This document shows positions 1 through 64,000 of a stretch of DNA of 64,000 nt, one piece after another. A program made the translations under genes and the position numbers. Position 1 is the first letter of the stretch. Each line of letters starts with the position of its first letter. This stretch comes from Bacteriovoracaceae bacterium (GTDB taxonomy: Bacteria > Bdellovibrionota > Bacteriovoracia > Bacteriovoracales > Bacteriovoracaceae): NCBI GenBank assembly GCA_016784965.1, contig JADHTQ010000006.1, positions 1 through 64,000 of the forward strand, read 5' to 3'. The notes beneath the pieces were generated by a model. It was given only the letters and a program-made list of their open reading frames with translations. It was not told the origin of the DNA and made no database searches.

Positions 1-1
1 A

Positions 2-124
2 TACTTTTCTTTGTATAATAGGCCAACATTTATTGTTTGCAGACTGCTTAAGGAAAAATATCGTAAAAATGACCATGTCAATGACCAGGACAGGTATTTG
101 AAGATCAGATCAAGTTTAGGATGA
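2..124 (+). CDS. C-terminal end of an upstream gene (partial)
   Basis: Frame 2 is open from the window edge to a TGA at 122-124 and gives about 40 charged residues. The other two forward frames meet stops inside the same stretch, at 16-18 and near 108. It could be the tail of a gene that begins before the window. No family can be recognised from so short a piece, and a non-coding stretch is possible. Confidence 0.3.
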   Translation, partial: YFSLYNRPTFIVCRLLKEKYRKNDHVNDQDRYLKIRSSLG

Positions 125-171
125 AAAATTCAGGTTAAGACACTGAGGGTGTACCTTAAAAGGAAAAGTTT

Positions 172-738
172 ATGAAAAACATTATTGCTGCATTGTTTGT
201 TATGATTTTTAGTTGCCAAGTTGCGATTGCAAGCCACTTATTTATTGAACCACTTGTTGGGTACGGTTTAGGAAATCATGAAGATACAACAGTCGACAAG
301 GCCAACGGGGTATACTTTGGGGCCAGAACGGGAGTTAGTTTTGGGCTACCCTTTATTGGGGCCGATTTTCTTATGGGGATGCCCACTATTATCTATAAAG
401 ATTCCGCTACCAGCGATGTTGATAGTCCATCATTTTCGCTAGGTGTCGTTGTCGGAATAGAGTTTTTAGATAGCCCTTTTCGATTATGGGGCGGATACTA
501 TTTTATTGATAACGCTACTCGCAAGTATTCAGGTGGTGAAGTGGATGTTACTGGTGTAGCTATGAAGCTTGGTGCGGGCTACAGCATATTTGAATTGGTG
601 GCATTAAATATCGAGTATATTATGAGGGAGCTTGCTGAGTACGAATCTGGGGGATCAACAGCGGAATTTCCAGCAAATAATAATAAAGTCGAGATCGTCT
701 TTTTGTCTATGAGTCTCCCGTTTACAATAGCCTTCTAA
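172..738 (+). CDS. Outer-membrane beta-barrel protein, 188 aa
   Basis: A signal peptide is visible at residues 1-20 (MKNIIAALFVMIFSCQVAIA, cleavage before SH). The mature part is rich in alternating hydrophobic and Gly/aromatic strands and the protein ends in Phe, the usual BAM recognition signal of outer-membrane barrels. The length fits an 8-stranded OmpA/OmpW-like barrel, but I cannot assign a named family. An AAAAGGAAAAG ribosome binding site lies just before the ATG. It is followed after about 140 bases by a second barrel gene on the same strand. Location in the outer membrane is inferred; the function is unknown. Confidence 0.75.
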   Translation: MKNIIAALFVMIFSCQVAIASHLFIEPLVGYGLGNHEDTTVDKANGVYFGARTGVSFGLPFIGADFLMGMPTIIYKDSATSDVDSPSFSLGVVVGIEFLDSPFRLWGGYYFIDNATRKYSGGEVDVTGVAMKLGAGYSIFELVALNIEYIMRELAEYESGGSTAEFPANNNKVEIVFLSMSLPFTIAF

Positions 739-882
739 ATAAACCATACATTGGGCGGTGTGACTCAGTGTTTCCAGTGAATTTCTTACCAAATTTAAGC
801 GACTTCCCAAAGAATTCCTTCCTTTTTCATATTTGAGATGATAGGAAAAGTCAGAATCTTGTCTACCTCGGGGGGAAAATAT

Positions 883-1947
883 ATGAAATTTATTGTTTTA
901 TCAGCACTTTTGCTATCTGTTTTTTCAGTTGGACCTGCTTTTGCCTTTGATACTAAGGTTAAAGGCTTTGTCGCCATAGACCTGTTGTCTACAAATAAAA
1001 AAGAATCACAAGATCAAAAATATGAGTTTGGTATTGGGGTTTTGGATCTGAAACTTTATGCCCAGCATGAAAAGTTCAATGCTAAAATCAAGCTTGACTT
1101 AGACGACGGTAAGATGGACGAAAAATACAATATTTTTGAAGAAATGACAGTCAGCTATCGCTTCAATGATAAATTCAAAATTAAAGTAGGAAAAGGCAAA
1201 GTTCCCTTTCATCGCCTTCATTGGGGAGCAATTGAAAATTGTTATACCGATGGTGGATCAATGCTTGGAACTGAACAGGGATGGCGAGATCAAGATAATT
1301 TAGTTCTAACTACATTTACATATGGAGGCTACCATCACGGCCTTATCAACCATTTTAGTATCTTTGGTACTAGCAGAAAGTACTCCATTGCAAGTAATGG
1401 TTACTTTGAAAACGATCCAAGTAAAACTGTACAACTGAATGATCAACGAGGTCTGGCGAATAAGTTTATCTACTTTCCCTTTGGTGGTTTAGAATTATCA
1501 GCTAGTATTATCTTCCATAAAAACGATTATAATCCTCAATCTAACTGGGCAGCAGATTTCGGCGGTGGATATGAGCAAGGAAACTTTGAGATCTGGTTTG
1601 AGTATGTATTCGGCTTTATTAGTCATCATAAATACTATAGTAGTTATTCAAAAAAGAAGTTGCGCCAGTATGAACAAACTCTCCAACTAGGTGGAGAGTA
1701 TAAGTTATCATCAAAAATTAGCGCTATACTCAATACCGAAGTCGTCTTTATCAATCAAACAACTCACGACGATGGATACTGGCAACGAGACAACTACAAA
1801 CTAGATTTTGGAGCTAAATACAACTTCAACCGCAATACATTCGCTACACTGGGTGCTTTGGTTGAAAAGAGGATTCAAAAAGGTCCAAGTAGTAAAGATG
1901 AATTAGCTGGTTATAAAGCAAAAGCATCTCTGTCACACTGGTTCTAA
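883..1947 (+). CDS. Outer-membrane porin-like protein, 354 aa
   Basis: The ATG at 883 is chosen because it follows a GGGGGGA ribosome binding site and starts a clear signal peptide (MKFIVLSALLLSVFSVGPAFA). An in-frame ATG at 838 would put 15 unrelated residues before it. The mature protein shows repeated amphipathic strands and ends in Phe (KASLSHWF). Length and the pattern of a short N-terminal strand with a 'KVGKGKVPF'-type segment resemble phosphate-selective porin O/P or related 16-stranded porins. That family assignment is tentative; outer-membrane location is well supported. Confidence 0.75.
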   Translation: MKFIVLSALLLSVFSVGPAFAFDTKVKGFVAIDLLSTNKKESQDQKYEFGIGVLDLKLYAQHEKFNAKIKLDLDDGKMDEKYNIFEEMTVSYRFNDKFKIKVGKGKVPFHRLHWGAIENCYTDGGSMLGTEQGWRDQDNLVLTTFTYGGYHHGLINHFSIFGTSRKYSIASNGYFENDPSKTVQLNDQRGLANKFIYFPFGGLELSASIIFHKNDYNPQSNWAADFGGGYEQGNFEIWFEYVFGFISHHKYYSSYSKKKLRQYEQTLQLGGEYKLSSKISAILNTEVVFINQTTHDDGYWQRDNYKLDFGAKYNFNRNTFATLGALVEKRIQKGPSSKDELAGYKAKASLSHWF

Positions 1948-1970
1948 TCACCAAACAAAGAGAATCATAA

Positions 1971-2513
1971 GTGATAGATCCAAAGCAGCGTCGACAAATT
2001 TTATTGGATAATATGGCCAAAATTAAAGCAGACGGAATTAACTGTCAGAATTGTCAGTCCGTCTGTTGTACTTATGTGGCAAACTCAATTCGGGTTACTC
2101 CTATTGAGGCATTTGATCTGGTAAAGTTTTTGACTGGCAACCAGCTTTTGGGGGCAGAGCTTATTGGCAAAATTCAAGAGAGTATTAAGCATAACCGTCT
2201 GGAGCACACACTTTCAAATGGTCCAAAAGCATTGATTCGCAAAACTTATAACTGTCCATTTGTTACTAAGGGGCCAAAGGGGTGTATGATTGCTCCGGAG
2301 TCTAAGCCGTACGGGTGTTTGGCATTTAATGCTTTGGAGGCAAATGCTAACGGGGATGATGGCAAGTGCAAAAGTGACATACCCTTGTTAGAAAAAAGAG
2401 AAGAACTCTTTGCCAGCTCAGAGAGTATTATCAATGATCACCTGAAGCAGGAATTTGGCCTGGACTGGGATAAAGAAACGATTCCCGTTGCTATTATGAG
2501 CGTTCTAAATTAA
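1971..2513 (+). CDS. YkgJ-family cysteine cluster protein, 180 aa
   Basis: The N-terminal part holds the CxxCxxxCC arrangement (CQNCQSVCC, residues 25-33) and later C-x(9)-C and YGC motifs, the pattern of the YkgJ/UPF0153 family thought to bind zinc or an iron-sulphur cluster. The start is a GTG at 1971, 23 bases after the porin stop. No signal peptide is seen, so it is probably cytoplasmic. The biochemical role of the family is not established. It lies directly upstream of ileS on the same strand. Confidence 0.75.
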   Translation: MIDPKQRRQILLDNMAKIKADGINCQNCQSVCCTYVANSIRVTPIEAFDLVKFLTGNQLLGAELIGKIQESIKHNRLEHTLSNGPKALIRKTYNCPFVTKGPKGCMIAPESKPYGCLAFNALEANANGDDGKCKSDIPLLEKREELFASSESIINDHLKQEFGLDWDKETIPVAIMSVLN

Positions 2514-2567
2514 TCTATTGCTACACTTTTTATTGAAATTTTCTAAGTCCAGATTGTGGGAGGAAGT

Positions 2568-5500
2568 ATGGTTGAGAAGGTGGAGAGCAATGACTCCTTT
2601 TGTTTTGTAAAAACTGAGCATGATATTTTAAAGTACTGGAAAGATCACAAAATTTTTCAAAAAACTCTTGAGAAGACCAAAGATAATAAAACTTATATAT
2701 TTTACGACGGGCCTCCATTTGCGACCGGACTGCCACATCATGGTCACCTAGTTGCCTCAACACTTAAGGATATTGTACCTCGCTATTTTACTATGAAGGG
2801 CAGGTATGTGGAGCGGCGTTTTGGTTGGGACTGCCATGGGCTGCCGGTTGAGTATGAGATTGATAAGAAGCTTAAGATGTCAGCTCACGATGCTGCCAAG
2901 AAGATGGGGATCAAAGGTTACAATGATGCTTGTCGAGGGATTGTCCAGCGCTTTACGGCGGAGTGGGAAAAAACTATTACCCGCATTGGGCGATGGGTGG
3001 ATTTTGAAAATGACTACAAGACTATGGATACGCCTTTTATGGAGTCTGTGTGGTGGGCCTTTAAGCAGCTTTGGGACAAGCATTTAATTTATCAGGGGAC
3101 CAAGATTGTGCCCTTTTCTACTGAGCTTGGAACTGTGTTGTCTAACTTTGAGGCGACCTCTAATTATCAGGAAGTGCAAGATCCATCTATTACGGTTTTG
3201 TTTAAGACGATTGGGGAGGAGAATACATTCTTTGCGGCGTGGACGACGACTCCTTGGACCCTACCTTCCAACTTAGGGCTTTGTGTGGGGCCTGATATCG
3301 ATTATGTCAAAGTTGAGGATAAGAAGTTAAATATCTTTTTATATATGGCAGAGGCAAGGCTTGAGGCCTACTCTAAAAAGAGGACTCTGACTGTTGTCCA
3401 GAAGATGAAGGGTATGGATCTTTTGGGTAGGCATTATGAACCGCTGTTTCCCTACTTTGATGAGTTGGAAAAAGAGGGCGCATTTCAAGTGCTCAATGAC
3501 GACTATGTAACTACTGAAGATGGGACCGGGATCGTGCATGCTGCGCCCTCATTTGGTGAGGATGACTTTCGCATTATGAAAGAGGCGGGCATCTCTGCCA
3601 ATGTTTGTCCCATTGATAACTCTGGTACCTTTTTGGGTAGTGTCACAGACTTTGCCGGGATGTATGTTAAAGATGCCGATAAGAGCATTATAAAGAAGCT
3701 TAAAGAGGAGCATAAGCTGTATGAGCAATCGGTGCTGGTACATAGCTATCCCTTTTGCCCAAGATCAGACACACCCCTGATCTACAAGGCGATTCCTTCT
3801 TGGTATATCAAAGTAGAAAAAATTAAAAACTCCATTATTGAATCCAATGAGCAAATAAATTGGGTTCCCAGTCATATCAAGCATGGCCGCTTTGGTAAGT
3901 GGCTGGAGGGGGCGCGCGATTGGGCGATATCTCGAAATCGGATCTGGGGGACACCTCTGCCCATTTGGGCCAATGAAGAAAGTGGCAACTTTATCTGTAT
4001 TGGCTCCCTGGAGGAGCTTGAAAAATATACCGGAATGAAACTTGATGATCTTCACCGAGAAAGTGTCGATCCGCTGACTTTTACGGTGCCTGGTGAAGCT
4101 GGAACTTATGAGCGCATCAGCGAAGTGTTGGACTGTTGGTTTGAGTCTGGCTCCATGCCCTACTCTCAGCTACACTACCCCTTTGAAAACCAGCAAGTTT
4201 TTGAAGAGGGATTTCCTGCGGAGTATATCGCCGAAGGGCTCGATCAGACTAGAGGGTGGTTTTATACTTTAAATATTTTATCAACTGCCCTGTTTGGTAG
4301 GCCTGCTTTTAAAAACGTAATTGTAAATGGGATGGTAAACGCTGAAGATGGTAAGAAGATGTCAAAGCGTCTGCAAAACTATACCGCTCCCGATGTGTTG
4401 ATGGAGAAGTTTGGCGCCGATGCTTTGAGGCTTTATCTTATCAACTCAGGGCTAGTGCGCGGTGAAGAGCAACGCTTTGCCGATGCTGGCGTTAAGGATA
4501 TGGTTCGGCGAGCACTTCTTCCTTGGTATAACTCTTTTAAGTTTTTTCACACTTATGCAACAGTTGATAAGTGGAACCCTCAGGAGCACTTTCAATTTGG
4601 GGAAAATATTGTTGACTGCTGGATTCTATCTAACTTGCAAACCCTAAAAGATAGCATCGCCAAAGAGATGGAGGTCTATAAACTCTATAACGTTGTACCT
4701 GCACTTTTTACTTTTATTGAAGATTTGACTAACTGGTATATTCGCCTCAACAGATCTCGCTTTTGGGGAGAGGGACTCTCTGATGATAAGTGCCAAGCGT
4801 ATTCTACTTTGTACACCACCATAAAAGAGCTAAGTACCGCTATGGCACCCTTTGCTCCCTTTTTAGCAGATTATATTTTCTTGCAATTAAAAAAGCTTGG
4901 TGGCATAGAAGAGGAATCAGTGCATCTTTGTGACTATCCAATAGCTGACCACAAAATGGTCGACAGTACCTTAGAAGATGCAGTGGGGCGCATGCAACAG
5001 ATTATCTTGCTCGGTAGGCAAAAGCGCAACCAAGTGCAGATCAAGGTTAAAACACCGCTTAGGACTTTAACTATCATTCATAAAGACCAAGAGTTGTTGG
5101 ATGAAATCGCTAAACTGGAAAGTTACATTAAGTCAGAGTTAAATGTGAAACAGCTCCTCTACTCTACAGATGAGCAAAATTATATAAAACTATATGCCAA
5201 ACCAAACTCACCAGTGTTGGGCAAAAGGTTGGGCCGTGACTTTGGCAAGTTTAGAAATTTAATCGGGAAACTCTCCGCCGTTGAGCTTGAAGCACTGGAA
5301 AAAGATGGCTCCATAACTCTTGATGGTGAGGACTTTCGGGATGAAGAGATCTTGGTTTTTAGAGAGGCCAAAGAGGGAACTCATACACTGTCAAACCGTT
5401 TTATCTCAATTGACTTGGATTGCAACCTCGACCCGGCCTTAATTGATGAAGGTCTGGCGCGAGAGGTGGTAAATCGGATTCAAAAATCTAGAAAGGATAA

Positions 5501-5702
5501 AAACTTTAACGTTGCCGATCGCATCGAAATTACCTATGCAGGAGATCCTGAAATTGAAAACGTGCTAGCTAAACACCTCGATTATATAGCCAAAGAAACC
5601 TTGGCCAAATCGGTGACAAAAGGTATCATAAGTTTTGAGTCTAAAGAGTTTGCAATTGAAAAGTGGAAGATCAGTATGGATATTAAAAAGATCACTACTT
5701 AA
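2568..5702 (+). CDS. ileS: Isoleucyl-tRNA synthetase, long type-2-like form
   Basis: Class I aminoacyl-tRNA synthetase that charges tRNA-Ile. The HIGH signature appears as PHHGH (residues 56-60) within a GPPFATGLP context and the KMSKR loop is at about residues 597-601. The CP1 editing region has the expected TTPWTLPSN motif. The total length of 1044 aa and the GPPFATGLP motif match the eukaryotic-like IleS2 subgroup rather than the 930-aa type-1 enzymes. The C-terminus shows no CxxC zinc finger. The start is placed at the ATG at 2568, because the sequence GGGAGGA just upstream is its ribosome binding site; the GTG at 2556 would overlap that site. IleS2 enzymes are commonly less sensitive to mupirocin; that is family knowledge, not seen here. 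Confidence 0.97.
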   Translation: MVEKVESNDSFCFVKTEHDILKYWKDHKIFQKTLEKTKDNKTYIFYDGPPFATGLPHHGHLVASTLKDIVPRYFTMKGRYVERRFGWDCHGLPVEYEIDKKLKMSAHDAAKKMGIKGYNDACRGIVQRFTAEWEKTITRIGRWVDFENDYKTMDTPFMESVWWAFKQLWDKHLIYQGTKIVPFSTELGTVLSNFEATSNYQEVQDPSITVLFKTIGEENTFFAAWTTTPWTLPSNLGLCVGPDIDYVKVEDKKLNIFLYMAEARLEAYSKKRTLTVVQKMKGMDLLGRHYEPLFPYFDELEKEGAFQVLNDDYVTTEDGTGIVHAAPSFGEDDFRIMKEAGISANVCPIDNSGTFLGSVTDFAGMYVKDADKSIIKKLKEEHKLYEQSVLVHSYPFCPRSDTPLIYKAIPSWYIKVEKIKNSIIESNEQINWVPSHIKHGRFGKWLEGARDWAISRNRIWGTPLPIWANEESGNFICIGSLEELEKYTGMKLDDLHRESVDPLTFTVPGEAGTYERISEVLDCWFESGSMPYSQLHYPFENQQVFEEGFPAEYIAEGLDQTRGWFYTLNILSTALFGRPAFKNVIVNGMVNAEDGKKMSKRLQNYTAPDVLMEKFGADALRLYLINSGLVRGEEQRFADAGVKDMVRRALLPWYNSFKFFHTYATVDKWNPQEHFQFGENIVDCWILSNLQTLKDSIAKEMEVYKLYNVVPALFTFIEDLTNWYIRLNRSRFWGEGLSDDKCQAYSTLYTTIKELSTAMAPFAPFLADYIFLQLKKLGGIEEESVHLCDYPIADHKMVDSTLEDAVGRMQQIILLGRQKRNQVQIKVKTPLRTLTIIHKDQELLDEIAKLESYIKSELNVKQLLYSTDEQNYIKLYAKPNSPVLGKRLGRDFGKFRNLIGKLSAVELEALEKDGSITLDGEDFRDEEILVFREAKEGTHTLSNRFISIDLDCNLDPALIDEGLAREVVNRIQKSRKDKNFNVADRIEITYAGDPEIENVLAKHLDYIAKETLAKSVTKGIISFESKEFAIEKWKISMDIKKITT

Positions 5703-5718
5703 AAATTTTAGGAATGTT

Positions 5719-6600
5719 ATGAAGTCCATCTTCATATTAATACTAGTTTTGTTTAGTAAATCAGCTCTAAGTGATTATCCCATCTATTACTATGATGAAC
5801 AAAAAGTAAAGATATCAAATGAGACCTTTTACCGCTATATCCGCCCACAAATACGAAACATTGTTGTTGAGTATTACCATCTACTTAAAAAACATGGGCC
5901 ACTTTTTGAAGATTTAATCAAAATCAAGCACAGTATCTTTAAGCTGAGCAACGCCTGGAAAGAGTGGACTCCTAACTGTACTTATGTAACCCATGAATGT
6001 GCCACAACACTGGTTAAGTTTTATGAAACATCTCGCAATCTTGAGCAAAAAATTCATCTGCTCCAAAATAAAAAGTTGAAGGTCAGGCCCTCAACTTCTC
6101 TGAAAGGTCCCTTTAGGCCCCACGATACCCATTTGCACCTATTAACTTTAATCAATCGCCTCTTGGATCTCAATTTTTATTTTCTCCATCAGCTAGAGAC
6201 AATTATGATCACTTCGGGCACACCATACTCTAAACCATTAAGTGTAAAAGAAAAGTTCTCACCCAATCTACATGGTCTCCAACTTGTGTCTGAAGAGATG
6301 CTCACCACACTTCTTGATAAAAATATTAAAGAAGACTTTATCTCACTATGGTGGAATTTTATAAAGCACCTTGAGCAACATGTAACCCTGGAGCAAAAAC
6401 AGTCTTATCTAATCAAAAGATTGGGTGAATTTACCATTATCTGGAATTCCTTCCACATGAAAATGACCAGCGGACAGATTACTCTTCCCAAAAAGTCTAT
6501 CCAAGTAATTAAAATTATGCATAATCGCTGGAATTCGATCCTTAAGCTCTATTTAAAACATACCCGATTTGTTCCCCCCTTAAATAAATTAAAACGCTAA
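5719..6600 (+). CDS. Exported protein of unknown function, 293 aa
   Basis: The ATG at 5719 follows an AGGAA site and begins a signal peptide (MKSIFILILVLFSKSALS). Earlier in-frame starts lie inside ileS. The gene begins 16 bases after the ileS stop and so may be co-transcribed. The mature part is mostly helical by composition, basic, with two cysteines close together (CTYVTHEC) that could form a disulphide in the periplasm. No known domain is recognised. Confidence 0.7.
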   Translation: MKSIFILILVLFSKSALSDYPIYYYDEQKVKISNETFYRYIRPQIRNIVVEYYHLLKKHGPLFEDLIKIKHSIFKLSNAWKEWTPNCTYVTHECATTLVKFYETSRNLEQKIHLLQNKKLKVRPSTSLKGPFRPHDTHLHLLTLINRLLDLNFYFLHQLETIMITSGTPYSKPLSVKEKFSPNLHGLQLVSEEMLTTLLDKNIKEDFISLWWNFIKHLEQHVTLEQKQSYLIKRLGEFTIIWNSFHMKMTSGQITLPKKSIQVIKIMHNRWNSILKLYLKHTRFVPPLNKLKR

Positions 6601-6686
6601 ACTTTTCAAGTAACTAGACGATAAGAAGAGAGGAATAAGGCCCAAATTAGGTCTACTTGAATAAATTAGTATGGATTGATAAATTT

Positions 6687-7130
6687 ATGACAGCACTTGA
6701 TGATTTAGATGACTTAGATTTTGAGTATGAGACCAAGGCCACTAGTACTGCTACCGCTCCAACAAAAAGAGGTCTCACATCTCCGACTAAAACTGCCACT
6801 CAAGCGCCCCCCGTTGAAGATGAAACCAAACCACTACTATCAGTAGTAAAAAATGATACTCCAGCGCCCAAGCAACCCAAAAAGATCTCTCAAGTCAGCG
6901 GAGATATGCGCAGCCGGATTGATGAAATTGAGCGAAACGCTGAGATAAGAATCGCTGTCGCCGAAGAAAAGGTATACATAATCGCCAACTTATTTGCCGA
7001 GGCAAAATTATTGGAGTTTCAAGTAAACAAAATTTTGCAAGCAATTGAAAGCAATAATCCCGCTATTGAAAAGAAGTTCCAAAGAATCTCAAAACTACTG
7101 GCAGAACACGCCGAAATTCGAAAATTTTAG
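6687..7130 (+). CDS. Hypothetical protein, acidic N-terminus and helical C-terminus, 147 aa
   Basis: The protein starts with an Asp-rich stretch (DDLDDLDFEYE), continues with a Thr/Pro/Lys-rich linker of about 50 residues and ends with a helical segment of about 80 residues (EIERNAEIRIAVAEEKVYII onward) that could form a coiled coil. No signal peptide is present, so it is probably cytoplasmic. An alternative TTG start at 6657, preceded by AGGTC, would add ten residues. No family is recognised; the layout is like that of a linker or adaptor protein. Confidence 0.6.
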   Translation: MTALDDLDDLDFEYETKATSTATAPTKRGLTSPTKTATQAPPVEDETKPLLSVVKNDTPAPKQPKKISQVSGDMRSRIDEIERNAEIRIAVAEEKVYIIANLFAEAKLLEFQVNKILQAIESNNPAIEKKFQRISKLLAEHAEIRKF

Positions 7131-7246
7131 ACGCTTTATAAAAAACCAATGAAAAATTTATAGATCCCAATGTGATTTGTTCATGTTTAACAGTTGTGCA
7201 TTGTAATCAATGGCCTAAACATATAGTATGCGCCTTTGGAGAAAGT

Positions 7247-9001
7247 ATGAAGTGCTATAAATTGGCCACAGTCGCAGTTATTATATCACTAAGCTGCTTA
7301 ATATCGGTTTATGCTGGTCCCTTTGATGAGGTTACGGGCGTTAGTGACACACAGGTGCGTCCTGCATATCAAGGGGTTATTGAGATCTATAACTCTTTGA
7401 GCTCACAGAAAAAAAGGCAAATTGAACAAGCTACCTCTGTCGAATTTGCTGGAGATAATCCTCTTTTACCACTACCTAAAGTCCTTACAGTAGAGGAGTC
7501 CAAGCAACTCCAGTTGGGTACAGCGCAAAGGGGACGTGCTTTGCAGGCCTTTTTACAAGACCATTATGGCAACAAAGAGTACTTAAAAGATGGTATTATC
7601 CCAGAAGATGTCATCACTAGAATTGTTGAAAGAAATAATGAGTCCATGTGGGCAAAGTATATAAGACCCGCGCATATTCAGTTTTGGTATGGTCCCGATA
7701 TTATACGCGGTCCTCCGACAGAGGGATTTCCTGAGGGCAGGTTTATGGTCGTTGAAGATAATCCCACTTTTATTGGGGGCCCAGGTGACCTAATTCAGGC
7801 CAGAAAAAGTATTTTTAAACACGTTCCTGAATATAAAAAGCTGCTGGGTGACTCTCCTGATCCCGGTCGATTTTATGATCAACTGGCAGATAATTATAAA
7901 TTCTTGGCCAAACAACGAGATGGAGTAGCGGTACTGGTGGCATACGCAAGTGATATCAGCTCGGACAACGAAGGTATGCGAGTAGAGAAGATTTTTAAAG
8001 AGCGAGGCATGGAGGTAGTCATTATGGATTATCGACATCCCAAAAACAATCGGCATAAAAAAAAGGTAAAACGCATAGTTACTGATAAAGATGGCGTCTG
8101 GTTGATAAAACCACAAAGAAAAGGCCCCGCAAAAAGAATAAAAGTTGGACACATTCTAAATAATCTAAGTCCTGCTGATATAGAGATGAAACATCCTGCC
8201 AATAGGCAGGCATTTATACTAGAAGAAGCTCATTGGCACATTGATCCCAAAGAAGGAAGTGGCGCTTTGAATCCCAAGGCGCAAAAAAAATTAAAGGCAC
8301 TGCTACAACCTGACAAGACCGGCAACATCAATGTTAAAACGGTCGAATCATTTATACGTCGAAATACTAAACAGCACTGGTTAGATTATAAGTTTGGTAT
8401 ACCAGGTATCATTAATGCCCTAAAAAAAGGCAAGGTTAGTATGACCAACCCTCCCGGCATCGAATTTATTGGAGACAAAGAATTTTATATATATGTAGAA
8501 GACTTAATTGCTTATTACTTAAAAGAAACACCGATTATTTCAAATATCCCATCTGTTAGTTTTCGTACCAGAGGGCAAGTGGGCAAGACCTCATTAAACT
8601 TAAGCACTTTTAAAGAAGTATTTAATAAAATTAAAACATATGTCATAAAAAAAGTTGATGGCAGAGGAGGAGATGGAGTGTGGGTTGGGCCCAAAACAAC
8701 TGCCGCAGAAGTTGCCAAGGTTAAAAAATTAGTTATGGCCAATCCTGGCCACTACATCGCCCAAGTGTTTACTGCCCTATCAACTCTTGCCGGCCACATC
8801 GGTGATATCAGGCAAATCTCAGAAATTGGTATTGGTAGACAGATCGTTGCAGAAACGTCCTGGGCCAGGGTTGTCTCTAAAAATGGAAATGGTAAAGTTA
8901 ACATTAGTGATCAAGGCAAAGAGGCCGTGGTACTGGTTAGAAATGTTACCAATATACTTAGTTGTACAAATTCATTAAATGGTTTTGCTCGCGCAATGTA
9001 A
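7247..9001 (+). CDS. Exported circularly permuted ATP-grasp-like protein, 584 aa
   Basis: The start at 7247 follows GGAG and gives a signal peptide of about 23 residues (MKCYKLATVAVIISLSCLIS, then VYA before GP). The earlier in-frame ATG at 7172 would add 25 residues without a plausible ribosome binding site. The body resembles the circularly permuted ATP-grasp family (DUF404/DUF403 type): an N-terminal 'RFMVVEDN' element, then a C-terminal block with DGRGGDGVWVGP, a 'HYIAQ' strand and GDIRQISEIG. In that family these elements form the nucleotide and metal site of peptide-ligase-like enzymes, which normally work in the cytoplasm. The substrate is unknown. The gene ends 7 bases from the convergent tail-fibre-like gene. 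Confidence 0.65.
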   Translation: MKCYKLATVAVIISLSCLISVYAGPFDEVTGVSDTQVRPAYQGVIEIYNSLSSQKKRQIEQATSVEFAGDNPLLPLPKVLTVEESKQLQLGTAQRGRALQAFLQDHYGNKEYLKDGIIPEDVITRIVERNNESMWAKYIRPAHIQFWYGPDIIRGPPTEGFPEGRFMVVEDNPTFIGGPGDLIQARKSIFKHVPEYKKLLGDSPDPGRFYDQLADNYKFLAKQRDGVAVLVAYASDISSDNEGMRVEKIFKERGMEVVIMDYRHPKNNRHKKKVKRIVTDKDGVWLIKPQRKGPAKRIKVGHILNNLSPADIEMKHPANRQAFILEEAHWHIDPKEGSGALNPKAQKKLKALLQPDKTGNINVKTVESFIRRNTKQHWLDYKFGIPGIINALKKGKVSMTNPPGIEFIGDKEFYIYVEDLIAYYLKETPIISNIPSVSFRTRGQVGKTSLNLSTFKEVFNKIKTYVIKKVDGRGGDGVWVGPKTTAAEVAKVKKLVMANPGHYIAQVFTALSTLAGHIGDIRQISEIGIGRQIVAETSWARVVSKNGNGKVNISDQGKEAVVLVRNVTNILSCTNSLNGFARAM

Positions 9002-9008
9002 GTTGCCT

Positions 9009-12000
9009 TTAATGACAAATTTTGGCATCGGGCTTAAGATCACAAAGCACCTCTTTCATCGCTTGATTTTCGCTCTTAAGTGCGGCAATTTCTTGATTTT
9101 GATTTCCTGAGCTTAAATTAATATAAACATCGCCACTGGCCAGTAAGTAACCGATGCTCTTGTCGTCATGGGTTTTTACAACATTGTTATCAAGCTTCAC
9201 TTGCAATTTGTTAAAAGACACTTGACCCATTAAAGCAACTAAAACAGACTGCTGCCTTTTAATTTTTAAATTACCAACAATTCCTGGAGATTTGGAAACA
9301 ATGCCAATAAGTTTGTCCCCTGGTCTATAACCTCTGACAAATCCAGTGTCGGTGTTAAGTCCAACAATTTCGCCGGCGTCAAGTTCTTCTTCTGCTAGAA
9401 AGTACTCCGCATAATCGGCAGCTGTAACTGATGCTGAATTAGCATATAGTGTTCCTTCGTTATTGTTGTCTGAGTTGCAAGTAGCATCGCTTCCCACACA
9501 TAGGCCTCCACCAGAGACTTGTAGGCGAACTTCAGAGTTCACTGTACCAATACCTACATTTCCACCTGAGTTAATTTGAAATGCCGTTAAAGTCGCAGCA
9601 TCACAAGTTCCATCGACAGCATTGATGTAACCTCCAATACCACAATGTGGATTATCTGAGTTTTTAGAATAGCCTATCGAAAAATTACCCGTACGGCCTC
9701 CACCTAAATTCCATTGATGAGTATCGTTAGCATCATCATGGCTCCATAGTCCAATGGTCGAGCCATGCTCACTATTCCAAGAAGTAGTATCAGTGGAATT
9801 TAGAAGTAGATTGGGCCATCGCCCTTTAACTAAAATCGAAGGTCTATTACCCTCTTGAGTGATAGTACTTTGTCCTGAGTAGCCGGGGTTTCCTTCAACA
9901 ACAAACATCTGATCAGGCGACGTTGTAGCTATCCCCACATTACCACTTGTGTTGACAATTAAGCCCGAAGAAGGAGCAGTACTCTCGCCATTATTTGTTA
10001 AGGCCAGATAATCACCTGCCACATTGTAAGTTAAACCATGTTGTATTTCACCATTTACTGCATATATTAATGAAGAGTTACTCCCACCTTCTGCACTGTT
10101 GAGTAATAAATTCACTGCATTCGCTCCGGGATTATCAAAGATGGCCACGGTATTGTCGTCATCGTTAGGATCAGTTATAGAACCTGCTAAACTTCTTATG
10201 TGTAAAGGAGCTTTTGGACTAGTCGTTCCTATCCCGACGTTGCCGGAGGCGCTGATTCGCATTCTCTCAGGAGGCGTCAAAGAACCTGAGGGGGTAGTAG
10301 AAAAAACAAGTGCGGTAGGTATTGAACCCGTAGAGACAGTATTTTCGACAACAGAGGCAATGGCCGAGACTGTACTCTCGCTGGTGCCATCATACCCAAC
10401 CCAGGCCAATACACCCAAGCCATTGCCGGAGGTAACTGCCAAGGGAGCACTACTTGTTCCCTTCCTTCTGACAAACTGAATGAATGAGTCTTGATTGTCT
10501 GTCGAATTAAAGGTCTGTAGGCGAACGGCAGCTCTTGAGTTTGACAAAATATCAAGAGGAGTGCCTGGATCCGTAGTCCCTATCCCGACGTCACCACCTG
10601 ATTTTATATAAATGCCTTGATTTACTGGAGATGGATCACCTCCAGTATTTGCAGCGACTAGTGATATATCTCCTCTTTCTGATGACAGCTTCAAAAAGGT
10701 TTTAGTATTAGGAGCAGATGCTCTGGTTAAAATTTCATATGCTGAGGTATTGGGGTCGCTCCCTATCGGGTCCCAGCCATCGTTTGCATATCGATGAATT
10801 GCTCCATAGGTCGGCATATTGGAATCACTTGCTTGAGCGTTAATAAAAAACTCACCTGTTCGACCGGTAGAATTATAAAGGCTCATCCAACGTTCGGCCC
10901 GCAACCCACCTTCTATGTGTAGATTACCTTGTGGAGCAGTCGTTCCTATCCCCACGTTGCCGCCAGCAGTTATACGCATGCGTTCTGTAGAGATAACATT
11001 TCCATCTGAAGTTGTTCCAAAATACAGGTCCGTTGGAAGTGAGCTTCCAGAAATTGTTCCATCTGCAACCTTAGTCCCAATAATAGCGCCAATTTTAAAG
11101 TTAGACGGTCCATCAGTTGCCCCCTGAAATAAAATATCTCCCAAAGTGTCTCCTTGGGCCACATAGTTCGAACTAACGTCAGTAGTCCTACTTTTTCGCA
11201 TGGTAATTCTAGCGGGGGTTGTATCGTCTCCACCTTGGCGCAAACTTAGTTGAGTACTGGTACTACCTTGGATGTCTAGGTTAAAATCTGGATTTACGGT
11301 ACCAATGCCAATATCGCCATCACCTTGAATAGTCATCTTTGGATTATCTACAGGTACTCCAAAATATAATTTGCTTACACCTTCACCTTTTTGATTCCAG
11401 ATCCTGGCGGTTGCATCTGGAACTCCTCCTGCAACTTGACTGGTACTTTCCATCGCAAAGTCAATATATGCATACTCTCCCGTAGTTCTTATCTCTATGC
11501 CTGAAGAGCCACCTCCGGTGTTAGAGATAACAACTGGTGATAAATTTGGATCATCTGAAGAAACGTGCAATCTGGCCTCTGGTGCTGTAGTTCCAATCCC
11601 TACATTGCCATTGTTGTCAATCCTCATTTGCTCTGTACCTACTGTTGAAAATGCTACCTTCCCTTCAGTATTTGATGATCCATTCCAATTAGAAGTAACT
11701 TCAATTTGACTCCAGACCCCAGCAGTAGAACCTGCTTTAATTAACATTTTAGCATCATCTCCAATACCATTTGCGTAAATGTAGTCTGGACCACTTTGAG
11801 TTCCTTGTAGTGTCAAGTCTCCTGCAACAGTAAACTTATGACTTGGCCCTGTGGTACCTATCCCAACATTGCCATCTTTTGTTATCGCAATACGAGCAGT
11901 ATAAGAGCTAGAGTTCCACACCGAGTTTCTATCACTCCAATAGTTTGCGATGTGAAATGCATCGGCCTCATTGTCATTTCGATGAGACAATTGCCACCTA

Positions 12001-14390
12001 TTTCCACTAGTATCATCATTGCCGTCTATAGGTGCGGTAAATACAAAATCAGTGAAGTCAACATCATTTTCTTTTTCCAATGCCATATTTGTTATGTTTC
12101 CAGTACCCTTTATATGAAAATTATAATTTGTAGCTGTCGTTCCAATCGCAACATTACCACTAGAAGTTATCCGCATGCGTTCTGTAGAGATAACATTTCC
12201 ATCTGAAGTTGTTCCAAAATACAGGTCCGTTGGAAGTGAGCTTCCAGAAATTGTTCCACTTGATACTATTGCTCCAATACTTGCACCAATTTTAAAGTTG
12301 CTTGGGCCATCTGTTGCTCCCTGAAATAAAATATCTCCCAAAGTATCTCCTTGGGCCACATAATTGGAGCTAACTACAGTATCCCGACTTTTGCGCAACA
12401 AAATTCTAGCAGGATTTGTATTATCCCCACCTTGCACTAACCCCAGCTGCTCACTATTTACATCACTTACTTCCAATTTGTGACTTGGAACTGCCACGCC
12501 AATGCCCACTTTGCCAACTTGATCAATTATCATTCCTAGAACATTCCCATTATTGGGATTGAGTTGAATGGCACTTCCCCCGATAGACGAAATCACGGTA
12601 GACCCCAAAATTGACTGATTCCCCCAATCACCTGGACTTACATGGATTAACCTACCGGGTGAACCATCGGCACGAACTGCCATATACGAAGAGCCATAAT
12701 CAAGTTGCACGTTACCTATAAAATCCACACCTCCATTTGAATTGGCCGATCCCATCCCAACCTGTCCATTATTTCGAATAAAAAACAGGTCATTGCCGTC
12801 TGAATCTGTCACTTTAAGTGCCATATCATTTCCATCTGTCGACGATGATTTAATTTCTAACCTACTATCTGGTGATGTAGTCCCTATACCGACATCACCG
12901 TTGCCTAGCATGGTCATTACCCTCTTCCATCCACCAACGTTGTTACCAATAGAAAAAGATTGATCGGCAAGATCTGGGTGACTCAAAAATAGCTCCCATA
13001 TACTGTTGTCATCTTCTAGCACAAATGCACTATTGGTATTAGACTTGGCCCAAACCTTGGCGGTAGTAGTGCTGTTTTCAACTTTGAGGTTAGCTTGTGG
13101 ACTTGTTGTCCCAATCCCAATGTTGCCGTCATTTCTGACAAACAATAGGGTATTGCCATCTGAATCCGTTACATTAATTGCTGAATCATTGGCATCAGTT
13201 GATGTTGCTGTAATTTCCAATCTACTACTAGGAGATGTAGACCCAATTCCAACATTGTCTCCGCCAGCATAATTAATACCACCAGTGGCCGCACTCCAAC
13301 GCTCATCTGCAGTATTAAGTTTTGCATTTATTTGAGTTTGAATGTTACTTGTAACACCCTCCAAATAATCCAGTTGTGTTTCACTAACAGAAGAGCTTGC
13401 ATCGATGGCGGTCGTTCCATTCCAAAGTACTACTCGGTTATCACTTCCTGTGCCAGTCACTGGATTTGTAATGACATCTTGTTTTCCAGCTAAAGCATCA
13501 AAGACGGCATTTTTTGATGGTGCAACGTCTGTTACCGCATTTTCGATGTTATCTGCAACGGCAGCTGCCTTTGCTCTTTCGTCAGTGTAATATAGATTTC
13601 CACTTTCTGGAACAACTGAAGTATTTAGAGTTGCTTTAGAGAGATCGGCGCGCAGATACTCAGATGTCGTTCCGGTTGTAATTGTTGCTTGTTTTGCATT
13701 TAGTTGATTTTGAATGTCACTGGTAACACTTCCTAAATATCCAAACTCAGTTGTGGTTACCCCTCCATCCCCAACCTTAGTGGCATCAATTGCCGCCGAG
13801 GCGCCAATATCTGCATTGACAATAGTCCCATCAACTATTCCGGAAGCATTAACTCCTGTAAGTAGGCTACCATCCACTGCGGGGATTCTTGCACTTCCAT
13901 CAAGCTGTAACACTTTATTTGCCGTCGTTCCAACATCTACGTTTAAAGTGCCAGAAGTTGTAATTGGTCCCCCAGTAAGGCCTGTCCCGCTTGCGACACT
14001 AGTCACACTTCCTCCTGAACCCCATCCACCTGAGACGTCTTTACAATTTGCACCTGCTTCATCACATATTTGTTGAACGCGAACTGTTCCACTCACATCG
14101 AGTTCGGAGCTTGGCGATGTAGTGCCAATGCCCACATTGCCACTGCCATCAATGGTCATCGATTGTGTCCAAGTCCCTGCTTGGCGTGTATACATACCAA
14201 TTGCTCCACTTGCACTTCCTGCGGTGTTATCTTCAACAAAATAGGCCACTTCGGCATATGGTATTTGGGCCGCTGCTGAATCTTGTGCAAGCCCCTCGAT
14301 GCTAGTTATGGTATCTCCGTTTGAGTTGGTCCCTAGTCTTTGCATCGAAATAATTGCTTTTCCTGAGGTCGCTTCAAATTCAATCCCCAT
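9009..14390 (-). CDS. Giant tail-fibre-like repeat protein, 5'-truncated
   Basis: This 1793-residue product is built of repeated modules of about 60-120 residues, each ending in a turn of the form GNVGIGTTSP (about 15 variants seen). This is typical of phage tail-fibre and bacterial surface fibre proteins. Near the C-terminus, a segment beginning DYAEYFLAEEELDAG and running to GIVSKSPGIVGN resembles the peptidase G2 / intramolecular chaperone domain of phage neck appendages. It is followed by a short coiled coil (QEIAALKSENQAMKEVL) and a Cys-containing end. The first residues (MGIEFEATSGKAIISM) look internal to a module. There is no clear signal peptide or start domain, and the frame stays open upstream only to a stop at 14454-14456 with no ATG, GTG or TTG. 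I infer loss of the original 5' part. A 5.4-kb frame without decay suggests the loss is recent or that the gene still works. Confidence 0.7.
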   Translation of the reverse strand: MGIEFEATSGKAIISMQRLGTNSNGDTITSIEGLAQDSAAAQIPYAEVAYFVEDNTAGSASGAIGMYTRQAGTWTQSMTIDGSGNVGIGTTSPSSELDVSGTVRVQQICDEAGANCKDVSGGWGSGGSVTSVASGTGLTGGPITTSGTLNVDVGTTANKVLQLDGSARIPAVDGSLLTGVNASGIVDGTIVNADIGASAAIDATKVGDGGVTTTEFGYLGSVTSDIQNQLNAKQATITTGTTSEYLRADLSKATLNTSVVPESGNLYYTDERAKAAAVADNIENAVTDVAPSKNAVFDALAGKQDVITNPVTGTGSDNRVVLWNGTTAIDASSSVSETQLDYLEGVTSNIQTQINAKLNTADERWSAATGGINYAGGDNVGIGSTSPSSRLEITATSTDANDSAINVTDSDGNTLLFVRNDGNIGIGTTSPQANLKVENSTTTAKVWAKSNTNSAFVLEDDNSIWELFLSHPDLADQSFSIGNNVGGWKRVMTMLGNGDVGIGTTSPDSRLEIKSSSTDGNDMALKVTDSDGNDLFFIRNNGQVGMGSANSNGGVDFIGNVQLDYGSSYMAVRADGSPGRLIHVSPGDWGNQSILGSTVISSIGGSAIQLNPNNGNVLGMIIDQVGKVGIGVAVPSHKLEVSDVNSEQLGLVQGGDNTNPARILLRKSRDTVVSSNYVAQGDTLGDILFQGATDGPSNFKIGASIGAIVSSGTISGSSLPTDLYFGTTSDGNVISTERMRITSSGNVAIGTTATNYNFHIKGTGNITNMALEKENDVDFTDFVFTAPIDGNDDTSGNRWQLSHRNDNEADAFHIANYWSDRNSVWNSSSYTARIAITKDGNVGIGTTGPSHKFTVAGDLTLQGTQSGPDYIYANGIGDDAKMLIKAGSTAGVWSQIEVTSNWNGSSNTEGKVAFSTVGTEQMRIDNNGNVGIGTTAPEARLHVSSDDPNLSPVVISNTGGGSSGIEIRTTGEYAYIDFAMESTSQVAGGVPDATARIWNQKGEGVSKLYFGVPVDNPKMTIQGDGDIGIGTVNPDFNLDIQGSTSTQLSLRQGGDDTTPARITMRKSRTTDVSSNYVAQGDTLGDILFQGATDGPSNFKIGAIIGTKVADGTISGSSLPTDLYFGTTSDGNVISTERMRITAGGNVGIGTTAPQGNLHIEGGLRAERWMSLYNSTGRTGEFFINAQASDSNMPTYGAIHRYANDGWDPIGSDPNTSAYEILTRASAPNTKTFLKLSSERGDISLVAANTGGDPSPVNQGIYIKSGGDVGIGTTDPGTPLDILSNSRAAVRLQTFNSTDNQDSFIQFVRRKGTSSAPLAVTSGNGLGVLAWVGYDGTSESTVSAIASVVENTVSTGSIPTALVFSTTPSGSLTPPERMRISASGNVGIGTTSPKAPLHIRSLAGSITDPNDDDNTVAIFDNPGANAVNLLLNSAEGGSNSSLIYAVNGEIQHGLTYNVAGDYLALTNNGESTAPSSGLIVNTSGNVGIATTSPDQMFVVEGNPGYSGQSTITQEGNRPSILVKGRWPNLLLNSTDTTSWNSEHGSTIGLWSHDDANDTHQWNLGGGRTGNFSIGYSKNSDNPHCGIGGYINAVDGTCDAATLTAFQINSGGNVGIGTVNSEVRLQVSGGGLCVGSDATCNSDNNNEGTLYANSASVTAADYAEYFLAEEELDAGEIVGLNTDTGFVRGYRPGDKLIGIVSKSPGIVGNLKIKRQQSVLVALMGQVSFNKLQVKLDNNVVKTHDDKSIGYLLASGDVYINLSSGNQNQEIAALKSENQAMKEVLCDLKPDAKICH
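10975..11061. repeat. 87-bp internal direct repeat, copy 1
   Basis: These 87 bases are identical to 12172-12258, about 1.2 kb away in the same tail-fibre-like gene. The similarity fades gradually on both sides, covering a module of about 90 residues (GDTLGDILFQGATDGPSNFK region). It records module duplication or gene conversion. Confidence 0.85.
12172..12258. repeat. 87-bp internal direct repeat, copy 2
   Basis: Identical to 10975-11061. Both copies encode the stretch around SGSSLPTDLYFGTTSDG. Recombination between them would delete about 1.2 kb in frame. Confidence 0.85.
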
Positions 14391-14400
14391 GTTACCGGTA

Positions 14401-14790
14401 ATTAGACATGCTAGAGCAAAAAGAAGCTCAAAAAGGGAATCAATAAACCAACGCTACATTACAAGAGATGTCAAAGAGCAGGTAGACAAAAGGGCAAACA
14501 GTAGATGTGAAGCAATTTCACCGATTAGTGGAAAAAGGTGCAGTAGTAGAGTGAATTTGCAATATGACCACATATTGTCTGTATCCAAAGGAGGTGATAG
14601 CTCTAAAGAGAATATTAGAAAACTGTGCAATATGTGTAACGCTAGGGCGGGTGTAAGAGCAGTAGGCCTTCAAAAAATGCTGCAAAGAGATGGTGCTACA
14701 ACGCCTACATGCAAAAAGCTGTATTTAGAAAATACAAGTGCTGGATTTCAATATACGTTTATTGCACCAGTTGTAATGGGCCCAGATTGA
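14401..14790 (+). pseudogene. 5'-truncated HNH endonuclease
   Basis: The reading frame encodes an HNH zinc-finger nuclease domain. It starts near RYITRDVKEQVDKRANSRC, has a first Cys pair separated by GKRCSS, the core YDHILSVSKGG, and ends with N-x(3)-LCNMCN. This is the C-terminal domain of a family of HNH proteins with a long helical N-terminal half. Here that half, usually about 150-200 residues, is missing: upstream of 14401 the frame runs into the opposite-strand tail-fibre-like gene. No start codon precedes the domain apart from those inside that gene. After the HNH core the sequence continues into about 40 residues that I do not recognise. I treat it as a remnant. Confidence 0.7.
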
Positions 14791-15094
14791 AAATAACTGG
14801 ATTCTCTAGCAAAAAAGTGTATCACTATGTGAATCCCTAATAGGCGCACTGCGACGTTCTCCGGCGAAGGTAACTTTAAACCTAAAATTATGCAAGCATG
14901 TGGTTACTTAAACTAAAAATATATAAAATTCGAAGAAATCTATGGAACTATGTGAAATCAAAGGGATGCACTTTTATGATAGAGAGGCTTCTATGTCTAT
15001 AGAATTTACATAACAATTAACAGCGATTGACTCTGCGCGCAACCAATGGTATTGTGCGTCTCGACTAAATATTTCAACCAATTAGGAGCAATAC
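14791..15094. other. Intergenic region of 304 bp with one likely promoter
   Basis: No reading frame or RNA gene is supported here. The left two-thirds is A+T-rich and holds the tail of the rearranged HNH region. The right end carries the promoter listed at 15027-15055. Confidence 0.5.
15027..15055 (+). promoter_or_regulatory. Sigma-70-like promoter for the exported 536-aa protein
   Basis: TTGACT at 15027-15032, a 17-base spacer and TATTGT at 15050-15055 form a good housekeeping promoter about 40 bases before the ATG at 15095. Confidence 0.55.
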
Positions 15095-16705
15095 ATGATA
15101 ACTAGAATCTTGTATGCTGTGATATTAATACTCTTTTGCTTTCAAGCATATGCAACCAACGATGTTTGCGACTCAGCTGCAGTTGCTTTTATCGAAGAAA
15201 TTCATGAAAAACATGTAAGGCAAGTTGCAATTGCCAAACGTGATCGAAATACTCAAAAGATTGTCGATAAGGCCTCTCAAACAAGAAGATATGTAAAAAC
15301 AAAAACAACTAGTTGGCGAGCTACCTCCTGGTTTAAAGAGAAGTACATGCAAGTAATGCGCAATTTGAATAGACATTATAAAGAAACCGTCATGTATCTT
15401 GATAACGACTTGGTACCCATGGCCTCTTTTTTTGCCAGAGTCAATAAGGACAATAAGGAGATCTACTCTTTGGGCGGTCGAGAGGCACGACTTGGAAGCC
15501 AAAGGAAACTCAAACCCGAAAAGACTAAAAGTGTTCCTGATCCAGATGGTGGGGAACCTAAAATTGAAGTTGAAATACCTTCTGAAATGGATATGTTTGA
15601 GACAGCACTTGCTGGAGTTAGGACCAGACTAGATATTTGTCAAAATGTTGTAAGAGATAGAACTTCTGCGATGGTTAATTTTGCATCCTCAAACTATAAT
15701 TATCTCGAAGTGCAAAAGCAGTTGAAAAAAAATAAATTGCCCATTCGTATCTCACGCACACAAGTTATAAGCGAACCAGGCACTACCCCCTACCTCAAAT
15801 TTATTCCACCCGTTGAATATAAAGATAAGTTAAAGCTAAAAGGTCTCATGCAAGATGTAAAAAATAATTTTTTTGATGATTTAGAGGCCACAAAAGAGGT
15901 CGAATATGACTTTGCCAAGGCCATGCGAGAGCTTGGAGTATTCGCCCATCATCTAGATAAGCAGGGGCAACGCCTCGGTGAAGCCGGGCTTCCCGAACCA
16001 CAACGCTCTATTTACGCTGAAATTCAAGCTGTCTTAGATGGAGTTAAACCTGTTGATTGGGCACAACAAAGTTTGGCCCGTGAGGAAAGAAGGGCAGAGG
16101 CCCAGGCGGTTAGAAAAACTTTTTGGAGCTACAATGCCCTTATGAAAGAGCGAGCAGGAAAGGTACTTCTGTTTACCGACAGTTTATGGCCCAAAGAATT
16201 AAAATCTTTAGGGTTTGTCAATCTCAAAGATTATGTAGGTCTGGCCAAGAGGACAAAGCTTGGCGGTGCCCTTATTTTGGCATCTAGTGGTGGATTGTGG
16301 AGTACTAAAAGTCTCATTCTTCAAATAAAGAATATGTTTTTTTATGAAGAGGGTAACCTAGATCGCTGTGAGCAACAATCTATGGAAAAAAGGGCACTGT
16401 TTCGAAAAAAGAATAAAACAAAGTTAGACTATAGGCTTATCTATGATCACGACTGTTTACATGAGCTCTTTAGTGGCAGATATCCCAAAAGATGGATGAG
16501 GATTGTAAATGGAAATATAATGCCTGGCCCTGGATTTGATGAAGATTTTAAAGCTAAGCTGCCTGAAGAATATGCATTTTATATGAAAAAAATGGCAGAA
16601 TACAAAAAGCGTTTATTTACAAGCTTTAGTGTGCTCGATCAAGAGACCAAGTGGCAACTTAGAATGCTCAATGAAAGACTTGATAAAGATAATTTTAAAA
16701 AATAA
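15095..16705 (+). CDS. Exported protein of unknown function, 536 aa
   Basis: A signal peptide is clear (MITRILYAVILILFCFQAYA). The ATG has an AGGAG site and an upstream TTGACT/TATTGT promoter. The mature protein is basic, largely helical and rich in Lys and Arg, with several scattered cysteines. A hydrophobic stretch around residues 385-400 (TKLGGALILASSGGLW) may touch the membrane. No known domain is recognised. It converges on spoVR with only 20 bases between the stops. Confidence 0.75.
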   Translation: MITRILYAVILILFCFQAYATNDVCDSAAVAFIEEIHEKHVRQVAIAKRDRNTQKIVDKASQTRRYVKTKTTSWRATSWFKEKYMQVMRNLNRHYKETVMYLDNDLVPMASFFARVNKDNKEIYSLGGREARLGSQRKLKPEKTKSVPDPDGGEPKIEVEIPSEMDMFETALAGVRTRLDICQNVVRDRTSAMVNFASSNYNYLEVQKQLKKNKLPIRISRTQVISEPGTTPYLKFIPPVEYKDKLKLKGLMQDVKNNFFDDLEATKEVEYDFAKAMRELGVFAHHLDKQGQRLGEAGLPEPQRSIYAEIQAVLDGVKPVDWAQQSLAREERRAEAQAVRKTFWSYNALMKERAGKVLLFTDSLWPKELKSLGFVNLKDYVGLAKRTKLGGALILASSGGLWSTKSLILQIKNMFFYEEGNLDRCEQQSMEKRALFRKKNKTKLDYRLIYDHDCLHELFSGRYPKRWMRIVNGNIMPGPGFDEDFKAKLPEEYAFYMKKMAEYKKRLFTSFSVLDQETKWQLRMLNERLDKDNFKK

Positions 16706-16725
16706 ATAGTTTTGCCTGAGTAAAT

Positions 16726-18219
16726 TTAAGCAGGATTTAGTTGCCCAAACTCTTTGCCGTTAAAGATAAAGGTGACCTCTTTGTCTTCCATTTTAGTGAT
16801 GATATTGACCGGTCTGCCCCACAAAGCATAGATGTTTTTCATGGTTTCTGCGGCATATGCTAAATCTAAGTCGACACCATAGTGAGTATGATGCAGTAAA
16901 ATTTCACCGCGATTTCCAAAGTTTTTGCTCTTTACTTTAATTGATGGTGTTCCAAAATTGGTCAGCTGACTTAAAAGTTTTGCCTTGATATCTTCAAATT
17001 CTTTGCTGTCAATTTCGTTGCGTCTGGTACTGGGATTGTATTTATAGGTAAAAATTTGCTGTCTTTCACAAAACTCTGGGGTTAAAAACTCATCGATAAA
17101 GGTGATATCATTGTGCGTTTTTCTTATCTCAAAAATTTTGCTCTTACCTAGACCTAAATCCTTATTCCATTTTTCTTTTTCTACCATATCGTCACAGGCC
17201 TGATAATCTTGCCCAAATTTACCGGTGTTCCAGCGGTATTCTATGTCGCGAAAAAGCTCTATACCAAGCTTATAAGGATTTAAGCGCTTGCGACTCATGG
17301 CCATGACACCAGAGTGATGATCGGCAAAGTCAATAATTTCTGTGGCCTTGAGGGCGTGTTTGGTCATAATGGTAGAATGCCAATAGCTGGCCCATCCCTC
17401 ATTCATGATTTTAGTCATTCTTTGCGGTAAGTAGTAATAGGCCTCTTCTCGAAGAGCACCCAAGACATCGGCCTGCCACTCTTCCAAGGGAGCATTTTCA
17501 ACCAAAAACATCATTATATCTTTGGTGGGATCTGCTAAATCTATCATCGCTTTTTTGCTACTTAGATCATCCTCATCAACAACTTTTTTCTTCTTCTTAC
17601 CACCAATTTTACTTCTCATAAACGACTGTAAGGCCTTAGATCTGACATCACTGTCATCATTATGTTCGTCATCATCTTCATCATCCTCTTTTTTTCTAGG
17701 ATCTAAAAAGAGAGCGTCGACATCCAAGAGGTTTTCAAGGGATAAGACTTTATCGATAAAGGACTCAACCTTATCAACCCCATAGCTTTCCATGTATCTT
17801 CTAATCTTAGTTCCGTGATTTGCCATCAAGTCCATCATATTGCGATTGGTACTGGCAAACCAGGCGTTGTTTTTAAAAAAGTCGGCGTGTCCATAAACAT
17901 GGGCCATGACAATTTTTTGATCAACAAAGTTATTACTCTTTAGTAGATATGCATAGCAAGGCCTGGTGTTAACTACCATTTCATATATTTTTTGCATGCC
18001 ATAGGCGTAACCCTTGTACATTTGATCGTACTGCATACCAAATTTCCAGTGGGGATAGCGGTTGGGAAAACCTCCTAGAGAAGCTAAGATATTAATGGTG
18101 TCATAATCGCACATCTCAAAAATGACTTCATAAAAATCAAGTCCATAATCTATGGCATAGCCGTGAATTTCCTCCTTTAACCTTAAGAGTTCTCCGCTAA
18201 TGGGACTTGTTCTATTCAA
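16726..18219 (-). CDS. spoVR: SpoVR family protein, 497 aa
   Basis: The sequence matches the SpoVR/YcgB family over its whole length: an N-terminal domain with the HVYGHADFFKNNAWF motif, a middle part with MNEGWASYWHSTIM and a C-terminal domain. A Lys/Asp-rich insert near residues 175-220 (DDEDDDEHNDDSD) is unusual. It is the last gene of a probable prkA-yeaH-spoVR operon, 9 bases after the preceding stop. SpoVR is needed for spore cortex in Bacillus, but homologues occur in many non-sporulating bacteria together with PrkA and YeaH, where the trio is tied to stress and stationary-phase responses. The molecular activity is unknown. Confidence 0.95.
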   Translation of the reverse strand: MNRTSPISGELLRLKEEIHGYAIDYGLDFYEVIFEMCDYDTINILASLGGFPNRYPHWKFGMQYDQMYKGYAYGMQKIYEMVVNTRPCYAYLLKSNNFVDQKIVMAHVYGHADFFKNNAWFASTNRNMMDLMANHGTKIRRYMESYGVDKVESFIDKVLSLENLLDVDALFLDPRKKEDDEDDDEHNDDSDVRSKALQSFMRSKIGGKKKKKVVDEDDLSSKKAMIDLADPTKDIMMFLVENAPLEEWQADVLGALREEAYYYLPQRMTKIMNEGWASYWHSTIMTKHALKATEIIDFADHHSGVMAMSRKRLNPYKLGIELFRDIEYRWNTGKFGQDYQACDDMVEKEKWNKDLGLGKSKIFEIRKTHNDITFIDEFLTPEFCERQQIFTYKYNPSTRRNEIDSKEFEDIKAKLLSQLTNFGTPSIKVKSKNFGNRGEILLHHTHYGVDLDLAYAAETMKNIYALWGRPVNIITKMEDKEVTFIFNGKEFGQLNPA

Positions 18220-18228
18220 TGTTAACTC

Positions 18229-19341
18229 CTATTTACCTTTACCTAAAAAATCCTTAATTGAATCTAAAATGGCCTCTTTGTTTTCAATTTTAGAAAGGAT
18301 TAAATCTTCAGAATCCTTGCCATACTTTTTAATAAGGTCGTTGTAAAACTGGCCCGATCCATATCGGCTATCAACTTGTCCATAACAGAAGATATTTGAA
18401 GACGGTATCAAATGGCTGTCTAGGATATCTAAGCACTCTTTGGTATCATCTGTGGACCAATTATCTCCATCTGAAAACTGAAAGGGATAAATATTCCACT
18501 CGACAGGATTGTAGTCTGCCACAATTATATCGCGGCAAAGTTTGTATGCCGACGAAATTAAGGTTCCCCCACTTTCTCTGGTTCTAAAAAAAGTATCTTC
18601 ATCAACTTCTTTGGCAGTGGCATCATGGATGATGTAGCGAATTTCAATATCTTTGTATTGAGTCCTAAGCCACAAATTAATCCAATAACTCTCAGTGCGC
18701 ACAATCTCTTTTTGCTCATCTCCCATCGAACCAGACACATCCATCATATAGATAACAACTGCGGCATTTTCATACTGTACGGTCGACTTGGCAGAGCGAT
18801 AGCGAAAGTCATTTTTAACGGGAATAATGATAGGATTTTCTGGATTATAACTTCCAACACTAATTTGGCGCTTAAGAGCATTTTTATAGGAGCGTTTAAA
18901 GTGCTTTAATGAATCAGGGCCAACTACACCGATGCTGGTGTAGCGATCAGTTGTCGACTGAATCGATTTTTTGCCCTTGGGTTCAATATTTGGAAGTTCT
19001 AGCTCTTCTCCCAAAATACCGGCGAGCTCTTCAATAGTTAATTCAACCTCTAGCTCTTTTTTGCCCTCACCTTGACCTGCTTCACCTTGGCCTGGCTCTT
19101 CCCCTTGCTGACCATCAACTGGATCTCCTGGCTGCCCTTCTCCTTGCCCTGTTCCTCCTTGAGATTGTTCACCAAACTTAAAACGGGGTATTTCAATTGA
19201 GGGCATAGGTATTTTTACTGTACCATCACTTTTGGGGGCAGGCATTTCACCTTTGGAAATAAACTTGCGCAGATTACTTCTTATTTTTCCTTTAACAATT
19301 TTGCGGAACCTTGAATGATCCCTTTTAATTGGGTGGCCCAT
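18229..19341 (-). CDS. yeaH: YeaH/YhbH family (DUF444) protein, 370 aa
   Basis: The N-terminal part is Gly/Gln/Glu-rich ([15 protein letters not shown]) as in the family. The C-terminal half is a von Willebrand A-like domain with the metal-site motif [10 protein letters not shown] followed by the 'RYIIHDA' strand. The protein is cytoplasmic and is encoded between prkA and spoVR, the conserved order. It is believed to act with the PrkA kinase; its exact activity is not known. Confidence 0.95.
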
Positions 19342-19354
19342 TCATCCTCCTACT

Positions 19355-21409
19355 TCAAGATTTTGCCGAATCACCTTTTGCGAAGATGGAAGCTACAAAG
19401 TTTAACGCATCGGTGGCACATATCTCACAGTAGTTGTAATTTTTTATTAATCTTGATTTAACAACATCAATTTTTTCTTGGGTCTCTTTATCTACTACTT
19501 TGGAGATAATGGTAGTTAACTTTATCGTATCTTTTTGATCTTCAAACAGCTTCAACTCTAAAGCACGATGTAGCCTTTCATTCATTTTATAATCAAAGCT
19601 TTTGCCCTCGATTGCCAAAGCTCCAATATAGTTCATGATCTCCCGTCTAAAATCATCTTTGCGCGACTCTGGAATATCGATTTTTGATTCAATGGACCTC
19701 ATGAAGCGCTCATCGGCATCTTCAAGTTTGTTTGAGAATTTATTGCGGATTTTTTCTCTTTGAGTGTACGCTTTGACGTTATCTATATAATTAGCACAAA
19801 GTGTTTGAATAGCGGTCTCATCTACGCTGATCGCTTTTTGCACATCATTTTTTACGATATCTTCATACTCTTGGCGGGCGATGGCCAACATATTTTTGTA
19901 ATAATCCTGTAGCTCTGCGGTGCTAATTAGAGCGTGGTGCTTTAGTCCACTTTCTAATTCATTAAAGACCATAAAAGGATTTAAGCAGCCAATAGTACCG
20001 TATTTTACTAGTGCATTTGACAGTTTGTCTTGAATGTAGCGAGGTGAGATACCTTCTAGGCCTTCTCTCATCGCTTCTTTGCGCAACTCTTTGACATTAT
20101 CTTCATTGTAGCCGGGCAGAGTTTTACCGTTATACAGCCTCAGTTTTTGTAGCCTGGTAAGATCGGCCTTTTTGGGATCTTCTAAGCGAGTTAAAATGGC
20201 CCATGTGGAGGCCATCTCAATGGTATGAGGTGCTATATGAATATGGGGAATTTTTTCTGGATTAAAATCTTTGTGATAAATTCTAACCTCCTGATCGAGC
20301 CTGGTGATATAGGGAACATCAATTTTTACAGTTCGATCTCTTAAGGCCTCCATAAACTCATTATTTTGTAGTTTTTTAAACTCTGGCTCATTGGTGTGCC
20401 CTAAAATAATTTCATCGATGTCGGTTTGAGCAAATTTCTTTGGTTTGATCGATTGCTCCTGAGAAGCTCCCAGTAGGTCGTATAAAAATGCTACATCCAA
20501 CTTCAACATCTCAATAAACTCTACCAGCCCTCGATTTGATATATTAAACTCTCCATCAAAATTGAAGGCCCTAGGATCTGCATCAGAACCATATAGAGCA
20601 ATTTTTCTGTAGTTAATGTCACCTGTTAACTCGGTTGAATCTTGGTTTTTTTCATCTTTTGGCTGAAAGGTCCCAATACCAACTCGATCTTTTTCCGATA
20701 GGATTAATCTCTTAATCCTAATGTGCTTCATAACTTTTTTCCAATCGCCATTATATCTTTTCATGTATTCACTGTATATATGACGGCAAGCTGGACAGAC
20801 GTCACCTTTTAGAGCGACCTTATGCTTATCACTTCCTTTATTGATATTTTCTAAAAATTTCTTTCTTACGGCCATCGGAATTAACTTCAGTGGTTCTTCG
20901 TGCATTGGACATGGAAAGAGTTTTTCCCCACCCAAGATCTCTGTTTTTTCTGTATCAATCCACTCATAAGTATAAAGTGCACCATCATCAGTTTTTGAAT
21001 AGTGCTCTAGTCCCTTTTTTAGCATTCTAGATATCGATGATTTTGCAGATCCTACTGGCCCATGCAAAAGCAGAACTCTTTTTTCAGTACCATATCCAGC
21101 AGCAGCGGCATTAAAAAAGTTCACTAACTTCATCAAGTGCACATCAATGCCAAAGACAGCGTCCACCCCATGATCTAGGGCATCGTCAAAAAACTTGTAG
21201 CGAGTAACTTCCTTTTTATACTCTGTATAGGTAGTTGTTCCGTACGACATAATCATGTCGTGTATTCTACAAAATGCATTTCTAGTAACGCTAGGGTTTT
21301 CACAAACCTGATCTAAATACTCTTGGAAACTGCCGGTCCAGTGTAAATGGCCAAAATCATCAATTTTGTAGTGCTCGTTCATAAAAGAATTGATATCTAC
21401 TTTACCCAT
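19355..21409 (-). CDS. prkA: PrkA family serine protein kinase, 684 aa
   Basis: The N-terminal AAA-like domain has a Walker A motif GPVGSAKS at about residues 117-124. The C-terminal PrkA domain contains the [12 protein letters not shown] and GHTNEPEF motifs found throughout the YeaG/PrkA family. Two CxxC pairs (CPMHEEP region and CPACRH) are seen in the middle, as in family members. Length is usual. It is first in the operon prkA-yeaH-spoVR, with a GGAGG-like site before the ATG. The known role is a serine kinase (or, in newer work, an AAA protease-like enzyme) in starvation and sporulation signalling. A PP2C phosphatase gene lies divergently 140 bases away. Confidence 0.96.
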
Positions 21410-21549
21410 TAATTCCTCCGAATTTTTGTATTAATTTCCTTACTAGAGATATATTAGCTTGAAATATTACAGCTTGCTATGAAATAATAAGGAAAACAAT
21501 TATAAAATAAGATTATAAGTGAACTGTAAAATTTAAGTAAAGGCACATT

Positions 21550-22296
21550 ATGGCACTACTCTCTGCTGGCTTGACTGACATTGGAAGAAAGCGCAGTACT
21601 AATCAAGATTCGATCTATCTAAATCCAGATATTAATTTCTTTTTAGTCGCAGATGGAATGGGCGGCCACAGCGGAGGTGATGTTGCATCGCAACTGTCAG
21701 TGAAAAAAATTCCTGAATATGTGCTCAATCATTTGAGTAGTAAATCTCCAGCACAAGTCTTAAATAACGCAATAAAATTTGCCAACGAAGCAATATACCA
21801 AAAGAGTCAAGAAATGCCCAAACTCAAGGGTATGGGGACCACTGCAGTTTCTCTTTATTTTTTCGAAGACACTTTGTATATTGGTAACGTCGGTGACTCC
21901 CGAGCATATTTAGTTCATAACACAAAGCTCTATCAACTTTCAAAAGATCACTCACTGGTACAAGAAAAACTAAATCTTGGTATATATGATCGGCAAAAGG
22001 CCGCAGATGATCCCATGAAGAATGTTCTGGTTCGATCTGTAGGCCATGAAGATCATCTGGTGGTTGATGTTTTTTCATATAAAATTTGCCGTCATGATTT
22101 TTTCCTATTATGCTCCGATGGACTCCATGGAAAAGTCAGTGATAGTGATATGCTGTTTTTGATAAATAAACACATTCCGACTCCAGCACAGGCCACGCAG
22201 CAAGATTTAGACAACCTAACCAAAGCACTTGTCGATACAGCTAATGGCCACGGTGGACAGGATAATATCTCAGTGGTAATTGTGCTGGCCCAATAA
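21550..22296 (+). CDS. PP2C-family serine/threonine phosphatase, 248 aa
   Basis: All main PP2C motifs are present in order: NQDS near residue 20, DGMGGHSGGD (metal-binding Asp and Gly), GMGTTAV, GNVGDSRAYL, LLCSDGLHG and GGQDNISVVIV at the C-terminus. The size is that of a stand-alone bacterial Stp/PrpC-type catalytic domain and no membrane segment is seen. It removes phosphate from Ser/Thr using two metal ions. Being divergent from prkA, it could counteract that kinase; this is inference from position. Confidence 0.93.
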   Translation: MALLSAGLTDIGRKRSTNQDSIYLNPDINFFLVADGMGGHSGGDVASQLSVKKIPEYVLNHLSSKSPAQVLNNAIKFANEAIYQKSQEMPKLKGMGTTAVSLYFFEDTLYIGNVGDSRAYLVHNTKLYQLSKDHSLVQEKLNLGIYDRQKAADDPMKNVLVRSVGHEDHLVVDVFSYKICRHDFFLLCSDGLHGKVSDSDMLFLINKHIPTPAQATQQDLDNLTKALVDTANGHGGQDNISVVIVLAQ

Positions 22297-22318
22297 AGCG
22301 GGTGAGGAGAACTTAATT

Positions 22319-22669
22319 TTGGATCGCTACTTTACAGTTATGATAGTACCCGAGAGGGAAAAAGGTGTAAGATCCTTTCGCATTCCTAAAATCGTATTCC
22401 ACGCTTTTACTTTTTTAGCAATGTCATTGATATTTTTACTTGGAATTTTTGGTTATGATTACTCCAAAATCTTAGGGCAAGTTTATAAAAATAAACACCT
22501 CACCAGAAAAAACCGTCTCCTCAAGGAACAAACTCAACTTTTTCAAATGAAGCTAAACACTTTGGCCGAAGATATTGAAAGAATCCATACTTTTGAGAAA
22601 AAACTGCGAATTATTACCGGTATAGACGAACTTGACTCTCAAGCACTAAAAAAAAAAATCTCCAGGTAG
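22319..22669 (+). CDS. M23 peptidase, N-terminal half (frame interrupted)
   Basis: The start is a TTG at 22319, nine bases after GAGGAG. It gives MDRYFTVMIVPEREK, then a membrane segment (residues about 25-42) and a coiled coil. This is the N-terminal layout of membrane-anchored M23 peptidases of the lysostaphin/EnvC type. The frame ends at a TAG (22667-22669) just after an 11-A run. The M23 catalytic domain continues in the -1 frame directly downstream, so these two parts look like one gene of about 350 codons. Either a slippage event makes the full protein or the gene is broken. Confidence 0.75.
   Translation: MDRYFTVMIVPEREKGVRSFRIPKIVFHAFTFLAMSLIFLLGIFGYDYSKILGQVYKNKHLTRKNRLLKEQTQLFQMKLNTLAEDIERIHTFEKKLRIITGIDELDSQALKKKISR
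22648..22658 (+). other. A11 homopolymer at a frame junction (slippage site)
   Basis: Eleven consecutive A bases sit where the membrane/coiled-coil half ends and the M23 half begins. A -1 ribosomal shift on the A-AAA-AAA pattern, transcription slippage, or one missing A in the assembly would each join the two frames (giving LKKKKNLQVVPTYT at the junction). Confidence 0.7.
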
Positions 22670-23370
22670 TGCCAACCTACACATGGAGTGATGTTCAAAC
22701 AAATACCAACATCTTTAAAAGCGTGGTCGACGTCGATAGCTTTATCAAACAAAAAGATTTTATAAATTTAAAGGCCCTCTACGAACAAAAGATTGCCAAG
22801 CACTTTGGTCACAAACTAATTTACTCATATACCAATCAATGGGCCGGTCTCACCACTATGGCGCAAGAGTTTGCTAACTTCGATTATAAATTTGATAAAA
22901 TTTGGACAATTATAAAACAGCTCGAAATGGATATTCACGAGCTTGACCAACACTTCCTAGACAATGAATCCATTTTAAAGTCTACTCCCTCCCTCCTGCC
23001 GGTACGAGGTTGGATCACAAGTTATTATGGCCCCAGAAAAAGCCCCTATTCTGGGCGCACAAAAATGCATGAGGGCATTGATATCGGGGCAAAAATTGGC
23101 ACCCACATTGTTTCTCCGGCCGATGGAGTCGTTACCTACTCTGGTAAAAAACCGGGCTTTGGTATTTATGTGCAAATTGATCACGGCTATGGTATTGAAA
23201 CCATCTTTGCTCATTCGAAAGAATCGAATGTAAAAAGGGGACAAAAGCTACTTAGAGGTGATATAATTGCAAAGGTTGGTAATACTGGGTACTCAACAGG
23301 CCCCCACGTTCATTACGAGATAAGAGTAAATGGAACTCCAGTCGATCCATTGTTTTACATTTTAGATTAG
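22669..23370 (+). CDS. M23 family peptidase, catalytic half
   Basis: The product ends in a complete LytM-type metallopeptidase domain with HEGIDIG (zinc ligands His and Asp) and GPHVHYEIR (HxH). It also carries a further helical stretch that continues the coiled coil of the preceding frame. The nominal start is a GTG at 22669 overlapping the upstream TAG by one base, with AGG four bases before it, so coupled translation is possible. Alone the product would have no signal peptide or membrane anchor, although its substrate, peptidoglycan, is periplasmic. This favours the frameshift-fusion interpretation. secA follows 19 bases downstream. Confidence 0.85.
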   Translation: MPTYTWSDVQTNTNIFKSVVDVDSFIKQKDFINLKALYEQKIAKHFGHKLIYSYTNQWAGLTTMAQEFANFDYKFDKIWTIIKQLEMDIHELDQHFLDNESILKSTPSLLPVRGWITSYYGPRKSPYSGRTKMHEGIDIGAKIGTHIVSPADGVVTYSGKKPGFGIYVQIDHGYGIETIFAHSKESNVKRGQKLLRGDIIAKVGNTGYSTGPHVHYEIRVNGTPVDPLFYILD

Positions 23371-23389
23371 TGCTTGAAGGAGAAAGTAA

Positions 23390-25942
23390 ATGTTCAATCC
23401 CATAAAGATGATCTTTGGAACCAAAAATGATAGAGACCTCAAGGCCTTACTTCCTTTAGTCAAAACTATCAATTCTTTGGAAGAAAAGATGAAGACTTTA
23501 AGCGACGACCAGCTTAAAGCGCAAACCCCCAAATTCAGAGAAATGCTGGCCAATAATGCCACTGTGCACGATATACTACCAGAGGCCTTTGCAACAGTAC
23601 GAGAAGCATCGGTCCGAGTCCTAAAAATGAGACCCTTTGATGTTCAATTAATGGGTGGCATTGTACTTTTTGAAAGTAAAATTGCAGAAATGAAAACTGG
23701 AGAGGGAAAAACGCTTTGTGCCACACTTCCACTGTATCTTCACGGCTTAGCACAAAAAGGGGCCCACCTGGTAACAGTCAATGACTACCTAGCATCAAGA
23801 GATGCAAAGTGGATGGGAGAGATGCTTGAATGGCTGGGGATAACTGTGGGCTGCATCGTTGCAGACATGGATGATGAAGATCGCAAGCATGCCTATCAAT
23901 GCGATGTTACCTATGGCACCAATAACGAATTTGCTTTTGACTACCTCCGCGACAATATGAAATTCACCCTTGGAGATTATGTTCAAAGAGACCATAATTT
24001 TTGTATTGTGGATGAGGTGGATTCAATACTTGTGGATGAGGCCAGAACTCCCCTATTAATTTCAGGTCCCAGTGAAGGGGGCACCGGACTTTATAAAGTT
24101 GCCAATAAAATTATTCCCCAACTGGAAAAGTTGACACATTTTACAATAGATGAAAAGGCCAGATCTGCTGTGTTCACTGATCAGGGTATTTCAAAACTGC
24201 AAGAACTTCTAAAAATTGATGATCTATTTAACATCAACAACACAGAACTTTTGCATCACCTAAATCAGTCTCTAAAGGCCCACCACCTCTTTACTAGAGA
24301 TGTCGATTATGTTGTCAAACAGGGGCGCATAATCATTGTCGATGAGTTTACCGGCAGACTTAAAGAGGGATCTAGATGGTCAGATGGTCTACATCAATCA
24401 GTGGAGGCCAAAGAGGGAGTCAAGATCAAATCAGAAAATCAAACTCTGGCTTCGATAACCTTTCAAAATTATTTCAAGCTCTACAAATCTCTTTCGGGTA
24501 TGACAGGAACGGCCGATACTGAAGCAGAAGAGTTTAGAAAAATATATAAACTCGATGTAACTGTTATTCCCACCAATCTTCCCATGGTTAGAGATGACCA
24601 AGCTGATGTTATTTACAAAAACGAAAAGGCCAAATACAAAGCAATCGGTGGATTAATTAAAGAGCTCAACAAAATTGGCCAACCAGTTTTAGTAGGAACT
24701 ATTTCCATTGAAAACTCAGAAAAAATTTCTTCCTTTTTAAAAAAGGAAAAGATTCCTCATAACGTCTTAAACGCAAAACACCACAAGATGGAAGCCGAAA
24801 TAATCGCCAGTGCCGGAAGTAAAGGCTCCGTCACTATTGCAACCAATATGGCCGGTCGTGGTACCGATATCAAGCTGACCGAGGAGACGCTCAAAGTTGG
24901 GGGACTGTTCATCTTGGGCACAGAAAGACACGAGTCGAGACGAATCGACAACCAGCTTAGAGGCCGCTCTGGGCGACAAGGAGATCCCGGCAGATCTAAG
25001 TTTTTTCTCTCACTTGAAGACGACTTAATGCGCATTTTTGGCTCTGATCGCATCTCTAAAGTGATGAACACTTTAGGCATGGAAGAAGATGAGCCCATAG
25101 AGCACAAAATGATTTCAAATGCCATTGCCAAGGCCCAGAAAAAAGTTGAGACCCACCATTTTGAAATTAGAAAGCATCTTCTTGAATATGACAACGTCAT
25201 GAATGAACAACGGACAGTTATTTATCGCTTGAGAAGAGAAATTCTTGGTGACGTCGATAATATGCAACTGGTAAGAGATATGGTCGAAGATGTAGCAACC
25301 TACGCTATTGATGCTTACAGGCCCACCAGAAAAATACCAGTGGACCAGTGGCCGTGGGAAGACTTGCAAAGACTTTTTCAAACTACCTTCAATACTAACA
25401 TTGAAGTAAATGCAGGTGAATGTGCAAAAAAATACGATAACAATGTCGATTATTATTTTGGCGAGATTGCCAAAGAGATATTGGCCAGCAAGTTTTCTAA
25501 ATATGAGGACGATCAAATTAAGTTGGCCCTTCGAGAAATTCTTTTATCAATTTTTGACCATCATTGGAAAGATCACTTGCTTTCTATGGATCACATTAAA
25601 GAGGGCATTAATCTGCGGGCCTATGCTCAAAAAGATCCTCTTAATGAGTACAAACGCGAAGGCTTCCAGATGTTTGAAAAGATGCGCGGTGAAATCAAAA
25701 AAACCGTCATCGAAAATATTTTCAAAGTTGAGCTATATTCACAACAAGAGATTGAAGAGCTAAAAAGAAAACAACAAGAGTACCTAGATGCTCAGCTAAA
25801 AGCTCACAAACAAGCACAAAAGGACCAACAAACAACAGGCGGCGCCACAGGACCAATAAAGCGCACCCACAATAAAGTGGGACGCAATGATCCTTGTACC
25901 TGTGGGTCGGGCAAAAAGTTTAAACACTGTCACGGAGCATAG
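23390..25942 (+). CDS. secA: Preprotein translocase ATPase SecA, 850 aa
   Basis: This is the motor that drives proteins through the SecYEG channel. It shows Walker A in EMKTGEGKT (about residues 100-108), the DEVDSILVDEARTPL Walker B/DEAD region (about 206-220), the DEFTGRL and GRGTDI motifs, and ends in the zinc-binding tail CTCGSGKKFKHCHG that contacts SecB and lipids. The length is standard. The ATG follows GGAG. It lies between the M23 peptidase gene and an acidic protein gene on the same strand with short gaps, probably in one operon. Confidence 0.98.
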   Translation: MFNPIKMIFGTKNDRDLKALLPLVKTINSLEEKMKTLSDDQLKAQTPKFREMLANNATVHDILPEAFATVREASVRVLKMRPFDVQLMGGIVLFESKIAEMKTGEGKTLCATLPLYLHGLAQKGAHLVTVNDYLASRDAKWMGEMLEWLGITVGCIVADMDDEDRKHAYQCDVTYGTNNEFAFDYLRDNMKFTLGDYVQRDHNFCIVDEVDSILVDEARTPLLISGPSEGGTGLYKVANKIIPQLEKLTHFTIDEKARSAVFTDQGISKLQELLKIDDLFNINNTELLHHLNQSLKAHHLFTRDVDYVVKQGRIIIVDEFTGRLKEGSRWSDGLHQSVEAKEGVKIKSENQTLASITFQNYFKLYKSLSGMTGTADTEAEEFRKIYKLDVTVIPTNLPMVRDDQADVIYKNEKAKYKAIGGLIKELNKIGQPVLVGTISIENSEKISSFLKKEKIPHNVLNAKHHKMEAEIIASAGSKGSVTIATNMAGRGTDIKLTEETLKVGGLFILGTERHESRRIDNQLRGRSGRQGDPGRSKFFLSLEDDLMRIFGSDRISKVMNTLGMEEDEPIEHKMISNAIAKAQKKVETHHFEIRKHLLEYDNVMNEQRTVIYRLRREILGDVDNMQLVRDMVEDVATYAIDAYRPTRKIPVDQWPWEDLQRLFQTTFNTNIEVNAGECAKKYDNNVDYYFGEIAKEILASKFSKYEDDQIKLALREILLSIFDHHWKDHLLSMDHIKEGINLRAYAQKDPLNEYKREGFQMFEKMRGEIKKTVIENIFKVELYSQQEIEELKRKQQEYLDAQLKAHKQAQKDQQTTGGATGPIKRTHNKVGRNDPCTCGSGKKFKHCHGA

Positions 25943-25944
25943 CT

Positions 25945-27462
25945 ATGGAAGAAGATGAGGACAAGGATGATGACCTCACGCGCTTAGAAGATATTTCTGA
26001 CTTCCTTCATGAAGAAGACCCTACCGTAAATGCTGCCTTAAGCGGTGGTGACGACAATTCTCAAGCACCAAAATCTGATATTAATGATCTTCCCGATATG
26101 CCTCAGCACAGTACTGACGAAGACACGGATGATTATCAACAAGATTATGCTGACGATGATGATGACACTCAAGATTACGCTGATGAAGACGACACCGATG
26201 CTTATGATCAAGAAGATGGTGAATATGCTGATGAGTACGATGAGGAACAAAACTTTGACTCTGAGGCCGAAACACAACCGGAGATTCCAGTGCCTGATCT
26301 TGATGAGGCCGATACTGAATCAGCTTCAGAGGTCGAACCTGTTTCTGAATCTGTTTCTGAGTCTGTTGCAGAAGAGGAACCTGATCCTGGTACTCAAACT
26401 GAAACAGAAACTGTTATCCAGGAGCCAGAAGGGGCACCGGCTCCACCTCCACCGCCTCCTGAGGAAACTGCGACTCAAACTCTGCCAACAATACCGGCCA
26501 CACCTGCTCCTGCCACTATACCAGCTCCTGTACCCGCTGTAGTTAGTCAACCAGAGCTGCCAGCAGCACCGGCCGCACACACAATTTCTGCAGATATTTT
26601 AGATAAAGTACCCAAAACTGCAGCACCAGCAAACATTAAACAAGTTGACTTTAGAGACCTCAAAGAATTTGCCACTAATATCACTTATGGGACGGTCACA
26701 ACCGGTGGTAATCCACCCTTTAGTATCATTTTAAAAAATGTCAAATATTTAGAAGATTCAGAGGCAATTATTGAAATATTAAAAGAACATGGCTTTATCA
26801 CTAGTGACAACGAACAAGACATTTTACAAGGCCTCTCTCATGGAACCCTTCTAATATCACAAATTAGTGAATATAGTGCGATATACTTGACTCATCAATT
26901 GCGAAGATTCGACTTAGATGTCATTTGTGGACTCTCAGATGAGCTTAGACCGTCAAAATCATATGGACCAAATGATAAAGGTTTAGTATCCAAAGAAAAT
27001 ATTATGCAAAATAGAAAAGAGTCATTGGATCTAGAAAATAGCCCCATTGAGCTAGATTCTATCTTAATGGCCACTACTCCTACTTTAGAAGATTACAAAA
27101 TTATAAAATATTTAGGAATCATTTCTGAAAATGAAACTGTTGATCAGTTGCATTTAAATGGAAAAAATTTCTCCCCAGTTGAACATGCACAGACAAGAGA
27201 AAATAATAATAACAACAGCTTAGAAGACAACTTTGACCTTGATGAGGTTTATAATAGACTCACAGCTCTTCTGCAAATGAAAGCATTGAAGATGAAAGGC
27301 AACGCTGTTGTTGGCATTAGTTACCAACTCACTCCTTTGATGCCCAATGCTTTAGAGACCATGGACAAGCTGGGAGCTGATTGTGTTCAATACAAAGTCA
27401 CCTGTACAGGAAATGTTGTACGGATAGCTTATACGGGAGAAAATAATGACAAAAACCCCTAA
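25945..27462 (+). CDS. Acidic, Pro-rich protein of unknown function, 505 aa
   Basis: The first 120 residues are dominated by Asp, Glu and Tyr. Residues 120-220 are a Pro/Ala/Glu-rich linker. The C-terminal 280 residues are more globular. The last part (ALKMKGNAVVGISYQL onward) faintly resembles the YbjQ/DUF74 fold, but I cannot assign it firmly. No signal peptide is present. It starts 3 bases after secA and its end overlaps the glpD-like gene by 17 bases, so translation of the group is probably coupled. Confidence 0.65.
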   Translation: MEEDEDKDDDLTRLEDISDFLHEEDPTVNAALSGGDDNSQAPKSDINDLPDMPQHSTDEDTDDYQQDYADDDDDTQDYADEDDTDAYDQEDGEYADEYDEEQNFDSEAETQPEIPVPDLDEADTESASEVEPVSESVSESVAEEEPDPGTQTETETVIQEPEGAPAPPPPPPEETATQTLPTIPATPAPATIPAPVPAVVSQPELPAAPAAHTISADILDKVPKTAAPANIKQVDFRDLKEFATNITYGTVTTGGNPPFSIILKNVKYLEDSEAIIEILKEHGFITSDNEQDILQGLSHGTLLISQISEYSAIYLTHQLRRFDLDVICGLSDELRPSKSYGPNDKGLVSKENIMQNRKESLDLENSPIELDSILMATTPTLEDYKIIKYLGIISENETVDQLHLNGKNFSPVEHAQTRENNNNNSLEDNFDLDEVYNRLTALLQMKALKMKGNAVVGISYQLTPLMPNALETMDKLGADCVQYKVTCTGNVVRIAYTGENNDKNP

Positions 27463-28894
27463 CAACCTAATAGACGCAAATGACACCTATGACACTATCA
27501 TCGTTGGCGGAGGTATAGTGGGAGCAGGTATTTTTAGAGATCTATCAATTCATGGGGTAGAATGCCTTTTAATTGATAAAAAAGATTTTGCCTCACAAAC
27601 TAGCCAAACTAGCTCCAAAATGTTGCACGGTGGGATTCGCTACTTAGAAACCTATAATTTTGGATTGGTCTGGGAGGCCCTGCACGAAAAAAATTTATGG
27701 CTTCAATTGGCCCCCCATCTATGCAAAGAGCTACCTTTTCATATGCCATTTTTTAAAGAGTCAAAACACCCTATGTGGATGATCAAAATGGGCCTTATGT
27801 TATATGATTTTTTATCAAGCTATAAAAACTCCCCACACAAAATGCTCTCTAAGCAAAATACCTCAAATGCCCTGCCAAGACTTAAAACTAAAGACTTAAA
27901 AGGGTGTGGGGTCTACTACGACGTCATTGTCGATGACTCCAAACTGGCCTTAGAGACTATTTATGATGGTCTGGTAAATGAGAAGTGTCATGCTTTAAAT
28001 TATACCTCCATAATCGGATTTACCCACAATAGTGATGGCACTTGCACTGGGGAGCTTACCGATGAGCTTACAAAAGAGACCAAAAAAATTACCGCCAAAA
28101 ATGTTGTTTTTGCCACCGGCCCATTTACAGACCAATTACTTGATTGCCTCAAAAACATCAACTGGACACCCCAAATGGTCCCCGCCCGCGGCATTCACTT
28201 ATGGCTCGATCATAAAACACTGCCGATTAAATATCCAATGATTCTCATGACCAAAGATGGAAGAGTAGTTTTTGTAATTCCACAAAAGGGATGGGTTCTT
28301 GTGGGCACCACCGAAGAGTTGGCAGAGGGAGACCTGTTTGATCTGGTGGCCCGAGATGATGAAGTTGATTATCTGCTTGAAAGCCTAAAAGAGTATTTCC
28401 CAGACGTTTTAATTGAAAAAACGGATATACTCTCCACATTTGCCGGTATTAGGCCTCTAGTGCGGGCCGGAAAATCAGTTGATATTCATAACACTTCCAG
28501 ACACCACAAAATCATCAAACCATTTGATAATACATATGTCATTATGGGAGGAAAGCTGACTACTTATAGACTAATGGGCCACAAGATAACTAAAGAAATT
28601 GTGACAAAAAACGGGTTAAAGTTTTCAGCTGATTTGACCAAAGTCCCATTTCGCAGGCCTTCGGTTATCGGTCCATTTGATCCACTAAGTGAGCTTAGTG
28701 AGTCCGACATCTTAAAAATCGTAAAGTCTGAAAAAGTTAAAACCTTCCAAGATTTAGTCAGAAGAAGACTAGGCCTACCTGCCAGATCTCACTTAAAAAC
28801 ACAGCAAAACTTTGATAAGTTTTTTCTCCCACTGGTGCCCGAGCTATCAAAGTATATTAAGATAACTGAAGATGATGTAAAAAATTGGAAGTAG
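27446..28894 (+). CDS. glpD: FAD-dependent glycerol-3-phosphate dehydrogenase, 482 aa
   Basis: The N-terminus has the dinucleotide-binding fingerprint TIIVGGGIVGAGIFRD (FAD), followed by the SSKMLHGGIRYLE motif of GlpD/GlpA-type enzymes. A second family motif, 'STFAGIRPLVR', lies at about residue 330, and 'MGGKLTTYR' marks the FAD-binding C-terminal part of the core. The reaction is oxidation of glycerol-3-phosphate to dihydroxyacetone phosphate with quinone reduction at the inner membrane. The C-terminal extension is shorter than in E. coli GlpD (about 500 residues). It overlaps the upstream acidic gene. Confidence 0.88.
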   Translation: MTKTPNNLIDANDTYDTIIVGGGIVGAGIFRDLSIHGVECLLIDKKDFASQTSQTSSKMLHGGIRYLETYNFGLVWEALHEKNLWLQLAPHLCKELPFHMPFFKESKHPMWMIKMGLMLYDFLSSYKNSPHKMLSKQNTSNALPRLKTKDLKGCGVYYDVIVDDSKLALETIYDGLVNEKCHALNYTSIIGFTHNSDGTCTGELTDELTKETKKITAKNVVFATGPFTDQLLDCLKNINWTPQMVPARGIHLWLDHKTLPIKYPMILMTKDGRVVFVIPQKGWVLVGTTEELAEGDLFDLVARDDEVDYLLESLKEYFPDVLIEKTDILSTFAGIRPLVRAGKSVDIHNTSRHHKIIKPFDNTYVIMGGKLTTYRLMGHKITKEIVTKNGLKFSADLTKVPFRRPSVIGPFDPLSELSESDILKIVKSEKVKTFQDLVRRRLGLPARSHLKTQQNFDKFFLPLVPELSKYIKITEDDVKNWK

Positions 28895-28917
28895 GGCACA
28901 TTTTCTAAACCCCTCTG

Positions 28918-29556
28918 TCAATGTACAACATTGGTATTTGGTGGAATTTTAAACACAAATGTTTTGTCATCAAATTTAGCATTTGGATTGATGCGCCTAA
29001 ATTCTAAGGTAACTTGTTTTCCTTCTGAGTAAGTAAGAGACATGGATCTTAAGTTGCGAAACATTATTTTTGCATTTTTAGTAAACCTTAAAACTGCTTC
29101 TTTTACCCCCAACTCTTTTTTCATTTTTTTGAAAAATGTAATGTAGTACAATTCATCATTTTTTTTAACTTTATATTTTCTATTGGAGACTAGACCATTA
29201 ACCAAGACATCAAAAAACTTTGACAGCCCATTATTATCCGTGGAGCTTAAGGTAACTTGCCCAGGTTCTGACTTGATAAATGAAGGTTCATAAAACCAGG
29301 TGTTAACAACATTACTGACAAACACTATTAAATTTGGTTTTTCCATCTCAAGTCGAATATTGCTTGGGTACTTATAGTAAATTTTGCCATTGCTGGTTTT
29401 AATTTTCTTACTAATTAAGCTTTTATGTTTTTGGACAAATTGAGCACTGAAGGACTTGGGGAGAAACAATCTTGCATTTTTTCTGCTCGATTTACAAATA
29501 GCAGGATTTAGACCCCAAAGCAAAAACATACAAAATAGAACGAATGATTTTTTCAT
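28918..29556 (-). CDS. lolA: LolA-like outer-membrane lipoprotein carrier, 212 aa
   Basis: A signal peptide (MKKSFVLFCMFLLWGLNPAI, then C) is followed by a LolA-like beta fold: the FSAQFVQKHKSLISK segment, a 'GKIYYKYPSNIRLEMEKP' strand pair and later 'TWFYEP'. LolA carries lipoproteins across the periplasm from LolCDE to LolB. The protein is about as long as typical LolA. The symbol is offered because the pattern matches well, but divergent LolA-fold proteins with other roles exist. It lies 17 bases downstream of smc. Confidence 0.75.
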   Translation of the reverse strand: MKKSFVLFCMFLLWGLNPAICKSSRKNARLFLPKSFSAQFVQKHKSLISKKIKTSNGKIYYKYPSNIRLEMEKPNLIVFVSNVVNTWFYEPSFIKSEPGQVTLSSTDNNGLSKFFDVLVNGLVSNRKYKVKKNDELYYITFFKKMKKELGVKEAVLRFTKNAKIMFRNLRSMSLTYSEGKQVTLEFRRINPNAKFDDKTFVFKIPPNTNVVH

Positions 29557-29573
29557 AGCTCACCTTTTATTTT

Positions 29574-32500
29574 TTAGTGCAATTGAACGGATACTGCCTT
29601 TGAAATTCCTGGCTCTTGCATAGTTACACCATACAAAGAATCATTCATCTCCATTGTCTTTTTATTATGGGTAATAAGAATAAATTGAGAATCTTTACTC
29701 ATCTCCCGTAGAAGCTCGTTAAAGCGCCCAATATTGGCATCATCTAAAGGGGCATCTACTTCATCTAATAGGCAAAAAGGAGATGGCTTTACCAAAAAAA
29801 TGGAAAAAATCAGACTAACTGCCGTCATTGCCTTTTCTCCACCGGACATCAAGTTAATATTTTGCATTTTCTTACCGGGTGGCCTTGCTATGATATCGAT
29901 ACCACACTCAGCATCGGACAGGTCCCCTACAATATCGAGCTTGGCATTTCCACCACCAAAAATAATAGGAAATACTTTTTCAAATCTTGAGCTCACCTCT
30001 TCATAGGCCAGCTTAAATCTTTTTTTAGATTTTTCATCAATATGTGTTATTGCCTGCTGTAAGTCTAAGAGTGATTTAGTTAAGTCTTGTTCGTGCTCTT
30101 TTAAAAAGTCAGAGCGAAATTTCTGTCGTCTATAATCTTCAATTGCTTGCCAATTTATTTCACCTAATGCCGCATACTCTATTTTATACTGCTGATAATA
30201 TTGCTGGCACTGTTTTAACTCTTGTAGTTTTATTTTTGTAAACTCATAAGGTAGACTTGTTAGCTGTTTTGGACCGTCGTCTGTCTGCCGGGTAAACATT
30301 GTGCTTAAATCATTAAAGCTTTCTAGCTGCTGCTCACTAATATCACAAAATGTTGCCAACACCTCTCTAAGGTTGATTTGGTATTTTTCAAAAATATTTC
30401 TAACAAGATGGGCCTCTTCTGTTAGATATTGACCAAGTCTAATTTCATATTCTACTTGCTTTTTTTCGGCCTTAGATATATTTTTGGCAAGCAACTTTAC
30501 TTCATTTTCCCGATCATACATGGCGGCAATCAAAGCTTCCACCTTATCTTTCATTGAATGTAGTTGCTCTTGCTGAGTCTGAAGGTTTTTTGCCAACCCT
30601 GTGCAGTCTTCACTCAGGGTTTGAATTTGAATCTCATATGCATCAATTTCAGTATGATACTGTGTTATCAGCTGCTGGTTACTTTCTAAGCGAACTTTTA
30701 GTCGCTGCAGCTGCCCTTCTACATCTGCTAGCTGTGACTGTATAGACTGCTGTCGATCTTTAAAGGATTTGGCCTCAATCTGCTTTTTAAGAAGCTCCTC
30801 TTTGCTCTGGGCCAGGGCCGTTCGCATCAACTCCAACTCATCAACCATCTCATCACATCGAGTTTCCTCTTCTTGCAGCTTTAATTCAACAACGGACAAA
30901 TGCTTACCAAGCTTTTCTTCCTCTTCAAGTAGCGCTAATCTGCTACTTGAGATGTCGGCCTTACGCTTTGTAAGGTTACTCAAACGCTCTTGCCCCATCT
31001 TTAAATTATTAGCTTTGGCCTCAAAAGATGACTTAAAGACCGTCACCTCTGCCTTTGCCTCAACTAAACTATTTTTGACCTCCTCATACTTAGAGATAGA
31101 CTCATCTAAAACAACTTTTTCGCTTTTGACTTTTTGCTCTAATATTTCAAGCTCTGTCTGCAAAATTTTAACATTACTGTCTATGGACACAATCCGGTTG
31201 TTGCGCTCGACCATACCTTGAAGCTTGTGCGCCTCATCGGTGATAGTTAAAATTTTACCTCCCCCCGTATTCTTAATCAGAATTGAGCCATCTAGAGAAA
31301 TCAATGTCTTAAAGTTTATACTTTCAGAAATTTTAGTAAAATCTTCTGGACACAGCTGGGGTACAACATATTGTCCCACAAGTAGCTCAGATAACAAAGG
31401 TCCAAACTTGTGCGGCACAGTAATTATATCCGCAAAAGGAATTAGTTCATTACTGCCATCATCTGTGACGCCTAGCGCCAACCTTAACCGCTCTTGTGAC
31501 TCGTTACCATCTTGGGTGTCATTATTAGCATTAGGCCGTGTAAGCATGAAGTCTGAACTTTTATCCAGGTTATTTTGTCCCCAAGTAACAAATGATTGGG
31601 CATCAGACTCTGCCGATACCAAGGTATCCATTAAATCATTCAGGCCACTTTGCACTGCCTTGGTGTACTTGTCGTCGCACTGGAGTAAATTGCCAACAAT
31701 TGCAAAATCATCTGATTGATCCTGCTTTAGAAAGTCTTGGGCACCACTTTTTACCCCTTCTAGAGATTCTGCTAACTCTTTTAAAGAGCTTAACTTAGAT
31801 TCCATCTGAATCATCTCTTTGGTCTTTACCCTTAAAATCTTCTCTTTTTGTGTATAGGATTGGGTTTGAACACTGATTTGTTCTTTTAAATTGCTTTCTT
31901 TTTGGGCCAACACCTCTATGGCCTTTTCTCTGTTATAAACCTCTTCTTTTTCCCCTACAATTTCTTCCGTCACACCAGTATATTTGGTCTCCAGAAGATG
32001 AACTTCTTCACTAATATCTTGCAAATTAAAAGAGAGTTCTTCTTGCTTTGTAGTGTTTTTAAATACCTCTTGCTCAATCTCCAATTTTTTTCTTCTTAAA
32101 TCTTCAGTATCCTCTTTTAGCTCTTTTAGTCCCTCTACTTTAGAATCAAACTCATCGTTTAAGTGACCTACTCGCTCTTCTAAGTCAGAAAAATCCTGCT
32201 CTACAACTTTTTGAGTGGTAAGCTCTTGCTGCTCAACTTCTAGTTGCTCAAGCCTGCTTTGTCTGTCTGCTAATTCTTCCTGCAGTACTGTAGACTCTTT
32301 TTTTCGAGTGGCAATCATCCCCTCTTTTTCTGTTTTGGCCTTCTGGGTAAAGTCGAGTTGTGTCTCCTTGGCAACGAGCTCTTTTGAAGCTTCGTTATAT
32401 ATGTTTTGATACTCTTCAATCTTAGCGCCTTGTTCATCGCGCTCTAGGCGTTCTTGCTCAAGATCAATTTCTAAAGTATTTTTTTGAACCTGCCAATTCT

Positions 32501-33284
32501 CACAATCTAAATTCAATTCATTTAATGATTGCTTATCATCAGAATACTTTTTGAGCAGATTGAACTCTTTATGGGAGTCTACTATGAGCTCATGTTTTTG
32601 GATTTTATCTTGTAAACTCTTGGCCCGTTCAGCTTTTTGTGCTTGCAATTTTAAGGAGTTAAGGTTTTTATCGACCTCTACTTTCAGATCATTCAGCCTA
32701 TTTAGATTGCTTTGCGTTTGCTCAATCTTGCGCAAAGAATCCTTTTTTCTCATTTTAAATTTGGTAATGCCTGCAACATCTTCAATAATCATCCTACGTT
32801 CGATGGGCTTTGCCTGCACTAACCGCTCAATCTCCCCCTGAGCAATAATGGAATACGATTTGGCACCAGCACCTGTATCCATAAATACTTCTTGAATATC
32901 TTTTAGGCGGCAAGGCATTCCATTTATGAGATACTGAGTCTCACCATTTCTATAAAGCTTTCTGGTAATTTCTATTTCTGATGGACTTAAGACTTTGGAA
33001 CCTATGTGAATGTGCTTTGCTGTATCATTGACCAAAACAAGAGAAACTTTGGCCCAAGTGCCAGGATTGTACTTAGAAGATCCCGAAAAAATAACATCTT
33101 TCATGCTATTGCCGCGCAGATGCTTGGCCGACTGCTCTCCCATGACCCAAAAAATGGCATCTACAATGTTAGACTTGCCACAACCATTTGGTCCTACAAT
33201 TCCAGTTATCCCATTATCAAAATTTATGGTGGTCCTATCCTTGAAGGACTTAAACCCTTGGATATAAAGTCTTTTTAGTTTCAC
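29574..33284 (-). CDS. smc: Chromosome segregation protein SMC, 1236 aa
   Basis: A structural-maintenance-of-chromosomes ATPase. It has Walker A GPNGCGKSN (residues 31-39), long coiled coils on each side of a hinge at roughly 500-660, the ABC signature LMSGGEKA and Walker B LLDEVDAPLDDAN near the C-terminus. It forms a DNA-compacting ring with ScpA and ScpB; neither is in this window. Length and domain order are normal. It faces away from the two-component operon at 33.5 kb, leaving a 211-base divergent promoter region. Confidence 0.97.
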   Translation of the reverse strand: MKLKRLYIQGFKSFKDRTTINFDNGITGIVGPNGCGKSNIVDAIFWVMGEQSAKHLRGNSMKDVIFSGSSKYNPGTWAKVSLVLVNDTAKHIHIGSKVLSPSEIEITRKLYRNGETQYLINGMPCRLKDIQEVFMDTGAGAKSYSIIAQGEIERLVQAKPIERRMIIEDVAGITKFKMRKKDSLRKIEQTQSNLNRLNDLKVEVDKNLNSLKLQAQKAERAKSLQDKIQKHELIVDSHKEFNLLKKYSDDKQSLNELNLDCENWQVQKNTLEIDLEQERLERDEQGAKIEEYQNIYNEASKELVAKETQLDFTQKAKTEKEGMIATRKKESTVLQEELADRQSRLEQLEVEQQELTTQKVVEQDFSDLEERVGHLNDEFDSKVEGLKELKEDTEDLRRKKLEIEQEVFKNTTKQEELSFNLQDISEEVHLLETKYTGVTEEIVGEKEEVYNREKAIEVLAQKESNLKEQISVQTQSYTQKEKILRVKTKEMIQMESKLSSLKELAESLEGVKSGAQDFLKQDQSDDFAIVGNLLQCDDKYTKAVQSGLNDLMDTLVSAESDAQSFVTWGQNNLDKSSDFMLTRPNANNDTQDGNESQERLRLALGVTDDGSNELIPFADIITVPHKFGPLLSELLVGQYVVPQLCPEDFTKISESINFKTLISLDGSILIKNTGGGKILTITDEAHKLQGMVERNNRIVSIDSNVKILQTELEILEQKVKSEKVVLDESISKYEEVKNSLVEAKAEVTVFKSSFEAKANNLKMGQERLSNLTKRKADISSSRLALLEEEEKLGKHLSVVELKLQEEETRCDEMVDELELMRTALAQSKEELLKKQIEAKSFKDRQQSIQSQLADVEGQLQRLKVRLESNQQLITQYHTEIDAYEIQIQTLSEDCTGLAKNLQTQQEQLHSMKDKVEALIAAMYDRENEVKLLAKNISKAEKKQVEYEIRLGQYLTEEAHLVRNIFEKYQINLREVLATFCDISEQQLESFNDLSTMFTRQTDDGPKQLTSLPYEFTKIKLQELKQCQQYYQQYKIEYAALGEINWQAIEDYRRQKFRSDFLKEHEQDLTKSLLDLQQAITHIDEKSKKRFKLAYEEVSSRFEKVFPIIFGGGNAKLDIVGDLSDAECGIDIIARPPGKKMQNINLMSGGEKAMTAVSLIFSIFLVKPSPFCLLDEVDAPLDDANIGRFNELLREMSKDSQFILITHNKKTMEMNDSLYGVTMQEPGISKAVSVQLH

Positions 33285-33431
33285 TCAGTCTCCTGACTAT
33301 CAAATATCAACTTGGAATATTTTGGCATATAATAACTGATTCGTATATCAGATTTTTTCAATAATTGGTGTTAATCATAGGTTTTAAGCCCTTTTACCTG
33401 ATTTTTAAAAAATATACAATTTAACAATTTC

Positions 33432-33449
33432 CTGTCATTTTCCTGACAT
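33432..33449 (+). promoter_or_regulatory. Pho-box-like direct repeat upstream of the histidine kinase
   Basis: CTGTCAT-TTTC-CTGACAT forms two 7-base half-sites starting 11 bases apart. This is the spacing used by OmpR/PhoB-family regulators, and the first half-site equals the Pho-box consensus. The CATAAT at 33469-33474 lies 19 bases downstream of the second half-site and could be the -10 element. Confidence 0.6.
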
Positions 33450-33495
33450 AACAGTGTTATTATCCAGGCATAATACAGACAACTTTAGGTGGAAT

Positions 33496-35064
33496 ATGAA
33501 GTTCTATATTATATTAATTTTTACCGCTCTGGGTATGACCTTTTTGGCCACACGCTTTTTATTTATGTCCCATAACACTTACTACAGCACAAACTCAGAA
33601 AATCATCAAATTAGAATGGCAATGGTTAAAGTTAGAGAAAATGTTCAACCTGTATCATCCATAGACTTATCTAGGATTTATCCCCACAAAACTTTGTGGA
33701 AAACCTTTTACCCACTCACGATCAATGATGATTTTACAACTGATACCAAACCTACTGATTATTCCAGTCAAACGGGGTGCTGGAGCAACGTTGCCGCCAG
33801 GGCCTTAAGTCGCAAATTCATTCTGTGGGAGAAATTTCGTTGTAATGAAAGTTTTTCTCTTCCAATTAACTTTTTACATACTCCCCCATATATGCATCCA
33901 GCAGGTGAAAGCTTTGCCTTGCTGGCCTTAAAATTTAAAAGAAAAATCAAAGATACAAGGCGAGAGCAATTAGACCTCTCATTATTTCATATCACTGAGC
34001 TTTCTAAGCTTAAGCAAATGGGAGCAACACTGAAGGATCCATTTAGCTTGCTCTCCACCATAAAATCCAATGAACTTGCACCGCTAGCAGACTGGCCAGT
34101 TGCCTTTTTGGCCAATCAATTACTATTTGTTCCAAGGTTTACACCTACTGTAATCGCAACCGGTAGACGGATCTATGATCTATACAAATTAAGTGAGGTT
34201 AACGAGTACCTGCTTAAGACCCCTTATGTACTATCTACCTATACCCAAAACCAAAGCTGCCTGTATAACAAATCAAACCTCTGCTATCGCCACAATTTTA
34301 AACATCTATTTAAACTGGCCAACAAAAACTCCATAGCTCTGTTTATTCTATCCACCCTAATTGTCATTTTAGTCGTGTGGGCACTTATTAGAAAGCTTAA
34401 AGCACAAAAAGAAGACGAAAACCACAGGCGGTTAGCACTGCAAATTCTAACCCATGAATTTCGAACACCCATCACCAGTATGTTGCTTCTTACAGACAAT
34501 ATCAGCAAACAGTTTGATCTGCTACCAAGCTCATTACAAGACTCATTTATGGCCCTATCTACCAATGTTTATCGCATGCAAAGGCTAGCTCAAACAAGTA
34601 AAAATTATTTAAAATTGGGTCACAAGGGTGTCTCTAGCTCCGATGTCAAAAAAATTGATTCTTTAAATGATTTCATGGCCAACACTTTAAGTAATTATGC
34701 TGAGCAGGTCGAGCTAATCCCACTAAAAGAGGATCTAAGCTTACATCTACCTGGCTATTGGATCGGAATCTGTTTGAAAAATTTGGTAGAAAATGCTATT
34801 TTTCATGGCGCAAGGCCTATAAAAGTCTGGGCCAATAAGTCTGGTAAAGAGATTCAGATTAAGATCCAAGATGGAGGTGTTTGTGAGTTTGGTAATATTG
34901 ATGATATTGCCGAAGAGTTTGTTAAAGGCCCAAAAAGTGAAGGAACGGGTCTTGGATTAGCTATCGTCTCCAAAGTAATGAAACAAATTGGTGGCAAATT
35001 GGAGTTTCAAACTAATCCCACAATTTTTAGCTTACATTTTAAAAGCGAAAATAAGGAGCAGTAA
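33496..35064 (+). CDS. Sensor histidine kinase with long extracytoplasmic domain, 522 aa
   Basis: The ATG at 33496 has AGGTGG before it; the earlier ATG at 33454 lies upstream of the -10-like element and would give no membrane start. TM1 covers about residues 2-23. A sensor region of about 240 residues follows, then TM2 (SIALFILSTLIVILVVWALI) at about 274-293, a HisKA dimerisation domain with phospho-acceptor in LTHEFRTPITSM (about His320), an N-box NLVENAIFHGA (about 431) and the G-box GTGLGLAIVS. The sensor region may correspond to the DUF3404 domain of Vibrio VxrA-type kinases, but I am not sure. The stop is adjacent to the ATG of the response regulator. Confidence 0.88.
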   Translation: MKFYIILIFTALGMTFLATRFLFMSHNTYYSTNSENHQIRMAMVKVRENVQPVSSIDLSRIYPHKTLWKTFYPLTINDDFTTDTKPTDYSSQTGCWSNVAARALSRKFILWEKFRCNESFSLPINFLHTPPYMHPAGESFALLALKFKRKIKDTRREQLDLSLFHITELSKLKQMGATLKDPFSLLSTIKSNELAPLADWPVAFLANQLLFVPRFTPTVIATGRRIYDLYKLSEVNEYLLKTPYVLSTYTQNQSCLYNKSNLCYRHNFKHLFKLANKNSIALFILSTLIVILVVWALIRKLKAQKEDENHRRLALQILTHEFRTPITSMLLLTDNISKQFDLLPSSLQDSFMALSTNVYRMQRLAQTSKNYLKLGHKGVSSSDVKKIDSLNDFMANTLSNYAEQVELIPLKEDLSLHLPGYWIGICLKNLVENAIFHGARPIKVWANKSGKEIQIKIQDGGVCEFGNIDDIAEEFVKGPKSEGTGLGLAIVSKVMKQIGGKLEFQTNPTIFSLHFKSENKEQ

Positions 35065-35742
35065 ATGGCCCAAATATTATTAGTCGAAGATGATTTAAGC
35101 CTAGGTCAAAGCTTAAAAGAAAACTTACAAATTGAAGGGTTTGAAATTTTTTGGAGCCAATCTTTACTAGAGGCCCAAGCAAGCTTGGATAAAGTAGACG
35201 TAGACCTCATAATTTTAGACTGGATGCTACCTGATGGGCAGGGAATTGACTTTTTAAAAGCTTTTAGGGTAAAAAACAAACTCCTGCCGGTGATCTTATT
35301 AACTGCAAGAGCTGAGTTAATTGATAAAGTCATAGGCCTTGAAAGTGGCGCTGATGATTACCTGACTAAACCCTTTGAACCTCGAGAGTTAATTGCACGC
35401 ATAAGGGCCCGCCTGAGAATTAAAAGTGATGATAATACGACCACTGATAGTGAGCAAAATGTTGTACAATTGGGAGATCTTAAAATACAACTTGACTCCC
35501 GGCAAGTGTATTATCAAAACAAGCTCTGTGAATTAAGTAAAATGGAATTTGACCTACTGAGACTACTTGCCATGTCCCCTGGTAGGGTATTTCACCGAGA
35601 GGAAATCCTAAATAAAGTGTGGGGGCTTGAAAATTACCCCACCACAAGAACTGTCGACACACATGTTTTGCAGCTGCGACAAAAATTCGACCATGATCTA
35701 ATCCAGACCGTAAGAGGTATTGGTTATCGTCTAAAAATTTAA
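35065..35742 (+). CDS. OmpR/PhoB-family response regulator, 225 aa
   Basis: The receiver domain has the acidic pair at VEDD (residues 8-10), the phospho-acceptor Asp52 in LIILDWMLPDG, the conserved Thr in LLTARAE and Lys in DYLTKPFEPREL. The C-terminal half is a winged helix with RTVDTHVLQLRQKF and RGIGYRLKI, typical of OmpR/PhoB DNA-binding domains. It begins directly after the kinase stop codon. It is a candidate for binding the 11-bp-spaced direct repeats found in front of the kinase and of the gene at 35823. Confidence 0.95.
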   Translation: MAQILLVEDDLSLGQSLKENLQIEGFEIFWSQSLLEAQASLDKVDVDLIILDWMLPDGQGIDFLKAFRVKNKLLPVILLTARAELIDKVIGLESGADDYLTKPFEPRELIARIRARLRIKSDDNTTTDSEQNVVQLGDLKIQLDSRQVYYQNKLCELSKMEFDLLRLLAMSPGRVFHREEILNKVWGLENYPTTRTVDTHVLQLRQKFDHDLIQTVRGIGYRLKI

Positions 35743-35749
35743 CTTACTT

Positions 35750-35767
35750 TTTACATTTCTTTGACAT
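35750..35767 (+). promoter_or_regulatory. Second direct-repeat box, upstream of the small HPF-like gene
   Basis: TTTACAT-TTCT-TTGACAT has the same 7-4-7 layout and 11-base period as the box at 33432. The possible -10 element CATACT (35787-35792) starts 19 bases after the second half-site, exactly the spacing seen at the first site. TTGACA inside it may also serve as a -35 element. Confidence 0.55.
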
Positions 35768-35822
35768 TTTTAACAATAGACCGTGCCATACTCGTTTGTA
35801 GCAGTCAACAAAGGAGCAAAGT

Positions 35823-36092
35823 ATGACTACCCACAAAACTAAAGACATAATGGACCAAATTATTAATGACATCAAAAGACAAATTCCCACCGCAAAGTTA
35901 GTAGCAGTTTCTTCTAAGTTAGAAAAAAACGGTCAATTTCAAGGAAAGGTTGAAATTCGAGTTAAAAAGCACCGTCTTTATGTGAGTAAATTAGATCGAT
36001 CTTTTCTTGAAAGCTTAAAACGGGCCAAAAAGGCGGCACTAAAACAGTACCAAAGAGTCATGCATAAGCCTAGACGACTGGTCTACCAGTAA
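35823..36092 (+). CDS. Small basic protein resembling ribosome hibernation factors, 89 aa
   Basis: The protein is short and basic, with a beta-strand pattern (AKLVAVSSKLEKNG, then GKVEIRVKKHRLYVS) followed by a helix ending in basic residues. This recalls the S30AE/HPF fold, in which short forms block the ribosomal decoding site during slow growth. The similarity is by pattern only; a nucleic-acid-binding protein of another kind is possible. AAAGGAG precedes the ATG. It lies 80 bases after the response regulator and has its own promoter-like region with a direct repeat, so it may be a target of the two-component system. It ends 2 bases from the convergent SH3 gene. Confidence 0.55.
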   Translation: MTTHKTKDIMDQIINDIKRQIPTAKLVAVSSKLEKNGQFQGKVEIRVKKHRLYVSKLDRSFLESLKRAKKAALKQYQRVMHKPRRLVYQ

Positions 36093-36094
36093 GA

Positions 36095-36850
36095 TTAATC
36101 AATAATATAGCCTTGGATTACTTTTACGTATTTCCACTTCTGCTTCTCTTCTAAAACTTCTACATCTGATCCATCTGGAACTACGATGATAAGCTTACCA
36201 TCAGTACTTGGATCTTCTCGCAATTTCAAACCACCATCAGCTGAAATTTTATCCGAGCGAACAAATTTTCCAAAAACCCATCCCTTTAAATCAGACTTAT
36301 CACTAGAGCTTTCAACTTTTGTCTTGCGCCACTTAAAAACTCTGACTTGGATTTCTTTCCAATTATCCTCGGTATCTAAAACTTCTACCTCTTCACCTTG
36401 TTGTACTATCATTATCATTTTTGCTGAGGTAGATGGCCCACTCCGCAGTTTTGCTCCCCCACTGGAGGAAATTTTATCATCATCTACCAGATCTCCATAA
36501 ACCCATCCTGAGACCAACATGCTGACAAACTCATTTTCGCCCTTAGTGACCGATATAGTGACATCCCCTTTAATAGTAGGAGACGATTTGACTATTTCAT
36601 TTTGCACTTTTTGGTCTTTAACTGGTGTTGGAGCAGGTTTGCTCCGGGGAGTTGGTTTGCTCCGGGGAGTTGGTTTGCTCCGGGGAGTTGGTTTGCTCTG
36701 GGGAGTTGGTTTGCTCTGGGGAGTTGGTTTGATTTTAGTTTTTTTTTGGTTTAAGTCCACACTTCCCCCACCAGCTGAGTCTTGAAAGGGCAAACTGGCG
36801 AGTGCAGTATTAAACAAAAAAAATGCTATCAAATAGTAGAAAATTCTCAT
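36095..36850 (-). CDS. Secreted protein with SH3-like domains and Pro-rich repeats, 251 aa
   Basis: A signal peptide (MRIFYYLIAFFLFNTALA) is followed by a Lys/Pro/Ser/Thr-rich linker made of six-residue repeats (TPQSKP, TPRSKP). Two SH3-like units follow, each containing a GGAKLRSGPS or GGLKLREDPS turn and ending with a 'VEVLDTEDNWKEIQV'-like strand. Bacterial SH3 domains commonly bind peptidoglycan peptides. No catalytic domain is present, so a cell-wall-binding or signalling role is likely. The linker and repeats suggest it extends through the periplasm. Confidence 0.8.
   Translation of the reverse strand: MRIFYYLIAFFLFNTALASLPFQDSAGGGSVDLNQKKTKIKPTPQSKPTPQSKPTPRSKPTPRSKPTPRSKPAPTPVKDQKVQNEIVKSSPTIKGDVTISVTKGENEFVSMLVSGWVYGDLVDDDKISSSGGAKLRSGPSTSAKMIMIVQQGEEVEVLDTEDNWKEIQVRVFKWRKTKVESSSDKSDLKGWVFGKFVRSDKISADGGLKLREDPSTDGKLIIVVPDGSDVEVLEEKQKWKYVKVIQGYIID
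36633..36731. repeat. 18-bp tandem repeat encoding a Pro-rich linker
   Basis: About five copies of an 18-base unit (CTCCGGGGAGTTGGTTTG and a CTCTGGGGAG variant) encode the SKPTPR/SKPTPQ hexapeptides of the SH3 protein. Copy number may vary between strains by slippage, in frame. Confidence 0.85.
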
Positions 36851-36950
36851 AATGCCTGTCCTTAGAGTAAGAATCTATTCCATTATATCCTACAGGCAAC
36901 ATTACCATAAAAATACAAATTAATCATGTCTTAAGATCTACCATTTTCTA

Positions 36951-37781
36951 TTATTTTGTCCGATTTTTTATTTCCGAGTGTTTTACTTGGTCCCAAAATA
37001 TATCCATTTTTTTTTGATTCATGGAGACCAGATCGTACTCGCTTTTATGAATCATCTCTTCCATCTGATTAAATCTTCTGATAAATTTCTTATTTGCGGC
37101 CCTTAAAGATTCTTCTGAATTAAAACCTAGATGTCTACCTAGTTGTGCCACTGAAAATAAAAAATCGCCATACTCTTCTTCTAGTTTCTTTTGTACTTTG
37201 GGGTCTTTTCGATCTTGCTTTAACTCTTCACTAAATTCATGCCACTCTTCTTCCACTTTGCTAATTACCTCTTCGGCACAATCCCAGTCAAAACCTATTT
37301 TATTGGTTTTTTCCCCGATTTTGTTGGCAGAAAATAGTGCTGGAAAAACTAGATAACTTTCATCAATTTGTTTTTGGTATTTGTGCTGCTTGTTTTGACT
37401 CTCTTTTTCAGTTTCTTTGATCTTTTCCCAGTTTTTTACTACTGTATGTGCCTCTATTTTTTCTTTGATCTGCCCAAAAACATGGGGGTGCCTTCTTTTT
37501 AGCTTTGTTGCCAGTACTCTTGAAACTGATGCCAAAGTAAAATTACCCTTTTCTTCGCCTATAGCACTATGCAAAAGTACCTGTAGCAGAATATCTCCCA
37601 ACTCTTCTTCCATCTCTTTGGGATCTTCAAGTTCAGTGGCGTGAATAAATTCATAACACTCTTCAACTAAAAACTCTAACAGAGACTTGTGAGTTTGCTT
37701 TAAATCCCATGGGCATCCAGTTACGGGATGACGCAGCTTTTTAATTACCTCTACTAAATCTTCAAAATCACTATTTTGCAT
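36951..37781 (-). CDS. mazG: Nucleoside triphosphate pyrophosphohydrolase MazG, 276 aa
   Basis: The N-terminal MazG domain shows the family start CPWDLKQTHKSLLEFL, the E-x(2)-E pairs of the metal site in VEECYEF and in EEELGDILLQVLLHS. A second MazG-like half with EEVISKVEEEWHEF and EEEYGDFLFSVAQL follows. The enzyme hydrolyses nucleoside triphosphates to monophosphates, removing abnormal nucleotides or lowering stress nucleotides. Length is as usual for the two-domain bacterial form. Confidence 0.95.
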   Translation of the reverse strand: MQNSDFEDLVEVIKKLRHPVTGCPWDLKQTHKSLLEFLVEECYEFIHATELEDPKEMEEELGDILLQVLLHSAIGEEKGNFTLASVSRVLATKLKRRHPHVFGQIKEKIEAHTVVKNWEKIKETEKESQNKQHKYQKQIDESYLVFPALFSANKIGEKTNKIGFDWDCAEEVISKVEEEWHEFSEELKQDRKDPKVQKKLEEEYGDFLFSVAQLGRHLGFNSEESLRAANKKFIRRFNQMEEMIHKSEYDLVSMNQKKMDIFWDQVKHSEIKNRTK

Positions 37782-37882
37782 TAATATCTCCTAAATGTGC
37801 TAAAAATTTATTTACTGCTATAAAACACAATACCGCCAATGTCACGCTAATAAATTTGTCTCAGGTTAATATACAATCTGCT

Positions 37883-37912
37883 TTGAAATCTGCTACCATA
37901 CCCAGATATAGC
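37883..37912 (+). promoter_or_regulatory. Possible sigma-70 promoter
   Basis: TTGAAA at 37883-37888, an 18-base spacer and TATAGC at 37907-37912 lie 30 bases before the ATG at 37942. Confidence 0.4.
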
Positions 37913-37941
37913 ATAAACTTTATATAAATTTTAAAGGCCAG

Positions 37942-38946
37942 ATGGAAAAAAGACCTCTTATTATTGTAAAACCCTTAGATGACACCCTTGCGGCCATCTC
38001 GGAGCATTTTACAAAAAGGCCAAACATTACATTATATGAAAGTGCAACCTTTGATGAAGCAATCCAAACCCTGCTTCAAGTTTGCCCGGCAGTTGTTATT
38101 TTTAATAATGCTAAAGATTGCTATAAGTTTTTAAAACATACTTTTAAGGTGGTCAAAAAATCATCTTCTAAGATCTTTTTATTTTCAAAACTTACAGTCA
38201 AACCTGCAATAATCACCAAACTTAACAAATTGGGCCTTACAGACTATCAAGTAACCACTGATACACCTAAGGGCATGATCTACAAAGTAAATCTAAACTT
38301 ACTATCACTGAGCAAAAAGCAAGAAAAGGCCAGTGACATCATCTATATCAAAAGCGCATATAATCACTACCTAGAACAAAAAAAGTTTCACGACACAAAA
38401 GCTGTGATTCCCAATATGACCTTAAAGATTTCAGACCGCAAACATCGCTTTAAGGCAAAAAGTCTGCAATTAAAAGCAGATCATAAACACAAAGACCTCA
38501 TGCTTGCAGGCATCGTAGGCCAAAGCGACCAAAGCAAGTCCTCCAAGGTTGATTCTAAACCTGATTCATACAAAGCATTTGCGCAAAAATACGAAATCTT
38601 AATTAATACAATAGAGCCGCTGTTAGAAGAGTATGAAATGGATGTTACAGATAAGGCCAACTTAAAAAAAGTCTCAACTCTTTTTAATGACTTCCAGAAA
38701 TTGGCAAAACAGTTCAACTCTGTGGGTATCTGTAATATTATCGCCTACAACTTGGATATCATTGCCTTTTTAGCAAAGACCGTTGAAGACTCCCTGGCAG
38801 AAAAGGCGACTGCTGCTTTACTTAAATCAGTCAAAGTAATTAGAAGCCTAAACCACTACATCCACAATGGGCAAAATGCAAGCGGAGAAAGTAACCTGGA
38901 AAAACAGATGCTCAAACAACTAAAGCTGGTCCTAAAGACTGTTTAG
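37942..38946 (+). CDS. Receiver-like protein of unknown function, 334 aa
   Basis: The first 120 residues have alternating strands and helices like a response-regulator receiver (RPLIIVKPLDDTLAAISEHF, then a VVIFNNAKD strand), but the phospho-acceptor position is occupied by Asn, so it would be a degenerate receiver. The middle is basic and low in structure. The last 110 residues are helical and could form a small HPt-like bundle. No named family is recognised. The gene ends in an overlapping stop codon with the convergent Memo-AMMECR1 gene. Confidence 0.55.
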   Translation: MEKRPLIIVKPLDDTLAAISEHFTKRPNITLYESATFDEAIQTLLQVCPAVVIFNNAKDCYKFLKHTFKVVKKSSSKIFLFSKLTVKPAIITKLNKLGLTDYQVTTDTPKGMIYKVNLNLLSLSKKQEKASDIIYIKSAYNHYLEQKKFHDTKAVIPNMTLKISDRKHRFKAKSLQLKADHKHKDLMLAGIVGQSDQSKSSKVDSKPDSYKAFAQKYEILINTIEPLLEEYEMDVTDKANLKKVSTLFNDFQKLAKQFNSVGICNIIAYNLDIIAFLAKTVEDSLAEKATAALLKSVKVIRSLNHYIHNGQNASGESNLEKQMLKQLKLVLKTV

Positions 38947-40439
38947 TTTATGTTTTTTTCCTGAAATACAACTGCTTCAAAGACTTTAAAGCTCGTTCCT
39001 TCTTTCCACTGGGTGGCCCCAAGACCTGCTTTTAGACTAAGATGTGTTAAAGTAGTTGCTAGGTCCCAGCCTTGCTCGGGTGCCACTTGGGGTAAAAACA
39101 CAGCACTTTTTGAGTCTTTTTCTAATACAATTCCATGTTTACCAATAACAATGTCTTGATACGAATTAACTGACACAGGAGGAGTTAAAATAGAGATTTC
39201 AATATCAATATCTTTTAACTCAGAGGCCTGCACTCTGGGAAAACGATGATCATTAACTGCTGCATCTATTGTTCTTTGTAGTACAACTGAAACCACATCT
39301 CGAGTGGGAAAGATCTCTCCGATGCAACCTCTTAATTGCCCATTTTTATGAAGAGTAACAAAACCTCCGGCCTTCGAGGTTTTTAAGTTTTCACTTATTT
39401 GGACATCGAGTTGTTCTATTGGTGGCCTTGCACCTTTAGTAATGTAACTTTCTAAAGTTAGTCGCGACAGCTTTAGTAGATTTGTTTTTTCTGTTTCATT
39501 AATTAAAAACTGGCCTGCATTCATACCCCACTCCCCAGTAAAAATAATAGACATGTAACTTACCGAATGATCAAAACTCTTAGTCATCTCACCCGAGGTG
39601 TTAAATTTTGCAAGTTGTGCCACTGAGCTTGCTGGCAATAACTCTAACAAAAGCAAAATGGGCATAAACCCACAAATGGTATCGCCAGTGGTCTGCTTAA
39701 ACTTTATAAATCCATCGACATCAATCTTTTCAATGTGAGAAAAGGCCTCCATTGCCAATTTTTTTAAATTGGCCTCAATATTTTCTGCAAAAGGCACATA
39801 TCCAAATGAACTACCAAAGTGAGTAAAATCAGAACTAACTACTATTAAGGTATCTTTGTCCAAAAGCGGTTTGATAACTCTCCCAAGTTCAACAATAGTT
39901 GCTTTGTTTAATTGCCCTACAATGATGGGCACAAGGCGCGCATTGGGAAATAGTTTTTGGACAAATGGAATTTCGTTATCAACACTATGTTCTTGTACAA
40001 AAGCATCAGGATTTTTTCTAATATTTGGGGAACTGATAATTTTATCCATAAACTCTTCATCGATCATACTTTCAGCAAGTGGTGTCTGATAGACATTTCC
40101 AACTGGCACAACAATTTGATTGGGCAGGTGATACTTGTGACTGGGCCCAATCACCAAGACTCTTTTAAAGTTAAGATGCTGAACACTTTTAAAGGCAAAA
40201 GCTGCTGTCTGGCCACTATAGGCATAGCCTGCATGGGGTACAATCATAGCAGTTGTCTTTTTTATTTGTGCTACATCTGCCTTTTTTAAATAGTCAGAAA
40301 GTTGATTATCTAACTGCTGTTTGTTTTGTGCATACCAACCCATGCCTCTATTGATTTTTACAATATTCTTTTTAATAACTGCCTCCTTCTTCTGGCAACC
40401 GGTAATCAAAAGACAAATTATGATCAATAATCTATTCAC
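38943..40439 (-). CDS. Memo-AMMECR1 fusion lipoprotein, 498 aa
   Basis: Residues 1-15 form a lipoprotein signal ending in LLITGC. The first domain (about residues 30-300) matches the Memo family (AmmeMemoRadiSam protein B): VPHAGYAYSG, GPSHKYH, EHSVDNEIPF and DTICGFMPI hold the conserved His and Cys positions. The second domain (about 310-495) matches AMMECR1 (protein A): GCIGEIFPTR, then DIEISILTP and LPQVAPEQGW. These two proteins usually occur beside the radical-SAM protein AmrS. Here A and B are fused and carry an export signal, while AmrS (58264-57170) appears cytoplasmic. The reaction of the system is not established. Confidence 0.9.
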   Translation of the reverse strand: MNRLLIIICLLITGCQKKEAVIKKNIVKINRGMGWYAQNKQQLDNQLSDYLKKADVAQIKKTTAMIVPHAGYAYSGQTAAFAFKSVQHLNFKRVLVIGPSHKYHLPNQIVVPVGNVYQTPLAESMIDEEFMDKIISSPNIRKNPDAFVQEHSVDNEIPFVQKLFPNARLVPIIVGQLNKATIVELGRVIKPLLDKDTLIVVSSDFTHFGSSFGYVPFAENIEANLKKLAMEAFSHIEKIDVDGFIKFKQTTGDTICGFMPILLLLELLPASSVAQLAKFNTSGEMTKSFDHSVSYMSIIFTGEWGMNAGQFLINETEKTNLLKLSRLTLESYITKGARPPIEQLDVQISENLKTSKAGGFVTLHKNGQLRGCIGEIFPTRDVVSVVLQRTIDAAVNDHRFPRVQASELKDIDIEISILTPPVSVNSYQDIVIGKHGIVLEKDSKSAVFLPQVAPEQGWDLATTLTHLSLKAGLGATQWKEGTSFKVFEAVVFQEKNIN

Positions 40440-40442
40440 TGC

Positions 40443-40718
40443 TTATTTCTTTTTTTTGTTTTTTTTGCGTTTTTTATTTCGTAAAACTTTCAACTTGTGT
40501 TTAACCTTAGACTCTGCAGGTTTTTTGCTGCCACTTACCTTTATACCTGCCGCTTTGTGGTATTGTTCCAAAAGAGCGTTATAATCTCGTGTTAAAGCAT
40601 TATAGTCTGCTACACACTTTTGATAATTATCATAATCTTCGATTTTTTTATCTTTGCCAGAATGACTAATTGGCAAAAGCATCATAAAAAAGAAGATAAA
40701 ATAAGTTACAAACTTCAT
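40443..40718 (-). CDS. Small secreted Lys-rich protein, 91 aa
   Basis: A signal peptide (MKFVTYFIFFFMMLLPISHS) is followed by a helix with repeated YNALTRDYNALLEQY pattern and a strongly basic tail ending in KKRKKNKKKK. One Cys is present. The tail might bind nucleic acid, teichoic-like polymers or lipid A phosphates; none of these is shown. It lies 3 bases upstream of the Memo-AMMECR1 start on the same strand and may be co-transcribed with it. Confidence 0.6.
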   Translation of the reverse strand: MKFVTYFIFFFMMLLPISHSGKDKKIEDYDNYQKCVADYNALTRDYNALLEQYHKAAGIKVSGSKKPAESKVKHKLKVLRNKKRKKNKKKK

Positions 40719-40786
40719 AAGTTATCCCTTGTACAAATTAAAGACTTAAAAAAATTTTAGCACGTTTTTTTTAATTTTTTATATTT

Positions 40787-42133
40787 TTAATTAAATAAAA
40801 TCATGCGCAAGTCACATACATTGGTACCAGTAGGTCCCAGTTTAATGAGACAATCAATACTTTTAAAGTAGCAACAACTGTCAAATCTCCCAATATAATC
40901 ATTTAAATTATGGCCTGTTTTTTTTGCTAGCTGATATTGTTTATAATCTAGGTAACTTCCAGCATGGCCTGAGTTTCCATCATCCCCATCAGAGCCAATA
41001 CTACAAATCCAAATTTTTTCTAACTCCGTGGTCGTTTGATTTAGAACATTTAACTCAAATATTTGTTTGGCCATCAATAAAACAAAATGGGTATTGCGCC
41101 CTCCAATACCATTGCCAGAGACTTTGACCGTATATTCCCCACCAGAGACGATGGCAAAAGGGGTGCCTTGGTGGGCAGGCAAAACGTGCTTTAAATACTC
41201 AATATGTCCTTTAACCCCTTCTTCAATATCACCACCTTTGAAGGCATCATAAATAAAAGTTGCAAATGATAGCTGTTTCAATGTTTCTGCAGCTGTTTTC
41301 ACAAAAGCTTGTGGCGTAAGTAGAACATGGGTAAAAACTTGCTTTGCTTTTTTTGTCTTTTGATTTTCAAGTTGCAATTGCTTTCTTTGCTTGGAGTGCA
41401 AAAAATCAAAAAATTTATTCCTTAGCATCTTGGATAGGTATTTTTGGGCCAAATTGATAAGCTTTTGTTCATTAGTTTTTTTAAAATGCAAAGGGCCTGA
41501 GCCCAGATAGGAAATCTCTCCCGAAAAGATATCAGACGTGGCCAGGATCATTAAATCACTTGCCTTAACACTCTTTAACAGCCCTCCATTTTTCACTAGT
41601 GACAACTCTTTTCTAATTGCATTTATTTCATGAATATCTGCTCTGCCTCTGATAAGCTCCCGCGAAATTGCTTGAATATCTTCTAGACTAAAGTGAGGAT
41701 GTGGCAACTCCAGCAGTGCAGATGCTCCTCCTGATAAAACAAATATAAAGAAGGTTTTAGCTCCTCTACTTTGCATTACCTCCAGTAATCTTTTAGTAGC
41801 GTCTACGGAAGATTGCTCTGGTATTGGGTGTGCTGCATAATGCAGCTCTAAGCTACAACTTGGATCTTGTTGCTCACCTTTTTTGGTAAGAATGAAACCA
41901 TTTATTGCCAAGTGTGAAATTGAGCTAGCAGTTGATAGGTAGTTAAACAAAGCATTGGTCTGCTCATAAGCTGCTTTACCAACACCAATTAGAAATATTT
42001 CATCAAAACCTTCAAGATTCACTTCATATTGGTCAATTACAAGACCCGGCTTTTTTACCAGCATGGCCTTTTTGATTATCCTCTGAGGTGATACTGCAGA
42101 AAATATTTGGTCAAAAAAATCTTTATACTGCAT
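40787..42133 (-). CDS. Glycerate 2-kinase (MOFRL/DUF4147 family), 448 aa
   Basis: The family is recognised from GVGKAAYEQ near residue 50, VLSGGASALLELPH at about 125, LATSDIFSGEISYLGSGPL at about 200 and the C-terminal IGSDGDDGNSGHAG of the MOFRL domain. These enzymes phosphorylate glycerate to 2-phosphoglycerate in serine or glyoxylate metabolism; older annotations call them hydroxypyruvate reductase (TtuD). Length is standard. It stands alone between the small basic-protein gene and a divergent gene. Confidence 0.88.
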   Translation of the reverse strand: MQYKDFFDQIFSAVSPQRIIKKAMLVKKPGLVIDQYEVNLEGFDEIFLIGVGKAAYEQTNALFNYLSTASSISHLAINGFILTKKGEQQDPSCSLELHYAAHPIPEQSSVDATKRLLEVMQSRGAKTFFIFVLSGGASALLELPHPHFSLEDIQAISRELIRGRADIHEINAIRKELSLVKNGGLLKSVKASDLMILATSDIFSGEISYLGSGPLHFKKTNEQKLINLAQKYLSKMLRNKFFDFLHSKQRKQLQLENQKTKKAKQVFTHVLLTPQAFVKTAAETLKQLSFATFIYDAFKGGDIEEGVKGHIEYLKHVLPAHQGTPFAIVSGGEYTVKVSGNGIGGRNTHFVLLMAKQIFELNVLNQTTTELEKIWICSIGSDGDDGNSGHAGSYLDYKQYQLAKKTGHNLNDYIGRFDSCCYFKSIDCLIKLGPTGTNVCDLRMILFN

Positions 42134-42294
42134 CCATTCATTCCAATATCAAAAAGACACCAGGGCCAAAATTTACAAGTGAGCACAAGCGTTATGTCAT
42201 TGAATATTAATCCATCATCATTAAAATATATTGGACTTTTTCTTGCATATATGAAAGATAAATTTCCAAATAAACGATAAAAAGGAGAACGCTT

Positions 42295-43116
42295 ATGAAA
42301 TTACTAATGTTCAATCTATTTTGTTTTGTTGCATTTGCAACTAGTAGTTTTGCAGATAACACCCAGGCAACCGCCACCAATCTTGGGACTCTAAATCCTG
42401 CTGCCAGACCGCTGGTTCTCTTTGAGCAAGTCAGTGGAAATGACATCAATGACTATTACAAATTTTCTACTACCAAGGCATTGCAAGTGCGCATCACAGT
42501 AGACAGATTAAATGACAATGCAAACCTAGGACTTTATGACACGCGCGGTCGTATGTTGGGCTCCTCTACAAAACAGGGAACCAACACTGATGTGGTAGCT
42601 AAAACTCTAAGTGCTGGAACCTATATTGTACGCGTTACCGCCGTCAAAGCTCCACCACGTGGACCATGGTCTAATGCCTCCTACCGCTTAACGGTATCTG
42701 GTACTGTCAGATTTAGTCTGCCAACCAGACCTACTCTACCAAATCCACCCCCAACAAATCCAACTCCAGCTCCAGGCAGAACGATCATTCGCGGGATACC
42801 ATATGTTGATCATTCAGCAAATACCTCCGTTACTCCTGGCTCAGTACGACTTGGCCAATTTTTTACAATTACGACAGGTTCATTTCCTTGGAATACCCCA
42901 GGAACTCTTAAGGTAGTCATCCAAGATGTCACTCGTGGAAATGGTTACGGAGTCACTGTCTTCCAACTAAGAAATGTTAGAAGGCAAGGAAATCGTTTGA
43001 CAGTACAGGCGCCACAGGCCGCTGTTTTTAAAAACCGCAAGTTTCACGTAACGGTTTTCCATTATCCTGGAACAAAAAATCATTATGCTAGTGCGGGAAC
43101 TATTTCCTTTAGGTAA
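42295..43116 (+). CDS. Secreted protein with a PPC-like domain, 273 aa
   Basis: A signal peptide (MKLLMFNLFCFVAFATSSFA) is followed by a bacterial pre-peptidase C-terminal (PPC) like domain: NDINDYYKFSTTKALQVR, NLGLYDTRGRML and LSAGTYIVRVTAV. A Pro/Thr-rich linker leads into a second beta-rich domain with no family I recognise. PPC domains usually sit beside secreted proteases; none is present here. An AAAGGAG site precedes the ATG. Probably secreted or surface bound. Confidence 0.75.
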   Translation: MKLLMFNLFCFVAFATSSFADNTQATATNLGTLNPAARPLVLFEQVSGNDINDYYKFSTTKALQVRITVDRLNDNANLGLYDTRGRMLGSSTKQGTNTDVVAKTLSAGTYIVRVTAVKAPPRGPWSNASYRLTVSGTVRFSLPTRPTLPNPPPTNPTPAPGRTIIRGIPYVDHSANTSVTPGSVRLGQFFTITTGSFPWNTPGTLKVVIQDVTRGNGYGVTVFQLRNVRRQGNRLTVQAPQAAVFKNRKFHVTVFHYPGTKNHYASAGTISFR

Positions 43117-43128
43117 AATAGACGTTTT

Positions 43129-43195
43129 AATGGCAATGGCAATGGCAACGGTTTTTCAGTTGCTGTTGTTGTTGCTGTTGCTGTTTCCGTTTGGG
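43129..43195. repeat. Hexanucleotide array 0, ending in GTTTGGG
   Basis: Three AATGGC units are followed by GTTGCT/GTTGTT units and GTTTCCGTTTGGG. It lies between the convergent PPC-like gene and the four-helix-bundle gene, and its ends can partly pair (GGCAACGG with GTTGCT units). Confidence 0.75.
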
Positions 43196-43206
43196 CAGCA
43201 CACCAG

Positions 43207-43530
43207 TTAAGCTTTTATTTGTGTAAGCTTAAGCTGAGGATAACATAGCTTATATAGACAAGCTCCGATATGATCTGCAAGATTAATCAACTCTATATCG
43301 ACCTCTATCAATTCCATTATGGCCTGACATTCCCGCAACGATCCTAAGCTAATTGAATAAAACCTCCTTTGATCTTTAGATGTTCTTTTCCCAGACCCCT
43401 CCGCCAAGTTCAAAACCACAGAACTACTTGCCCGATCCATTTGATCCTTCAAATGCCGAGGCAACTTCAATTTCTGCGCACCTTTATAAAACCTAATTGC
43501 CATCTGATAAGTCCTAAATTTCTTCAACAT
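43207..43530 (-). CDS. Four-helix-bundle protein (IVP/S23, Avd-like), 107 aa
   Basis: The product MLKKFRTYQMAIRFYKGAQK onward, with the motif LNLAEGSGKRTSKDQRRFY and later GSLRECQAI, belongs to the S23/TIGR02436 four-helix-bundle family. Such proteins are encoded inside 23S rRNA intervening sequences in many bacteria and are related to the Avd accessory proteins of diversity-generating retroelements. No 23S gene is present here. The start at 43530 is chosen because AAAGGAG precedes it by seven bases; the earlier frame start at 43584 lies inside the inverted repeat. The ribosome binding site is in that stem. The gene is surrounded by repeats, which suggests a small mobile unit. Confidence 0.85.
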   Translation of the reverse strand: MLKKFRTYQMAIRFYKGAQKLKLPRHLKDQMDRASSSVVLNLAEGSGKRTSKDQRRFYSISLGSLRECQAIMELIEVDIELINLADHIGACLYKLCYPQLKLTQIKA

Positions 43531-43537
43531 ACGAGCT

Positions 43538-43602
43538 CTCCTTTGTTGGTAATTAATGGGGATTCGTCTCACATGGGGCCCCATTAATTACCAACAAAGG
43601 AG
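43538..43602. repeat. Perfect 24-bp inverted repeat, covering a ribosome binding site
   Basis: Arm 43538-43561 is the exact reverse complement of 43579-43602, with a 17-base loop. The AAAGGAG site of the four-helix-bundle gene lies at the outer end of the arm nearest the gene, so in mRNA it would be paired. Confidence 0.9.
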
Positions 43603-43664
43603 GGCGATAATCTGGCCAATAAAAAATCACTCTTTCAGTCTCTACCCAAACTGAAAACAGCAAC
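43562..43664. repeat. Direct repeat unit A (about 100 bp)
   Basis: Starts ATTCGTCTCACAT, contains CCAACAAAGGAGGGCGATAA and TCTGGCCAATA, and ends CCCAAACTGAAAACAGCAAC. The same order of blocks occurs at 43774-43869 (unit B). Confidence 0.85.
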
Positions 43665-43744
43665 AGATTCAGATTCAGTATCAGTATCAGTATCAGTTGC
43701 AGTGTCCGTTGCTGTTGCTGTTGCTGTTGCAGTTTCCGTTTGGG
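43665..43744. repeat. Hexanucleotide array 1 (AGATTC, AGTATC, GTTGCT units)
   Basis: Runs of ATTCAG, ATCAGT and GTTGCT six-base units end in GTTTCCGTTTGGG. The CCCAAAC at the end of unit A and the terminal GTTTGGG can pair, so the array can fold back. Confidence 0.8.
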
Positions 43745-43773
43745 TACACCGGCAGCATAGTTTACAAATGGGA

Positions 43774-43869
43774 ATTCGTCTCACATAGAACCTCCAACAA
43801 AGAAGGGCGATACTCTGGCCAATATAAAAAATTCCTCTTTCAGTCTCTGCCCAAACTGAAAACAGCAAC
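43774..43869. repeat. Direct repeat unit B (about 96 bp)
   Basis: A second, diverged copy of unit A. It lacks the palindromic insert (AGAACCT replaces the GGGGCCCC and ATTAATTA blocks), contains CCAACAAAGAAGGGCGATAC and ends at the same CCCAAACTGAAAACAGCAAC boundary. Confidence 0.85.
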
Positions 43870-44011
43870 GGCAACAGCAACGGGAACAGTTTCAGATTCA
43901 GTTTCAGATTCAGTTTCAGATTCAGTTTCAGATTCAGATTCAGTTTCAGATTAAGTTTCAGATTCAGTTTCAGATTCAGTTTCAGATTCAGATTCAGATT
44001 CAATTTCCGTT
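43870..44011. repeat. Hexanucleotide array 2 (GGCAAC then TTCAGA/TTCAGT units)
   Basis: About twenty six-base units, mainly alternating TTTCAG and ATTCAG, run up to TTTCCGTTT close to the hydrolase gene start at 44058. Perfect or nearly perfect copies are expected to slip and vary in number. Confidence 0.85.
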
Positions 44012-44017
44012 TCTGAA

Positions 44018-44049
44018 GTCCTTGTTATACTATTGTAACTATCAAGGAC
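44018..44049 (+). promoter_or_regulatory. 7-bp inverted repeat pairing the hydrolase ribosome binding site
   Basis: GTCCTTG (44018-44024) can pair with CAAGGAC (44043-44049), which includes the AAGGAC ribosome binding site of the gene starting at 44058. An A+T-rich stretch with TATACT lies between the arms. Confidence 0.5.
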
Positions 44050-44057
44050 GTTCTAAT

Positions 44058-45260
44058 ATGATTTATTTAGTTGTGCTGATTATTGCTTTCACTGGCATCT
44101 TTGCTCTGTATTTTTTGTGGGCAGGATATAGACTTAAACAGTGGAAGGGTAAATATTCACCAATTAACTACGCTCAAAATTATGATGCAATCACCTCTAG
44201 TTATCAATTTTTAAGCTTTGCCTCCAAGGCCCCTTTTAATCCAGATGATCTGCAGTACGACAAACAAAACAATTTGTGGAAGTCTTCGATGCTTGAGTGT
44301 GCTGACAAAATGAAAGCAGGTGGCGTAACTGATGTTTTATTTGTTCATGGTACTTTTGTCGGTGATGATCCCTTTGATATTGTTCACCTGATCCATAGTG
44401 TGATTCCAGCTCTTGGAGATACTGCCTCCAACTATCTCAAGGCAGGAATTAAAAATAGTAACAATCTGTGGGCCAAAGACTTGGGAAATTTTACTAGCGA
44501 ATATCTTAGTCTTTTTAAAGAGGCAACTCAAAATTATTTTTTGGTCGACTCTTTTGATTGGTCAGGTGCTAACCATCATTTGGCAAGACTAAAAGCTTCT
44601 GTTGATCTTGTCAAAAAGATTTCATCTCTGATAAATAATAGCAGTGGCGCTCAGAAGAAATTTTTAATCATAGGACACAGTCATGCCGGTGCCCTATTTG
44701 CACTTCTAACTCAAGCTTTGTCATCTAAAAGATGTATGAATAATTTTATCAACGTTTTAAATAAGGCAGGACACGATATTTCTAAGTTGCGTGAAGATAT
44801 TGCTTTGATGTCCCATCATAAATACGATATTGTGACACTAGGTACTCCCCCACGCTACCCATTTGCCATTAGTCACCAGATTAGAATTCTCCACATGATC
44901 AATCATCGAGGTGAAAAACCAATTGGTGGATCTTTGTTGGGTGTTCTAAATACCCGCGATGGTGACTACATTCAACAGTGGGGCATTGCGGGCTCTGATA
45001 TTATTAGTGCTTTGGGAATTGATAGGCAACTTAATGGTGAGTTGGTCTCTTGTTTGGGAGAAGGGGCTGATCTGAATTTTTGGATGCAAAATATGAAACA
45101 TCAAAGAAGACTGCACGATCAGGGGCACCACTTGTTGATCGACTATAAGAACTCTTCTAGTATTCCAAATTGTCTTTTAACAATTTTTGGTCATGGAGTA
45201 TATACTAAGTACAATTCCATGCTCTTTAATACACAGCAAATTACCAATCACTTCTACTGA
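44058..45260 (+). CDS. Membrane-anchored alpha/beta-hydrolase-like protein, 400 aa
   Basis: The ATG at 44058 follows AAGGACG and begins a single membrane segment (MIYLVVLIIAFTGIFALYFL). The body contains VLFVHGTFVGDDP and the nucleophile-elbow-like LIIGHSHAGALFALL around residue 215, as in lipases and thioesterases of the alpha/beta-hydrolase fold. An Asp and the HDQGHHL stretch further on may complete a triad. The substrate is not known. The gene stands just behind the hexanucleotide array, so array length could influence its promoter. Confidence 0.65.
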   Translation: MIYLVVLIIAFTGIFALYFLWAGYRLKQWKGKYSPINYAQNYDAITSSYQFLSFASKAPFNPDDLQYDKQNNLWKSSMLECADKMKAGGVTDVLFVHGTFVGDDPFDIVHLIHSVIPALGDTASNYLKAGIKNSNNLWAKDLGNFTSEYLSLFKEATQNYFLVDSFDWSGANHHLARLKASVDLVKKISSLINNSSGAQKKFLIIGHSHAGALFALLTQALSSKRCMNNFINVLNKAGHDISKLREDIALMSHHKYDIVTLGTPPRYPFAISHQIRILHMINHRGEKPIGGSLLGVLNTRDGDYIQQWGIAGSDIISALGIDRQLNGELVSCLGEGADLNFWMQNMKHQRRLHDQGHHLLIDYKNSSSIPNCLLTIFGHGVYTKYNSMLFNTQQITNHFY

Positions 45261-45279
45261 AGCAATTGTTTTTAACTTT

Positions 45280-45933
45280 TTACTCTGATTCAGGATTAAT
45301 AGCAGAAGTTAGCATAGTTTTACCCCACTTCAGTCTACCAAAATCACCCCTAACCTGCTCAAATGAAGCTTCTATCCGGCCTGCTTGAGGATCTAAAATT
45401 ACTAGCCTATTAGGTGTCTGATACCCAGAAAGAACTACAACGTGTCCCATGTTTCGATTAGCATCCTTAAGACCTACCACAATTGGGTTATCATTATCAA
45501 TTTCTTCAACTACTTGCTCAAATGTTAAAGGACCGGCAACCCACTTTGATTCTAAATCATACATTCCCATCATTTCTGACATGTCATCATCAGATCCTGG
45601 AACGACACATCTGCGATTTCTTTGACAGCACCCAGACTCTCTTTCCCATTTACTGGTAAAAAACTTATCTAGCACTTGGCAGTCTCTGTATGTTTTATCC
45701 TGCTTGTAGTTTACAATCATGGCAACAACCGCGGCCCAGCACCAAACGCTAGTTCTTTGCATCTGAAGCTCTATATCTAAAGTACCCTTATCAATGGAAA
45801 TTAAACTTTGGGCCATCTCAACAAGATTGATTTTGAGTTCTTTGCCTTTACTCATGTTGGGATTAGATTTTGCTAGGGTGAGGTTGATAAAAAAGAGATT
45901 GAAAAAAACTACTAATAGGAATGCTTTATTCAT
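45280..45933 (-). CDS. Secreted papain-like cysteine protease, 217 aa
   Basis: The ATG at 45933, preceded by GGGGGCG, gives a signal peptide (MNKAFLLVVFFNLFFINLTL, then AKS). The motif QRTSVWCWAAVVAMIVN holds the catalytic Cys after the oxyanion Gln, MGHVVVLSGYQ supplies His, and RLVILDPQAG supplies the Asp. This arrangement is typical of the papain-like C39/C70 family. Four extra cysteines (CCQRNRRC) may form disulphides. Exported protease of unknown target; a role in prey or environment degradation is possible. Confidence 0.8.
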   Translation of the reverse strand: MNKAFLLVVFFNLFFINLTLAKSNPNMSKGKELKINLVEMAQSLISIDKGTLDIELQMQRTSVWCWAAVVAMIVNYKQDKTYRDCQVLDKFFTSKWERESGCCQRNRRCVVPGSDDDMSEMMGMYDLESKWVAGPLTFEQVVEEIDNDNPIVVGLKDANRNMGHVVVLSGYQTPNRLVILDPQAGRIEASFEQVRGDFGRLKWGKTMLTSAINPESE

Positions 45934-46153
45934 ATAAACGCCCCCGGTCAATACATTAATAAATTATCATATATGCATATGATTTCAACTACTTAAGTTA
46001 TAAAAGCATTTGTATAACTAAATATTTATGATGTCACCTTTTTTTATGAAATATCGCCTTTATGTAACAGTTTCTCAATCAAAGTTTAACAAATTCTAGA
46101 TACAAGTTTATACATCCTTTTATTACAATGATTTAAGTCGAGACTAGCAAATA

Positions 46154-47140
46154 GTGAAAAAACAGATACTAATTTTATTTTTAAAAATCTTTGTCATAAT
46201 CTTTGTGGGAGAGTTGCTGGTCATGTACATCTTGAGTTACTTGGCCATAGAAAGTGTTACCTATGAAGCATTTGCAGACTCGAGCCTACTAACAATCGTA
46301 ATTGCACCTGTAATGTTGTTCACCTTATTTAGATCGTTTTTAAAAAAAATTGAACACCGAGATCAAACCATAAAACAACAAACCCTAAAAATTGCAGAAT
46401 CCTCTAAATATGCCCTGCTCGGAGAGACCTATGCTTGTGTTGCTCACGAGATTAAAAACCTTGCCTCTATTTTACAAGGATGTGCACACTTAACTTTAGA
46501 ATGTAAAAAAAATAAAAAATTTGCACAGCAAGAGATGGATTTTTTACATGATGAAGTTGAAAAAGTACAAAAGCGCATGTCGAGTGTAGTTAGTGAGTTC
46601 GTCAATTACTCAAAAAATGTCAAACGCCAAGATCAACTTATAAATCTCAAAACAAATAGTTTATATGAGTTAGTTCAAGAGACAGTAGAACATTGCGTAT
46701 CCGGCAGAAGTAAAGTTATAATTGACTACTCGGGCATTCCAAGTTCCATAATGATTTTATGTGACAAACATGATGTTTTAAAAGTCTTCTCCAACCTTAT
46801 TCAAAATTCACTAGAGGCCATCGAAAATAATGAGCAAAAATGGATCAAAATTTCTGCCCAAGAGCTCACGGGGCTAAATTTGATCGAAATTACATTTAGT
46901 GATAGCGGAAATGGTATCCCTAAGCAGTATCAGGCAACTTTGATGGACTCTTTTTTTTCGACTAAAAAGCACGGTACTGGACACGGCTTAAGTATTGTTA
47001 AAAAGAGCATTGAAAAATATGGTGGGACCATAGAATTAGATACAAATTCACTCAATACAACGTTTAAAATTAACATCCCACCACATTCTAGTAATAATAA
47101 CAGTACATTTAAAGCTTTGAATTCTACACAATTGCATTAG
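46154..47140 (+). CDS. Orphan membrane histidine kinase, 328 aa
   Basis: Two membrane segments are seen near residues 4-30 and 45-62, with a short loop between. The kinase core has the phospho-acceptor in CVAHEIKNLASIL (about His99), the N-box NLIQNSLEAIEN, the G1 box DSGNGIP, and GTGHGLSIVKKSIEKYGG at the end. This is the NtrB/AtoS-like arrangement. The start is a GTG at 46154 with no strong ribosome binding site; no better start exists nearby. No response regulator is adjacent. The stop overlaps the stop of the convergent gene at 47137. Confidence 0.88.
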   Translation: MKKQILILFLKIFVIIFVGELLVMYILSYLAIESVTYEAFADSSLLTIVIAPVMLFTLFRSFLKKIEHRDQTIKQQTLKIAESSKYALLGETYACVAHEIKNLASILQGCAHLTLECKKNKKFAQQEMDFLHDEVEKVQKRMSSVVSEFVNYSKNVKRQDQLINLKTNSLYELVQETVEHCVSGRSKVIIDYSGIPSSIMILCDKHDVLKVFSNLIQNSLEAIENNEQKWIKISAQELTGLNLIEITFSDSGNGIPKQYQATLMDSFFSTKKHGTGHGLSIVKKSIEKYGGTIELDTNSLNTTFKINIPPHSSNNNSTFKALNSTQLH

Positions 47141-47595
47141 TTGGCAGGATATAAGCAGTTTCCTAAAGTTGTGCTATATTCTGGATTTTGTGTATTTTTA
47201 TAGTCAACAACGACAAAGCCGTTTGCTGCTGCAAAATCACACTTTATTTCTTCAACATTTTTAATACCAAAAGATTTGATTACCGCTTGTAATCCAGCTT
47301 GTGATAATGCCTTATAAGAGTCACCTAAAAATAGCTCCATAGTGACTGTTTCAGTATTGCTATAAGTAGCTTCACCAAATACACCAGAGGCATTAGCACG
47401 AGACACTTTAAAGGCCTTAGGAAATGTTATCGCCCGATCGGCAGCATAACTTACATTGATATTTGCTCCATTTACAATATCAACAGAAACTTCTAATGGT
47501 GTTGCAAGTAAGTTAACTTTTCCTGTAACCACTTGGGCAAATGAGTTAAATGAACTGGTAAGTATAAACAGTGCTAAAAAAGTTCTAATTTTCAT
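47137..47595 (-). CDS. Secreted protein of unknown function, 152 aa
   Basis: A signal peptide (MKIRTFLALFILTSSFNSFA) is followed by about 130 residues rich in beta strands and Val/Ala/Asn, with two cysteines (near residues 118 and 148) that could be a disulphide. GGATCC lies shortly before the ATG and includes a GGA site. No family is recognised. Probably periplasmic or secreted. Confidence 0.65.
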   Translation of the reverse strand: MKIRTFLALFILTSSFNSFAQVVTGKVNLLATPLEVSVDIVNGANINVSYAADRAITFPKAFKVSRANASGVFGEATYSNTETVTMELFLGDSYKALSQAGLQAVIKSFGIKNVEEIKCDFAAANGFVVVDYKNTQNPEYSTTLGNCLYPAN

Positions 47596-47710
47596 CTCTT
47601 GGATCCTTTTTTTGTTTAATTAATTGTCAATGCTTTGATCCATACCTCAGCCACCTGTGCATCGCAACAAGTTCTTTCACTATATGAAAATATTATATTA
47701 TTTTAGGTAA

Positions 47711-48556
47711 CTACTGATCAAACTTTTTAAGCTTTCTTTTAAGGGCATCTTTGGCGTATTTAAGCCTTGAGCTTATCGTTGAAACACTTGAATTTAGCTC
47801 CTGTGCAATCTCTTGTAGGCTTTTTTGCTGAATATATCTTGCAGTTAATACCTGTTTATGTGAGTTTGAGAGACTATTTATTGCCTTTCTAACCGACTGC
47901 TGTTTTTCTTTTTTTAACAGCACTTCTAACTGAGAAGGATATGGCGATGGCACCATATCGAGCACACTAAATGCATCATCATCTGGATTAGCGCTATCTT
48001 TAGGAACTTTTGAATCGACTATTTTGTATTTCAAGTTAGGAGTATGTCTCAAAAACTTGATGGTACTAACGTGTGCTTGTAAATTTGCGGCAAGCCACTC
48101 ATCAGATGGTTCATGGCCCATTTTTATAGCATATTCTTCAATTAGAGGTGGCATCGCTTTTAATAACTGTCTTTGTCTACTTGAAATTTTAACAAGTGTT
48201 CTAATACCATTTCTTATGGCAAACCTTGCGTGATAGATAGCAAAGTCTCCAATGTTCATAATATCAGTTTCAGCTGGATGGTAATTTCTAATGCCACTTA
48301 GAGCACCCTCTAGAGCAAAGGACAAAAGTTCTGGCGCGGTTACGTTAGGAAAGCTTTCATAGTCTTTAAGAAATGGTTTAATGGCCTTTTTAATCCTTGG
48401 CATTAGCCCTTTAATTAGCTCATCTTCCATAAACCATAAAAAATCTGAGGCCAAAACTGCACAATCATCCTGGCCTTTTTTGATATTAACCCCGACCAAT
48501 GCAAACGAGTTTGCACTAAATACATATAAGATGATCAATATATACAATGCTTTCAA
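47711..48556 (-). CDS. Sigma-70-family (FliA/WhiG-like) factor with hydrophobic N-terminus, 281 aa
   Basis: Region 2 is seen in ELLSFALEGALSGIRNYHP and the following helix. Region 4 is clear: SLSNSHKQVLTARYIQQKSLQEIAQELNSS, a helix-turn-helix with SVSTISSRLKYAKDALKRKL. The spacing suits group 3 sigma factors such as FliA or WhiG. The frame begins at a TTG (48556) and gives MKALYILIILYVFSANSFA, which looks like a signal peptide and would be out of place on a sigma factor. A later start at the in-frame ATG near 48430 (MEDELIKG) is possible, though no good ribosome binding site is seen. Promoters recognised by it are unknown; flagellar control is one option as fliN is in this window. Confidence 0.7.
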   Translation of the reverse strand: MKALYILIILYVFSANSFALVGVNIKKGQDDCAVLASDFLWFMEDELIKGLMPRIKKAIKPFLKDYESFPNVTAPELLSFALEGALSGIRNYHPAETDIMNIGDFAIYHARFAIRNGIRTLVKISSRQRQLLKAMPPLIEEYAIKMGHEPSDEWLAANLQAHVSTIKFLRHTPNLKYKIVDSKVPKDSANPDDDAFSVLDMVPSPYPSQLEVLLKKEKQQSVRKAINSLSNSHKQVLTARYIQQKSLQEIAQELNSSVSTISSRLKYAKDALKRKLKKFDQ

Positions 48557-48674
48557 AAATTTCTCTTGCCTTTTTGGTCTATAGTTACACCAATATTTAA
48601 CTCCTAACCTTTGTAAATGAGATCTATTAATACAAAATAGCTGAATTGTTAAGTTTTCGAAATAGTCTATAGTA

Positions 48675-50645
48675 TTACTGCATAACTCGCTTCATGAAAC
48701 TGTCTACTTCTTTTCCAAGTCTTTCGGCGGCCTTAAAATCTTGTTTCGATTTGGCCAAATTACCTAAAAAGAAGTGGCTCACCCCTCGACTATAAAAGCC
48801 CATTTTATTGTTAGGACTCATGGTTAAAAGTTTATCAAAGATCATGACTGCCATTTTATAGTCCTTGTTTTTTATATAGCTAGAACCGAGGTTGTGGTAT
48901 GTTGCCATGTTTTTGGGGTTTAATCGAAGCGAAGCCAGATAGGAGTTAATGGCCTCTTTGTAATTTTTACTTTTAAATTGCGAATTGCCATTTACAAAGT
49001 AATCTCTTGCTTGGGTGAGCTTATTTGCCTTTTTTGTGACCTCTTGTGGCTCGCTTTTTCCTAATGCTATAAAACACTGTGTCCGCAATGCTTTTGCAGC
49101 AGCGTTGTTTGGTTTAAGACGTAGTACTCTTTTTACATCTTTTAATGCCAGCTCAAAGGCCCCTCTTTTAACATTGTTGTCTGCTCTGGCCAAGAGGTTT
49201 TTGACATTTGGCCTAAATTTCAAAATTTGTTGATAAATCTTTTCTGCTTGGTCATATTTACCCCACAGATTATAGGATTCAGCTATACCCAATGCTGCTA
49301 CCAATTGATCGGGTTTTATTCTTATCACCTGTTTGAAGTCTTGGATCGCCTTATCAAATTGTTTTTGTTTTTTATAAATCATACCTCTGGCTTGATATGC
49401 CATATCGGAGTTGGGATTTTTTAAAACTGTATCAGTCCACAAAGCAGTGGAGTCAGACCACACCCCACTTCTGACAAAAGATGAAACTCCATAAATCAAC
49501 AGCAGCGTGCTCATGGCAACTTTTAAGTTAACACTGTTGTCTACATTTTCAAATTTATCTAACAAAACTGCTACCAAAATGGATATTGCTAACAATGGGA
49601 AGTAGAGATAGTGATCTGCAACAGTTGAGTACTTCATAAAACCAAATGTCACAAGGCCTGATGTTGGAAGTATCGAAATTAAAAAAATCACCAGACACAT
49701 CATGATATCAAGTTGACTTCGCCGATAAAGCATAAACAAGGCACCTGCAGTAAGCAAAACAAGAACTGGCAAATAGGCATTAACCGTCTCGGCCCAAATT
49801 ACTTGTGGGGTAAATCCATAGTGAGCACTTAGACCTGCTGGTATAAGAAGCTTTACAAGGTAAAACAGATAACTAAATGAAAAAAGAGTGAGCCTTTGCC
49901 AAATAGTGGGTGACAAAACACTTGTGGGCACTTGTTGAAAGGTGTGTGTAATGATTATAATTGGCACAGATAGCGCTATAAATGGCGACATCCAGCGTGT
50001 GGCCTTAGCAATTTCACATTTATTTTTAAATACTTCAAACACTATAATTATAAAAGGCAAGACTATTACAGTTGGTTTGGATAAAACTGCCAAGACAAAA
50101 CACAAAAAGGCCAAAAGATACCACATCACGCCCTTTTGCAGTTTGGAAAAATTTAAAAATGATATAATTGATAATAAGGAAAAAAATACTGCAAGAGCTC
50201 CCTTAAACTCAGATACCCAACACACACTCTGAACTTGCATGGGATGCAATAAAAATAAAAGTGCGGCAAACATTGCCATCAAGGTCTTCTGGGTAATATG
50301 TTTTTTTAAAAAATAAAAAATCAAAAGGCCGTTAAGTATATGGAATAAAAGATTAAAGAAGTGGAAAAAGGCCGAATTCAGGCCTGTTTTGGAGCCTATT
50401 AGTACCAATTGGGAAAATAGTTTAATACCTCCCCAAAGCGTATAACTGACCGGAATAAAAAGACCTGCATAAAACTTTGTCCAAATATTTTTTAATGAAT
50501 CAAATCCAAAGTTGTCCAAATGCCTGTTTTGATGGAGGTGTACAGATATATCCTCCCATACAAAATCAAAACCTAAGCTGTAAGCAAAAACCAAAAACGT
50601 CAAAAACACGATCAGGAAAGGGGCTGCAATATTTTCTCTATCCAT
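48675..50645 (-). CDS. TMTC-like polytopic membrane protein with TPR repeats, 656 aa
   Basis: The N-terminal 410 residues hold about ten membrane segments, with an Asp/Trp-containing first loop (LGFDFVWEDISVHLHQNRHL) and the 'FLLHPMQVQSVCWVSEFKGAL' motif of the TMTC/protein O-mannosyltransferase group. The C-terminal 240 residues are TPR repeats (for instance NPNSDMAYQARGMIYKKQK and MATYHNLGSSYIKNKDYKMA). In eukaryotes TMTC proteins transfer mannose from a lipid carrier to Ser/Thr; in bacteria similar proteins are proposed glycosyltransferases. Donor and target here are unknown. Confidence 0.75.
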   Translation of the reverse strand: MDRENIAAPFLIVFLTFLVFAYSLGFDFVWEDISVHLHQNRHLDNFGFDSLKNIWTKFYAGLFIPVSYTLWGGIKLFSQLVLIGSKTGLNSAFFHFFNLLFHILNGLLIFYFLKKHITQKTLMAMFAALLFLLHPMQVQSVCWVSEFKGALAVFFSLLSIISFLNFSKLQKGVMWYLLAFLCFVLAVLSKPTVIVLPFIIIVFEVFKNKCEIAKATRWMSPFIALSVPIIIITHTFQQVPTSVLSPTIWQRLTLFSFSYLFYLVKLLIPAGLSAHYGFTPQVIWAETVNAYLPVLVLLTAGALFMLYRRSQLDIMMCLVIFLISILPTSGLVTFGFMKYSTVADHYLYFPLLAISILVAVLLDKFENVDNSVNLKVAMSTLLLIYGVSSFVRSGVWSDSTALWTDTVLKNPNSDMAYQARGMIYKKQKQFDKAIQDFKQVIRIKPDQLVAALGIAESYNLWGKYDQAEKIYQQILKFRPNVKNLLARADNNVKRGAFELALKDVKRVLRLKPNNAAAKALRTQCFIALGKSEPQEVTKKANKLTQARDYFVNGNSQFKSKNYKEAINSYLASLRLNPKNMATYHNLGSSYIKNKDYKMAVMIFDKLLTMSPNNKMGFYSRGVSHFFLGNLAKSKQDFKAAERLGKEVDSFMKRVMQ

Positions 50646-50775
50646 TTTAATTCACCTGTAGTTTTAAGCACATATAATTTTAACACCTAGATTCTAAAAA
50701 ATATAGCCTTAATCCCCTCAAGCTATTAAGCGATCTGACGATAATTTCCTGGGACGTCTTTTAAAAGGGATAATT

Positions 50776-52587
50776 ATGACATTTAAAATCTATCTACTGC
50801 TTGTATGCTTGGCCTTTGTGGCCCTCATAACTTCTACACAAGCTTACAACAACACTTCCGACTTCTATAAGTGTGTCGATAAAGTCAGCGGACAGTGGCA
50901 TTTTGGGCGTGCTCCATATGCATGCAATGCTGATTCTTTTATCGACCCAGACTATGTGCAAACGATCTTTAGTGAAGCAATTTTTTATGATGCTACCAAA
51001 AGAAATCCAGAGCGCCACAGGTATATGGGCCAACTGTATCCTATCGTTCGAGATGTAGCTCGGTACTACATAAAAAAAAGAAAACCCAATGTAAGTACTG
51101 GTGAGCTAGATGCCTTTGAGTATGCATCTTTTGCCATTGCCCACCAAGAAAGCTTTTGGAGCCATTATCGAGTAGCATCTGATTTTAAGTTAAAATACAT
51201 GCGCGGAGACTCAGGCCACGGTCATGGCATCATGCAAGTTGATGATCGTTGGCATTTTATAGCAATAACTGATGGAACTGCCAGCAATTTAGTCAACAAC
51301 ATCGTTTACTCATTAGAAGAGTACTATAATGCCTGGATCAAATTTGATAGCGCCGATTGCTTTACCAGCACGACAGATTATCGCTCAAGGGCCAGGGCCG
51401 CTTATAGTGCTTATAATGGAGGGCCAAAAAGAATTTGTAGGTATACTAACCCAGATGATCGTTGGGCACGCAATGACAAAGGTTTTGTTAACAAATATGA
51501 TCAGCACTCTTGGGATAAGTATGTAGCAGATCCCGACGCCACCTCCTCTGTCAATATCCAATGTATTATAGAAGATAATGAAAACTGTAATCTGCCACCA
51601 CCTATTGACCCCCCTGATGAAAAACCATCAACCGAAGTCATTTATGTTAAAAACAATGATTTGTATTGCATTTATGACGGGCAACAATTTAATTGTATCG
51701 ATTCTGAAAAAGATCTGCTGTGCTTAGAGCACTTTTTAAACAAACCACAGCTTGAGACATCGGTGACACTTTCTTCTGAGTTTGAATCTGACTATCCCTT
51801 TGTCCATCATGATAGACATGATGTCTGTTTTAATCAATCTAATAGCTTTGGGTTGCGTGGTATAAGTAGCAGCATTAGGCTGCACAAAAACATAAATTTC
51901 AGGGCCACGGCCGGAGGCACTTTATTGTCGACGATTCCAAAAGATACTGTAGTGCAAGTGCTCGACTTTGAAGTAAAAGATTATACAAAGCTCTATCGTT
52001 ACTACTATGTTCACTATAAAAATGATTATGGATACCTCTATGCGGGAAAACTTCAAGACCATAATAGCTGGATTAGTGCTTCTACAAAAGCTCCACAGAT
52101 CAAAGAAATTCCAACAAAAGGTGATCAGGTTACTATTAAAAACCCCGCTGGAATTAATCTAAGAAGCCACATTGGTGGCAATGTTCTAACAGTTGTGCCC
52201 AAAGAGGCCCTTTTAACAGTGGATGGCAACAAGTTTAAAAATATGCAAAACGATGTTTATTTGGCAGTAACATACGACAATGAAGTTGGTTTTATTTATG
52301 CCGGTTCTATCTTTCCCCAAGTCAGCATTAGCGAGTGGGTCACGCTTGGCGCTAAAGCTCCCTCTTTTGATAAGCGCGGGCAACTAAAGGCCCACATATG
52401 GTATCGCTACCTAAAAGACTGCAATGGATCTCGTTGTTACTACTCAGAGAACTATCTGTTTGGCCCTAGGATTTCGACCAATTACAAATTTAAAATTATA
52501 ACAAGCAATAATGGTCTCAGTTTAATTGAACTAGAGCGATCCGGGGTTCAGGGTTGGATTAAAAGTAAAGACATTGACGATATTTAA
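50776..52587 (+). CDS. Secreted lytic transglycosylase-like enzyme with two SH3 domains, 603 aa
   Basis: A signal peptide (MTFKIYLLLVCLAFVALITS) leads to a transglycosylase (SLT)-like domain: catalytic Glu in FAIAHQESFWSHYR (about Glu125), GHGHGIMQVD (about 148-156) and RAAYSAYNGG (about 215). A Cys-rich linker and Pro-rich segment follow, then two SH3-like units beginning IRLHKNINFRATAGG and GINLRSHIGGN. Such enzymes cut the glycan strands of peptidoglycan, forming anhydro ends. SH3 units would anchor it to the wall. In a predator it could act on prey wall, but a role in its own wall is equally possible. Confidence 0.75.
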   Translation: MTFKIYLLLVCLAFVALITSTQAYNNTSDFYKCVDKVSGQWHFGRAPYACNADSFIDPDYVQTIFSEAIFYDATKRNPERHRYMGQLYPIVRDVARYYIKKRKPNVSTGELDAFEYASFAIAHQESFWSHYRVASDFKLKYMRGDSGHGHGIMQVDDRWHFIAITDGTASNLVNNIVYSLEEYYNAWIKFDSADCFTSTTDYRSRARAAYSAYNGGPKRICRYTNPDDRWARNDKGFVNKYDQHSWDKYVADPDATSSVNIQCIIEDNENCNLPPPIDPPDEKPSTEVIYVKNNDLYCIYDGQQFNCIDSEKDLLCLEHFLNKPQLETSVTLSSEFESDYPFVHHDRHDVCFNQSNSFGLRGISSSIRLHKNINFRATAGGTLLSTIPKDTVVQVLDFEVKDYTKLYRYYYVHYKNDYGYLYAGKLQDHNSWISASTKAPQIKEIPTKGDQVTIKNPAGINLRSHIGGNVLTVVPKEALLTVDGNKFKNMQNDVYLAVTYDNEVGFIYAGSIFPQVSISEWVTLGAKAPSFDKRGQLKAHIWYRYLKDCNGSRCYYSENYLFGPRISTNYKFKIITSNNGLSLIELERSGVQGWIKSKDIDDI

Positions 52588-52621
52588 ATGCATTTTATTT
52601 ACTATATTTTAAGGGTATGTT

Positions 52622-53407
52622 ATGAAACTGTTTTCTATTTCTTTATTAATCATTATAAGTTGTTTAATTTACATAATTTCGCAGGGAGACAATGACGAGC
52701 ACTCAAGGCCTGTGACCAAGACTTATGTGGCAGCGAAACTCTTTAGTAAACCTAAAGCACAAATGCGCGCACCTGCTTCTATTGTCGAAGCTAAGTCGCC
52801 AGTAGACCCAAGAGTCCAAAGTTCAGTGGCGGCCTTGGAGCAGTTGTCTCAAGTAGAAGCGTGCTACACAGAGCAAAGCTGCAATTTCCCAGATAGTGAC
52901 CCAAGAGAATATGACTTGATGGTGGGAAAAAAGCTTAAAGGTCAACTGATGGAGCTATACGACAATGCTCTAGACAATAAGGTCGATGAAATCCAGTTGT
53001 CTAATATTGCTCACCACTACATACAGCTACCAGATGGGCATGTTAAAGAGGGCGCTCTAATGTTGTTTAGTACTATACCGCCAAATGAGGACAATTTAGA
53101 GGCCATTTTAAAAAATATTGTTGCCTATCACGATGCAAATCTCATGAAAAAGGCACTGATAGAACTTCAGCGCTACCTGGATAACCCCAGCTGGGGCGCT
53201 TTAATATTTAATAGCTTTAGGCAGTGTCTACTAAATGGAAGTCACTTTGCTAGCAAGCAGCTGGCAAAATCGGTTGGACCTTTTTTAAATGATCAAAACA
53301 TAGGCCTTTATGAAAACCTATTGGATCACTTAAGCGCTGGAAAACAGACAAAGCAGTTACTTGCTGACTCCATCAAAAAGTATAAAAAATACCAAAGTGG
53401 AGGCTAA
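52622..53407 (+). CDS. Exported or membrane-anchored protein of unknown function, 261 aa
   Basis: The first 21 residues (MKLFSISLLIIISCLIYIIS) form a signal peptide or membrane anchor. The middle has two close cysteines (ACYTEQSC), and the rest is helical and may form repeats of HEAT-like type (for example LEAILKNIVAYHDANLMKKAL). No family is recognised. It lies 34 bases behind the transglycosylase gene and could act with it. Confidence 0.6.
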   Translation: MKLFSISLLIIISCLIYIISQGDNDEHSRPVTKTYVAAKLFSKPKAQMRAPASIVEAKSPVDPRVQSSVAALEQLSQVEACYTEQSCNFPDSDPREYDLMVGKKLKGQLMELYDNALDNKVDEIQLSNIAHHYIQLPDGHVKEGALMLFSTIPPNEDNLEAILKNIVAYHDANLMKKALIELQRYLDNPSWGALIFNSFRQCLLNGSHFASKQLAKSVGPFLNDQNIGLYENLLDHLSAGKQTKQLLADSIKKYKKYQSGG

Positions 53408-53465
53408 TTAGGCCCTTGCCAAAGCTGTCTAAATGGGCCAATCTGGGCCTTTTGGAGAGATCAAA

Positions 53466-54371
53466 GTGGGCCTAAATATTAGTCAGAGAAAACCTAAATG
53501 GATAATTTCACAACTGCCAGGTGGCAAAAACTTCACGCAATTTAAACAAATCAAACAAGGGCTTAAAAAGCACAATTTGCATACCGTCTGTGAAGAGGCC
53601 AGCTGCCCAAACCTGGCCGAGTGTTGGATGTCCAAAACTGCAACAGTCATGATTCTAGGTGATACATGTACCAGGGCCTGTAAGTTTTGTAATACCAAAA
53701 CAGGGAATCCAAAAAAGCACGTAGACCCTCTAGAAGTTGAAAAAACGGCCAAAATGATTGCCATTATGGAACCGGAATATATCGTAATCACAAGTGTCGA
53801 TCGCGATGACCTAGAGGACTTTGGAGCAGCTCATTTTGCCAAAGTAATAACGCATTTGGGGAAAAAATTTCCCAAGGTTAAGGTCGAAGCATTAATTCCT
53901 GACTTTTGTAATACCCCAAAGCATATGCATACTCTGGCGCAATCTGGGCCTTTTGTAATTTCCCACAATATTGAAACGACCAGGCGACTATCACCAATTG
54001 TGCGAGATAGACGGGCAGGGTATGACCTCTCTTTGAATGTTTTAAAGTTTTATAAAGAGCACTATCCACAAATTACCACTAAAAGCTCAATTTTAGTGGG
54101 CCTTGGCGAGAAGATTGATGAAGTGGAGCAAACTCTAGTAGATTTAAAAGCGGCCCAGGTAGATATTTTGACCATTGGTCAGTACCTAATGCCCTCAAAA
54201 AAGCACTTAGCAGTTGAGCGCTACTATGCTCCAGAAGAGTTTGCTTATTTACAAAAAAGAGCACAGAAGCTCGGATTTAAATTTGTAGCATCTGGCCCCA
54301 TGGTCAGAAGTTCTTATAAGGCTTCAGATTATCTTAGGTTTATTAAAAATGAACAGCTTAGAGCAAATTAA
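53466..54371 (+). CDS. lipA: Lipoyl synthase LipA, 301 aa
   Basis: Radical-SAM enzyme that inserts two sulphurs into octanoyl groups on protein lysines. Both cluster motifs are present: the auxiliary CEEASCPNLAECW (about residues 42-54) and the SAM-binding CTRACKFC (about 68-75). The C-terminal RSSYKA motif, which binds the auxiliary cluster, is at MVRSSYKASDYL. The start is placed at the GTG at 53466, six bases after GGAGAG; an ATG at 53433 lacks a ribosome binding site. It overlaps lipB by 23 bases. Confidence 0.95.
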   Translation: MGLNISQRKPKWIISQLPGGKNFTQFKQIKQGLKKHNLHTVCEEASCPNLAECWMSKTATVMILGDTCTRACKFCNTKTGNPKKHVDPLEVEKTAKMIAIMEPEYIVITSVDRDDLEDFGAAHFAKVITHLGKKFPKVKVEALIPDFCNTPKHMHTLAQSGPFVISHNIETTRRLSPIVRDRRAGYDLSLNVLKFYKEHYPQITTKSSILVGLGEKIDEVEQTLVDLKAAQVDILTIGQYLMPSKKHLAVERYYAPEEFAYLQKRAQKLGFKFVASGPMVRSSYKASDYLRFIKNEQLRAN

Positions 54372-55155
54372 AAATATTATTTTCCAAAAGGGCCTATCTG
54401 AAGCCGCTACTGAATTTTTTGAGGTGATCAACACTTTAGAGGCAGAGTTTAAAGTACTTGATGGCAACATCATAACGGTCAAAAAATGGAATTGGGATTA
54501 CCAAGAAGCTTTAGATTTCCAAAAAACTTCCATGAACTTCGTGCGAGTACACAAGGCCTATAAAGTATATATCTTTTGCAATCATCCTCACTGCTATACA
54601 ATGGGAAGAGGACTGCAAAAAGGCCAAATTGCTAGTTCCGCACCACTAATAAGCTTTTCACCCGCAGATCAAAAAGCCTTACACTTTCCTCTAATTCACA
54701 TAAAAAGAGGAGGAGGCCTTACCTTTCATTACCCAGGACAGTGGATTTTTTACCCCATTGTTAATCTAGGCAGAGATGGCGTTACTGTAAATACTTTACT
54801 GGAGTTTTGTCTGTTAAACATTGTCGCTGTTTTAAAAGAGCACTTTGACTTACCAGATGCCACATGTAAAAAAGATTACCTAGGAGTATGGAGCAATGAT
54901 CACAAGATTGCTTCCATGGGCCTTGGAATTGAGCGCTTTGTGACCTCTCACGGTGTGGCCTTAAATTTATTAGCTGACTCTTCGATGTTTAACAATTTAG
55001 CTAAAATTAACCCCTGTGGCCTAAAAGGAACTGTTTACACCTCTGTAGAAGATCTAATTATTGCAAGCGGCACTAAGAGTTCTAAAAGACCAATTCTTAC
55101 TCCGGATTCATTTTTCGATTATTTTTTTGATATATTAGTGAAAAAGGCACTCTAG
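54349..55155 (+). CDS. lipB: Octanoyltransferase LipB, 268 aa
   Basis: Transfers octanoate from acyl carrier protein to the lipoyl domains of dehydrogenase complexes, the step before LipA. Family motifs are visible: RGGGLTFHYPGQWIFYP, KIASMGLGIERFVTSHG with the catalytic Lys, and the catalytic Cys in INPCGLKG. A 50-residue N-terminal extension precedes the usual start region, so it is longer than the typical 210-230 aa. Start overlaps the lipA end, so translation is probably coupled. It converges with the FecR-like gene by overlapping stop codons. Confidence 0.93.
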   Translation: MNSLEQIKNIIFQKGLSEAATEFFEVINTLEAEFKVLDGNIITVKKWNWDYQEALDFQKTSMNFVRVHKAYKVYIFCNHPHCYTMGRGLQKGQIASSAPLISFSPADQKALHFPLIHIKRGGGLTFHYPGQWIFYPIVNLGRDGVTVNTLLEFCLLNIVAVLKEHFDLPDATCKKDYLGVWSNDHKIASMGLGIERFVTSHGVALNLLADSSMFNNLAKINPCGLKGTVYTSVEDLIIASGTKSSKRPILTPDSFFDYFFDILVKKAL

Positions 55156-56318
55156 TAATCTGTTTGATAGTCTTGGCGGTAATTGTTGAGTTCTCGAATT
55201 AACTCGTTAACTTCTAACTTATGTCGCATTTGTAGTTTAAATTCTCTACCCAAAGATCGCTCAAAGGGGTCACTTTCGTCAATTTTTACAGCTTGACTAC
55301 CAATTGATGCTGGAGCTCTCTGGGGATCCATATCATCGTGATCGTGACCGTGTCCGGGACCGTGATAGTGCTGTTTTGCATTTAGCAACGACTTATTTTT
55401 TGCATTTTTATTAATAGCACCATAGATGTTGATCTTAACTCCAGATTTTTTATGGGCCCGCTTCCATCTATTTTTTTTCTCAATTACATAAAGCATCTTG
55501 TCGACTTTTTTATTATAGTAGCCAGGAAAATTAAACGCGCTTTTAGCTATTTTGTTTTTGCGCATATATACAAGGCCCTGGCCCTTCTTATTTTTATCTT
55601 TTTTATTAGTAGAAGCAATACCTCTACCGCCTTCCATGTGGGCCTTATATTGGTCGGCAAAATATTGTGCAATACTGGTCTTTTTGTTTATGGGGGCAAC
55701 ATTATAAAAAAGTCCTGTAATTTTTTTAAATGAATCATACCCAATTGGCGTTGGCGCTCGTGGGACTCCGTCTTCATATTCTCTATCGACAAATGAAAAC
55801 TGCCCGGCGACTAACTCAATTTTCATATCAGAATTGGTGACATTGCTAAAGCTAAACTCACCCTCTATTACAAGTAGCTGCGTCTTCCCACTTTGTTCAT
55901 CAAACGAGACAACCGCCTCACCACCATTATACTCAATTTGAGCGTTGGCAGTCTGTACATAAAAAACATCATCGTTACTAGATGCTTGCAGCCACAAATA
56001 GCCACTTTTTAGCTCTAAGACTTTATTGAGTAGCTTCACCTGCCCAGATCCTGCAAGATGAAACTTGTGATCATAATAATCAGAAAAAGAAACTTGGGCC
56101 CCCTCTTCTGTCACAATCTCAGCAAAATCCCCAAGCCGATCATAGGCCTTAACCACTTTAGCATTCCCCTCAGTCACAGCAAATACATTGCCTTGAAGTG
56201 AATTGATTAAAAGAGATGTTTGCGCCCATCCATAAGAAACTGGAAGCAACCAGACCAAAACAATCCATGGTAATAAATTACCTTTTGTATTTTTGTAAAA
56301 TCTCTTCATAGTGTGCAC
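55152..56318 (-). CDS. FecR-domain exported protein, 388 aa
   Basis: A hydrophobic signal or anchor stretch (LLPWIVLVWLLPVSYGWAQ) is followed by a FecR-like beta-helical domain (residues about 45-190: DFAEIVTEEGAQVSF, then 'NAQIEYNGGEAVVSF' and VIEGEFSFSN). A His/Asp-rich segment (HYHGPGHGHDHDDMD) near residue 320 may bind metal. The C-terminus is helical and charged. The start is either the GTG at 56318 or the ATG at 56309. It overlaps the preceding lipoprotein gene by 41 bases, so the two are probably co-translated envelope partners. The role is unknown. Confidence 0.75.
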   Translation of the reverse strand: MHTMKRFYKNTKGNLLPWIVLVWLLPVSYGWAQTSLLINSLQGNVFAVTEGNAKVVKAYDRLGDFAEIVTEEGAQVSFSDYYDHKFHLAGSGQVKLLNKVLELKSGYLWLQASSNDDVFYVQTANAQIEYNGGEAVVSFDEQSGKTQLLVIEGEFSFSNVTNSDMKIELVAGQFSFVDREYEDGVPRAPTPIGYDSFKKITGLFYNVAPINKKTSIAQYFADQYKAHMEGGRGIASTNKKDKNKKGQGLVYMRKNKIAKSAFNFPGYYNKKVDKMLYVIEKKNRWKRAHKKSGVKINIYGAINKNAKNKSLLNAKQHYHGPGHGHDHDDMDPQRAPASIGSQAVKIDESDPFERSLGREFKLQMRHKLEVNELIRELNNYRQDYQTDY

Positions 56319-56985
56319 TTATAATTTTCCATTCGTCAGTGTTTCTATATTTTTTTCTAAACTCTTCAACTGTTTGAAAAAACTTATCTTTGTCTCCCTC
56401 TCGTAGATAAGAAAGGGCCCGCCATAACTTGGCCGCCCGATAATACTTTGAGATGGGATATTCAACTATGAGGCGGTTGAAAAAATACATTGACCACTCT
56501 TGATGCTTGCCCGACTCAAATGCTGCTAAACCTGCTTGAAATAAGTACTCATCATCAATGCTGGCGTGACCTGGAAAGTTATCGACAAACGTCTTATAAT
56601 ATTGGGCCGACTTCTCAAAGTTTTTCTTGGCGTATTCAATATGTGCCATAGACATAAGCTGTGCTGGAGTCCATTTGTAGACATTAAATTTCACCAGATC
56701 ATCTTTAGGTGCCACAGAAGAAATACTAGCAATTTTGCGTCCAGTAGTTTTTTTGCGATCTAATTTAATTGCCAAATAATCATTTTTAGACTTAATCAGC
56801 TGAATTTCATACTTTAATTGCCCAATTTGTGCCTTCAGTTGGCGATTTTCCTTAGCTAGTGTTAGTGCCGCCCTCTCATAGTTACTTACCGATGCTGCCT
56901 TTTGTTCTAACCGATTCATAAAATTACAAGATGTTAGTAACACCAGGGCCGCCAGTAATATTACAAAATTTTTAAGCTGCTTCAT
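56278..56985 (-). CDS. Lipoprotein with coiled coil and TPR-like repeats, 235 aa
   Basis: A lipoprotein signal with lipobox LLTSC (Cys20) is followed by a coiled coil (residues about 25-75, NYERAALTLAKENRQLKAQI onward) and three TPR-like helical hairpins (AHIEYAKKNFEKSAQYYKTF and following). The layout resembles the CpoB/YbgF or BamD type, envelope proteins that coordinate peptidoglycan and outer-membrane work. It is first in a two-gene unit with the FecR protein. Confidence 0.75.
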   Translation of the reverse strand: MKQLKNFVILLAALVLLTSCNFMNRLEQKAASVSNYERAALTLAKENRQLKAQIGQLKYEIQLIKSKNDYLAIKLDRKKTTGRKIASISSVAPKDDLVKFNVYKWTPAQLMSMAHIEYAKKNFEKSAQYYKTFVDNFPGHASIDDEYLFQAGLAAFESGKHQEWSMYFFNRLIVEYPISKYYRAAKLWRALSYLREGDKDKFFQTVEEFRKKYRNTDEWKIISAHYEEILQKYKR

Positions 56986-57105
56986 GAGTTTTACCTTTTA
57001 TTGTTAAATTTAAACCCACCTAGTTGCCAAACTAGTCGGCTATTGTACTTAATTCTTTAGTGAAATTTTTATGAACACTTTTGTCAACTTTCCAAAAAAC
57101 ACTCC

Positions 57106-57157
57106 ACTGCAACAGAAACGGGAACAGGAATGTTGCCGTTTCCGTTTCTGTTGCAGT
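57106..57157 (-). terminator. 16-bp perfect hairpin of the hexanucleotide family, likely AmrS terminator
   Basis: ACTGCAACAGAAACGG (57106-57121) is the exact reverse complement of 57142-57157, with a 20-base loop. On the minus strand a GTGTTTTTTGG stretch follows, so it resembles an intrinsic terminator just behind the AmrS stop. The units GTTGCC, GTTTCC and GTTTCT belong to the same family as the arrays at 43-44 kb. Confidence 0.6.
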
Positions 57158-57169
57158 TTCTGTTGGGGT

Positions 57170-58264
57170 TTATCCGTTTATTTGGATTGGGTGGCGCTTG
57201 GAACCCCAGTCTCCGGGTGGCCCATCAAATATGCCGGGGATGGACTGTCCGCAGAAATTGCACGCGCCTTCTGGGGAAAGGTTCCAGATAGATAATTCAT
57301 ACCAGTCGCGGGCAATTAATAGCTTTTTGCAGTTGTGACAGTATGTACTGGCTCCTGTGGGGTCGTGAATGTTGCCGGTATAGACATATTTTAGGCCATT
57401 TTTCATGGCGATTTCTCGGGCCTGCTTAACGGTACTTGCTGGGGTTTGTGGAATATTTTGAACTTTCCAAGAAGGGTGGAAGGCACTGAAGTGGACGGGA
57501 ATATGCGCACCTAGTTTGTCTGCTATCCAACTGCTTAATTTATCAATTTCTTGGGCAGAATCGTTGAGGCCTGGAATTAACAGGGTGGTTATTTCAAGCC
57601 AAACATCTGTTTCATTTTTTACGTACAAAAGAGTTTCTAAGACAGGTTGAAGCTCTCCGGCACAATGTGTTTTGTAGAAATCTTCACTAAATGATTTTAG
57701 GTCAATATTGGCAGCATCCATATGGGAAAAAAATTCTTCTGCAGGTTTTGGGTTGATATATCCGGCAGTAACTGCCACTGATTTAATTCCTAGCTCATGG
57801 GCGGCCATGGCAGTATCGACGGCATACTCCATAAAGATTATTGGATCATTGTAAGTATAGGCCAAGCTCTTGCACCCCATCTTTTTGGCACTTAAGGCCA
57901 GCTGCTCTGGAGTCGCCTGATCCATTAACCTATCCATCTGGCGAGATTTGCTCATATCCCAATTTTGGCAAAACTTGCAGCCCAAGTTGCATCCTGCAGT
58001 TCCACAAGACAGCACTGGTGTTCCCGGTAGAAAATGGTTTAGTGGTTTTTTTTCTATTGGATCTATGCAAAAGCCACTGGAGCGACCATAGCTTGTTAAC
58101 TCCAATTTACCCTCTACATTTGCTCGAATAAAGCAAAACCCGCGCATACCTTCTTTTAAAACACAATGTCTTGGACAAAGATCACAAATAATGGTCTTAG
58201 CTGCTTGGTCGTTTGCCTGATGCCAATACTTATCTACTTTCATCTTTTTTTTGTTAGGTCTCAC
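57170..58264 (-). CDS. amrS: AmmeMemoRadiSam system radical-SAM enzyme AmrS
   Basis: The cluster motif is CNLGCKFC (Cys at about residues 92, 96 and 99 of the longest reading). It is preceded by an N-terminal Cys set (CDLCPRHC) and the stretch DPIEKKPLNHFLPG that marks this subfamily. The C-terminus carries a further cysteine pair region (STYCHNCKKLL) and CNFCGQ that may bind metal. There is no signal peptide, so it is cytoplasmic, unlike the Memo-AMMECR1 fusion 17 kb away. The start may be the GTG at 58264 or the ATG at 58243. It is the third partner of the AmmeMemoRadiSam set; its substrate is unknown. Confidence 0.92.
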   Translation of the reverse strand: MRPNKKKMKVDKYWHQANDQAAKTIICDLCPRHCVLKEGMRGFCFIRANVEGKLELTSYGRSSGFCIDPIEKKPLNHFLPGTPVLSCGTAGCNLGCKFCQNWDMSKSRQMDRLMDQATPEQLALSAKKMGCKSLAYTYNDPIIFMEYAVDTAMAAHELGIKSVAVTAGYINPKPAEEFFSHMDAANIDLKSFSEDFYKTHCAGELQPVLETLLYVKNETDVWLEITTLLIPGLNDSAQEIDKLSSWIADKLGAHIPVHFSAFHPSWKVQNIPQTPASTVKQAREIAMKNGLKYVYTGNIHDPTGASTYCHNCKKLLIARDWYELSIWNLSPEGACNFCGQSIPGIFDGPPGDWGSKRHPIQING

Positions 58265-58335
58265 TTTTTATAACAAACATATGCTGCATGCAATTTATTG
58301 ATACTACAAATAATTTTTAAATTTTGCAAATTGAC

Positions 58336-58344
58336 TGGTATAAT
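58336..58344 (+). promoter_or_regulatory. Extended -10 promoter element upstream of fliN
   Basis: TGGTATAAT is a perfect extended -10 (TGnTATAAT) about 62 bases before the fliN ATG. No matching -35 is seen. Confidence 0.5.
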
Positions 58345-58406
58345 AGATATGATGAGCTTTGCATTTTTTGCACTAAAGCTTTTTTAAGGATTGGGGGTTA
58401 TTAAAT

Positions 58407-58772
58407 ATGGCAGAAGAAAATGATAGTGATGACAAAAGTTTAGAGCAAGAAAGTGCTGAAGAACAATCCAGGGGTGAACCTTCCTCTTCTAGCCTTTTAG
58501 GGTCAGATTCCTCTAAAGGAAAAAATGAACTCGATCTATTTCACGATGTCCCCATGTCCATTGTTGTTGAGCTGGGACAAACCAATGTTACCATTTCTAA
58601 TCTTTTGCAGTTTCAAGTTGGAACTGTTTTAGAGCTCAATAAGTTGGCCGGTGAACCTCTTGAAATTTTGGTCAATGATCGCGAAGTGGCCAAAGGTGAA
58701 GTAGTCGTTGTTAATGAAAGATATGGAATTCGTTTAACTGATATTATTGATCCTCTAGAAGTTGAATCTTAA
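58407..58772 (+). CDS. fliN: Flagellar motor switch protein FliN, 121 aa
   Basis: The last 75 residues match FliN/SpoA: LFHDVPMSIVVELGQTNVTI, then GTVLELNKLAGEPLEIL and NERYGIRLTDI. FliN forms the lower C-ring with FliG and FliM and takes part in rotation switching. The first 40 residues are acidic and Ser-rich, as in several FliN proteins. The gene stands alone here, with no other flagellar gene adjacent, which is unusual since fliN normally sits in a flagellar operon. Confidence 0.9.
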   Translation: MAEENDSDDKSLEQESAEEQSRGEPSSSSLLGSDSSKGKNELDLFHDVPMSIVVELGQTNVTISNLLQFQVGTVLELNKLAGEPLEILVNDREVAKGEVVVVNERYGIRLTDIIDPLEVES

Positions 58773-58790
58773 AAAAATACCACAAATAAG

Positions 58791-58828
58791 ATCGGCGCCT
58801 AAAAAAGTCCATTTTTTTAGGCGCCGAT
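58791..58828. terminator. Strong bidirectional hairpin terminator after fliN
   Basis: ATCGGCGCCTAAAAAA (58791-58806) pairs with the reverse complement at 58813-58828. The A-rich and T-rich flanks of the G+C-rich stem make it work for either strand. It lies between the convergent fliN and epimerase genes. Confidence 0.8.
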
Positions 58829-58942
58829 TATTCCTTTTGCGTGCAAATCAAAAGTCCTCCTAAGCTTCATTCTAGATGAATCCCACATGAGGTCAAAGTG
58901 GAAGTTTCTAACAATTAATTACTGCTGCGCTAAAACAATGAG

Positions 58943-59956
58943 TTACAGCCACATTCGCTGAATATAATCTTGATGAGTTGATTCTATCGTCTTTTCGAGA
59001 TTCCAATTGTACACCATTTTTAAAGTTGTTTGGGTTTTTTCTGAGGAACAAACCCATCTTTTTTGTCTAAGCTCGGGTACCTTATCGGGCGTAAAGCGGA
59101 AATCAATTTGCGGATAAATCTTATAAAGTATTGTAATTAATAAGGCAAACAACGAAAGTAGTGATACTGGTACAGGAACATAATATAACTTATCCTTTTT
59201 CATTGTTTTTTTAATGGTAGTCATCAACGTTAATAAACTTACACTTGTTGGGTAAGAAGTATTAAAAATTTCAACTTTGTCACTATTTTTAGGTTTATAA
59301 AATAGAGATTTTACAATTACTTCTACCAAGTCATGAATACATATGAAACTATATTGCTTGGATTTACCATTAGTTCCAGGAATTAAAATAATTCCATTGC
59401 TTACCATTTTGAATAACTCCAGACCTGCCGTATCTCGGGGCCCCAATACAATTGGTGCTCTTATTACATTTTTTAGCCAGCACCTAGGGGCGACATTTTC
59501 TACTACCAGCTCGGCAAGCAGTTTTGAGTGCCCGTAATCATTTACTGGGCGGGGAATATCATCTTCTTTAATAAGTCCCAAGACTTTGTTAGAAGAAGTC
59601 CCAGAAGCAGATAGCGAAGAGATCAAAGTAAACCTTAAGTATTTATATTTTTTTTTCAAGGCCTGCACTAGCCTTTCTGTTCCCCGGTAGTTGACCTCAT
59701 AAAAGTCTTTTACGTTAAAGGAATGGACAATCGCTGCCACATGGATGACTACATCCAAATCCTCGGGAAGCTTTTTAATCCACATGGCAATTGAAGATGC
59801 AGATAGATCGCCGTGAATAAATTTTCCTGGAATGTTAAATTGGTCAAGCTTGGTTTTATTTCTGGCAAGAGCAAAAACTTGATGTCCATTTTTTACTAAA
59901 AACTCGCACAAGTGTGAGCCAACAAAGCCTGTTGAACCTGTTACTAATACTTTCAT
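58943..59956 (-). CDS. NAD-dependent epimerase/dehydratase, CerR-like, 337 aa
   Basis: The Rossmann motif GSTGFVGSHL at the N-terminus, the catalytic Ser in LISSLSASG and the YGHSKLLAE (Tyr-x-x-x-Lys) motif near residue 141 identify an extended short-chain dehydrogenase/reductase. A hydrophobic C-terminal stretch (YVPVPVSLLSLFALLITILY) suggests membrane attachment. It starts 3 bases after the serine palmitoyltransferase-like gene. In Caulobacter the gene beside Spt encodes CerR, which reduces the 3-keto group in ceramide synthesis; by position and family this is the likely role here. The inference is from context. Confidence 0.75.
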   Translation of the reverse strand: MKVLVTGSTGFVGSHLCEFLVKNGHQVFALARNKTKLDQFNIPGKFIHGDLSASSIAMWIKKLPEDLDVVIHVAAIVHSFNVKDFYEVNYRGTERLVQALKKKYKYLRFTLISSLSASGTSSNKVLGLIKEDDIPRPVNDYGHSKLLAELVVENVAPRCWLKNVIRAPIVLGPRDTAGLELFKMVSNGIILIPGTNGKSKQYSFICIHDLVEVIVKSLFYKPKNSDKVEIFNTSYPTSVSLLTLMTTIKKTMKKDKLYYVPVPVSLLSLFALLITILYKIYPQIDFRFTPDKVPELRQKRWVCSSEKTQTTLKMVYNWNLEKTIESTHQDYIQRMWL

Positions 59957-59959
59957 TGC

Positions 59960-61162
59960 TTAATGGTGAACAGATGGTAGATCATATAATTTACGGGCCT
60001 TACTAAATACCTCCAAGACCTTGGTCAGATCTGATCGACTATGTCCTGCCATATAGCTGGTTCTAATTAGCGCTTCATTTTTTGGTACGGCGGGCATGAG
60101 TACTGGAGTAGCAAAAACTCCCTGGTCATATAAATATTGAGTCACTTGCAGCGCTTTTAGGTCATCACCGACAAAGACGGGAATGATTGGTGTTTGTGAG
60201 TTATAGGTATAAAGACCGATTTCTTTAAAACCTTTTTGCATAAAATCCACATTGCTCCACAGAGACTCTAAAATAGAAGGATCCCTGGTCACCACATCAA
60301 TACAAGCAGAAACGGTGGCAACAGCAGCAGGAGGCATGGCCGCAGAAAACATGAAAGAGCGTGCAGTATGTTTGATATAATCCATTGCCTCTGAAGGACC
60401 TGATACAAAGCCTCCAATCGATGCAAAGGACTTCGAAAATGTTCCCATATTAAAATGCACATCTTTGGTGGCATTAAAATAATCCATGGTCCCTCGCCCC
60501 TGTTTGCCCATCACACCGAGTCCATGGGCATCATCAAGATAGATGAGTACTCCAAACTCCTGGGCAAGTTTTATAACTTCGGGTAAGTTTAAGATGTCTC
60601 CGGTCATAGAAAACACGCCATCGGCAACAATAATAACTTTACTAAAGCGGTGACAGACACTCTCTAGTTGGTTGCGCAAAGACTTCATATCATTGTGTTT
60701 GAATTTGAAAGTGGTTCCTAGGCTTAGTCTTGAAGAGTCAACAATCGATGCGTGGTTTTCAGCATCAAAGAGCATACAATCTTTAGGACCACACAAAGTA
60801 GATAAGGCCCCAAGGTTTGATTGCATTCCAGTAGAGAATACCAAGGCCTTTTCATGACCTACGTACTTTGCCAATTTCTCCTCTAACTCCTCGTGAATAG
60901 TCAGGTTGCCATTTAAAAAACGAGAACCAGTACAACCTGTTCCAAAGCGATCAAGGGCCTTCTTGGTGGCCTCTATGACTTCTGGGTGGTGAGTTAGTCC
61001 TAAGTAATTATTAGAGCCAATCATCACCAGATCGTCTCCATCAACTGTCACTCTCGAAGCAGCTGATGCTTCAATGGGCCTAAAAAAGGGATATAAATCC
61101 AGTTTTTTTATGGAGGAACTTCTTTTTAGGACTTTGCTTTTGCCGTAAGATCTTATCATCAC
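59960..61162 (-). CDS. Serine palmitoyltransferase-like alpha-oxoamine synthase, 400 aa
   Basis: PLP enzyme of the alpha-oxoamine synthase group: NNYLGLTHHP, the GTGCTGSRFLNG segment, DDAHGLGVMG, and the PLP lysine in MGTFSKSFASIGGF. The TFSKSxAS form with the loop around it is more like bacterial serine palmitoyltransferase than KBL (TLGKAL) or BioF. The enzyme condenses serine with acyl-CoA or acyl-ACP to 3-ketosphinganine, the first step of sphingolipid synthesis. 8-amino-7-oxononanoate synthase activity cannot be excluded, but no other biotin gene is near. Confidence 0.8.
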   Translation of the reverse strand: MMIRSYGKSKVLKRSSSIKKLDLYPFFRPIEASAASRVTVDGDDLVMIGSNNYLGLTHHPEVIEATKKALDRFGTGCTGSRFLNGNLTIHEELEEKLAKYVGHEKALVFSTGMQSNLGALSTLCGPKDCMLFDAENHASIVDSSRLSLGTTFKFKHNDMKSLRNQLESVCHRFSKVIIVADGVFSMTGDILNLPEVIKLAQEFGVLIYLDDAHGLGVMGKQGRGTMDYFNATKDVHFNMGTFSKSFASIGGFVSGPSEAMDYIKHTARSFMFSAAMPPAAVATVSACIDVVTRDPSILESLWSNVDFMQKGFKEIGLYTYNSQTPIIPVFVGDDLKALQVTQYLYDQGVFATPVLMPAVPKNEALIRTSYMAGHSRSDLTKVLEVFSKARKLYDLPSVHH

Positions 61163-61374
61163 GCATCCCCAGTGGAAGCAGTTAGCTTTTTGGATAGTTT
61201 ATAAGTGTTAATGGTACTAAATTGCATAATTACATCTTTTGTTTTATCGTATCTAACAAAGGTAATGTTGTTATAACGCATCATAAACAACAAAAATACA
61301 TGGATATCCCAATATAGTCAAATAGCGTGCAAATTTTACCTAGCGCGTTATGTTTGTGAAATTAGGAGATAATG

Positions 61375-64000
61375 ATGGCCGATCCCAAAATAATCCACCT
61401 CAGTGACTACCGCCTCCCCCCATATCTAATCTCTGACATACATTTGACAGTAGACTTAGATGATACGCGCACCAGAGTCAAATCAATTATAAAAATTACA
61501 CGGCAAAAGGGGCAACTCCATGATCAAAACGCTCCCCTAGAGCTCGATGGATATCAGCTGGAATTAGTCAGTGTCAAAATTAATGGCAAACTCTTAGATG
61601 CTGAAAGTTTTGAGCAAACTAGCAATAAACTAATCATAAAAAATGTGCCAGAAAAATTTATTCTAGAAATTGAAAATATCATTAATCCACAAGATAACAC
61701 TGCCTTGGAAGGGTTATACAAATCCAGCAATACATTTTGTACCCAAAATGAGCCCGAAGGGTTTAGGGCCATTACCTATTACCTGGATAGGCCAGACGTC
61801 ATGGCACAATTTACTACTAAAATTATCGCTGACCAAAGCAAATACCCCATTTTGTTATCAAACGGAAACCCCATTGGCAGAGGCGAGCTAGCAGGAGGTA
61901 AACACTGGGTAGAGTGGGCCGATCCCTTCCCCAAACCTTCCTATCTTTTTGCCCTGGTTGCCGGTGATTTAGATTACATCCAAGATTTTTTTAAAACCCA
62001 GTCAGGACGAACTATTGACCTTAGAATCTTCTGTGACAAGGGCAATAAAGATAAGTGTGACTTTGCCATGCAATCTCTAAAAAAGGCAATGAAGTGGGAT
62101 GAGGATACTTTTGGACTCGAATACGATTTAGATACTTATATGATTGTGGCGGTGGATTCATTTAACATGGGAGCAATGGAAAACAAGGGACTCAATATTT
62201 TTAATTCGGCATATGTGTTAGCAGATCCCAAAACGGCAACAGATGATGACTACGTAGGTATTGAAGGGGTTATTGCTCATGAGTACTTTCACAACTGGAC
62301 TGGAAATCGCATCACTTGTCGCGACTGGTTTCAACTTACTCTCAAGGAGGGTCTGACTGTATTTCGAGATCAGCAATTTAGTGCCGATATGAACTCTAAA
62401 ATTGTTCACAGGATTAACAACGTTAATCGCCTAAAGGCGGGACAATTTAAAGAAGATGCCGGTCCCATGTCTCATCCCATTAAACCCTCTTCTTACATCG
62501 AGATAAATAATTTTTATACCGCTACAGTTTATTCCAAAGGAGCTGAAGTTATTCGCATGATTCACACCATGCTTGGCCCTGTTGGCTTTAGAGATGGTAT
62601 GGATAAATATTTTGAACTGTATGATGGACAGGCGGTTACTACTGAGGATTTTATCCACGCCATGGAGAGCGCTAACCTTGTGGACTTAACTCAGTTTAAA
62701 AACTGGTACCATCAAGCAGGCACCCCAGAAATTGCGGTAGAGTTTAGCTACGATGAGGCCCAACAGCTTTTTAAATTACATGTTTGCCAAACTTGTGAGA
62801 AAAAAGATTTTGAAACTAAAAAAGAACCCTACCACTTCCCGTTGGGGTTTGGTCTCATGCTAGATGATGGCACTGAAGTTGCTCTTTTGCTAAATAAAAA
62901 CTCTCGTTGTAGTAAGCAAACCTTATTGAATAAAGGACTTTTAGAGATCAAATCAGATCATGAAGAGTTCATCTTCAATGATATCCCTTCAACACCCACT
63001 CCCTCTATCAACCGCAATTTTTCTGCGCCAATAAAGGTACATGCACCCTACTCTAATGAACAACTGATGACTTTAATGTCAACTGATACCGACCAATATA
63101 AGCGTTTTGAAGCAGGTAGAGAATTTAGTACTAGATTAATTAAAACTATGATGCAGCAGTATCACGATGCCATAGGCCTTACCATTTTACCTGAATACAT
63201 CAAAGCGTACGGCAAAATTTTAACCGACACAAACTCGGACCTATTGCTTAAATCAGAACGTTTACTGCTTCCCCCTGAGGGCCTTTTTCATCAAGAGCAA
63301 GATCCAATTAATTTTATCACAACCCACAAGGCCCGGGAGTTTTTACTAACTGGTCTGGCCAAGGCCCATAAGAGCACTCTCTTAGAAATGTATTTTGAAC
63401 TTGCCGCTGACAACAGCTATAGTTTTGACTCACAAGCAGTCGGGCGCCGTGCTTTAAAAAATACCATCTTGGGCCTTCTAGTGAAAACTGGTGAAAAAAG
63501 CACCAGTGATATATGTTTTGATCAATTTAAAAATGCTACTAATATGACTGATGAGTATTTTGCTCTGTTGCACTTATCAAATAGCCAGTCAAACTATACC
63601 GAGCAGGCACTGGGTGATTTTTATAATAAGTGGAAGCATGAAAGTTTAGTGATGAATAAATGGCTAGAAATACAATCTAGCTGCACTTCACGCAACCCAC
63701 TTTTTCAAATTAAAAAGTTAATGAGTGATCCAATTTTTGATAAAAATGTACCAAATGCTGTGCGGGCCCTCATTGGTAGATTTACTGTAAATCACATCCA
63801 CTTTAATGCAACAGATGGTTCGGGCTATCGCTTCATCTCAGAACAGGTCATTTACTATAACAAAACCAACCCCCAACTTGCCGCTGCACTTTTAGAAAGC
63901 TTTGGAAGCTATAAAAAGTTGCCTCCAGCTCTACGTAAAATAATGGGAACTGAGCTTGCATGGATTGAAAATAATAAAAAATTGGCCAAGAATGTCTATG
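61375..64000 (+). CDS. pepN: Aminopeptidase N, M1 family (3' end outside the window)
   Basis: The frame stays open from the ATG at 61375 to the window edge, giving 875 residues; full-length PepN is about 870-890. GAMEN substrate motif is at about residues 266-270 and the zinc motif HEYFH at 302-306, with the downstream Glu in LKEGLTVFRD. The N-terminus (KIIHLSDYRLPPYLISDIHL) matches the usual PepN start. ATGATG occurs here; the second ATG has better spacing from AGGAG. It removes N-terminal residues from peptides in protein turnover. No signal peptide is present. Confidence 0.95.
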   Translation, partial: MADPKIIHLSDYRLPPYLISDIHLTVDLDDTRTRVKSIIKITRQKGQLHDQNAPLELDGYQLELVSVKINGKLLDAESFEQTSNKLIIKNVPEKFILEIENIINPQDNTALEGLYKSSNTFCTQNEPEGFRAITYYLDRPDVMAQFTTKIIADQSKYPILLSNGNPIGRGELAGGKHWVEWADPFPKPSYLFALVAGDLDYIQDFFKTQSGRTIDLRIFCDKGNKDKCDFAMQSLKKAMKWDEDTFGLEYDLDTYMIVAVDSFNMGAMENKGLNIFNSAYVLADPKTATDDDYVGIEGVIAHEYFHNWTGNRITCRDWFQLTLKEGLTVFRDQQFSADMNSKIVHRINNVNRLKAGQFKEDAGPMSHPIKPSSYIEINNFYTATVYSKGAEVIRMIHTMLGPVGFRDGMDKYFELYDGQAVTTEDFIHAMESANLVDLTQFKNWYHQAGTPEIAVEFSYDEAQQLFKLHVCQTCEKKDFETKKEPYHFPLGFGLMLDDGTEVALLLNKNSRCSKQTLLNKGLLEIKSDHEEFIFNDIPSTPTPSINRNFSAPIKVHAPYSNEQLMTLMSTDTDQYKRFEAGREFSTRLIKTMMQQYHDAIGLTILPEYIKAYGKILTDTNSDLLLKSERLLLPPEGLFHQEQDPINFITTHKAREFLLTGLAKAHKSTLLEMYFELAADNSYSFDSQAVGRRALKNTILGLLVKTGEKSTSDICFDQFKNATNMTDEYFALLHLSNSQSNYTEQALGDFYNKWKHESLVMNKWLEIQSSCTSRNPLFQIKKLMSDPIFDKNVPNAVRALIGRFTVNHIHFNATDGSGYRFISEQVIYYNKTNPQLAAALLESFGSYKKLPPALRKIMGTELAWIENNKKLAKNVY

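What the first reader, a model, noticed from the sequence alone, without database searches (positions are those of the whole stretch)
43538..43602. Ribosome binding site buried in a perfect 24-bp stem
The AAAGGAG of the four-helix-bundle gene lies in a 24-bp perfect stem with a 17-base loop. Unless transcription starts inside the stem, translation would be strongly limited. Such a stem may be a protein or ribosome sensor, or the end of a small mobile unit.
Basis: partly seen in the sequence, partly recalled or inferred. Interest (0 to 1): 0.55.

Follow-up and report, generated by a model that had tools for sequence, protein, structure and literature searches.

The report
Palindromic leader locking a ribosome-binding site
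A small repeat-bordered gene unit begins with a perfect hairpin that is predicted to hide its own ribosome-binding site, and the same design, with unrelated stem sequences, recurs before many genes of this family in the sampled relatives, often as a mirror-image leader shared by two divergent gene copies.

Summary
Confirmed. Window 43538-43602 holds a 24-bp perfect stem with a 17-nt loop, the longest perfect close inverted repeat in the window. It ends 7 nt before the ATG (43530, - strand) of a PF05635/TIGR02436 "23S rRNA-IVP" four-helix-bundle gene; the Shine-Dalgarno (SD) lies in the 3' arm, each base predicted at most 1.4% unpaired. It recurs: all six IVP copies with an intact 5' end in the genome carry it, with compensatory stem changes. 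Of 172 IVP starts measured (at least 11 from other phyla than the window's) 101 have a comparable stem, controls 1 of 113; in head-to-head IVP pairs 73 of 80, the palindrome then being their shared leader, usually with one SD per arm. The window gene looks like a single descendant of that arrangement, inside a dispersed unit bordered by hexamer arrays. Two paralogous units are bounded by inverted arrays and carry a Y1 transposase. Best reading: an SD-locking leader against read-through translation, as in IS10/IS200, whose arms are kept identical at least partly by DNA template switching (loop flips, no wobble excess), so the covariation does not prove RNA function. Locking is predicted, not shown. 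I found no description in the literature searched.

The parts
43538..43561 (-). 3' arm of the stem on the gene's mRNA; holds the SD AAAGGAG (43538-43544)
43562..43578 (-). 17-nt loop (CCCCATGTGAGACGAAT); the CCCC at its start and the GAAT at its end are invariant in the 8 genome copies aligned
43579..43602 (-). 5' arm of the stem; on the other strand it reads as a mirror SD with no IVP gene behind it here
43207..43530 (-). IVP (23S rRNA intervening-sequence-protein-like four-helix-bundle) gene with stop codon, 107 aa
   Evidence: PF05635 60.3 bits; TIGR02436 60.4 bits; start from SD and paralogue alignment
43603..43644 (-). unit-specific leader between array and stem, similar in other copies of the genome
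43645..43651 (+). CCCAAAC, proposed unit border on the stem side, inverted relative to 43189-43196
   Evidence: read from the sequence
43189..43196 (+). GTTTGGGC, proposed unit border beyond the gene's 3' end
   Evidence: read from the sequence
43129..43188 (+). hexamer array beyond the gene (AATGGC x3.3, GTTGCT x4.5)
43652..43737 (+). mixed hexamer array upstream of the leader (TCAGTA, CAGTTG and GTTGCT types; called by TRF at 43675-43734)
43738..43860 (-). second, decayed copy of the unit: remnants of leader, stem and loop without gene or full palindrome
   Evidence: 81% identical match at 43767-43865; repeats D5, D6
43861..44015 (+). outer hexamer array (CAGATT x19.3 core at 43887-44002)

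Best explanation
The stem is the 5' leader of a small, dispersed, array-bordered unit that carries an IVP gene. It descends from, or is built like, the palindrome that separates head-to-head IVP gene pairs in Bdellovibrionota, where as a rule each arm holds the SD of one gene. In any transcript that enters the unit from outside, the two arms pair and lock the SD, so the protein is made poorly unless the helix is opened or cut, or the RNA starts at or after the loop. That is the read-through guard known (recalled) for transposase genes of IS10/IS200 type. The arms are kept identical at least partly by DNA template switching between them. Shown by computation: the stem, its recurrence, the pair architecture, the arrays, the loop flips. 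Inferred: that the locked state is what matters to the cell or element, the descent from a pair, and that the unit moves.
For: All 6 IVP copies of the genome with an intact 5' end have the stem directly before the ATG with the SD inside; a truncated and a decayed copy have it too. Stem sequences differ between copies with pairing kept: 94.4% of 161 cells paired, 9 of 27 pairs with changes on both sides (shuffle mean 3.1; partner slid by 1-3 columns, 0-3). Of 172 distinct IVP starts 101 have a stem of score 14 or more within 130 nt against 1 of 113 control ORFs of the same loci; without the 11 starts known to be from other phyla it is 100 of 161. In 79 of the 101 the SD overlaps the 3' arm. P(SD unpaired) is under 0.1 in 63 of 71 paired and 17 of 23 unpaired genes with a stem, against 15 of 113 controls and 5 of 30 IVP genes without a stem. 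73 of 80 starts in head-to-head pairs have the stem, 20 of 81 singles. Arms are on average 94% complementary while the partner genes are 72% identical in DNA and 56% in protein (34 pairs). No sigma-70-like site upstream on the gene's strand in 43100-44100, and none in excess before IVP genes. Unit features: dispersed copies; two units (C48, C51) bounded by inverted 13-15-mer arrays and carrying a Y1_Tnp gene next to IVP.
Against: Perfect pairing and covariation can arise without selection on RNA: loop orientation is flipped in 3 of 11 comparisons of related pairs (at least 2 events, one with certain gene orientation), and 20 single stems show no wobble excess (G-U 7, A-C 16). 19 of the 98 stems with an SD of 4 nt or more have less than 3 nt of it in the arm. 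61 of 81 single IVP genes with 450 nt upstream held have no such stem, and 6 of the 20 that do are this genome's own. Of 29 starts from Acidobacteriota loci 1 has a stem, and of 10 Opitutales-type starts none, so the gene family does not need it. No transcript, start site or protein level is known. Mobility is inferred; no empty site or target duplication was looked at, and by the flank test the window's own borders score higher as direct than as inverted repeats (33 against 17; inverted similarity is under the threshold in all 21 single-stem units).
Confidence: 0.5

Rival explanations
1. The palindrome is a DNA-level product: an inverted duplication of the IVP gene with its leader, with arms repeatedly homogenised by template switching; the SD lies in it only because each gene needs an SD at that place. 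The single genes kept it after losing the partner.
For: Tied to head-to-head pairs; loop flips; no wobble excess in single stems. Published parallels: PMC8794818 (passages read) and PMC8604942 (start of abstract seen) describe arm homogenisation and loop or spacer inversion by template switching.
Against: Single copies in this genome keep the mirror SD arm through at least four different stem sequences although no gene needs it; many centres look TCAC-N4/5-GTGA-like in distant loci (by eye, not scored); SDs are locked far more often than in controls.
Confidence: 0.3
2. Transcription starts in the loop or 3' arm, so native mRNA never carries the hairpin; the palindrome works as a divergent promoter/operator in DNA, with the TCAC..GTGA-like centre as a protein site.
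For: Palindromic centre recurs (by eye); folding frees the SD fully for a 5' end at 43545 and partly for the others tried inside the stem.
Against: No sigma-70-like promoter in excess in these leaders; pair-stem and single-stem leaders match on average worse than their shuffles. Other promoter types were not covered.
Confidence: 0.15
3. The IVP protein (a homopentamer in the solved Xanthomonas relative) binds the hairpin of its own mRNA and controls its translation.
For: Recurrent centre and gene linkage; other family members lie in rRNA intervening sequences (PMC4990558, passages).
Against: Stem body differs widely; most IVP starts of the other phyla sampled lack the hairpin; no binding data.
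Confidence: 0.1
4. The stem is an RNase III processing site, as in rRNA IVSs.
For: Helices of up to 52 positions; the Coxiella IVS stem enclosing an S23p gene is cut by RNase III (PMC4990558, passages).
Against: Here the stem lies before the gene and contains the SD; cutting would trim or remove the SD arm. Not tested.
Confidence: 0.1

Closest known systems
Insertion-sequence leaders that hide the transposase SD (IS10, IS50, IS200; ISPpu9 5'-UTR)
   Same: A leader helix is predicted to limit translation of a dispersed unit's gene; the paralogous units C48, C51 and C94 even have a Y1 (IS200-like, PF01797) transposase gene
   Different: Here the locked gene is IVP, the helix is a near-perfect palindrome often shared by two divergent genes, and its sequence changes freely. 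IS10/IS50/IS200 leader folding is recalled; PMC8450116 passages mention sRNA or Hfq control of IS10, IS30, IS200 and list a paper titled for IS200 mRNA secondary structure, which was not held
23S rRNA intervening sequences with S23p/IVP gene (Coxiella, Leptospira)
   Same: Same kind of protein; long complementary repeats and, in Coxiella, GACAGAT heptamer repeats before the gene start (PMC4990558, passages)
   Different: Not in an rRNA gene; in the Coxiella IVS the gene lies in the loop of the stem, here the stem lies before the gene and contains the SD
REP/RAYT systems
   Same: Palindromes with a Y1 transposase gene nearby in 3 copies of this genome
   Different: The transposase tested scores far under the RAYT equivalog cut-off (30.8 against 80 bits); the window unit has no transposase; REP motifs were not tested
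Cyanobacterial STRR heptanucleotide repeats (recalled)
   Same: Short tandem arrays of variable unit
   Different: Here the arrays sit at the borders of IVP units; a link to STRR was not tested

Membership tests
PF05635 / TIGR02436 IVP four-helix-bundle protein | profile score over the curated cut-off | tested here: met
   60.3 bits against 33.8; 60.4 against 24
23S rRNA intervening sequence (IVS) | inserted in a 23S rRNA gene | tested here: not met
   No Rfam family match at gathering score in the window; flanking ORFs are protein genes
23S rRNA intervening sequence (IVS) | complementary ends that enclose the gene | tested here: inconclusive
   7-8-bp inverted borders only in the window, where direct similarity scored higher (33 against 17); clear inverted arrays in C48 and, by eye, C51
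IS10/IS50/IS200-type SD-sequestering leader | SD paired inside a leader stem in read-through RNA | tested here: met
   by prediction only: P(unpaired) at most 0.014 per base
IS10/IS50/IS200-type SD-sequestering leader | own promoter inside the unit giving an mRNA without the 5' arm | tested here: inconclusive
   no sigma-70-like site upstream on the gene's strand in 43100-44100; other promoter types not covered
IS10/IS50/IS200-type SD-sequestering leader | controlled gene is a transposase | tested here: not met
   the gene behind the stem is IVP; Y1_Tnp lies behind IVP in 3 other copies
REP-associated tyrosine transposase unit | transposase over the RAYT equivalog cut-off | tested here: not met
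   C48 copy: NF047646 30.8 bits against cut-off 80; the C51 and C94 copies were not scanned with this library
Transposable element | empty site or target duplication | not tested
   homologues of one neighbouring protein in relatives only 30-44% identical; sites not compared

The most novel reading that the evidence does not exclude
Free-standing IVP genes belong to a widespread kind of small mobile element whose borders are short tandem arrays, often inverted, of freely changing unit (often hexamers in Bdellovibrionota, mostly 7-9-mers in the Acidobacteriota loci). The 23S rRNA IVS would be its rRNA-inserted form, and the Bdellovibrionota form would add a mirror-image, SD-locking palindrome shared by two divergent IVP genes, acting as a two-way switch in RNA and as a hairpin substrate in DNA.
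Probability: 0.25. Interest if true: 0.8.

Novelty: new variant of a known kind. Interest (0 to 1): 0.6.

Why it matters
IVP/S23 proteins are common and have a solved relative but no known function (so stated in PMC4990558, passages). A leader predicted to lock their translation, a palindrome shared by mirror-image gene pairs, and array borders seen in loci of three phyla give concrete handles on whether these genes are mobile elements and how they are kept quiet. It is also a natural case in which compensatory covariation coexists with a template-switch signature, a warning for RNA-structure inference from covariation alone.

Tried and rejected
Known RNA family: 0 Rfam matches at gathering score in the window. 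Transcription terminator: no T run follows the stem on either strand (read); the one terminator-like site found in 43100-44100 lies in the decayed copy at 43806-43791. General link to a Y1 transposase: my profile found it beside IVP only in this genome (C48, C51, C94) and nowhere else in loci L018-L219, many of which hold only 1-2 kb; the related Y1 gene at C9:96251 has no IVP and no border array in the stretch held. Conservation of the stem sequence: the covariance model finds it only in the own genome among 39 genomes, although it gave 15 matches up to E = 1 in the 79 genome-contig loci. G-U against A-C in paired genes (62 against 20) was discarded because my scoring favours G-U on the strand read. 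The first four rows of the flank table are an indexing artefact and were removed; of the direct matches of pairs, L040 and L036 lie 49-126 nt from the unit edges and may have another cause. The 5' end 43540 tried lacks the full SD and is not used. The structure of the IVP protein was not predicted; the PDB sequence search gave one match up to E 0.01, 2gsc.

Literature: nine of the ten searches gave, in what their listings showed, no description of palindromic leaders or array borders of free-standing IVP genes; one search was about template switching. The listings are capped and the library holds only open-licence papers, so this is weak evidence of absence.

The statement now rests on the 29 Acidobacteriota starts.

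Full report
Observation. The stem is real and is the longest perfect inverted repeat with a loop of at most 40 in the window: 24 bp with a 17-nt loop at 43538-43602, next longest 16 bp; five first-order Markov resamplings of the window gave 10-12 bp at most. The 141-nt leader folds at -48.6 kcal/mol, z -4.87 against 200 shuffles. On the - strand the SD AAAGGAG (43544-43538) lies in the 3' arm, 7 nt before the ATG at 43530 of an IVP gene (PF05635; TIGR02436). If the whole stem is transcribed, each SD base is at most 1.4% unpaired; a 5' end at 43545 frees it, and the six 5' ends tried between 43550 and 43590 give mixed values.

The genome. The genome gave 7 PF05635 matches, 6 over the cut-off. 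The 6 have an intact 5' end and the stem in the same place; a truncated gene (C78) and a decayed one (C102) also keep it, and the seventh match (C94) has lost its 5' end. The 8 aligned stems fall into at least four sequence types. Across 6 distinct rows 94.4% of 161 cells pair and 9 of 27 pairs have changes on both sides, more than in 499 of 500 shuffles and in every slid version. Among 39 genomes searched with the covariance model only the own one has a match, although the model finds similar stems in some genome-contig loci.

The relatives. A genome scan with the six paralogues gave 79 loci (the best 80 of 173 kept), mostly titled as Bdellovibrionota groups; PF05635 matches occur in 84 of 290 genomes sampled from the window's phylum. 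The window's genome shares a family with G164, one of whose contigs has the length of JABGUH010000005.1, a Bdellovibrionales MAG, so I take the window to be Bdellovibrionota (order and phylum). From the loci I measured 172 distinct IVP starts; frames without a usable start, with under 60 nt upstream, or identical to another were dropped from 270. Eleven of the 172 are from other phyla by their record titles. 101 of 172 have a stem of score 14 or more within 130 nt, against 1 of 113 control ORFs with an SD of 5 nt or more in the same loci; without the eleven it is 100 of 161. The starts are not independent: of 27 named assemblies behind L031-L082, 19 have such a stem and 14 have it with the whole SD inside the arm. 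Between distant loci I saw no shared stem sequence beyond the SD, apart from a centre that often looks like TCAC-N4/5-GTGA (by eye).

Head-to-head pairs. 73 of 80 starts that belong to a head-to-head IVP pair have the stem, 20 of 81 singles do (6 of the 20 are this genome's), and 8 of 11 with too little upstream DNA. In pairs the palindrome fills much of the short intergenic region, as a rule with one gene's SD in each arm. In 34 pairs with both genes measured the arms are on average 94% complementary while the genes are 72% identical in DNA and 56% in protein, so the palindrome outlasts the divergence of the genes. P(SD unpaired) is under 0.1 in 63 of 71 paired genes and 17 of 23 others with a stem, 5 of 30 IVP genes without a stem and 15 of 113 controls (124 of the 172 starts had an SD of 4 nt or more and enough leader). 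In 79 of the 101 stems the SD overlaps the arm by 3 nt or more; 3 have no SD of 4 nt and 19 have it outside or nearly so.

How the stem stays perfect. Two results caution against reading the covariation as RNA selection. Twenty single stems show no G-U excess (7 G-U, 16 A-C). Loop orientation is flipped in 3 of the 11 comparisons of related pairs that passed the similarity filter, at least two events: L054/L050 with certain gene orientation, L033 against L036 and L040 with weak orientation. Arm homogenisation and loop inversion are marks of template switching (PMC8794818, passages read; PMC8604942, start of abstract). Against pure drift, single copies in this genome keep a mirror SD arm that no gene uses, through several stem sequences.

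The unit. Tandem arrays pile up at the borders of IVP units. For singles, coverage is 0.111 in the 150 nt upstream, 0.049 in the next 150, 0.082 just after the gene and 0.008-0.023 further off. For pairs, arrays lie at the two outer borders (0.050 and 0.069), with 0.007-0.021 inside and 0.003-0.010 outside (each pair is counted from both genes). Left and right flanks of one unit resemble each other: in stemless singles 8 of 59 as inverted and 3 of 59 as direct repeats, in pairs 3 of 35 inverted and 6 of 35 direct, in single-stem units 0 of 21 inverted and 2 of 21 direct; shuffled controls 5 of 685 inverted and 0 of 685 direct. In this genome C48 is bounded by a 13-mer array and its inverted counterpart, enclosing stem, IVP and a Y1_Tnp gene; C51 has the same plan with 14/15-mers, judged by eye from the consensus units. 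The window unit lies between GTTTGGGC (43189) and CCCAAAC (43645) with hexamer arrays outside and a second, decayed unit at 43738-43860; its flanks score higher as direct than inverted repeats (33 against 17). Short remnants of the upstream part occur at C41, C44, C76 and C49. Mobility is therefore likely but not shown.

Other phyla. Of 29 starts from Acidobacteriota loci (L269-L298 and the Vicinamibacteria genome G292) 1 has a stem of score 14 or more, and one more start of the same kind, L107, was in the first set (class and phylum). None of the 10 Opitutales-type starts has one. Arrays of mainly 7-9-mers nevertheless border the gene in L269-L298: 22 of 30 loci upstream, 27 of 29 just after it, several plainly inverted by their consensus units. 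The Opitutales-type loci show 7 of 10 upstream and 8 of 10 downstream. So array borders are the wider trait and the SD palindrome is, in this sample, essentially the Bdellovibrionota trait.

Mechanism. I favour an SD-locking leader that keeps the unit's protein from being made from read-through RNA (0.5). This works like IS10/IS200 leaders (recalled) but is not a member: the gene is not a transposase and no inner promoter was found. The main rival is a DNA-level palindrome kept by template switching, with SD burial as a by-product (0.3). Others are a start inside the palindrome, autoregulation by IVP, and RNase III processing. PMC4990558 (passages) describes the related rRNA IVS of Coxiella with the gene inside an RNase III-cut stem and heptamer repeats before its start.

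Verdict. Observation confirmed, interpretation partly supported, extended to a recurrent architecture for which the searches made here found no description; function unproven.

Noticed in passing
L269-L298 (IVP match near 1501): In the Acidobacteriota loci mainly 7-9-mer tandem arrays border IVP genes: 22 of 30 upstream, 27 of 29 just after the gene, several inverted by their consensus units (L283, L286, L275, L277).
   Followed up: partly
L022:140-1784 and L020:712-2111: Units with inverted 13-15-mer arrays that enclose stem, IVP and a Y1_Tnp gene.
   Followed up: partly
window 43738-43860: A decayed second copy of the unit without gene or full palindrome.
   Followed up: partly
L026, L028, L029, L030: Short remnants: hexamer array plus the upstream leader of the unit without an IVP gene.
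   Followed up: no
L025 (C81): A deleted copy in which one stem arm is fused to the IVP coding region.
   Followed up: no
window 36636-36731: 18-bp tandem repeat GGTTTGCTCCGGGGAGTT, 5.3 copies.
   Followed up: no
window 57106-57157 and 58791-58828: Two further perfect 16-bp stems with 20- and 6-nt loops.
   Followed up: no
L110-L121: Higher-scoring, nearly full-length IVP matches in other genomes of the phylum, mostly without a stem (1 of the 11 measured has one); whether they lie in rRNA genes was not checked.
   Followed up: no
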